34,130 nt of DNA from an uncultured Bacteroidota bacterium (GTDB lineage Bacteria > Bacteroidota > Bacteroidia > Flavobacteriales > BACL11): positions 1 through 34,130 of the forward strand of contig CACHFI010000009.1 in assembly GCA_902579065.1 (NCBI GenBank), written 5' to 3'. Positions 1-34,130 of this stretch are shown in pieces. Within the stretch, counting starts at the first letter, position 1. Every line of letters begins with the position of its first letter. A program made the translations under genes and the position numbers. The notes beneath the pieces are model-generated. The model saw only the letters and a program-made list of their open reading frames with translations, was not told the DNA's origin and ran no database searches.

Positions 1-622
1 TAGCTTCTTCTTCCTCAGCTGGAGCTTCTTCTTCCGCTGGAGCTTCTTCCTCAGCCGGAGCTTCTGTCTCAACTGCAGTTACTTCTTCTGTTTGAGGTTC
101 AGTTTCTTCAGTTGATACTTCTTCCGCCGGAGCTTCTTCAGTTTCTTCTTCAGATTTTGCTTGTGCAGTTAATTTTTCTTGTATTGCTTTTGCTTTTTCT
201 TCTTGATAAGCTTTTTCAGCGTCTATTATAGCTTTCTTTGCTTTTTCAGCTTCTTGAGCTAAACCAGATCTTTTGCCTTCTATTTTCGCTTCTTTTTCTG
301 AAATCCATTGATCAAATCTTTTTTGAGCTTCATCTTCGTCAAATGCACCTTTAGCTACACCACCTAATAAATGTTTTTTCATATAAACTCCTTTATATGA
401 TAAGATAGCTCTGACTGTGTCTGATGGTTGTGCTCCCTTCATTAGCCATTCAACAGATCTATCAAAATTTAGATCAATAATTGCTGGATTTACATTAGGA
501 TTGTATAATCCTAATTTTTCAATATATCTACCGTCTCTAGGTGCTCTTTGATCTGCTATAACAATGTGGTAAATTGGTTTTCCTTTTTTACCGTGTCTTT
601 GTAATCTTATTCTTGTTGCCAT
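1..622 (-). CDS. rpsP: 30S ribosomal protein S16 with long acidic C-terminal tail (3' end outside window)
   Basis: Ribosomal protein S16 of the small subunit. The first ~85 residues read as a normal S16: start [16 protein letters not shown], then [18 protein letters not shown] and a LGLYNPN segment. The ATG is at 622-620. At least 207 codons are present and the frame is still open at base 1, whereas a minimal S16 is about 80-90 residues. The extra part is a Lys/Glu/Ala helix-forming stretch followed by a tail of repeated Ala-Pro-Ala-Glu-Glu units. Extended S16 tails are common in Bacteroidota as far as I recall, but this one is long. The gene is divergent from the E1 dehydrogenase gene across a 198-bp gap that holds its promoter and a leader hairpin. 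rimM usually follows rpsP, but that position is outside the window. Confidence 0.95.
3..59 (-). repeat. 18-21 bp tandem repeat coding for the Ala-Pro-Glu tail of S16
   Basis: Three consecutive imperfect units lie at 3-23 (21 bp), 24-41 (18 bp) and 42-59 (18 bp). Each starts gcttcttc on the plus strand and ends in a gctgga/gccgga variant. They encode Glu-rich units containing Ala-Pro-Ala-Glu. Degenerate copies continue to about 135. The 18/21-bp units keep the reading frame, so copy number could change without breaking rpsP. Confidence 0.75.
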
Positions 623-659
623 AATTTTTTAATTTGGTTAAACTATCTCTGTAGTTAGT

Positions 660-673
660 CCTCATTATTGAGG
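660..673 (-). promoter_or_regulatory. Small hairpin in the rpsP leader
   Basis: CCTCA-TTAT-TGAGG is a perfect 5-bp stem with a 4-nt loop. It lies between the putative -7 box (679-686) and the rpsP start codon (622), so it would be at the very 5' end of the transcript. It could be a stabilising or autoregulatory leader element. There is no T-run, so it is not a terminator. The stem is short and chance is possible. Confidence 0.3.
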
Positions 674-678
674 GCCTG

Positions 679-707
679 CAAAAATAATAATCTTTTCTAA
701 ATATCAG
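679..707 (-). promoter_or_regulatory. Putative Bacteroidota promoter for rpsP
   Basis: Read on the minus strand, TATTTTTG (686-679) matches the TAnnTTTG -7 consensus exactly. It is preceded after 18 bp by CTG (707-705), a one-mismatch -33 box (TTG). Predicted transcription starts about 50 nt upstream of the rpsP ATG. Confidence 0.5.
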
Positions 708-777
708 AATTATTTATCATTTAAATAAATGCTAATATTTCTAAATAGTAATTTTAGAGTTTTAAAGAAATATTAGT

Positions 778-785
778 TAGTTTTG
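778..785 (+). promoter_or_regulatory. Putative -7 element for the E1/murQ operon
   Basis: TAGTTTTG matches TAnnTTTG exactly and lies 35 bp upstream of the ATG at 821. No convincing TTG is found at the expected -33 spacing, so this is only a candidate. Confidence 0.35.
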
Positions 786-820
786 TAGCCTTAAAATTTA
801 CACAATCAAAACATAAAAAG

Positions 821-3235
821 ATGAGTAAAAAAACTAATGATAAAAAACTATCAAAAGAGGATTTTAAGAACGTTATTTTATCAGATTTTAGATTAGTTAA
901 TGAAGTTAGAGAATCCTCTCTATTAGGAAGAAGAGATGTTCTTTCTGGAAAAGGTAGTTTTGGGATTTTTGGTGATGGTAAAGAATTAGCTCAAATAGCA
1001 CTTTGTAAAGTTTTTAAGGATGGTGATTTTAGAGCAGGCTATTACAGAGATCAAACAATGATGATGTGTCTGGGCCAGCTTACAACAAAACAAATGTTTG
1101 CTCATCTATATGGTAATCCCGAATTATCTGCAGAACCAAGTTCTGGATCTAGACAGATGATGAATCACTTTGGATCTCGTTTCTTAAATGATGATGGAAC
1201 ATGGCGTGATCTTATGAAGCAAAAGAATTCAACATCAGATATGGCATGTTTAGCATCTAATTTTCCAAGACTAGTAGGACTTGCACAAGCATCAAAAGTT
1301 TACAGAGAAAACAAAGCTTTATCCAACAAAACTAACTTTTCAAATAATGGTTCAGAAATAGCATTTGGTACAATTGGTAATTCTTCATGTGCTGAAGGAC
1401 ACTTTTTTGAAGCAGTTAATGCTATTGGTGTATTGCAGGTGCCAGCAATTATATCAGTATGGGATGATGGATATGGAATATCAGTAGGAAATGAATATCA
1501 AATGACAAAATCTGATGTTTCAGAAGTTTTAAAAGGCTTTCAAAGAGATGAAAAAGGAGAAGGATTTGAAATTTTTAAAGTTAGAGGATGGGATTATGCA
1601 GGATTAGTTGAAACATATGAAAAGGCTGAAAAATTAGCAAGAGAAAATCATATTCCTTCTATTGTTCATGTTATTGATATGACACAACCAACAGGTCACT
1701 CAACTTCTGGATCACATGAACGTTACAAGAGCAAAGAAAGATTACAATGGGAACAAGACTATGATTGTCTAGTTCAATTTAGAAAGTGGATTGTAGATAA
1801 TAAGATTGCATCTGAGGATGAATTAGATAATATTTCAAAAGAAGTTAAAGAGTTTGTAAAACAAGCAAAAAAAGAAGCTTGGCAAGAATATCAGAATCCA
1901 TTAAAAGAAGAACTTAATCAGCTTTTTACAATACTAAATACAATTTCTAATAAGTGTGATATTAAAGAACTTGATAAATGGACGGCTGATCTCAAACAAT
2001 CTGGATCTTTTGGACTTTTTAGAAGAGATTTTTTATCAGTTGCCAGAAAAGTTCTAGCTAGAATAGCAACAAATAATGATGTAGATAAGTCAGAGCTTGT
2101 TGCATTTATAAATAAAATAAAATCAGAAAGTTCATTTAGATATAATAGTAAGCTTTATAACGAAACTGAGTATTCAGCAAGAAATGTTAAAGAAGTTTTA
2201 CCAACATACGCATCTGATTCAGAGGAAGTAGACGCTAGGGTTATATTAAGAGATAACTTTGATAAAATGTTTAATGATATTCCTGAGGCAATGATTTTCG
2301 GGGAAGATGTTGGAAAGATTGGTGGTGTTAATCAAGGAGTTGAAGGTCTTCAAGCTAAATATGGAGAATTAAGAGTCAGTGACACAGGAATTAGAGAAAC
2401 TACAATTTTAGGTCAAGGAATTGGATTATCATTAAGAGGATTAAAGCCAATTGCTGAGATGCAGTATTTAGATTATTTACTTTATGCATTCCAAACAATG
2501 GCAGACGATATTGCTACACTACACTATCGTACACATGGAGGTCAAATATCTCCAGTAATCATTAGAACAAGAGGACATAGATTAGAAGGTATATGGCATT
2601 CAGGTTCACCTATGGGAATGATTATTCATGGTACTAGAGGTGTTAATATTTGTGTGCCTAGAAATATGACAAAAGCAGCTGGATTCTATAATACGTTAAT
2701 GGTTGCCAATGAACCTGCAATGGTGGTTGAATGTCTCAATAGTTATCGAGTTAAAGAGAAATTGCCTAATAATATGGGTGAATTTAGAACACCATTAGGG
2801 ATTCCAGAAACAACAAAAGAAGGAAACGATGTAACAATTGTTACATATGGATCTACATGGAGAATTGTTACTGAGGCAGCAAAACAATTAGAAGAATTTG
2901 GTATTAGTGCTGAGGTAATAGATGTTCAAACTCTTGTTCCTCTTGATATTAATCATACAATGATAGATAGTCTTAAGAAAACAAATAGACTTTTAGTTGT
3001 TGATGAAGACGTTCCAGGAGGAGCTAGTGCTTATATTTTACAGAATATTATTGAAGATCAAAAAGGCTTTTACCATCTAGATAGTGAGCCTCAAACTTTA
3101 GCAGCCAAAGCACATAGATGTGCATATGGAAAAGATGGTGATTATTTTAGTAAACCTTCAATTGAAGATGTTTTTGAAAAAGTTTACAATATGATGCATG
3201 AAGTTGATCCAAAAAAATATCCTGAACTTTATTAA
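821..3235 (+). CDS. 2-oxo acid dehydrogenase E1 component, alpha and beta subunits fused (thiamine-dependent)
   Basis: Thiamine-diphosphate E1 enzyme with both subunits in one 804-residue chain. It is expected to decarboxylate a 2-oxo acid and pass the acyl group to a lipoyl E2 partner. The alpha half spans about residues 20-390 and includes AGYYRDQT and a cofactor stretch at 183-221. There the usual GDG is replaced by GNS and the usual NN by DD (VWDDGYGISV). The beta half starts near 470, with IFGEDVG and RVSDTGIRETTILGQGIGLS, and ends with the conserved VIDVQTLVPLD region. I cannot tell pyruvate from branched-chain or other 2-oxo acid use; the length and organisation match a Bacteroidota family often labelled only as a thiamine-dependent enzyme. 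murQ starts 5 bp downstream, so the two are probably co-transcribed. No E2 or E3 gene is nearby. Confidence 0.88.
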   Translation: MSKKTNDKKLSKEDFKNVILSDFRLVNEVRESSLLGRRDVLSGKGSFGIFGDGKELAQIALCKVFKDGDFRAGYYRDQTMMMCLGQLTTKQMFAHLYGNPELSAEPSSGSRQMMNHFGSRFLNDDGTWRDLMKQKNSTSDMACLASNFPRLVGLAQASKVYRENKALSNKTNFSNNGSEIAFGTIGNSSCAEGHFFEAVNAIGVLQVPAIISVWDDGYGISVGNEYQMTKSDVSEVLKGFQRDEKGEGFEIFKVRGWDYAGLVETYEKAEKLARENHIPSIVHVIDMTQPTGHSTSGSHERYKSKERLQWEQDYDCLVQFRKWIVDNKIASEDELDNISKEVKEFVKQAKKEAWQEYQNPLKEELNQLFTILNTISNKCDIKELDKWTADLKQSGSFGLFRRDFLSVARKVLARIATNNDVDKSELVAFINKIKSESSFRYNSKLYNETEYSARNVKEVLPTYASDSEEVDARVILRDNFDKMFNDIPEAMIFGEDVGKIGGVNQGVEGLQAKYGELRVSDTGIRETTILGQGIGLSLRGLKPIAEMQYLDYLLYAFQTMADDIATLHYRTHGGQISPVIIRTRGHRLEGIWHSGSPMGMIIHGTRGVNICVPRNMTKAAGFYNTLMVANEPAMVVECLNSYRVKEKLPNNMGEFRTPLGIPETTKEGNDVTIVTYGSTWRIVTEAAKQLEEFGISAEVIDVQTLVPLDINHTMIDSLKKTNRLLVVDEDVPGGASAYILQNIIEDQKGFYHLDSEPQTLAAKAHRCAYGKDGDYFSKPSIEDVFEKVYNMMHEVDPKKYPELY

Positions 3236-3240
3236 TTATT

Positions 3241-4047
3241 ATGAATAAAGTAACCGAAGCTGATTCTCATTATGACTCTTTAGAGCAAATGAGTACAGTT
3301 GACCTACTTCATAATATTAATAATGAAGATGAAAAGGTTGCTAGAATTGTAAAACAACAAATTCCAAATATTGTATCTCTCATAGAAGTTATAGTTGAAA
3401 AATTACAATCAGGGGGTAGGCTTTTTTATTTAGGCGCAGGTACATCAGGTAGATTAGGCATTCTTGATGCATCTGAATGTCCTCCAACATTTGGTGTTTC
3501 TCACGATTTAGTAATAGGTTTGATTGCAGGTGGAGATTCTGCAATTAGAAAAGCTGTTGAATTTGCTGAAGATAATAATGAACTTGGATGGGAAGATTTG
3601 AAAAAATATGATGTTTCAAATAATGATGTTGTAGTAGGTATTGCAGCTTCTGGTACAACCCCATATGTTGTAGGAGCATTAAAGAGATGTCAAGAGCATA
3701 ATGTAATTACTGGATGTATAACATGTAATTTAAACTCTCCTCTAAGCACATATTCTGATTATCCTATTGAAGTTATTGTTGGTCCAGAGTTTGTTACTGG
3801 AAGTACAAGAATGAAAGCAGGTACTGCTCAAAAATTGGTATTAAATATGATAACAACTTCCTCTATGATTAAATTAGGTAAAGTTCTAGGTAATAAAATG
3901 GTTGACATGCAACTTTCCAATAATAAATTGGTTGACAGAGGAACAAAAATGATAATGGATAAAACATCAATATCATCAGAAAAAGCAAAAGAGTTATTGT
4001 TAAAACATGGTTCGGTAAGAGAAGCAATTAAAAATAAAAATGGATAA
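3241..4047 (+). CDS. murQ: N-acetylmuramic acid 6-phosphate etherase
   Basis: MurQ cleaves the lactyl ether of MurNAc-6-phosphate to give GlcNAc-6-phosphate and D-lactate, a cytoplasmic step of peptidoglycan recycling. The protein is a SIS-domain sugar-phosphate enzyme. It shows FYLGAGTSGRLGILDASECPP (residues 62-82), AASGTTPYVVGAL, and the signature GPEFVTGSTRMKAGTAQKL. Glu79 and Glu110 have the same 31-residue spacing as the catalytic Glu83/Glu114 of the E. coli enzyme, so it looks active. At 268 residues it is about 30 shorter than E. coli MurQ, mainly at the C-terminus. It follows the E1 gene by 5 bp, and its last 8 bases overlap the next small gene. It is biochemically linked to the NamZ-type muramidase at 26584-27709. 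Confidence 0.95.
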   Translation: MNKVTEADSHYDSLEQMSTVDLLHNINNEDEKVARIVKQQIPNIVSLIEVIVEKLQSGGRLFYLGAGTSGRLGILDASECPPTFGVSHDLVIGLIAGGDSAIRKAVEFAEDNNELGWEDLKKYDVSNNDVVVGIAASGTTPYVVGALKRCQEHNVITGCITCNLNSPLSTYSDYPIEVIVGPEFVTGSTRMKAGTAQKLVLNMITTSSMIKLGKVLGNKMVDMQLSNNKLVDRGTKMIMDKTSISSEKAKELLLKHGSVREAIKNKNG

Positions 4048-4252
4048 ACAAAAATTAGTAAAAGCTGGGATGTGGTTGTCGGTAACTGTTCTTATTATTG
4101 CAATTGATGCAAATCTTCTTTTTATAGGTTTTAATAATTTAAGACAAGATAGTTATACAGTTATTGTAATAGCTTTATGTTTATTACCTGTTTTGTTTTT
4201 CTGTGCTTATAAAGGAATAAAGTATTTACTAGAATCAATCTTTACTAGCTAA
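4040..4252 (+). CDS. Small two-helix membrane protein following murQ (DUF6095-like)
   Basis: A 70-residue protein with two hydrophobic segments, about residues 9-31 (WLSVTVLIIAIDANLLFIGF) and 41-60 (VIALCLLPVLFFCAYKG), joined by a short polar loop. It therefore looks like an inner-membrane hairpin. It starts inside the end of murQ (8-nt overlap), which implies translational coupling. A small membrane protein downstream of murQ is a recurrent arrangement in flavobacteria (DUF6095 in my recollection), but I cannot verify family membership. Its last 18 bases overlap the end of the convergent mnmD gene. Function unknown. Confidence 0.7.
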   Translation: MDKQKLVKAGMWLSVTVLIIAIDANLLFIGFNNLRQDSYTVIVIALCLLPVLFFCAYKGIKYLLESIFTS

Positions 4253-4891
4253 GGTAATTTCTCTTTTACCTGTAGGGCCTTCTATAGAATAAACATTAAA
4301 ACCAACTTCTTTCATTGTTCTTTTTACATCTCCTTTTGAGGAATATGTTATTAAAACTCCATTAATATTTAAACATTCGTATAGTTTTTTAAAGTTATTT
4401 AAAGTCCACATTTCAGGTTGTTTAGAGGGAGAAAAAGCATCAAAATATATTAGATCATATTTTTCATTAAATAATATTTTAGTAAAGTCACAGTTCATTT
4501 TTTTGAGAACAAAAAAATTAGACAATTCTATTTCATTTTCCCATAAAGAGCTATGAATTTTAAGAAAGATATTTTTATCAATTTTTAATTGATCACAATA
4601 ATTTAAAGAGGAATAAATTTCTTCTATAAGGGGTAAATTATCTATTGTGTGGTAAGTGATTTTTTTCTCTTTTTTATCACAATATAGCTGAGTTAATAAT
4701 GCATTGAGTCCTGTTCCAAAACCTATTTCTAAAACTCTAATTTTTTTTTTACTAATTCTTTTTAAACCATTATTAATAAAAATATGTTTTGATTCATTAA
4801 TGGCTCCATATTTAGAGTGATAACTATCATTAATAATTAGATTTTTAAGAGAATTAGAACCGTCAATAGTTTTAACTAATTCTAATTTCAT
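4235..4891 (-). CDS. mnmD: tRNA 5-methylaminomethyl-2-thiouridine methyltransferase (MnmD/MnmC-N type)
   Basis: S-adenosylmethionine-dependent methyltransferase expected to convert nm5(s2)U34 to mnm5(s2)U34 in tRNA wobble positions. The 218-residue protein has the family signature HSKYGAINESKHIF (residues 25-38), the SAM loop LEIGFGTGLNAL (54-65), and YFDAFSPSKQPEMW (149-162). It ends with YSSKGDVKRTMKEVGF and GPTGKREITLA. This is a stand-alone methyltransferase without the FAD oxidoreductase half of E. coli MnmC, as is usual in Bacteroidota. Its ATG overlaps the TGA of the upstream haem lipoprotein gene (ATGA, 4888-4891). It converges on, and overlaps by 18 bp, the small membrane protein gene downstream of murQ. 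Confidence 0.88.
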   Translation of the reverse strand: MKLELVKTIDGSNSLKNLIINDSYHSKYGAINESKHIFINNGLKRISKKKIRVLEIGFGTGLNALLTQLYCDKKEKKITYHTIDNLPLIEEIYSSLNYCDQLKIDKNIFLKIHSSLWENEIELSNFFVLKKMNCDFTKILFNEKYDLIYFDAFSPSKQPEMWTLNNFKKLYECLNINGVLITYSSKGDVKRTMKEVGFNVYSIEGPTGKREITLASKD

Positions 4892-5334
4892 TTCTTATAG
4901 TAAAGCTTATTAATCTTACCTATAGCCCCAAGACAAAACTGTTGATGGCATTGTATACAATTAGTAACCATTGAATTATAGTTTTTTTGAGACTTATCAT
5001 TTAGAAATTTATCAACTGAATTTATATATAGATCAGCATATCCGTTGTAGATCCCATCATCTCTTAAATTGCTTTCTGTTGGATTAGCAGTTTTTATTGA
5101 TTGATAGTTAGATTTAAACTCATCTATTAAATTAGAATTTAAATTATTTTCAATAGAATCATTTAAGAACAAATAATTTTTAATTTCAAGAGTGTTTTGA
5201 TGTAAATCTCTCATTAAAAGAGCTAACTCACTTTCTCCATTAGGGTTAACTTGCTCACTTTCACATTCATTTTTTGAATTTGAACATCCAAAAAAAGTCA
5301 GTAGTAATGCAGTATATAATAGATTCTTAAGCAA
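4888..5334 (-). CDS. Haem-binding lipoprotein, class II cytochrome c-like
   Basis: A 148-residue lipoprotein. The signal peptide ends in a lipobox (TFFGC, Cys17), so the protein should be anchored to a membrane outside the cytoplasm. The single haem-attachment motif CIQCH is near the C-terminus (126-130), followed by QQFC. The region before it is helical and polar with a Met at 41. A C-terminal CxxCH after a helical domain is the layout of class II cytochromes c (c'/c556), and Met41 could be an axial ligand; this is inference. The start codon is TTG (5334-5332). No ATG exists before the lipobox, and the signal peptide requires this start. It begins 2 bp after the DUF4920 gene and overlaps mnmD by 4 bp, so it is part of a four-gene minus-strand operon. 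Confidence 0.72.
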   Translation of the reverse strand: MLKNLLYTALLLTFFGCSNSKNECESEQVNPNGESELALLMRDLHQNTLEIKNYLFLNDSIENNLNSNLIDEFKSNYQSIKTANPTESNLRDDGIYNGYADLYINSVDKFLNDKSQKNYNSMVTNCIQCHQQFCLGAIGKINKLYYKK

Positions 5335-5336
5335 TT

Positions 5337-5792
5337 TTATTTTATAATTACTCCAGTTGCTTCTGCCATGCTATACATAATTTTTGGCTCAGTAATAGCG
5401 TCAATTTCTTCTTGAGGTGCATTAGCATCTTCTTTTAAATGTTTTAGCCAAGCAACAGATAGTGTATCAACTTTTGCCATTCCTTCAACAATTGCAGTGC
5501 TTCCAGAGGCATCCATTGGAACGAAAAAACCATAATCTTTAAATCTAACTAGCATTTCTGTTTCTTCATTAAGATCTACATACATCCAGCATCCTTTTTT
5601 TTGACATATACTATTTATAACTGCTTCAACCTTAACTTGAACAGAATCATTTTCAGATAACTGGTTGAGTAATTCTTGTCCAGTTACTTTACCTTCTTCT
5701 GTGATATTTTGATCACCAAATTTTTTATTAGGAGATTCTGTTGAGCATGCAACAAAAAGCATAACAAATAATGTGTATAATATATTTTTCAT
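5337..5792 (-). CDS. DUF4920 family lipoprotein
   Basis: A 151-residue exported lipoprotein. The start chosen is the ATG at 5792 rather than 5813, because MKNILYTLFVMLFVAC then gives a clean lipoprotein signal peptide with Cys16. The body matches the DUF4920 pattern I recognise: a KFGDQNITEEGKVTGQEL opening, then a beta-rich core with VKVEAVINSICQKKGCW. Its paired cysteines C63 and C68 could bind a metal or form a disulfide. Biochemical function is not established. It is immediately followed (2 bp) by the cytochrome-like lipoprotein, suggesting that the two act together in the periplasm or outer membrane. Confidence 0.8.
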   Translation of the reverse strand: MKNILYTLFVMLFVACSTESPNKKFGDQNITEEGKVTGQELLNQLSENDSVQVKVEAVINSICQKKGCWMYVDLNEETEMLVRFKDYGFFVPMDASGSTAIVEGMAKVDTLSVAWLKHLKEDANAPQEEIDAITEPKIMYSMAEATGVIIK

Positions 5793-5824
5793 TGTAAATT
5801 TTTTAAAGTCCAAATTTATTAAAA

Positions 5825-6244
5825 TTAATCAAGAATCATTTTATAATGCATTATTCCAACTTCATCAAATTGTTCTCCAATTTTTTTAAACCCTACCTTT
5901 TCATAAAAACCAACTACTTGAACTTGAGCATGTAGGTACTTGATATCTTTATTATTTGATAAGTCTTTAATCATAAAGTTCAATATTTTTAAGCCATAAC
6001 CTTTTTTTCTTTTGGAACCTAATACAGCAAATCTTTCCATTTTAATTCCAAATTGAGTTTTTCTGTATCTAGAAGTTGCAACGGGCTCATTATTATCTAG
6101 TAAGAGAAAATGTATTGATTCTTCCTCATTTTCATATTCGTCTTTTGGATCACATTTTTGTTCTTTTACAAAGACCTCTTTTCTTATGTTAAAGCATTTT
6201 TCAATGTCTTTATCATTAAATAAAACTTTTTTAATTTCAATCAT
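5825..6244 (-). CDS. GNAT-family N-acetyltransferase
   Basis: A 139-residue GCN5-related acetyltransferase, a one-domain cytoplasmic protein. The N-terminal part has NIRKEVFVKEQ followed by an acidic DEYENEEES stretch, typical of the ElaA/YjcF-like subgroup. ATSRYR and MERFAVLGSKRKKGYG (69-83) form the acetyl-CoA pyrophosphate-binding loop. The ending VGFYEKVGFKKIGEQFDE with IMHYKM is the usual GNAT finish. The acceptor substrate is unknown. It is the first gene of the minus-strand run down to mnmD, with 32 bp to the next gene. The upstream 90 bp are extremely AT-rich and shared with the divergent YceI gene. Confidence 0.85.
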   Translation of the reverse strand: MIEIKKVLFNDKDIEKCFNIRKEVFVKEQKCDPKDEYENEEESIHFLLLDNNEPVATSRYRKTQFGIKMERFAVLGSKRKKGYGLKILNFMIKDLSNNKDIKYLHAQVQVVGFYEKVGFKKIGEQFDEVGIMHYKMILD

Positions 6245-6334
6245 TAAGAATTTGTATAAGTTTTTTTGTAAAAAATTATATTTAATATAGTATATTAGGT
6301 AAAAATATCTATTTTTGTTTAAAAATAATATAAT

Positions 6335-6946
6335 ATGAAAAATTTTACTTTTAATCTACTTTTGTCTTTTTGTGTCTTAACTTTTTTTTCCTTTAAACCA
6401 CACCCATTAGTTGTTCCTGCAAATACTGATGCTTCAACTATAATTTGGACAGGAAGCAAGCCTACTGGTTCTCATTCTGGAAATGTTTCATTAACAAGTG
6501 GTTATTTAGTCTTAGATCATGAAGATGTTGTTGGAGGTAATTTTATTATTGATATGACTTCTATTTCGTGTACCGATATAGAAGATGAAGGAAAGAATAA
6601 ATATTTTGTTGGTCATTTAAAAGATGAAGATTTTTTTGATGTTGAAAAATTTCCTAAAGCTGAACTTGAAATAACAGGATCTAAAAAAACTAGTGATAAT
6701 AATTATTTACTAGAAGCTAACATGACAATCAAAGGAAGAACAAATAAAATAACTTTTAATTCTGAAATTCAAACTTCAGGAAATTCTGAGACAACGGGAA
6801 ATTCATTTACAGCTATTGCAAAGATTGTTTTAGATAGAACTCTTTGGGGAGTAGAGTATAAGTCAAAAAATATATTTAAAAATTTAGGAGATAAGTTCAT
6901 TTATGACGAAATGGAATTTGAAATCTTCTTAATTTCAGAAAAATAA
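6335..6946 (+). CDS. YceI-like periplasmic lipid-binding protein
   Basis: A 203-residue secreted protein with a signal peptide of about 21-25 residues (MKNFTFNLLLSFCVLTFFSF). It has a YceI beta-barrel fold: TIIWTGSKPTGSHSGNVSL near residue 34, then GGNFIIDMTSISCTD, LKDEDFFDVEKFPKAE, MTIKGRTNKITF, and the end motif FTAIAKIVLDRTLWGVEYKS. YceI proteins bind isoprenoid or other amphiphilic ligands; the ligand here is unknown. It is a single gene between a divergent GNAT gene and a convergent ATP-grasp gene, and its stop codon directly abuts the opposing stop codon. A TATTTTTG at 6310-6317 fits a -7 box but has no good -33 partner. Confidence 0.85.
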   Translation: MKNFTFNLLLSFCVLTFFSFKPHPLVVPANTDASTIIWTGSKPTGSHSGNVSLTSGYLVLDHEDVVGGNFIIDMTSISCTDIEDEGKNKYFVGHLKDEDFFDVEKFPKAELEITGSKKTSDNNYLLEANMTIKGRTNKITFNSEIQTSGNSETTGNSFTAIAKIVLDRTLWGVEYKSKNIFKNLGDKFIYDEMEFEIFLISEK

Positions 6947-7837
6947 TTACATACTTTGATAGATAGCTTCTGCTAATAGTTTTGCAGAGTTTTTGTTGTT
7001 TCTAAACCATAGTTCAGGTTCGATAAGTTCTAGCTCTCCCAAAGATATTTCCCCGTCATTATCATAAACAATATCAACTCTTGCATACAGCGGTAGTTCT
7101 GGACAATTTTCTAAACATTTTCTTGCAAACTGTATTTCATTTGTATCAGCATTATATTTTTCAACTTTGCCACCGTGATCATCTTGAACTCTAAAGTCAC
7201 CTTTTTTAGCAATTTTTCTAACAGCATGTGTATATTTTCCATTAATCATAATTAAAGAAATTTCACCATTTGAAGTAATATCAGTTAAAAACTCTTGAAA
7301 CAGAAAATCTTCTGATTTAATTAGATCTGAAAAAAGATTTTCAAATTCTTGTTTTTTTTCTCTATGAATCCTGTATGTATGTCTAGCTGCTCCTGAAATT
7401 GTTGGTTTTAATATTGCTTCGTTCCAACAACAATTACTAAATAATTCTTTAAGAGTTGTTTTCTGATTCTTTTTAACTAAAACTGATGAAGGGATGTTTA
7501 TATTCTTTTTTTGCAAATCAAATAAATAAGATTTGTCTAAATTCCATCTAATTAAGTTGTATGAATTTATAAATCTAATCTTTGATTTATTTATTTCTAA
7601 CCATTTATTAAATGTATTGAAATTGTCAAAATAATCCCATGTTGATCTGAAGATTGCAGCTTTTTGTTTATGCCAATCTATATTAGAAGATTTCCAATCT
7701 TTAATAATAACATTTAGACCTAATAGCTCTAATTCTTTTTTTAATAAATTATCCTCTGTAAGGACTTGTTGTATATACCAATCTACTTCTTTTGGATTTT
7801 CATATCTATGATCGGTTAGTATAACAACATCATTCAT
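6947..7837 (-). CDS. ATP-grasp domain enzyme
   Basis: A 296-residue ATP-grasp ligase with the glutathione synthetase/RimK-like layout. The N-terminal domain includes IFRSTWDYF. An ATP-binding Lys lies in EAILKPTISGAARHTYRI. The clamp region reads LFQEFLTDITSNGEISLIM, followed by HAVRKIAKKGDFRVQ. The magnesium-binding end is YARVDIVYDNDGEISLGELELIEPELWF. Members ligate a carboxylate to an amine or similar nucleophile using ATP; the substrate cannot be read here. It is the last gene of the icmF minus-strand operon, overlapping the end of the thioredoxin-like gene by 8 nt. Its TAA stop touches the stop of the convergent YceI gene. Confidence 0.85.
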   Translation of the reverse strand: MNDVVILTDHRYENPKEVDWYIQQVLTEDNLLKKELELLGLNVIIKDWKSSNIDWHKQKAAIFRSTWDYFDNFNTFNKWLEINKSKIRFINSYNLIRWNLDKSYLFDLQKKNINIPSSVLVKKNQKTTLKELFSNCCWNEAILKPTISGAARHTYRIHREKKQEFENLFSDLIKSEDFLFQEFLTDITSNGEISLIMINGKYTHAVRKIAKKGDFRVQDDHGGKVEKYNADTNEIQFARKCLENCPELPLYARVDIVYDNDGEISLGELELIEPELWFRNNKNSAKLLAEAIYQSM

Positions 7838-8471
7838 TTATATCTGGCCTAAATCTTTTTATGCTACATCCGACAGGTTTTGTTTCACTAGTTTTAATTT
7901 TTTTACCCTTTGCCAATTGATTAATAGCATCTTCTAAATAAAATTCTTTCACTTTTTTTATATTCTTATAATTATCATCTATAGCTCCTTTGTATACAAG
8001 TTGATCATTTGAATTGAATAAGAAAAAGTGTGGAGTGGTCTTAGCACCAAAAGCATTAGCAAGTTCACTTTTTTCGTCCAATAGGTAAGGGAATCTATAA
8101 TTCATTTTTTTAGCGTGTTTTTTCATTTCTTCAAACGAATCATCACCATCTCTTTTTTTATAATTAGAATTAATGTAAACAAAACCGATATTATTTTTTT
8201 TAGCTAATTCTTCAGCTAATTTATACCTGTCTTCCCATTTAACAACAAAAGGACATGTATTAGATGTAAAAAGTACTAGTGTCCCATTTTTTTCACAAAT
8301 GTTTTTTAAAGAGTATGAAATACCATTTACTGATTTTAATTTCTTTTCCATCAAAGGAATTTCAGCACCTATTTCAATTGTTTTAAATTCTTCTTGGTTT
8401 GACTTTTTGCTTTCATTTTGAGCAAACATTAAAAAAGGTAAGCATAAAAGTGCTATTAATATTTTCTTCAT
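7830..8471 (-). CDS. Exported thioredoxin-fold (redoxin) protein with a single active-site cysteine
   Basis: A 213-residue protein with a signal peptide (MKKILIALLCLPFLMFAQ) and a thioredoxin/AhpC-TSA-like fold: TLVLFTSNTCPFVVKWEDRY, FVYINSNY, FPYLLDEKSELANAFGAKTTPHFFLF, and VYKGAIDDN. The cis-Pro region (TTPHFF) is intact. At the usual CxxC or CNHC-P position only Cys73 remains (S70-N-T-C73-P). It therefore cannot form the standard active-site disulfide. A C-terminal PVGCSIKRF, typical of this family in my recollection, supplies another Cys. It may act as a one-Cys peroxidase or thiol-binding protein in the periplasm. It lies 8 bp after the M14 peptidase gene and overlaps the ATP-grasp gene. 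Confidence 0.82.
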   Translation of the reverse strand: MKKILIALLCLPFLMFAQNESKKSNQEEFKTIEIGAEIPLMEKKLKSVNGISYSLKNICEKNGTLVLFTSNTCPFVVKWEDRYKLAEELAKKNNIGFVYINSNYKKRDGDDSFEEMKKHAKKMNYRFPYLLDEKSELANAFGAKTTPHFFLFNSNDQLVYKGAIDDNYKNIKKVKEFYLEDAINQLAKGKKIKTSETKPVGCSIKRFRPDINE

Positions 8472-8479
8472 TTTCGTTA

Positions 8480-10003
8480 TTATTTAATTGTTATATTTTT
8501 TGATTTTACACCATTGTTTTGAATTTCAAATTTAATCAATGATTTGTTATTTTTTCTACCTAATAAATCAAAAGATCTATTAACTTTTATATTGTTATTT
8601 ATTTCTTGAATAGACACTGAGTTTATTGGAACTAATTGAACGTTTAGTGTAGTGGTATTATTGTTTAGAACAGAGGCATTAATTGTTTTACTGTGATATC
8701 CTATTTTACTGAAAGTAAATGCGTAGTTTCCTTGGTATATGTATCTATGATAATTTCCTACAGGTAATTTTGAATATACATGTGAACTATCAATATCATG
8801 ATTTACTATTTCAACTTTAGCTTTTAGTGGCATGCCAGTGATACTATCTGTTATTATTCCTCTAAGCCCATAAAGTGATTGTTCCATATAATTATAAAAG
8901 GATGGGTGAGTTGCATCCCAATAGTCTGGTAATTCTTGAGGATTTGGCGTTTTATCATTTGAAAGCTCTAGAGTAAACTCTCTACAATGTTTAAAGTAGT
9001 TCATGTAGTCTTGTCTTCCCCCATCTACTTCATACCAATCATATCCATTAATAATTCCATCATTGTAATTTGTGAAATAATTATTTGGCCCATAAAATTG
9101 ACAAGTATCTGCATATTCATTACAAACATGTTGCCACCAACTATCATCAGCAGTAAGTTGTGACCATGTGTCCCAAGGATAGTTTGCAACAACAGCACCA
9201 GTGTGAAGGTTAGAGGCAAGATTAAAGTTAATTGAATCAGCAAGTCCCATAAAAATTATTGTTTCTTCTTGCCAGGAGTTTCCATCTGGGTGTGGACCGT
9301 CTTGAGGATCTGGGTAGTTTCTATTTAAATCAACAAAGTTTGCGTTTGACCTTGTTGCTCCCCAAACATTACTATTTCCACCGGCATAGGCTCCATCTGG
9401 ATTTGCAAGAGGATTTATCCAAATATCAATTTCATTTACTAGGTTGGTTATTCTACTGTTAACATTATAATTATTTAGTATATCGTCTATAAATCTAAGC
9501 ATTAAAACATAACCAGTAAGTTCATCTCCATGCATTGATGATGTGTATAAAAATGAAGGTTCATTTTCTTTTTGACCTACATTATCAGAAATATTTACTA
9601 TTAAAATTTCTCTTCCAGAGTTTAATGTACCCAAGGAATGAACTTTACATATGTTGGGAAATGAATCAGCAAATGCATACATCATATCAACATATTGATT
9701 ATATGTTGGGTAATAGTCCCAATTACTTTTAGATACATTTTGATAAAAAACTTTGTTGTTTATCAACTCAAAATCAATATTTAATTCTAAAAATCTGATA
9801 AACTGTTTTTTGTTTGCATAAGCATATGCTGTAGTCTTTTCAATCTTGTGATCTAAAGAAATTATTTTTGATAGCCTATCTAGCTCTTGTTTGTTTTTGT
9901 ATTTAAATGAAAAATATATTTCATTTTTATTATTAAATATTTCTTCAATATTTTGACTCAAAAGCGTAAAGGGTAGAAGCAGAATTATAATTATTTTTTT
10001 CAT
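8480..10003 (-). CDS. Secreted zinc carboxypeptidase (M14) with regulatory-like domain and T9SS-like tail
   Basis: A 507-residue metallocarboxypeptidase. The start is taken at the ATG 10003, which gives a signal peptide (MKKIIIILLLPFTLLSQ) and a 10-bp gap to icmF; a longer start at 10048 would overlap icmF. Zinc ligands are His158 and Glu161 (SSMHGDELTG) and His267 (NLHTGA). DLNRNYPD at 225-232 holds the substrate-binding Asn-Arg, and the catalytic Glu346 is in FTLELS. Residues 380-460 form a carboxypeptidase regulatory-like beta domain (GLRGIITDSITGMPLKAKVEI). The end (FDLLGRKNNKSLIKFEIQNNG ... ITIK) resembles a short type A T9SS sorting signal. It is expected to trim C-terminal residues of proteins or peptides at the cell surface or outside. 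Confidence 0.88.
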   Translation of the reverse strand: MKKIIIILLLPFTLLSQNIEEIFNNKNEIYFSFKYKNKQELDRLSKIISLDHKIEKTTAYAYANKKQFIRFLELNIDFELINNKVFYQNVSKSNWDYYPTYNQYVDMMYAFADSFPNICKVHSLGTLNSGREILIVNISDNVGQKENEPSFLYTSSMHGDELTGYVLMLRFIDDILNNYNVNSRITNLVNEIDIWINPLANPDGAYAGGNSNVWGATRSNANFVDLNRNYPDPQDGPHPDGNSWQEETIIFMGLADSINFNLASNLHTGAVVANYPWDTWSQLTADDSWWQHVCNEYADTCQFYGPNNYFTNYNDGIINGYDWYEVDGGRQDYMNYFKHCREFTLELSNDKTPNPQELPDYWDATHPSFYNYMEQSLYGLRGIITDSITGMPLKAKVEIVNHDIDSSHVYSKLPVGNYHRYIYQGNYAFTFSKIGYHSKTINASVLNNNTTTLNVQLVPINSVSIQEINNNIKVNRSFDLLGRKNNKSLIKFEIQNNGVKSKNITIK

Positions 10004-10013
10004 ACTGATTTTG

Positions 10014-13000
10014 TTACATATTTCTTCTATACTGTCCTCCAACTTCAAATAAACAATTTGTTATTTCTCCAAGAGAACAAGTTTTTGAGGCAACCATAAG
10101 TTCTTCAAAAATATTTTTATTTAGTATAGCTGATTCTTGAACTTTTTTTAGTTGTTTTTTTGAGTTGTCTTTTTGTGTTTTATGTAACTCATCTAGCATA
10201 TTAATTTGATATACTTTTTCTTCTTTGGATGCTCTAATTACTTCATTAGGAATTAGAGTAGGAGAGCCTTGTTTATTCATAAAGGTATTTACTCCAATTA
10301 TTGGAAATTCACCAGTATGTTTTAAAGTTTCATAATGTAGAGATTCTTCTTGAATCTTACTTCTTTGATACATTGTTTCCATAGCACCTAATACACCACC
10401 TCTTTCGGTTATTCTGTCAAATTCTACTAAAACAGCTTCTTCAACTAGATCAGTTAATTCTTCAATAATAAATGATCCTTGAAGAGGGTTTTCATTTTTT
10501 GTTAAACCCAACTCTTTGTTAATGATTAACTGAATAGCCATAGCTCTTCTTACAGATTCTTCAGTTGGAGTTGTAATAGCTTCATCATAGGCATTAGTAT
10601 GTAATGAGTTACAATTGTCATAAATTGCATAAAGAGCTTGTAAAGTAGTTCTAATATCATTAAAATCTATTTCTTGAGCGTGTAATGATCTTCCAGATGT
10701 TTGTATATGATATTTTAGCATTTGAGCTCTGTCATTTGCTCCATATTTAAATTTCATTGCTTTTGCCCATATTTTTCTAGCAACTCTTCCAATTACTGAA
10801 TATTCAGGATCGATACCATTACTAAAAAAGAACGAAAGGTTTGGCCCAAATTCATCAATATCCATTCCTCTGCTTAAATAATATTCAACGTATGTAAATC
10901 CATTGGACAATGTGAAGGCAAGTTGTGAAATAGGATTGGCCCCGGCTTCTGCTATGTGGTATCCAGAAATTGAAACTGAATAGAAATTTCTTATTTTTTT
11001 ATTTATGAAAAATTCTTGAACATCACCCATCATTCTCAAGGCAAATTCAGTACTAAATATACAAGTGTTTTGAGCTTGATCTTCTTTTAAGATATCAGCT
11101 TGTACTGTTCCTCTAACCTGGTGCATAGTTTCTTTAGCAATTTTGTCATAAATATCTTTTGGCAAAACTTTATCTCCAGTTGTTCCAAGTAAAAATAATC
11201 CTAGACCATTGTTTCCTTCAGGAATCTCCCCTTGATATTTAGGTCTTTTAGTTCCTTTCTTTTTATAAAAATCCTCTATTTCTTTTTCTATCTTTTTCTC
11301 TAGCTTATTTTTAAAAATATACTTTTCACATTCTTGATCAATAGCTGTGTTCATAAAGAAAGCCAATAGAATAGGAGCAGGTCCATTAATTGTCATGCTA
11401 ACTGACGTTTTAGGATTTGTTAAATCAAATCCTGAATATAGCTTCTTCATATCATCGAGGCAGCATATTGATACTCCAGCATTACCGATTTTACCATATA
11501 TATCAGGTCTTTTGCCGGGGTCATTACCATACAAAGTCACAGAGTCAAAAGCGGTTGATAATCTCTTTGCTTCCATGTCTAAACTCACATAATGAAACCT
11601 TCTGTTGGTTCTTTCAGGACCGCCTTCACCAGCAAACATTCTTGTTGGATCTTCTCCTTCTCTTTTGAAAGGAAAAAGTCCAGATGAATATGGGAATTTA
11701 CCTGGAACATTTTCTTGAAGTTGCCAGTGTAATAAATCTCCCCATCCAGAATATTTTGGTAAAGTTACTTTAGGTATTTTATTATTTGATAAAGAAGTTG
11801 TATGAGTTTTAATTGAAAGAGTGTTTGATCTTACTTGGTAATTGAAAATATCTTCTTTGTAGCTCTTTACCAACTTTGGCCATTCATCAATTAAGGATTT
11901 GTTTTTTGGATCAAGTTCTTTTAGTAACTCCTGGTATTTTTTTTCTAATTCTTCTTTAGCAGATTTTGATCCTTTTTCTAAAATTTCTAATGAACTATTT
12001 AAATTATATAGTTTCTGTGCAATTTCTTTTTGCTCTAAAACCCATTTGTCATATGCTCTATTATTTTCTGAAATTTCAGATAGATATCTAGTACGATTAG
12101 AGGGAATTACGAATATTTTTTCTGACATTTCATCAGTAATTTCAAAACTAGAATTAAAATTTCCAATTTCACGTTCATTAAATTTATTAATTACTTCAGC
12201 ATATAGTGTGTTTGTTCCTGGGTCATTAAATTGAGATGCAATTGTTCCATAAACAGGCATTTTTTCAATTGATTCCTCAAATCTTTGATTATTTCTTTGG
12301 TATTGCTTTTGAACATCTCTTAGAGCATCTAGACTTCCTTTTTTATCAAATTTGTTGATTGCAATTAAATCTGCAAAATCAAGCATATCAATTTTTTCTA
12401 GCTGTGTAGCTGCTCCATATTCTGGAGTCATAACATACAAAGATATATCCGAGTGTTCAACAATTTCGGTATCAGATTGACCAATTCCTGATGTTTCTAA
12501 AATAATTAAATCATAGTTAGCTGCTTTTAAAATATCAATAGCATCATTTACATGTGCTGAAAGAGCAAGGTTTGCTTGTCTTGTTGCAAGAGATCTCATG
12601 TAAACTCTTGGAGATTTAATAGAATTCATTCTTATTCTATCTCCCAATAATGCTCCACCAGTTTTTCTTTTTGATGGATCAACAGAAATAATTGCTATTT
12701 CTTTATTTTCAAAATCTAATATGAATCTTCTAACTAATTCATCAACAAGAGAAGATTTTCCTGCACCTCCTGTTCCTGTAATACCAAGAACAGGTGTTTT
12801 TGAGTTTGATGCAAGATCTTTTATATCTGAAGTAGTTTTTTTATGTAGTTTAGGAAAGTTTTCTACTGCCGTTATCAATCTTGCTATTGTATTTACATCT
12901 TTGTTTTGTAGGTTTTTTATGCAATTTTTAGGATTAATTTTGTCTCCGAGCACAAAATCGGAACTTTCTACTAAATGATTAATCATTCCTTGTAATCCCA

Positions 13001-13388
13001 TCTTTCTTCCATCATCTGGGTGATAAATTTTAGTGATACCGTAATCTTCCAATTCCTTAATTTCTTCTGGAAGAATTGTTCCACCACCACCAGCAAATAT
13101 TTTGATTTGCCCTGCATTTTTTTCTTGCAGTAAATCGTACATGTATTTTAAATATTCAATATGTCCCCCCTGATATGATGTCATTGCAATAGCATTTGCA
13201 TCTTCTTGAATAGCACAATTAACTACTTCTTCAACGCTTCTATCATGACCTAGATGAATAACTTCACAACCAGTTGATTGAATTATTCTTCTCATGATAT
13301 TAATTGCAGCATCATGCCCATCAAAAAGGCTTGCAGCAGTAACAATCCTAACTTTATTTTTGGGTTTGTAGATTGGAATATTTTCCAT
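10014..13388 (-). CDS. icmF: Fused isobutyryl-CoA mutase (B12-dependent) with its G-protein chaperone
   Basis: IcmF interconverts isobutyryl-CoA and n-butyryl-CoA using adenosylcobalamin; some members also act on isovaleryl/pivalyl-CoA. The 1124-residue chain has the diagnostic order. First is a B12-binding domain ([19 protein letters not shown], residues ~12-30). Next is a MeaB-like GTPase with P-loop [12 protein letters not shown] (~201-212) and INKFDKKGS (~342). Last is the large mutase domain from ~545 ([13 protein letters not shown], then [19 protein letters not shown]), which marks IcmF rather than methylmalonyl-CoA mutase. The start is the ATG at 13388, where homologues begin ([13 protein letters not shown]); a TTG at 13412 is excluded because it would lie upstream of the predicted transcription start. 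It is first in a four-gene operon with peptidase, redoxin and ATP-grasp genes. Confidence 0.93.
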
Positions 13389-13402
13389 GAAATTGTGTTT
13401 AG

Positions 13403-13432
13403 TCGTTTGCAAATTTACACTTTTACAAACGA
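13403..13432 (-). promoter_or_regulatory. Inverted repeat over the putative icmF promoter
   Basis: TCGTTTG (13403-13409) and CAAACGA (13426-13432) form a perfect 7-bp inverted repeat with a 16-bp spacer. Within it, on the minus strand, TAAATTTG (13417-13410) is a perfect -7 box, putting the transcript start about 15 nt before the icmF ATG. The palindrome is placed as an operator would be. A regulator related to acyl-CoA metabolism is possible but not shown. No TTG is found at ideal -33 spacing. Confidence 0.5.
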
Positions 13433-13477
13433 TTTTAAATTATTCAAAATAAATGATATTTTTACAGTAAAAAAAAC

Positions 13478-16201
13478 ATGAATTTCTTACGTCTTCTTAT
13501 TTTTTCCTTCTTTATTTTACTTTTTTCTTGTCAAGAAAAGAAACCTAGTGTGGCTCTATATCCTTCCGAAAGCTCAAAAGAAAGAGTAGAATGGGAGATT
13601 GAAAGACTAGCTGACCCTAATACAGGAGAAATCCCTGTTAATATAAGACAGAAAGAATTACTTTTTGCAAAAAATCTACCTAAATCAAATTCATTCAGTA
13701 AAAACAATTGGTTACACAGAGGGCCTTATAATGTTGGAGGAAGAACAAGGGCATTATGTTTAGATGTTTTAGATGAAAATACAATTCTAGCTGGTGGTGC
13801 ATCCGGTGGTATGTTTAGATCAACTGATGGAGGGCAATCTTGGACTATGACCACAGATCCTAGTCAAGAACACAGAATTAGTTGCTTGACTCAAGACAGA
13901 AGACCAGGAAAAGAAAATATCTGGTATTTTGGAACTGGTGAAAATAGAGGATCATATGTAATTAATGTTTCTATGTATGGTAACGGAATTTGGAAATCTA
14001 CAGATGGAGGTTTGTCATGGGATTCACTTCCAATAACAACTACAAATACTCCTACAACTTTAGATGGTGATTTTGATTTTATGTTTAGCTTAAAAACAGA
14101 TCCTAGCAATGATAGCTTAGATGTAGTATATGCTGCAACAAGAGGAGATATCTATAGAACTGAAGACGGAGGATCTACTTGGACAAAACAACTTGGAGGA
14201 CCAAATAGTAATTACTATCAATACACTGATGTTGAGGTTACTTCAAATGGTGTAGTTTATGCCACTATATCAAGTAATTGTACTGATAAAGGAATATGGA
14301 GATCATCTGATGGTCAAACATGGAAAAATATTCTTCCACCTAATTTTGCTCCTGGATATAGTAGGGTAGAGATTGGTGTAAGTCCATCAAATGAAAATGT
14401 AATTTATTTTATTGCTGCTGAAACTACAGGATATGGTCAATACACACAAACTTTCTTCAATGGGAGTACATGGACATCGCTTTGGAAATATGAATACTTA
14501 TCAGGTGATGGAACAGGTGCTGGAGGAAGATGGACTGATTTATCAGCAAATATTCCTGCAAATTATCCAGCTTCTTTTGATAATTTTAATGCACAAGGAT
14601 CATATGATTTGGTGGTAAGTGTTCATCCCACGGATACTAATCTTGTTATAATTGGTGGTACTAATTTATGGAGATCAACAGATGGTTTTACATCTCCAAA
14701 CAATACTTCAATAATTGGAGGATATATGGCAGGGTCAAAAGAGGGACACGAAAACTGGGGGTCTTATGAAAATCATCATCCAGATCAGCATGAAATTCTG
14801 TATTTACCATCCGACCATAATGTTATGATAAATGGAAATGATGGAGGTGTTTACAAAACCCTAAATGTTTTTAAGGATACAGTAGATTGGGTTTCCTTAA
14901 ATAATGGATATAATACAACCCAACTTTATGTAGCTACAGTTAGTAAAAATGCTAATTCTGAAGTAATGCATGCAGGATTACAAGATAATGGAAATAGAGT
15001 TACTTTTTCTAAAAATTCAAATTCAACTTGGAAAATGCCATTCAATGGAGATGGTATGATTGCTGGTATCGCTGATAATGAAGAAGATTTTTATCTTTCT
15101 ATTCAAAGGGGTGTACTTTATAAAATGAAGCTTGATAATACCGGTGCAGCAACTGTTTTTCAAAGAATGGATCCTGCATCTTGTGATAGTACAAAATATC
15201 GTTGGAAAAACCCTATGGCAATGGATGAAAATAATGATAATGTTTTGTATTGGGCTGAAAAAAATAAAATTTGGAGACATAATTCATTAAATACTATTCC
15301 TTACAATAATTCTAATGATAAATCAAATTTTGGTTGGGAGTTTTTTAGTGATTCACTTCATGTACAAATGGCTATTTCTACTATAAATTCATCTGTTAAT
15401 CCGCCAGATATTTTATACTATGGAACTTCATCAAAATATATGTATAGAATTGATAATGCTAGTGTAGGTGATCCGCCAAAGACAATTCTTTCTGGGCCTC
15501 CTACTGGATCAAATTCTTATGTTGCTGATATTGCCATTAATCCACAAGATGCTGATGAGATAATATGTGTGTATTCAAATTATAGTGTTTATTCATTATT
15601 CCATAGTGTGGATGGAGGTCAGTCATGGGAAAAAATAGCTGGTAATTTAGAGGATACTAACACAGGATCCGGTAATGGACCTTCATGTAGAACGGCCTTG
15701 ATTATTCCTTTTGATAATGACACATTATATCTTGTAGGTACTACAGTTGGATTATTTGGTACAAGAGATTTAGATGGGGTAAATACAGTTTGGCAGCAGA
15801 TAGGTTTTGAAGAATTTGGATCAACAATAGTTGAAGATTTAAGTTTTAGATCTTCTGATAACTTACTTGTAGTAGCTACATATGGAAATGGAGTTTACCA
15901 GATTAACTTGAGTTCTCCGAATATATTATTATCTGATAATAATCTTCTTTCTGATGAAATTGAGTTAAATATATTCCCTAATCCTTCAACTGATTTCATT
16001 AATCTATCATTTAAATCAAATAGTGATTATAGGTGGGTTATGTATAATGAACTTGGTTCTATTGTAAATCAATCAAGAACAAAAAAATCTAATGGAAAAA
16101 CAGTTGAATTAATTAAAACATCGGAGTTAAAATCAGGTATTTATTTTATGTCAATAATAATTGATGGAAACGCTATTACTAAAGAATTCCTTATTAACTG
16201 A
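13478..16201 (+). CDS. BNR/Asp-box repeat surface protein with T9SS sorting domain
   Basis: A 907-residue beta-propeller protein of the sortilin/VPS10-like exported type. Repeated Asp-box motifs are visible: STDGGQSWTM, STDGGLSWDS, TEDGGSTWTK, SSDGQTWKN and SVDGGQSWEK. These predict one or two propellers filling most of the chain. The last ~75 residues form a type A T9SS sorting domain (LNIFPNPSTDFINLSF, then LKSGIYFMSIIIDG). The N-terminus is a signal peptide ending LLFSC-QE, which reads as a lipobox, an odd combination with a T9SS tail. No catalytic residues can be assigned; binding or adhesion at the cell surface is likely. It is followed after 2 bp by a 36-residue membrane protein gene and is divergent from icmF across 89 bp. 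Confidence 0.85.
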   Translation: MNFLRLLIFSFFILLFSCQEKKPSVALYPSESSKERVEWEIERLADPNTGEIPVNIRQKELLFAKNLPKSNSFSKNNWLHRGPYNVGGRTRALCLDVLDENTILAGGASGGMFRSTDGGQSWTMTTDPSQEHRISCLTQDRRPGKENIWYFGTGENRGSYVINVSMYGNGIWKSTDGGLSWDSLPITTTNTPTTLDGDFDFMFSLKTDPSNDSLDVVYAATRGDIYRTEDGGSTWTKQLGGPNSNYYQYTDVEVTSNGVVYATISSNCTDKGIWRSSDGQTWKNILPPNFAPGYSRVEIGVSPSNENVIYFIAAETTGYGQYTQTFFNGSTWTSLWKYEYLSGDGTGAGGRWTDLSANIPANYPASFDNFNAQGSYDLVVSVHPTDTNLVIIGGTNLWRSTDGFTSPNNTSIIGGYMAGSKEGHENWGSYENHHPDQHEILYLPSDHNVMINGNDGGVYKTLNVFKDTVDWVSLNNGYNTTQLYVATVSKNANSEVMHAGLQDNGNRVTFSKNSNSTWKMPFNGDGMIAGIADNEEDFYLSIQRGVLYKMKLDNTGAATVFQRMDPASCDSTKYRWKNPMAMDENNDNVLYWAEKNKIWRHNSLNTIPYNNSNDKSNFGWEFFSDSLHVQMAISTINSSVNPPDILYYGTSSKYMYRIDNASVGDPPKTILSGPPTGSNSYVADIAINPQDADEIICVYSNYSVYSLFHSVDGGQSWEKIAGNLEDTNTGSGNGPSCRTALIIPFDNDTLYLVGTTVGLFGTRDLDGVNTVWQQIGFEEFGSTIVEDLSFRSSDNLLVVATYGNGVYQINLSSPNILLSDNNLLSDEIELNIFPNPSTDFINLSFKSNSDYRWVMYNELGSIVNQSRTKKSNGKTVELIKTSELKSGIYFMSIIIDGNAITKEFLIN

Positions 16202-16203
16202 TT

Positions 16204-16314
16204 ATGACAAGAAAAAAAGAGATAATTGTTTTTTTTGTGATAATTTTTCTCTTTTATTTATGGGCAGAATTAGGAGTGGGGATTTTTTTTCAAGATACTT
16301 GGGGAGGGAGTTAG
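16204..16314 (+). CDS. 36-residue single-pass membrane protein
   Basis: ATG at 16204, two bases after the stop of the BNR-repeat gene, and TAG at 16312-16314. The product starts with a charged MTRKKE, followed by one hydrophobic helix (IIVFFVIIFLFYLW) and a conserved-looking AELGVGIFFQDTWGGS end. The tight spacing and the positive-inside N-terminus with a clean transmembrane helix argue for a real gene. The AELxVGIF and terminal Trp-Gly-rich pattern feels like a small flavobacterial membrane protein I have seen, but I cannot name it. Function unknown. Confidence 0.6.
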   Translation: MTRKKEIIVFFVIIFLFYLWAELGVGIFFQDTWGGS

Positions 16315-16339
16315 ATTAATAATTTAAAATTAATAAATC

Positions 16340-16795
16340 ATGCATATCAAAATATATATTTTTCTATTTGTTTTTTTAATGTTTTCCTGCTCTCAGGACA
16401 AAAAAAATGATCAGACAAATGATTCTATAGAATCAACAAAAGTCAATCCAATTTCTGAAAATGATGTGGAGGAAATAGATGCTGATGAGGAAATGAAACA
16501 AGAAATTGAAATTTATGAAGATCTCAAAATTGTTACACCTGATCAATTAACCATTGATGGTTATCAAAGATATTTTTATAATGACACTCTTTTTACTGGT
16601 GTAAGTAGACAATATGAGGGTGATTTATTGTCTTTTGAAATACATTTCTTAAATGGAAGGAAGCATGGTGTTTCTACTTTTTGGCACGAAAATGGCCAAA
16701 AAAAATCTATTCTAACATTTGTTAATGGAAAAGCTAAGGGAGATTTTAAAATTTGGGATAAAAGTGGAAATATTGTAAAAGAGGGTATAAATTAA
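16340..16795 (+). CDS. Lipoprotein with MORN-variant (YwqK-like) repeats
   Basis: A 151-residue lipoprotein. The signal peptide ends in FLMFSC (Cys17), followed by a disordered acidic linker (residues ~20-60) rich in Asp, Glu and Ser. The C-terminal half has MORN-variant repeats: GVSRQYEGDLLSFEIHFLNG, RKHGVSTFWHENGQKKSILTF, and GKAKGDFKIWDKSGNIVKEG. Such repeats occur in YwqK-family proteins and in many Bacteroidota envelope proteins. They usually mediate protein or lipid contacts; no enzyme activity is implied. It sits 25 bp after the 36-residue membrane protein gene and precedes the pair of small membrane proteins. Confidence 0.8.
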   Translation: MHIKIYIFLFVFLMFSCSQDKKNDQTNDSIESTKVNPISENDVEEIDADEEMKQEIEIYEDLKIVTPDQLTIDGYQRYFYNDTLFTGVSRQYEGDLLSFEIHFLNGRKHGVSTFWHENGQKKSILTFVNGKAKGDFKIWDKSGNIVKEGIN

Positions 16796-16863
16796 TTTTT
16801 TCATTTACAATTAATTATGCATAGCATAACATTATAATTTACATTTATTTTTTTTGTCAATAG

Positions 16864-17187
16864 ATGAGAATGTTTTTTGTCATATTATTATTTCTTCCAA
16901 GCTTTTTATTTGCTTCTTTCCCAACAACATGTTTAGAAAATACAGACACTATTAATATTAGTGGATTACAATACAAAGAAATTGGAGTTGATTCTCTATT
17001 TAAATATCCACTTCCAAATGAAAATATGAAGCAATATCGTGAAAGGCTCAAAATAAAAAATATTCAATATTCTAAAGAATCAGTCAAAACCCCAATAACT
17101 TTTTGGCAGATAATTTTAATTATGTTAATTATTATTTTAGTAATATTTATAATCGGTATTGCAACATTATTAAACGATATTTCATAG
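16864..17187 (+). CDS. Small exported protein with C-terminal membrane helix, first of a related pair
   Basis: A 107-residue protein with an N-terminal signal sequence (FFVILLFLPSFLFASFP). A polar middle follows, with a Lys/Arg-rich segment just before the membrane (NMKQYRERLKIKNIQYSKES). One strong transmembrane helix lies at about 80-102 (IILIMLIIILVIFIIGIATLL). It shares layout with the next gene: the same FASFP cleavage region, a KQxxExLKxKN motif and one C-terminal helix. I recognise no family. A second in-frame ATG two codons later is equally possible as start. The two genes are 4 bp apart, so they are co-expressed. Confidence 0.62.
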   Translation: MRMFFVILLFLPSFLFASFPTTCLENTDTINISGLQYKEIGVDSLFKYPLPNENMKQYRERLKIKNIQYSKESVKTPITFWQIILIMLIIILVIFIIGIATLLNDIS

Positions 17188-17191
17188 AAAA

Positions 17192-17539
17192 ATGAAAAAA
17201 ATATTTTTTTTCTTGTTACTATTACCAAATATAATTTTTGCCAGTTTTCCTGTTGATGTATTTGAAATGGATACAATAAGAAAAAATGGTAAAATATATA
17301 TTAAGGTTTCATCTGATGAAAATGTAGTTGATAAAGTCATTACAAATGAATCCAATCAAATTAAAAAACAGAGGGAGGAGCTGAAAGTGAAAAATAAAAA
17401 AAGGAAAAGAACCAATTCTTTACTTGGCTTGTTTGGGAGCTTCTTTGTTGTTACTTTAATTTTAGCTGGTATTGCTATTATTATAATATTTAGATTAATT
17501 ATAAAAGCTTTTATTGACTGGGGTAATTCTAGTGTCTAG
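17192..17539 (+). CDS. Small exported protein with C-terminal membrane helix, second of a related pair
   Basis: A 115-residue protein with a signal sequence (MKKIFFFLLLLPNIIFASFP). A ~50-residue polar region with IKKQREELKVKNKKRKR leads into a long hydrophobic helix (~85-107, FFVVTLILAGIAIIIIFRLI) and a short tail. Together with the preceding gene it looks like a tandem duplication that has diverged strongly. Expected topology: N-terminal part in the periplasm, basic segment next to the membrane, one anchor. Function unknown. An intrinsic terminator 30 bp downstream ends this transcription unit. Confidence 0.62.
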   Translation: MKKIFFFLLLLPNIIFASFPVDVFEMDTIRKNGKIYIKVSSDENVVDKVITNESNQIKKQREELKVKNKKRKRTNSLLGLFGSFFVVTLILAGIAIIIIFRLIIKAFIDWGNSSV

Positions 17540-17569
17540 TTAATTTTTCTTAATTTTTATTTAATATTT

Positions 17570-17597
17570 AAACGCACTTGAATTGCGTTTTTATTTC
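17570..17597 (+). terminator. Intrinsic terminator after the small membrane protein pair
   Basis: AAACGCA (17570-17576), a 7-nt loop, TGCGTTT (17584-17590), then TTTATTTC-type T-rich sequence. The 7-bp stem is perfect. It separates the envelope operon from the adhesin gene and overlaps the latter's probable promoter. Confidence 0.72.
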
Positions 17598-17606
17598 ATA
17601 AATTTA
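17578..17606 (+). promoter_or_regulatory. Putative Bacteroidota promoter for the fasciclin adhesin
   Basis: TTG (17578-17580), 18 bp, then TAAATTTA (17599-17606), a one-mismatch TAnnTTTG. The predicted start lies about 15 nt upstream of the ATG at 17628. The -33 box falls in the loop of the preceding terminator. Confidence 0.5.
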
Positions 17607-17627
17607 CAAACCTAAAAAATCATAATT

Positions 17628-20600
17628 ATGAAGAATTTTATCTCTACTATATTTTTATCTTTTGCTGTATGTTTTAATGCTTTCTCACAAAATACAGTTT
17701 ATGATATTGTATCTAATTCCCCAGATCATACTACTTTAGAAGTAGCTATTGATACATGTGCGCTAAGTTCAACATTGTCTGGGCCTGGTCCATTTACATT
17801 ATTTGCGCCAACGGATGCTGCTTTTAATGCATTACCAGTTGGAACAGTACCTGCACTATTAAATGATATTCCAACTTTAACAAATATATTATTACATCAT
17901 GCAGTTGGAGATAGTGTTATGTCATCAATGTTATCTAATGGTCAAATAGTAACAACATTACTTGGAACAGATTTAACAGTTACAATTGATACAACAGGAG
18001 TATATATTGATGGGGCTATGGTAACTGTGGTCGATGTTATAGCTGACAATGGGGTAGTACACATAATTGATGCGGTATTATTACCACCATCACAAGATTG
18101 TAATGGTATCTATGGAGGTCCTGCACTAGTTGATAGTTGTGGAGTGTGTCAGTTAGCATATATCTATAATTTTGTTACTCATATACCTACTTTTATAAAT
18201 GATACAGCTGGAGTTGTATTAGGGCCTACAGAGATTTTAGTAATGCCAAATGATCCATCTAATCCGCTGTGGAATTCATCTTGTAGTGGTTGTACTGATC
18301 CAATAGCAAATAATTATGATTCATTGGCTTTAATAGATGATATGTCTTGCACATATACTGTTTATGGAATTGTTTCTGGTTCGTCAGATCACTCAACATT
18401 AAAAGCAGCTATTGATGCTTGTTCTTTAGATGGAACTTTATCAGCAACTGGGCCATTTACATTATTTGCGCCAACGGATGCTGCTTTTAATGCATTACCA
18501 GTTGGAACAGTACCTGCACTTTTAAATGATATTCCAACTTTAACAAATATATTATTACATCATGCAGTTGGAGATAGTGTTATGTCATCAATGTTATCTA
18601 ATGGTCAAATAGTAACAACATTACTTGGAACAGATTTAACAGTAACAATTGATACAACAGGAGTGTATATTGATGGGGCTATGGTAACTGTGGTCGATGT
18701 AATAGCTGACAATGGAGTTGTACATGTTATAGATGCTGTATTATTACCTAACCCTGGATGTACAGATACTAATGCTTTAAATTATGATTCTACTGCGATA
18801 TTTGATGATGGATCATGTATGTATCCAGATTGTAATGGAATAGCTTATGGAACTTCATTGTTAGATGATTGTGGAGTTTGTCAAGCAGGATTTATTTATG
18901 ATGATGTTGTAGGAAATATTGTTCAATATGTTACCGATACTTTTGGATTAACAATTACCCCACCCTTATATTTTTGTACGGCTGATAGTTCTTTAAATCC
19001 TCTATGGAACTCTTCATGTAGTGGATGTACTGATCCAATAGCACTGAATTTTGATTCAACAGCAACTGTTGATGATGGCTCATGTGTTTATGGTGCTGCT
19101 CCTTTATTTTTCTCTGAGCATTCTGATGGTGGAGGGTTTAATAGATATTTCGAAATATATAACCCAACTCAAGATACAGTTGTGTTAGATGATTATGCAT
19201 GGGCTAGAGTAGGAGGTAATCCAACAACTCCTGGAGTTTATGAAACCTGGAATGATTTTGCTCCTGGTGCAGTAATATTACCTCATGGTGTGTATATAGT
19301 GGCTCATGTTAATTCTAATGGTTTTATTCTAAATCAAGCAGATATGATTTCTCAGTTATTAAGTAATGGAGATGATGGTTTGGCACTTGTATTTGGTGAT
19401 GAACCAGTTGTTCCAACTCACCCAGATAGTGGTTTGTATAATATATTAGATTGGGTAGGAGATTGGAATGGTGATCCAGGAACTGGTTGGGATGTTGCTG
19501 GAGTTTCTGAAGGAACTGCTAATCATACTCTAGTTAGAAAATGTGGAATAATGCGTGGGGATACAAGCTGGAGTAATGCTGCTGGAACTGATCCGTTAAA
19601 TTCACAATGGATAGTATTTGGATATGAAAATTGGAATTATTTGGGTTCTCATTCAAATTCTACAGTATATACAAATTCATTTGATACTATTTGTAATGGC
19701 CTGTCAATAACAGTAAACGGAAACGTATACGACTCAAGCGGAGTTTATAACGATACATTGACTAGTATTTTTGGTTGTGATAGTATAGTTACCACCAATC
19801 TTCATGTTTTATCTCAATCTGCATCATTTCGAAATCTTGATTATACAATTTGTTATGGTGACACTGCCACTGTAGCTGGAAATAAATATTATCAAACTGG
19901 TGTTTATACAAATGTTTTAACAAATTCAGTTGGATGTGATAGTATTATAACGCTTGATTTGAGAGTTGTTTCACCAACAAATTTAGTGTATGATATTTGT
20001 CCTGGAGACAGTGTTTCTGTTGGTTCAAATGTTTATTTTTCAGCTGGAAATTATACTGATTCCTTAGTTGCATCAGGTGGTTGTGATAGTATAATAAACA
20101 CTGAAATAAATATATATTCTCAGTACAATTCTGTCTATGGAGGAATATTAAATAATACTGTAGGTGGAGGAGGTTATTATACTGGCGATCAACACCTTAT
20201 ACTTGATTGCTATGTACCTACGAATATTGTTTCTGCAACAGTTTACTCTGATGGAAATACCATCTATGAATTTGAACTAAGAGACAATAATGGTAATACA
20301 TTACAAGATACAATTTATGCTTTAGTTGATGGAGCAAATTTTGTTACTCTTAATTTTGAAATGCCAGTTGGAACTGATTTTGAATTAGGGGTTTCTCCAG
20401 CATCTAATTTTGGAGGATTATATAGAAATAATGCTGGAGTTAGTTTTCCATATGATTTTGCAAATCTAGCATCTATAACTCAATCAAGTGCACAGCAATT
20501 TGGTGATTATTATTACTTTTTCTATAACATTGAGATGCGTGCTTCAAACGCTCCTACTGAGTATGCCATATGTCAAGGTGAAAGTATTTCAGTTGGATCA

Positions 20601-21035
20601 AGTATTTATACAACATCAGGATTATACATTGATACTATGATGTCTTCTTCTGGATGTGATAGTTTAGTGTATACAAACTTAACAGTAAATCCTGTTATAA
20701 ATTATCAAAATAATCAAACAATTTGTCTAGGAGAGACCTATTCTATTGGTAATAATATTTATTCTGTAAGCGGAACTTACATAGATACTTTCCAAACTTC
20801 TTTTGGCTGTGATAGTTTAGTATCTACTATTTTATTTGTCAATCCTATTTCAGGTGGTTCAAGTACTAATAACACTACTATTTGTTATGGAGATTATTTT
20901 ATGGTAGGAAATAATATGTATACTAATTCAGGAACTTACTATGATACTCTTATTGGATCTAATGGTTGTGATAGTACAGTTACAACAAATTTAACTGTTC
21001 TTTCTGCTGCATATCCTGTAATTTTTTGGAGGTGA
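17628..21035 (+). CDS. Giant fasciclin-domain surface adhesin, N-terminal part (frame broken at about 21022-21027)
   Basis: The first 1135 residues of what should be a ~1481-residue T9SS surface protein. Signal peptide: MKNFISTIFLSFAVCFNAFSQ. Two fasciclin domains (~23-160 and ~243-375) are nearly identical in their cores. Each is followed by a Cys-rich module of DCNG, DDCGVCQ and SGCTDPIAxNxDSxAxxDDGSC elements, possibly calcium-binding. Next comes a lamin-tail-like domain (~490-680; RYFEIYNPTQDTVVLDDY). Then follow six Ig-like ~45-residue repeats with ICxGxSxxVGxxxY and a GCDSxVxTNLTV end. A ~135-residue module containing LILDCYVP lies between repeats 3 and 4. The frame ends at TGA 21033-21035 just inside a second copy of that module. 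Removing one T from the T6 run at 21022-21027 joins it to the next entry. Likely role: adhesion or matrix contact. Confidence 0.85.
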   Translation: MKNFISTIFLSFAVCFNAFSQNTVYDIVSNSPDHTTLEVAIDTCALSSTLSGPGPFTLFAPTDAAFNALPVGTVPALLNDIPTLTNILLHHAVGDSVMSSMLSNGQIVTTLLGTDLTVTIDTTGVYIDGAMVTVVDVIADNGVVHIIDAVLLPPSQDCNGIYGGPALVDSCGVCQLAYIYNFVTHIPTFINDTAGVVLGPTEILVMPNDPSNPLWNSSCSGCTDPIANNYDSLALIDDMSCTYTVYGIVSGSSDHSTLKAAIDACSLDGTLSATGPFTLFAPTDAAFNALPVGTVPALLNDIPTLTNILLHHAVGDSVMSSMLSNGQIVTTLLGTDLTVTIDTTGVYIDGAMVTVVDVIADNGVVHVIDAVLLPNPGCTDTNALNYDSTAIFDDGSCMYPDCNGIAYGTSLLDDCGVCQAGFIYDDVVGNIVQYVTDTFGLTITPPLYFCTADSSLNPLWNSSCSGCTDPIALNFDSTATVDDGSCVYGAAPLFFSEHSDGGGFNRYFEIYNPTQDTVVLDDYAWARVGGNPTTPGVYETWNDFAPGAVILPHGVYIVAHVNSNGFILNQADMISQLLSNGDDGLALVFGDEPVVPTHPDSGLYNILDWVGDWNGDPGTGWDVAGVSEGTANHTLVRKCGIMRGDTSWSNAAGTDPLNSQWIVFGYENWNYLGSHSNSTVYTNSFDTICNGLSITVNGNVYDSSGVYNDTLTSIFGCDSIVTTNLHVLSQSASFRNLDYTICYGDTATVAGNKYYQTGVYTNVLTNSVGCDSIITLDLRVVSPTNLVYDICPGDSVSVGSNVYFSAGNYTDSLVASGGCDSIINTEINIYSQYNSVYGGILNNTVGGGGYYTGDQHLILDCYVPTNIVSATVYSDGNTIYEFELRDNNGNTLQDTIYALVDGANFVTLNFEMPVGTDFELGVSPASNFGGLYRNNAGVSFPYDFANLASITQSSAQQFGDYYYFFYNIEMRASNAPTEYAICQGESISVGSSIYTTSGLYIDTMMSSSGCDSLVYTNLTVNPVINYQNNQTICLGETYSIGNNIYSVSGTYIDTFQTSFGCDSLVSTILFVNPISGGSSTNNTTICYGDYFMVGNNMYTNSGTYYDTLIGSNGCDSTVTTNLTVLSAAYPVIFWR
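17790..18052 (+). repeat. Fasciclin-core direct repeat, copy 1 (263 bp)
   Basis: Matches 18453-18715 at a constant offset of 663 bp, with four mismatches in 263 bp by eye. All four are third-base synonymous changes, so the two encoded segments are identical in protein sequence. Confidence 0.92.
18453..18715 (+). repeat. Fasciclin-core direct repeat, copy 2 (263 bp)
   Basis: Second copy of 17790-18052. Flanking sequence on both sides (residues before PFTLFAPTDAAF and after DNGVVH) diverges abruptly, so the near-identity is confined to the domain core. Confidence 0.92.
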
Positions 21036-22074
21036 ACCTGATAGTATAAATAATCCTGGAGGATATTTTAGTTTTGACAGAAGACTTGTATTAGACTGTT
21101 ATGTCCCTTCAAGAATTGTATCTGCTTTGATTTATGTTGAAGATCCTGGAGTATTAACATTTGAATTAAGAGATGATAATGGAACAATCATAGAAAGTTC
21201 AACTCAAAATGTTGTTGCGGGTTCTCAAAGAGTTACTTTAAACTTTGATTTACCTGTGGGAACGGATTATGAACTTGGATTAGATAACCCAAGTCAAATA
21301 GGAGTGTTTAGAAATAATGCTGGTGCTACGTATCCATATAATTTTGGAAATTTAGCTTCAATTACTGGATCTACAGCAAATAGTTCGGGTTATTACTATT
21401 TCTACTATGATATTGAAATGGCTGCAAATTTAACTCCTAACATTGTATCTATTTGTGATGGAAATTCAGTTACAGTTGGATCAAATACTTATACTACAAC
21501 AGGAATTTATTACGATACATTAAATGCTTCAAATTTCTGTGATAGTATTATTTATACTAACTTAACTGTAAATCAACCTTTTGTTCCATCAATTGCAACT
21601 AATCCGTTTGATGGAAAAATTTGTTTAGGAGATGCTGCTGTTATTACTGCATCAACAGGTTATCAGTCATACTCTTGGGATAATGGTATGACAGGACAAA
21701 TAATTACAGTTAGTCCAACGGCAGATCAGTTATATACACTAACTACAATTGATATTAATGGATGTGATGCGGTTGCAACTGTTATGATATACGTTGACTC
21801 TTGTAATACAAATATATCAGATGAAGGAACACACTTTTCTATTTATCCTAACCCTTCATCCTCATTAGTATATTTTGAATTCAATAACTCGAATAATAAC
21901 GTTGAAAGAATTAGTGTTATTAATGTTCTTGGAGAAGAAATATTTAGAGTTAATGACATCAGTGTTGCTGAAAATATTACATCTATTGATTTTTCAAATT
22001 ATCCAAAGGGAGTATATCTTGTTAAAATAGCTACAAAAAGCGGAGATATAAATAGAAAACTAATTATTGAATAA
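21028..22074 (+). CDS. Fasciclin-domain surface adhesin, C-terminal part with T9SS sorting domain (after frameshift)
   Basis: Continuation in the +1 frame of the preceding entry. From 21028 it reads GGEPDSINNPGGYFSF, then LVLDCYVPSRIVSALIY, the second copy of the ~135-residue module found upstream. Next come a seventh GNSVTVGSNTYTTTG repeat with CDSIIYTNLTV, and a PKD-like domain (SYSWDNGMTGQIITVSPTA). The end is a canonical type A T9SS sorting domain (FSIYPNPSSSLVYFEF, YPKGVYLVKI, RKLIIE). The first start codon in this frame is a TTG at 21127, inside a conserved module, so an independent gene is unlikely. Without this part the protein could not be exported by T9SS. Sequencing error, phase variation and true decay are all possible. 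Confidence 0.82.
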   Translation, partial: GGEPDSINNPGGYFSFDRRLVLDCYVPSRIVSALIYVEDPGVLTFELRDDNGTIIESSTQNVVAGSQRVTLNFDLPVGTDYELGLDNPSQIGVFRNNAGATYPYNFGNLASITGSTANSSGYYYFYYDIEMAANLTPNIVSICDGNSVTVGSNTYTTTGIYYDTLNASNFCDSIIYTNLTVNQPFVPSIATNPFDGKICLGDAAVITASTGYQSYSWDNGMTGQIITVSPTADQLYTLTTIDINGCDAVATVMIYVDSCNTNISDEGTHFSIYPNPSSSLVYFEFNNSNNNVERISVINVLGEEIFRVNDISVAENITSIDFSNYPKGVYLVKIATKSGDINRKLIIE

Positions 22075-22078
22075 AATT

Positions 22079-22131
22079 ATTAGGATCTTAACTTAAAGAA
22101 GTGATTTTTTCTGTTAGGATCCTAATTTTTT
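22079..22131 (+). terminator. Possible terminator overlapping the end of valS
   Basis: ATTAGGATC (22079-22087) pairs perfectly with GATCCTAAT (22118-22126), with a 30-nt loop. A T6 run (22126-22131) follows. It lies 5 bp past the adhesin stop and inside the last codons of the convergent valS gene. The large loop lowers confidence. On the other strand the sequence after the stem is also T-rich, so it could work both ways. Confidence 0.35.
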
Positions 22132-24697
22132 CCTTAGCATCTTTAAGTTTATTTTGTTCATTTTCCACAAGATTCTTGGGAGCGTTTTCCACAAATTTCT
22201 TATTGGATAGTTTAGATTCTACTATTTTTAAAAATCCTTTAGTGTAATCTAAATCTTTATTAAGTTTTGCTAATTCTGTTTCCTTATCAAAACTATCTGT
22301 AAGAGGAACGAAGTACTCATTAGATTTTACCATGAAAGAAAAAGCTTGTTCAATTTTTTTCTCTCCGTAGTTTAGGGTTGATAAATTTCCAAGTTTTAAG
22401 ATAATAGAATCATGATTATTTTTAGGTTTTTCGTGTTCAATGATATGTAGTTCTATAGCTTCTTTTTTAGCAATATTTTTTTCTTTTCTAATATTTCTAA
22501 TTCTACTTACAACTTCCATAGTTCTTTCAAAATCACTAATTAATTCCTTATTGAAAGTGTTTGATTCTGGCCAACTCGCTACAATAATATCATTTTCCCT
22601 ATTATCTATTAAATGCCAAATTTCTTCTGTTAGAAAAGGCATGAACGGATGTAATAATTTTAAAATATCTTCAAGAAAGATTATAGTTTGATTATATGTT
22701 TTCTTATCTATGGGTTTTTGATAATCAGGTTTAATTATTTCTAGATATATAGAGCAAAAATCATCCCATATTAGCCTATAGGTTGACATGAGAGCTTCAG
22801 AAATTCTATATTTTGAAAATGATTGATTGATCTCACTTACTGTAAGATTTAATTTGTTTTCAAACCATATGATAGCATCAGATGATGCTTGTTCTTGAGA
22901 TATTTCTTCAACGTTCCATCCTTTTATTAATCTAAAGGCATTCCATATTTTATTTGAGAAATTACGTCCTTGTTCACAAAGAGTTTCATCAAAAGGTAAA
23001 TCATTTCCTGCAGGGGAGCATAATAACATTCCAACTCTAACTCCATCAGCACCGTATTTTTCAATTAGTTGTAAAGGATCTGGAGAGTTGCCAAGAGATT
23101 TACTCATTTTTCTACCAATTTTATCTCTTACGATTCCTGTTAGATAGACATTTTTGAAAGGAAGTTCTTTTTCATATTCATAACCAGACATAATCATTCT
23201 TGCAACCCAAAAAAATAAAATTTCAGGAGCTGTTACAAGATCGTTTGTCGGATAGTAATATTTTATTTCTTTATTTTTTGGATTATTAATTCCATCAAAT
23301 ACAGAAATTGGCCATAGCCATGATGAAAACCAAGTGTCTAAAACATCTTCATCTTGTCTTAAATCTTCTAAACTAACATCTGATTTAATTTTCTTTGCTA
23401 ATAATAGAGCCTCTTCTTTAGTTTTTGCAATAACAAATTTATTTCCATCATAATAAAATGCAGGTATTCTTTGTCCCCACCACAATTGACGTGATAAGCA
23501 CCAGTCTTTAATATTTTCCATCCAATGGCGATAGGTGTTTTTAAATTTTGGAGGATGAAATTTAATATCGTCATTCATTACATGCTTTAGTGCAGGCTTT
23601 GAAAGCTCTTCCATTTTTAAAAACCATTGCATTGAGAGTTTTGGTTCAATCACAGCATCAGTTCTCTCAGAAAAACCTACCTTATTTTTATATTCTTCAA
23701 CCTTTACTAGATGATTCTCTTTTTTTAAATCTTGAGCAATAATTTTTCTTACTTCAAATCGATCTTTTCCAACATATAAAATTGCATGTTCAGATAATGT
23801 ACCATCATCATTTAAAATATCAATTGTTTCTAAATTATGTTTATCACCAATTTCGTAATCATTTATATCATGAGCCGGAGTTATCTTCAAAGCTCCAGTA
23901 CCAAATTCCATATCTACATATTCGTCAAATATTATTGGAATACTTCTATTTATCAAAGGAACAATGGCTCTTTTACCCTTTAGATGAGTAAATCTTTTAT
24001 CATTAGGATTAATACATATTGCACTATCACCCAAAATTGTTTCCGGTCTAGTTGTTGCAATAGTGATTTTTTCGTTACTGTTTTCTATATCATATGAAAT
24101 GTGATATAATTTTGAATCAACTTCCTTATGTATTACTTCTTCATCAGATAAAGCTGTTTGAGCAGATGGATCCCAATTTACCATTCTGACACCTCTGTAA
24201 ATCAACCCTTTATTGTACAGGTCAATAAATACATCAATAACAGATTCATTCATGTCATCATCCATCGTAAATTTGGTTCTATTCCAATCACATGATGCAC
24301 CTAATTTTTTTAATTGTTCTAGAATTATACCTCCGTGTTTTTCTTTCCATTGCCAGGCATGTGAAAGAAATTCTTCTCTAGTTATGTCTTTTTTCTCTAT
24401 TCCTTCATTAGATAATTTTTGTACAACTTTTGCTTCTGTTGCAATTGATGCATGATCAGTTCCAGGAACCCAACAAGCATTAAAACCTTGCATTCTAGCT
24501 TTTCTTATTAAAACATCTTGAAGAGTATTATTAAGCATATGACCCATATGTAAGACACCAGTAACATTTGGAGGTGGAATTACAATAGTAAATGCATCTC
24601 TATCATCTGGTTTTGAAAAGAAATATTCTTTTTTTAGCCAGTGATCATACCATTTATCTTCAACTTGATTTGGTTGATATGTTTTTGGAATAGACAT
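22088..24697 (-). CDS. valS: Valyl-tRNA synthetase
   Basis: Class I aminoacyl-tRNA synthetase charging tRNA-Val, 869 residues, the usual bacterial size. The HIGH-type motif is [13 protein letters not shown] (41-53) and the KMSKS motif is [14 protein letters not shown] with KMSKS at 530-534. The CP1 editing domain lies between them, with [11 protein letters not shown] and the DINDYEIG region. [16 protein letters not shown] and [13 protein letters not shown] are classic ValS segments. The C-terminal ~65 residues form the Lys/Glu-rich coiled-coil arm that grips tRNA. It is transcribed alone and convergent with the adhesin gene. It shares a 128-bp divergent promoter region with the DUF1573 gene. 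No T-box or other leader structure was recognised. Confidence 0.97.
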
Positions 24698-24755
24698 GCT
24701 TGTTTTTCTATAGTAAATGGCGAAATTACTAAATTTATTGTTCTAAAAAATTAAT

Positions 24756-24785
24756 TTGTGTAAAGGAAATAATTTAGTAAATTTG
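24756..24785 (+). promoter_or_regulatory. Consensus Bacteroidota promoter for the DUF1573 gene
   Basis: TTG (24756-24758), exactly 19 bp, then TAAATTTG (24778-24785): a full match to the TTG-N19-TAnnTTTG consensus. Predicted transcription starts near 24792, about 33 nt before the ATG. It is the best promoter in the window and supports the phylum assignment. Confidence 0.8.
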
Positions 24786-24825
24786 ACGTTCACTTTTCAA
24801 GAATAAATAAAAAATTAAATAGGCA

Positions 24826-25314
24826 ATGAAAAAAATATTTTTAACTCTTTTTTTATGTTCAAGTTTCCTTATTTCTAGTGCTCAGAGTGCTGCTCCAGCC
24901 GGATCCGCTCAATCACAAGAGAAATCTGTTAATGCTGGAATAGAATTTGAATCAAAAGTTGTAGACTATGGTGTTATAGAGCACAATTCCAATGGTGATA
25001 GAGAATTTAAATTTAAAAGTACTGGAACTGATCCTTTAATAATTAAAAGTGCAAAAGGAAGTTGTGGGTGTACTGTTCCAACTTGGAGAAAAGCTGATGG
25101 TTCTGCAACTTGGCAACCTGGAGAGGATGGAACAATTGGAGTAAAATATGCTACAAATAGAGTTGGAAAATTTACAAAAACAATTACTTTATCAACTAAT
25201 GCTGATAAAAGACCTGTTATTCTTACAATTAAAGGTGAAGTAAAGGCTCCACCAAAGGATGAAGGTGCAATGCCAGTAAAGAAAAATACTGGTTCACCAT
25301 TAGAAAGAAACTAA
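24826..25314 (+). CDS. DUF1573 domain secreted protein
   Basis: A 162-residue exported protein with signal peptide MKKIFLTLFLCSSFLISSAQ. It has one DUF1573 Ig-like domain: FESKVVDYGVIEHNSNGDREF, then PLIIKSAKGSCGCTVPTW, GTIGVKYATNRVGKFTKTI, and a final ILTIKGEVKAP. The GSCGCTVP cysteines are the family hallmark. A flexible Ala/Ser/Gln linker follows the signal peptide. Its role in Bacteroidota is unknown; it is an abundant small envelope protein family. A strong consensus promoter and a strong terminator flank it, so it is a monocistronic, probably well-expressed gene. Confidence 0.9.
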   Translation: MKKIFLTLFLCSSFLISSAQSAAPAGSAQSQEKSVNAGIEFESKVVDYGVIEHNSNGDREFKFKSTGTDPLIIKSAKGSCGCTVPTWRKADGSATWQPGEDGTIGVKYATNRVGKFTKTITLSTNADKRPVILTIKGEVKAPPKDEGAMPVKKNTGSPLERN

Positions 25315-25337
25315 AACAGAACAAATAATATTTATTT

Positions 25338-25368
25338 ACACCTCATTATGTGAGGTGTTTTTTTTTTA
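25338..25368 (+). terminator. Strong intrinsic terminator after the DUF1573 gene
   Basis: ACACCTCA (25338-25345), loop TTATG, TGAGGTGT (25351-25358), followed by a T-run to 25368. The 8-bp stem is perfect. It ends only 6 bp before the aminotransferase ATG at 25375. Confidence 0.9.
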
Positions 25369-25374
25369 GAAACT

Positions 25375-26571
25375 ATGCCCAAAATATCAAATAAAGGATT
25401 AATAATGCCAGAGTCGCCAATTAGAAAATTGGTTCCATATGCTGAAAAAGCTAAAAAAGAAGGTAAAAAAGTATATCATTTAAATATTGGGCAACCGGAT
25501 ATTGAAACTCCACAGGTTGCTCTAGATGCAGTAAAGAATTTTTCTAGTCAGGTTGTTGAATACAGTCATTCAGCAGGTTTTGAAAGTTATAGGAAAGGTT
25601 TAGCATCATACTATCAATCTTTGGGTATGGATGTGAATTTTGATGAGTTAATGGTTACTACAGGAGGATCTGAGGCATTACTTTTTGCATTAAATAGCTG
25701 TTTGGATTCTGGAGATGAAGTTATTATTCCAGAACCATTTTATGCAAATTATAATGGTTTTTCTACATCTGCTGGAATTACTGTAAAGCCAATTTCAACA
25801 TCAATAAATAATGGATTTGCACTTCCCCCTATAGATGAATTCGAAAAGTTAATTACAAGTAAAACTAAAGCAATTTTAATTTGTAATCCTGGAAATCCAA
25901 CTGGTTATTTATATTCAAAAGATGAGCTAGAAACTCTTCGTGATATTGTTAAAAAATATGACTTGTTTTTATTTGCTGATGAAGTATATAGAGAGTTTTG
26001 TTATGATGGAAATAAGCATCTTTCTATTTTAAATCTTGATGGATTAGAAGATAATGCTGTTGTAATAGATTCTACATCTAAGAGATACAGTATGTGTGGA
26101 ATTAGGGTAGGCTGTATTGTTTCTAAAAATAAAGAAGTTATCTCCACAGCATTGAAATTTGCACAGGCAAGACTTTCTCCTCCAACATTTGGTCAGGTAG
26201 CTGGAGAGGCAGCTCTTTTAACTCCAAAATCATATTTTGATGATGTAATAAATGAATACGTTTCAAGAAGAGATCTATTAGTTGATGGTTTAAATAAAAT
26301 TGAAGGAGTTATTTGTCCAAAACCAAAAGGTGCATTTTATGCAATTGCAGAACTACCTGTTGATAATGCTGAAAAATTTGCACAATGGCTATTAGAAGAA
26401 TTTGACTTTAACAATGAGACATTAATGGTGGCACCAGCTGCAGGATTTTATTCCACAAAAGGGGAGGGTTATAATCAGGTAAGAATTGCATATGTATTAA
26501 ATCAGGAATCTCTTCAAAATGCAATAAATTGTTTAGAGGAAGCCTTAAAATTATATCCTGGAAGGATTTAA
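25375..26571 (+). CDS. Pyridoxal-phosphate class I/II aminotransferase (aspartate aminotransferase-like)
   Basis: A 398-residue fold-type I PLP enzyme. VYHLNIGQPDIETP near the start and YSHSAGFESYRKGLASYY mark the substrate region. GGSEALLFAL binds the cofactor phosphate. CNPGNPTG holds the conserved Asn, and FADEVYREF the Asp that contacts the PLP nitrogen. Lys236 in STSKRYSMCGIRVG is the Schiff-base lysine. This resembles bacterial aspartate or related aminotransferases; the exact amino donor is not certain. The start at 25375 is kept because homologues begin MPKIS-KG-MPESPIRKL. It sits directly behind a strong terminator with no room for a normal promoter in between. The convergent NamZ gene ends 12 bp downstream. 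Confidence 0.9.
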   Translation: MPKISNKGLIMPESPIRKLVPYAEKAKKEGKKVYHLNIGQPDIETPQVALDAVKNFSSQVVEYSHSAGFESYRKGLASYYQSLGMDVNFDELMVTTGGSEALLFALNSCLDSGDEVIIPEPFYANYNGFSTSAGITVKPISTSINNGFALPPIDEFEKLITSKTKAILICNPGNPTGYLYSKDELETLRDIVKKYDLFLFADEVYREFCYDGNKHLSILNLDGLEDNAVVIDSTSKRYSMCGIRVGCIVSKNKEVISTALKFAQARLSPPTFGQVAGEAALLTPKSYFDDVINEYVSRRDLLVDGLNKIEGVICPKPKGAFYAIAELPVDNAEKFAQWLLEEFDFNNETLMVAPAAGFYSTKGEGYNQVRIAYVLNQESLQNAINCLEEALKLYPGRI

Positions 26572-26583
26572 TATAGTAAATAT

Positions 26584-27396
26584 TTATCTCTTGTTTTTTT
26601 TGAATTCTTTTAGTCCAGGTTCCCAACTTGATCTAATTTCTTTTTCATTTAATCCTGAAATAATTTGTGTTCTAAGTTTATCAGTCCCAGCAAGCTTGTC
26701 AAAAAAATTATTAAAAAAATCTTCTTTGTTTGATGTTTGTTTAAATGACTCTATAAGCCAATTTAGATTAATAGAACTTAGATAGGGATAGTTTTCTAAA
26801 TTTCTTCCAGTACAAGTTTTATTTTCATGTTTTGGAAATTTACTACCAGGACCACTTTTTGGAATAAAAGCATAACTATAAAACTTTAAAAAAGGTGAGC
26901 CAAAATGTTGGAATGGTTTGTCAGTTCCACGTCCAACACTTACGTTTGTACCTTCAAATAAGCATAAAGACGGATATAGATTTATTGATTTGCTGTTTGG
27001 AAGATTAGGTGATGGTTTGATAGGAAGTTCATATAAATCATTTCTATTATAATTTATCATATTAATAACTTCTAATTCACAAGAATCATCTATCCATTTT
27101 TCTCCAACAATCATATTAGCATATTCTCCAATGGTCATTCCATGAACTATGGGAACCTCGTGCATTCCAACGAATGATTTAAATTCTTTTTCAAGAATAG
27201 GACCATCAACATAATGTCCATTTGGATTAGGTCTATCCAGAACAATTACTTTTATATTGTTTTCACCAGCGGCTTCCATTGCATAGTGAAGAGTGGAAAT
27301 GTAGGTGTAAAATCTTGCTCCTACATCTTGTATATCAAAAATAATAATGTCTATACCATTTAACTGCTCACTCGTTGGTTTTTTTATTTTTTCCAT
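26584..27396 (-). CDS. namZ: NamZ-type exo-beta-N-acetylmuramidase (DUF1343), C-terminal part after frameshift
   Basis: The larger downstream part of a DUF1343/NamZ protein. It reads KKPTSEQLNGIDIIIFDIQD, GARFYTYISTLHYAM, VLDRPNPNGHYVDGPIL, MTIGEYANMIVGE, KPSPNLPNSKSINLYPSL, FEGTNVSVGRGTDKPFQHFG, ending with RSSWEPGLKEFKK. NamZ removes terminal MurNAc from peptidoglycan fragments. The ATG at 27396 is only an accidental start: the residues before KKPTSEQ read meaningfully only in the frame of the next entry. The real protein joins after one base is removed from the A7 run (27385-27379 on this strand). The merged length would be ~374 residues, near the family norm. Confidence 0.85.
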   Translation of the reverse strand: MEKIKKPTSEQLNGIDIIIFDIQDVGARFYTYISTLHYAMEAAGENNIKVIVLDRPNPNGHYVDGPILEKEFKSFVGMHEVPIVHGMTIGEYANMIVGEKWIDDSCELEVINMINYNRNDLYELPIKPSPNLPNSKSINLYPSLCLFEGTNVSVGRGTDKPFQHFGSPFLKFYSYAFIPKSGPGSKFPKHENKTCTGRNLENYPYLSSINLNWLIESFKQTSNKEDFFNNFFDKLAGTDKLRTQIISGLNEKEIRSSWEPGLKEFKKNKR

Positions 27397-27709
27397 AAAG
27401 TGAAATTATAGGCAATCCTGTTTTACTGTCATATTCATTGTCAATTTTGGCTCCTGCATCTTCAGTTCCTCTAAAGCCATGTTCAGGTGAGAAAACAGAT
27501 ACAATATTTTGTTTTAGTGAAAGGAGTGTGTCAACAAGATGTATATCATTTACTAATGATGTTTGATTTCCAACAATAGCTAGATTTTTATTATCAATAG
27601 AATTGATAATTTCATCCATTCTTTCTGATCCTAAAATAAGTTGCTGAGCATGCAATCCTAGACTAGAAAGAATAAGTAGTATGATAATATTTTGTTTTAT
27701 TTTAGCCAT
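27368..27709 (-). CDS. namZ: NamZ-type exo-beta-N-acetylmuramidase (DUF1343), N-terminal part
   Basis: Start ATG at 27709, giving a signal peptide (MAKIKQNIIILLILSSLGLHAQ), so the enzyme acts outside the cytoplasm. It continues with LAIVGNQTSLVN, VVSVFSPEHGFRG-type sequence (here IVSVFSPEHGFRGTEDAG) and GLPIISLYGKNKK, then stops at TGA 27370-27368. The SPEHGF motif contains the Glu I recall as the proposed catalytic residue. The conserved continuation KPTSEQL lies in the +1 frame. The gene is divergent from the LolC/E-like gene, with start codons one base apart. Confidence 0.85.
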   Translation of the reverse strand: MAKIKQNIIILLILSSLGLHAQQLILGSERMDEIINSIDNKNLAIVGNQTSLVNDIHLVDTLLSLKQNIVSVFSPEHGFRGTEDAGAKIDNEYDSKTGLPIISLYGKNKKTNE

Positions 27710-27710
27710 T

Positions 27711-28931
27711 ATGAATACATCTCTTTTTATTGCAAAAAGATTATATAATGCAAAAGAAAACAATAATAGTTATACACGCCCTATAATTCGTATAGCAATT
27801 TTAGCTGTTGCTCTCTCAGTATCTATTATGCTGTTATCAGTATTTATTCTTTCAGGTTTTAAAGCAGAGATTAGCGATAAAGTATTTGGTTTTGGTGGAC
27901 ATGTAAGTGTAACCAAATTTAGCTACAACCAATCTTATGAAAATGATCCAATAAATTATTCTAAAGAAATTGTTTTAAAAATAGAATCAATAGATGATGT
28001 TGAAAATATCCAGCAATTTGCTACTAAAGCTGGTATAATTAAAAAGGAAGAAGAGATTTTAGGAGTTATTATTAAGGGTGTTGGTCAAGACTATAATTGG
28101 AAGTTTTTTGAAAAAAATCTTGTTTTAGGTGAACTTCCTATTTATGATTCTGTAACAAGCAATAAGGTGTTAATTTCTGAGAACATAAGTAAAAAAATGA
28201 AGCTCGAAATAGGTGATGACCTTGTGATGTATTTTGTACAAAAGCCAACTAGAGTTCGGAAATTTATAATTTCAGGTATCTACAAAACAGGTTTAACTGA
28301 ATTTGATGAAATAACACTGCTTGCAGATATAAAACATATTCAAAAACTAAATAATTGGAATAATAATCAAATTGGAGGATATGAAGTGTTATTAAGCAAC
28401 ATTGATAATTTACAATACAATTCTGAATTAATTGATGAAACAATTGATTTTGATTTAAAAGCAATTAGTATAAAGGATAAATACCCCCAAATATTTGATT
28501 GGTTAAGACTACAAGATTTTAACGTTCTTATTATTATTATTTTGATGCTAATAGTCGGTGGTGTAAATATGGTAACCTCATTATTAATTATAATTTTAGA
28601 GAAAAGTAGATTAATAGGGGTTTTAAAAGCAATAGGTGCTACTAATTGGGATATAAGAAAAGTTTTTATTTATAATTCTCTCTATATAATTTCATCAGGA
28701 TTATTATTTGGAAATCTTGTTGCACTTTCTTTTTCAATTGCTCAGAAATATTTTAATCTTATTAAGCTTGATGAAAATATTTATTTTATGAGCTATGTTC
28801 CAATAAAAATTGAGTTTTTATCATTACTATTAATAAATTTTGGGACTATTATAATTTGCTATCTTATTTTGGTTATTCCATCGACAGTGATATCTAAAAT
28901 ATCTCCAGCTAAATCAATTAAGTTTGAATAG
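27711..28931 (+). CDS. LolC/LolE-like ABC transporter permease (FtsX family)
   Basis: A 406-residue inner-membrane permease. The start is taken at ATG 27711 (MNTSLFIAKRLYNAKENN), the usual beginning of this family, rather than 27681. The first transmembrane helix (IAILAVALSVSIMLLSVFIL) is followed by a large periplasmic domain of ~220 residues. Three helices follow near the C-terminus: VLIIIILMLIVGGVNMVTSLL, YNSLYIISSGLLFGNLVALS, and LLLINFGTIIICYLILVIP. LIGVLKAIGATNWDIRKVF is the FtsX coupling-helix signature. It probably works with an ATPase encoded elsewhere in releasing lipoproteins from the inner membrane or a related envelope task. No ATPase gene is adjacent. Confidence 0.87.
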   Translation: MNTSLFIAKRLYNAKENNNSYTRPIIRIAILAVALSVSIMLLSVFILSGFKAEISDKVFGFGGHVSVTKFSYNQSYENDPINYSKEIVLKIESIDDVENIQQFATKAGIIKKEEEILGVIIKGVGQDYNWKFFEKNLVLGELPIYDSVTSNKVLISENISKKMKLEIGDDLVMYFVQKPTRVRKFIISGIYKTGLTEFDEITLLADIKHIQKLNNWNNNQIGGYEVLLSNIDNLQYNSELIDETIDFDLKAISIKDKYPQIFDWLRLQDFNVLIIIILMLIVGGVNMVTSLLIIILEKSRLIGVLKAIGATNWDIRKVFIYNSLYIISSGLLFGNLVALSFSIAQKYFNLIKLDENIYFMSYVPIKIEFLSLLLINFGTIIICYLILVIPSTVISKISPAKSIKFE

Positions 28932-28958
28932 TAGTTTGTAAATTTGCATTACAAACTA
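28932..28958 (+). promoter_or_regulatory. Perfect 10-bp inverted repeat over the putative promoter of the PLP enzyme gene
   Basis: TAGTTTGTAA (28932-28941), 7-nt centre ATTTGCA, TTACAAACTA (28949-28958). The overlapping TAAATTTG at 28939-28946 is a perfect -7 box, and the ATG follows at 28963. The palindrome starts at the end of the permease gene. It lacks a T-run, so an operator is more likely than a terminator. The 12-mer TGTAAATTTGCA is shared with the icmF promoter. Confidence 0.5.
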
Positions 28959-28962
28959 AACT

Positions 28963-29937
28963 ATGGAATACTTTAACAGTATTGTAGACACAATAGGAAA
29001 TACACCTCTAGTAAAATTAAATTGCGTAATTGATTCTGACGCTCTATTACTTGCAAAAGTGGAAAGTTTTAATCCTGGACATTCAACCAAGGATAGAATG
29101 GCTCTAAAAATGATTGAGGATGCTGAAGCTAAAGGTTTAATTACAAAAGGAGGGACAATTATTGAAGGAACATCTGGTAATACAGGAATGGGATTAGCTT
29201 TAGCCTGTATAAAAAAGGGTTATAAATTGATTTGTACCATGTCAGATAAGCAATCAAAAGAAAAGATTGATATTTTAAAAGCTATGGGAGCAGAGGTTTA
29301 TATCTGTCCAACTAACGTTGCTCCAGATCATCCTGATTCATATTATTCTGTTGCAGCAAGATTAAGTAAAGAAATAGAAAATTCATATTATCCAAATCAA
29401 TATTCAAATCTTTCCAATAGATTGGCACACTACGAAACTACAGGTCCAGAAATTTGGAAGCAAACTGATGGAAAAATAACTCATTTTATAGTTGGTGTTG
29501 GTACAGGAGGAACAATTTCCGGAGTTGGACGCTACCTTAAGGAAATGAATCCCAACATTAAGATTTGGGGTGTTGATACATATGGATCTGTTTTTAAAAA
29601 ATATCATGAGACTGGGGTTTTTGATGAAAATGAAATATATCCATACATTACTGAGGGAATAGGAGAAGATATTATACCTGAAAATGTTGATTTTGATTTG
29701 ATTGATCACTTTGAAAAAGTGACAGATAAAGATGGTGCAATTTTCACAAGAAGATTAGCAAAAGAAGAAGGTTTGTTTTGTGGATATTCTTGCGGTAGTG
29801 CAATTGCTGGTTTGAATCAATTAAAAGATAATTTAACTGCTAATGATGTTGTAGTTGTTTTATTACATGATCATGGATCAAGATATATAGCTAAAGTCTA
29901 CAATGATGATTGGATGAAAAGTGTTGGATTCCTGTAA
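28963..29937 (+). CDS. Cystathionine beta-synthase/cysteine synthase-like PLP enzyme
   Basis: A 324-residue fold-type II PLP enzyme of sulfur amino acid metabolism. Lys43 in NPGHSTKDRMAL is the PLP lysine, EGTSGNTGMGLAL binds substrate carboxylate, and GVGTGGTISGVGRYL binds the cofactor phosphate. EGLFCGYSCGSAIAG holds the Ser that contacts the pyridine nitrogen. The APDHPDSYYSVAARL and YPNQYSNLSNRLAHYETTGPE segments favour the cystathionine beta-synthase side over CysK. There is no C-terminal CBS-domain pair, so it is the catalytic core only. Either condensation of serine with homocysteine or cysteine synthesis is possible. It has its own promoter with a palindrome, and a weak terminator follows. 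Confidence 0.88.
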   Translation: MEYFNSIVDTIGNTPLVKLNCVIDSDALLLAKVESFNPGHSTKDRMALKMIEDAEAKGLITKGGTIIEGTSGNTGMGLALACIKKGYKLICTMSDKQSKEKIDILKAMGAEVYICPTNVAPDHPDSYYSVAARLSKEIENSYYPNQYSNLSNRLAHYETTGPEIWKQTDGKITHFIVGVGTGGTISGVGRYLKEMNPNIKIWGVDTYGSVFKKYHETGVFDENEIYPYITEGIGEDIIPENVDFDLIDHFEKVTDKDGAIFTRRLAKEEGLFCGYSCGSAIAGLNQLKDNLTANDVVVVLLHDHGSRYIAKVYNDDWMKSVGFL

Positions 29938-29955
29938 AAAGTTATTAACTTCTTT

Positions 29956-29997
29956 GAAAGTTAAACCTCTTTTCAAATATCAAACTTTCTCTTTTTT
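29956..29997 (+). terminator. Possible terminator after the PLP enzyme gene
   Basis: GAAAGTT (29956-29962) pairs with AACTTTC (29983-29989) across a 20-nt loop, followed by TCTTTTTT. The stem is AT-rich and the loop long, so this is a weak call. It lies between the stop at 29937 and the dnaE start. Confidence 0.4.
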
Positions 29998-30034
29998 CTA
30001 AATTTACCTCAATTGATTTAAAGTTATTATTTAG

Positions 30035-33000
30035 GTGTATTTAGTATTTGATACAGAAACAACAGGACTTCCATTAAACTATAGAGCTCCTCTAACAGAT
30101 TTTAATAATTGGCCTCGCATGGTTCAAATTGCTTGGCAAATTCATGATATTAAAGGAGATTTAATAGAAGTCAAAAATTATATCATAAAACCTGAAGGTT
30201 TTACAATACCTTATAATTCAGAAAAAATACACGGAATTTCCACTGAACTTGCTCATAAAAAAGGATTGCCATTAAAAGAGGTTTTGTCTTTTTTTACTGA
30301 AGCTCTAAATAGCGTAGAATTTATTATTGGACACAATATTAGTTTTGATAATAATATTGTAGGCTGTGAATTTCTAAGATCTGAAATGGTTAATGTTTTA
30401 GAAAATAAAACATCCATTGATACAAAAGAGGAATCTACTGATTTTTGTCAACTTCCTGGGGGAAGAGGAGGAAAATATAAATGGCCAAATTTATCTGAAT
30501 TGTATAATAAGCTATTTGGCGAAAACTTTGCTGAGGCGCATAATGCTTCTGCAGATGTAGAAGCTACAACTAGATGCTTTTTAGAACTTATTAGACTTTC
30601 AGTAATTCCATTCCAAAAAGTGGGTATGGATGAACTAGCTTTTCAAAAATTTATCGAAAATAATTCAGAAACCATTCAGTTGATAGGTCTTAATGTACAA
30701 CCTTATGAAAAAGAAGATCAAAATGATAAAAAAGATAAGAGTAAAGAGGATGAAAAAAATATTGAAATAGTAGTAGATAATAATATAAAATCTGAATCTT
30801 GTTTCTCCCATTTACATGTTCATTCTCAATATTCAATTTTACAAGCAAGTGGAGATATTGATTTATTAGTAAACAGAGCAGCTGAGTTAAATATGCCTGC
30901 TATTGGTTTAACTGACCATGCAAATATGTATGGTGCTTACAGGTTTATAAATTCAGTATTGAAACACCCAATAAATTCCGAACTAGACAATCCAAATAAG
31001 CTTAAACTTAAACCAATTTTAGGATGTGAGTTAAATATATGTGCTAATCACTCAGATAAATCATTTAAAGATTATGGTGCTCAAATTCCTTTTTTAGCTA
31101 AAAATAAAATAGGTTATCACAATTTATCTAAACTAAGTTCACTTGCCTACATTGATGGTTTTTATTATGTTCCTAGAGTAGATAAGGAGCTAGTTTTAAA
31201 ACATAGGGAAGGCTTAATTGTTTTAACAGGTAGTTTGTATGGAAGCATACCAAATTTAATTTTAAATGTTGGAGAAGAGCAGGCAGAACAAGAATTTAAA
31301 TGGTGGAAAGAAAATTTTGGAGAAGATTTTTATGTTGAAATTAATAGACATGGTTTAGAGGAAGAAGATCATGTAAATAGTATTTTAATTAAGCTTGCCG
31401 AGAAATATGATGTTAAACTTATTGCTTCAAATAATGTTTACTATGTAAATAAAGAAGATGCATCTTCACACGATATTTTACTTTGTGTTAAAGATGCTGA
31501 ACAAAAATCTACTCCAATTGGCAAGGGTAGAGGTTTTAGATATGGATTTCCTAACAATGAATTTTATTTTAAAGATCAAAAAGAAATCAATGATCTTTTC
31601 AGTGATATTCCTCAATCGATAAATAACATTAATGAAATAATTGAAAAGGTTGAGGTATATAATTTAAATACTGAAGTTTTACTTCCAGAGTTTGCTATAC
31701 CTGACAACTTCAAAAATGATCTTGATAAAAAAGATGGTGGCAAAAGAGGAGAAAATGCTTATCTAAAGCATTTAACATATGAAGGAGCCAAAGAAAGGTA
31801 TTTAGAAATTAATGATGAGATAAAAGAGAGGATTGATTTTGAATTAGAAACAATAGAAAAATCTGGTTATCCAGGTTACTTTTTGATTGTACAAGATTTC
31901 ATTGCACAAGCAAGAAAGATGAATGTTTCTGTAGGACCAGGAAGAGGTTCTGCTGCTGGCTCTGTAGTTGCATATTGCACTAAGATTACAAATGTTGATC
32001 CTATAAAATATGATTTGCTTTTTGAGCGTTTTTTAAATCCTGAAAGAATTTCTCTTCCCGATATTGATATAGATTTTGATGATGAGGGTAGATCTAGAGT
32101 TATTGATTGGGTAGTTGAAAAATATGGTAAAAAAAATGTGGCTCAGATAATTACTTTTGGTACTATGGCTGCAAAATCTTCTATTAGGGATACTGCTAGG
32201 GTACTAGATTTACCTTTATTTGAGGCAGATAAAATGGCTAAACTTGTGCCAGATCTAATGTCACTTGATAAAATTTTTAATTATTCTGACAGCGATTTAA
32301 AAAAGAATGTTAAAAAGGATCAATTGTCAAATGCAAAAAAATTAATTGATTTTTCTAAGGGTAACGATTTACATGCAGATACAATAAATAATGCTATTCA
32401 ACTTGAAGGGTCTGTTAGAAACGTGGGAACTCATGCTTGTGGAATAATAATTACACCTGAACCATTAATTGATTTAATTCCTATTACTAATTCCAAGGAT
32501 TCTGATCTTATGGTAACGCAATTTGATAATAGTGTAGTTGAGAATGCTGGTCTTCTAAAAATGGATTTTTTAGGATTAAAAAACTTAACAATAATTAAAG
32601 ATTGTGTAAAGATCATCCAAAAATTACATAATAAAAATATTGATATTGATAATCTTCCACTTGACGATGCTAAAACATATGAAATATTTAAAAATGGAAA
32701 AACAAAAGGGATTTTTCAGTTTTCTTCTGATGGAATGCGAGCTCATCTCAAGCAATTAAAACCGGATAAGTTTGATGATTTGATTGCTATGAATGCTCTC
32801 TATAGACCAGGCCCAATGGAATATATTCCAAATTATATTAAACGTAAACATGGAAAGGAAGAAATTGTTTATGATTTGCCAGAGATGGAAGATTATTTAT
32901 CAACTACTTATGGAATAACTGTTTATCAAGAGCAGGTTATGTTACTCTCTCAAAAGCTAGCTAATTTTTCAAAAGGTGATGCAGATATGTTAAGGAAGGG

Positions 33001-34130
33001 AATGGGTAAAAAAATTAAATCTGTACTTGATAAGTTAAAGCCAAAGTTTTTTGAAGGTTGTGAAAAAAATGGTTTTGATATAAAAGTAGTTGAAAAGATT
33101 TGGACGGATTGGGAGGCTTTTGCGTCATATGCTTTTAATAAATCTCACTCTACATGTTATGCTCTCATTGCATATCAAACAGCATATCTAAAAGCACACT
33201 ATCCTGCTGAATTAATGGCTGCTATTTTAACAAATCACATGAAGGATATTAAAGATATAACACTTTATATGGAAGAATGCAGGGATATGGGAGTTAAGGT
33301 TTTAGGCCCTGATGTAAATGAGAGTTTCTTCAAATTTGCTGTAAATAAAGAAGGAGAGGTTAGGTTTGGATTAGGAGCGATTAAAGGCGTTGGTGAAGGA
33401 GCTGTAAAAGCAATAGTTGATGAAAGAAAAGAAAATGGAAATTATTCAGATTTTAGTGATTTTGTTTCACGAGTTGATCTAAGGTCTGCTAATAAACGAA
33501 CATTAGAAAGTTTAGCTTATTCAGGTGGTTTTGATTCTTTTGGAATAAATAGATCTCAATATTTTGAAATTGAAAAAGATCAAAGTTATATTGAAAAAAT
33601 GATAAAGTTTGGTAATAAGGTTCAAGACACAAAGAATTCTAACCAATTCAATATGTTTGGGGAGAATTCTGATTCTGTTTTACAAGCTCCAACTGCTACA
33701 GATTGTGAAGAATGGTCAACGATGGATTTATTATCAAAAGAAAAAGAAGTTGTTGGTATATATCTTTCTGGACACCCACTTGATGATTATCGATTTGAAA
33801 TCGATAACTTTTCAAATTCAAATCTTTCTGTACTATCAGATTTACAAAAGATAGAAAATAAAGAAATTCGTCTTTCCGGAGTAATTATTGATGTTGAACA
33901 TAAAGAAACACAAAAAGGAAAAAAGTTTGGAGTACTTCATATGGAAGATTATCATGGAGCATTTAAGTTTTTCCTTTTTGGAGATGATTATATTAAATTT
34001 AAATCTTTCCTTACACCAACATGGTTAGTTCATATTTCAGGTAGGGTAAAAAAGAAATTTTATAATGATGATTTAGAATTTAAGATTAATAATATTAGTT
34101 TGCTTTCAGAACTAATAGATAGTGAAGTTC
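30035..34130 (+). CDS. dnaE: DNA polymerase III alpha subunit with fused N-terminal 3'-5' exonuclease (3' end outside window)
   Basis: Replicative polymerase fused to a DnaQ-type proofreading domain; 1365 codons are visible. The GTG at 30035-30037 must be the start, because the codon before it is an in-frame TAG and the family begins MYLVFDTETTGLP. The exonuclease spans 1 to ~215: FDTETTGLP (Asp6, Glu8), GHNISFDNN, and AHNASADVE give an intact DEDDh set. A charged linker rich in Lys, Glu and Asp (~225-250) follows. The PHP domain begins near 255 (HLHVHSQYSIL, GLTDHANMYG). Palm motif LPDIDIDFDDEGR has Asp676/678, and the third acidic residue is Asp844 in KMDFLGLKNL. Near the right edge an OB-fold is present (IRLSGVIIDVEHKETQKGKKFG). 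Only the last part of the C-terminal domain is missing. Fused exonuclease-DnaE is known in Bacteroidota. Confidence 0.95.
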   Translation, partial: MYLVFDTETTGLPLNYRAPLTDFNNWPRMVQIAWQIHDIKGDLIEVKNYIIKPEGFTIPYNSEKIHGISTELAHKKGLPLKEVLSFFTEALNSVEFIIGHNISFDNNIVGCEFLRSEMVNVLENKTSIDTKEESTDFCQLPGGRGGKYKWPNLSELYNKLFGENFAEAHNASADVEATTRCFLELIRLSVIPFQKVGMDELAFQKFIENNSETIQLIGLNVQPYEKEDQNDKKDKSKEDEKNIEIVVDNNIKSESCFSHLHVHSQYSILQASGDIDLLVNRAAELNMPAIGLTDHANMYGAYRFINSVLKHPINSELDNPNKLKLKPILGCELNICANHSDKSFKDYGAQIPFLAKNKIGYHNLSKLSSLAYIDGFYYVPRVDKELVLKHREGLIVLTGSLYGSIPNLILNVGEEQAEQEFKWWKENFGEDFYVEINRHGLEEEDHVNSILIKLAEKYDVKLIASNNVYYVNKEDASSHDILLCVKDAEQKSTPIGKGRGFRYGFPNNEFYFKDQKEINDLFSDIPQSINNINEIIEKVEVYNLNTEVLLPEFAIPDNFKNDLDKKDGGKRGENAYLKHLTYEGAKERYLEINDEIKERIDFELETIEKSGYPGYFLIVQDFIAQARKMNVSVGPGRGSAAGSVVAYCTKITNVDPIKYDLLFERFLNPERISLPDIDIDFDDEGRSRVIDWVVEKYGKKNVAQIITFGTMAAKSSIRDTARVLDLPLFEADKMAKLVPDLMSLDKIFNYSDSDLKKNVKKDQLSNAKKLIDFSKGNDLHADTINNAIQLEGSVRNVGTHACGIIITPEPLIDLIPITNSKDSDLMVTQFDNSVVENAGLLKMDFLGLKNLTIIKDCVKIIQKLHNKNIDIDNLPLDDAKTYEIFKNGKTKGIFQFSSDGMRAHLKQLKPDKFDDLIAMNALYRPGPMEYIPNYIKRKHGKEEIVYDLPEMEDYLSTTYGITVYQEQVMLLSQKLANFSKGDADMLRKGMGKKIKSVLDKLKPKFFEGCEKNGFDIKVVEKIWTDWEAFASYAFNKSHSTCYALIAYQTAYLKAHYPAELMAAILTNHMKDIKDITLYMEECRDMGVKVLGPDVNESFFKFAVNKEGEVRFGLGAIKGVGEGAVKAIVDERKENGNYSDFSDFVSRVDLRSANKRTLESLAYSGGFDSFGINRSQYFEIEKDQSYIEKMIKFGNKVQDTKNSNQFNMFGENSDSVLQAPTATDCEEWSTMDLLSKEKEVVGIYLSGHPLDDYRFEIDNFSNSNLSVLSDLQKIENKEIRLSGVIIDVEHKETQKGKKFGVLHMEDYHGAFKFFLFGDDYIKFKSFLTPTWLVHISGRVKKKFYNDDLEFKINNISLLSELIDSEV

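Follow-up and report, generated by a model that had tools for sequence, protein, structure and literature searches.

Probable gene conversion between the cores of two old fasciclin domains in a putative T9SS-exported protein of an uncultured Flavobacteriales lineage

The window, i.e. the whole 34,130-nucleotide stretch of DNA analysed here (contig CACHFI010000009.1), carries a gene whose first open reading frame encodes 1135 residues with two fasciclin domains (Table 1). The PF02469 profile matches this protein with 211.1 bits (curated cut-off 22) in two stretches, each covering positions 2-123 of the 123 positions of the profile. A profile built from 12 domains of the window and its relatives matches the solved chains of TGFBI, periostin and MPT70; an AlphaFold2 model of one fasciclin domain (alignment A1) had a mean pLDDT of 44.5 and was discarded. 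Each fasciclin domain is followed by a DCNG...CGVC...CSGCTDP linker module, after which come a Lamin-tail-domain (LTD) match, which is weak (22.7 bits, below the curated cut-off of 34.3), and the CDSI-type repeats. Linker 2 is preceded by one extra GCTDT unit and the spacing of the two linkers differs. A second internal repeat of the gene (20343-20691 versus 21232-21574) is 67.6% identical and not homogenised.

Table 1. Coordinates of the features discussed, in window numbering unless a locus label is given
Feature	Position	Strand	Basis or remark
ORF of 1135 aa	17628..21035	+	signal-like N terminus, two fasciclin domains, CGVC/GCTDP linker modules, CDSI-type repeats
Fasciclin domain 1 (PF02469)	17697..18089	+	profile match
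Diverged 5' flank of domain 1	17697..17789	+	partner 18360-18452; dS about 1.0, dN 0.27
Homogenised core copy 1 (putative conversion tract)	17790..18052	+	codon comparison; best-scoring segment 17790-18037
Linker module 1 (DCNG...CGVC...CSGCTDP)	18096..18356	+	old paralogue of 18828-19091
Fasciclin domain 2 (PF02469)	18360..18752	+	profile match
Homogenised core copy 2	18453..18715	+	codon comparison at offset 663
Linker module 2	18828..19091	+	old paralogue of 18096-18356
Run of six T (five in the ortholog of G003)	21022..21027	+	frame shift places the C-terminal part in a second ORF
Continuation ORF with type IX secretion C-terminal sorting domain (PF18962, TIGR04183)	21127..22074	+	
Short-tail protein, L037	2295-2840		
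Short-tail protein, L039	4051-4596		
Short-tail protein, L051	3264-3812		
Short-tail protein, window	8480-10048	-	

The T9SS sorting domain is recognised by both profiles, but in the second ORF, past a one-base frameshift. Three orthologs (G003, G004C7 and G001) keep one uninterrupted frame where the window gene splits, and in G001 the sorting domain lies within the single ORF. The gene product is a modular secreted protein and a probable T9SS substrate. Fasciclin domains are protein-binding domains and, judging from their general behaviour and from the T9SS tail, the protein may act as a cell-surface adhesin. Elsewhere in the window, a gene for a NamZ exo-beta-N-acetylmuramidase (26584-27763, minus strand) is divided into two overlapping ORFs beside A runs near 27380-27395, a second homopolymer frameshift, which suggests either indel-prone sequencing or real frame loss. 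Since two such frameshifts are present, indels in this assembly, the only one for the species, are not fully reliable. Several secreted-looking proteins of the family end in short tails, LLGKKV...LDIYSNGKVVKRFNP or DLLGRKNN...FEIQNNGVKSKNITIK, resembling the second half of the T9SS sorting domain; PF18962 and TIGR04183 gave no match in the three of these proteins that were scanned (the L034 copy of L039, L051 and window 8483-10048).

The locus is regarded as orthologous among relatives because the part from the LTD onward is common to them (511-518 aligned codons) and because of the neighbouring genes. Downstream, on the opposite strand, the window, G004C7 and G001 carry a gene that, from its sequence, we take to be valyl-tRNA-synthetase-like. 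Upstream, a small membrane-protein ORF is found in the window and G001, and a T9SS-tail protein together with a MORN_2-like small protein in the window and G003. The window gene is also preceded by a pair of adjoining small ORFs for secreted or membrane proteins (16864-17187 and 17192-17539), probable paralogues whose starts are alike, and an ORF resembling them lies upstream of the G001 ortholog.

Codon-by-codon comparison reproduced exactly the observation of the sequence-only reading, namely two 263-bp segments, 663 bp apart, with four silent differences. All are third-position changes, at 17858 (CTA/CTT), 17981 (GTT/GTA), 18002 (GTA/GTG) and 18038 (GTT/GTA), and the exact runs of at least 15 nt between the two cores measure 68, 122, 20 and 35 nt. 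Over its 87 codons, the core pair shows no amino-acid change, corresponding to a dS of 0.064 and a dN of 0 (NG86). Mismatches at 17789 and 18053 delimit the tract, and the adjacent domain sequence is indeed strongly diverged, as had been claimed: the 31 codons of the 5' flank contain 29 nucleotide and 12 amino-acid differences (dS 1.01, dN 0.27), and the 13 codons of the 3' flank, close to saturation, contain 11 and 2. The linker modules differ at 102 nucleotides and 41 residues over 87 aligned codons. Taken over their whole length, the two domains share 88.8% nucleotide and 90% amino-acid identity, and apart from the fasciclin core pair no repeat above 85% identity turned up in the 34-kb window. 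Among codons specifying the same amino acid, silent changes affect 4 of 87 in the core versus 9 of 19 in the 5' flank (Fisher p = 1.4e-5).

Under neutrality, four silent changes out of four would arise with a probability of 0.004-0.008, which shows purifying selection on the core. The stronger proposal, selection for an identical protein, is not needed. With a median dN/dS between genomes of 0.153 in the core (0.223 in the 5' flank), about 1.9 replacements are expected (0.153 x 0.064 x 195.8 sites) and none would be seen about 15% of the time, so that ordinary purifying selection suffices. Other near-identical pairs do carry replacements, for instance the G013 copies, with 3 silent and 4 replacement changes.

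A rate-aware patch test, scanning with per-column rates derived from between-genome pairs, gave p = 5e-6 for the window pair (200,000 simulations), with 17790-18037 as the segment. In every test, core and flank were delimited by the window pair. Pair tests used 55 full-length domain rows taken from 81, leaving out 11 frame-broken G007 rows, 13 domains cut by contig ends, G001C54 and G034C56; a weak G002 match stayed outside the domain comparison. As 10.0% of the between-genome pairs pass at p 0.0205, the test is anti-conservative and the empirical rank is more trustworthy: none of the 1418 between-genome domain pairs scores as high as the window pair. What is seen is a low-dS patch, diverged on both sides and unexplained by column rates, i.e. 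the pattern that identifies intragenic gene conversion.

With high confidence, we read the window pair as the product of a non-reciprocal gene conversion between old paralogous fasciclin domains. What is directly observed is a patch with diverged sequence on either side, its synonymous divergence, and its absence from same-genus relatives. Given this divergence at each edge and linkers that are old paralogues, the domains are old and only their core was equalised.

Unequal crossover within the core, yielding a hybrid domain instead of a non-crossover conversion, has counterparts in the one-sided patches of relatives; the pair G071C7_1/2, for example, matches exactly throughout columns 0-199 and diverges beyond them, as is typical of crossover. 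Here, however, divergence is found on either side of the patch. Two exchanges would be needed for this, a conversion or a double crossover, and we find an origin by unequal crossover unlikely. The sequence-only reading had also left room for duplication. A recent tandem duplication of the whole fasciclin unit, with flanks then diverging fast, would fit the variation of domain number among relatives and the existence of near-whole-domain duplicates, such as those of G024 with 3 differences in 393 nt. Such a history would hardly produce the gap between saturated flanks (dS about 1) and a core at 0.064, nor linkers that are old paralogues with different spacing, and in another genus the near-identity of duplicates extends over the flank as well. 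Duplication would copy the flanks too and a single crossover leaves one diverged side; hence a patch with divergence on either side, between domains that are old paralogues, favours non-crossover conversion, and we hold a whole-unit duplication to be quite improbable.

An artefact of assembly or amplification, whether a collapsed or duplicated copy or a chimera, had to be weighed for a genome that is 61.6% complete in 71 contigs, with two homopolymer frameshifts in the window, the more so as contigs from related genomes stop within a fasciclin domain in 13 cases, meaning that these repeats do break assemblies. Yet neither the 5' flanks nor the linkers of the two copies are the same, the exact repeats reach 122 nt at most, random error would rarely leave all four differences silent (the same P of 0.004-0.008), and similar arrays occur in independent records, including JAOHSR010000010.1 and CALJFR010000017.1; we therefore give this explanation little credit. 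Finally, strong protein or synonymous constraint on the core alone, keeping old copies alike, would accord with the lower between-genome dN/dS of the core relative to the 5' flank, but it is very improbable, being refuted by between-gene divergence unless the constraint were unique to the window lineage, since the same core columns silently differ at a median of 44% of amino-acid-identical codons in 1437 between-gene domain pairs and the window cores stand at a dS of 0.59-1.05 from six same-genus domains, among them the single fasciclin domain of the G003 ortholog at 0.95-0.96.

According to the conversion reading, about 250-263 bp would have been copied from one fasciclin domain, the putative donor, onto the other, between the N-proximal conserved motif GPFTLFAPTDAAFN and the C-terminal motif ADNGVVH. 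The copying may have relied on RecA-type homologous recombination without crossover; the four silent differences between the cores would have accumulated afterwards, with ordinary purifying selection acting on both. The event falls well after the divergence from the closest relative sampled (core dS 0.064 versus dS about 1; the downstream part of the ortholog is at a dS of 1.12 from the window gene), yet not fresh, so that the earlier description of the event as recent holds relative to this split but not for the copies themselves. The direction of transfer was sought through flank and core dS to the six same-genus domains, among which the core values failed to separate the two copies. Contig C22 of G000, the genome to which the window belongs, starts inside a further fasciclin domain (L003, 2-124) belonging to a second locus; after it comes a short C-terminal tail like that of the five-domain genes in G004 and G005. 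This locus B was considered as a donor and rejected: its 123 nt are identical to the window copies at 93/123 and 96/123 positions, which argues against recent exchange over the readable part.

A match at 1e-12 was obtained in 31 of the 52 family genomes searched. Five-domain fasciclin genes occur in two species of the same genus, G004 (JAOHSR010000010.1, isolate AH-229-A09) and G005 (MAG record CALJFR010000017.1), the compared stretches being letter for letter identical to each record. Within genes, 20 of 48 domain pairs show a patch at BH 0.05 in the anti-conservative test, distributed over 13 of 17 genes; at a common cut-off, 21 of the 48 within-gene pairs show one versus 142 of the 1418 between-genome pairs. 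The nearest core lies within the same gene for 30 of 46 domains, and the nearest 5' flank for 24 of 46. In another genus, G013, G024 and G035 have two copies at a locus whose identity between species is 0.83-1.00 (150-nt bins), and the 5' flanks of paralogues differ by 2-3 nt within a species compared with 10-12 nt between these three species.

Whether the copies coevolve in relatives, a comparison proposed earlier between strains and made here between species, depends on the array. Copies of one species are closer to each other than to their orthologues for the window core and for G013, G024 and G035, but not for most domains of G004, G005 and G006 and for none of those of G068C3 and G069C1; in these latter arrays, domains group mostly by position across species. 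Concerted evolution of fasciclin arrays therefore does not appear to be universal. The patchy homogenisation, with paralogues closer than orthologues in one genus, is the feature shared with intragenic conversion and concerted evolution as known elsewhere, whereas the position-specific identity that several arrays retain across species departs from it. The window case adds one more example of a process already known, an ordinary repeat homogenisation that recurs in related bacteria. In the literature searched, titles and abstract openings gave no sign that gene conversion between fasciclin domains of bacteria had been described before. For a secreted protein from an uncultured Flavobacteriales lineage, the window offers a clean example, controlled for rate, of the conversion of a domain core, and the process would be spread through the family.

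At the orthologous locus, the number of fasciclin domains is two in the window, one in G003 and zero in G001, the latter two genes having a Copper-bind domain in addition; the G004 contig ends before the fasciclin-bearing part of the gene. In the other genus, the corresponding counts are 2, 2, 2 and 1 (G013, G024, G035 and G031). These counts compare species, each represented by one assembly, and short-read assemblies may collapse copies. They lend indirect support to the suggestion that recombination in the repeat could change domain number. As judged from these comparisons, conversion together with unequal crossover would homogenise the arrays and alter domain number in many related genomes, and homogenisation probably makes the number of fasciclin domains unstable.

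Both window domains score far above the Pfam cut-off, as members of the FAS1/fasciclin proteins (PF02469) that include the TGFBI and periostin arrays. The window protein differs from those arrays in being bacterial, in its CGVC/GCTDP linkers and T9SS tail and in the near-identical central patch. Another parallel is provided by the Periscope Proteins, bacterial surface proteins with highly identical tandem folded domains, the number of which varies by recombination; in their authors' proposal, repeats that are very similar in DNA enable intragenic recombination, by which repeats are lost or gained (PMC8201768, PMC9704523). Further marks of that class are a repeat number differing between closely related strains and a rod-like stalk on which an adhesive domain is displayed. 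Shared features are the modular build, domain repeats of high DNA identity, a domain number varying among relatives and repeats that break assemblies. On the other hand, the window has two copies only, separated by linkers and near-identical in the core alone: Periscope repeats exceed 50 residues with high coding identity, compared with 4 of 87 codons differing in the window core and 88.8% nucleotide identity for the whole domain. On these between-species data, the window protein resembles Periscope Proteins and is not classed as one. The terms 'fasciclin' and 'bacteroidetes' are absent from the main text of PMC8201768.

A tentative and rather doubtful extension is that the fasciclin arrays of this small-genome Flavobacteriales family are surface proteins of variable length, exported by the T9SS, and correspond in Bacteroidota to the Periscope Proteins. 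The recombining stretch between the two motifs might then act as a built-in shuffling cassette, in which conversion homogenises the cores and crossover adds or removes domains, most of the variation being hidden by short-read assemblies. The 13 contig ends inside a fasciclin domain compare with 2.1 expected, an about six-fold excess (Poisson 3e-7), for an expectation based on rounded genome sizes and contig counts of 27 genomes, without G001, G002, G007 and G034, and for a count in which neighbouring ends may represent one gap, as in G009. Since contigs break inside fasciclin domains, the copy numbers in these assemblies, including that of G031, may be too low, and if strain-level length variation is real, public assemblies would undercount the domains. 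A further fasciclin array, L075 (G007:C2:45165-47221), lies on a 441-kb contig and has most of its domains frame-broken, by sequencing indels or by decay.
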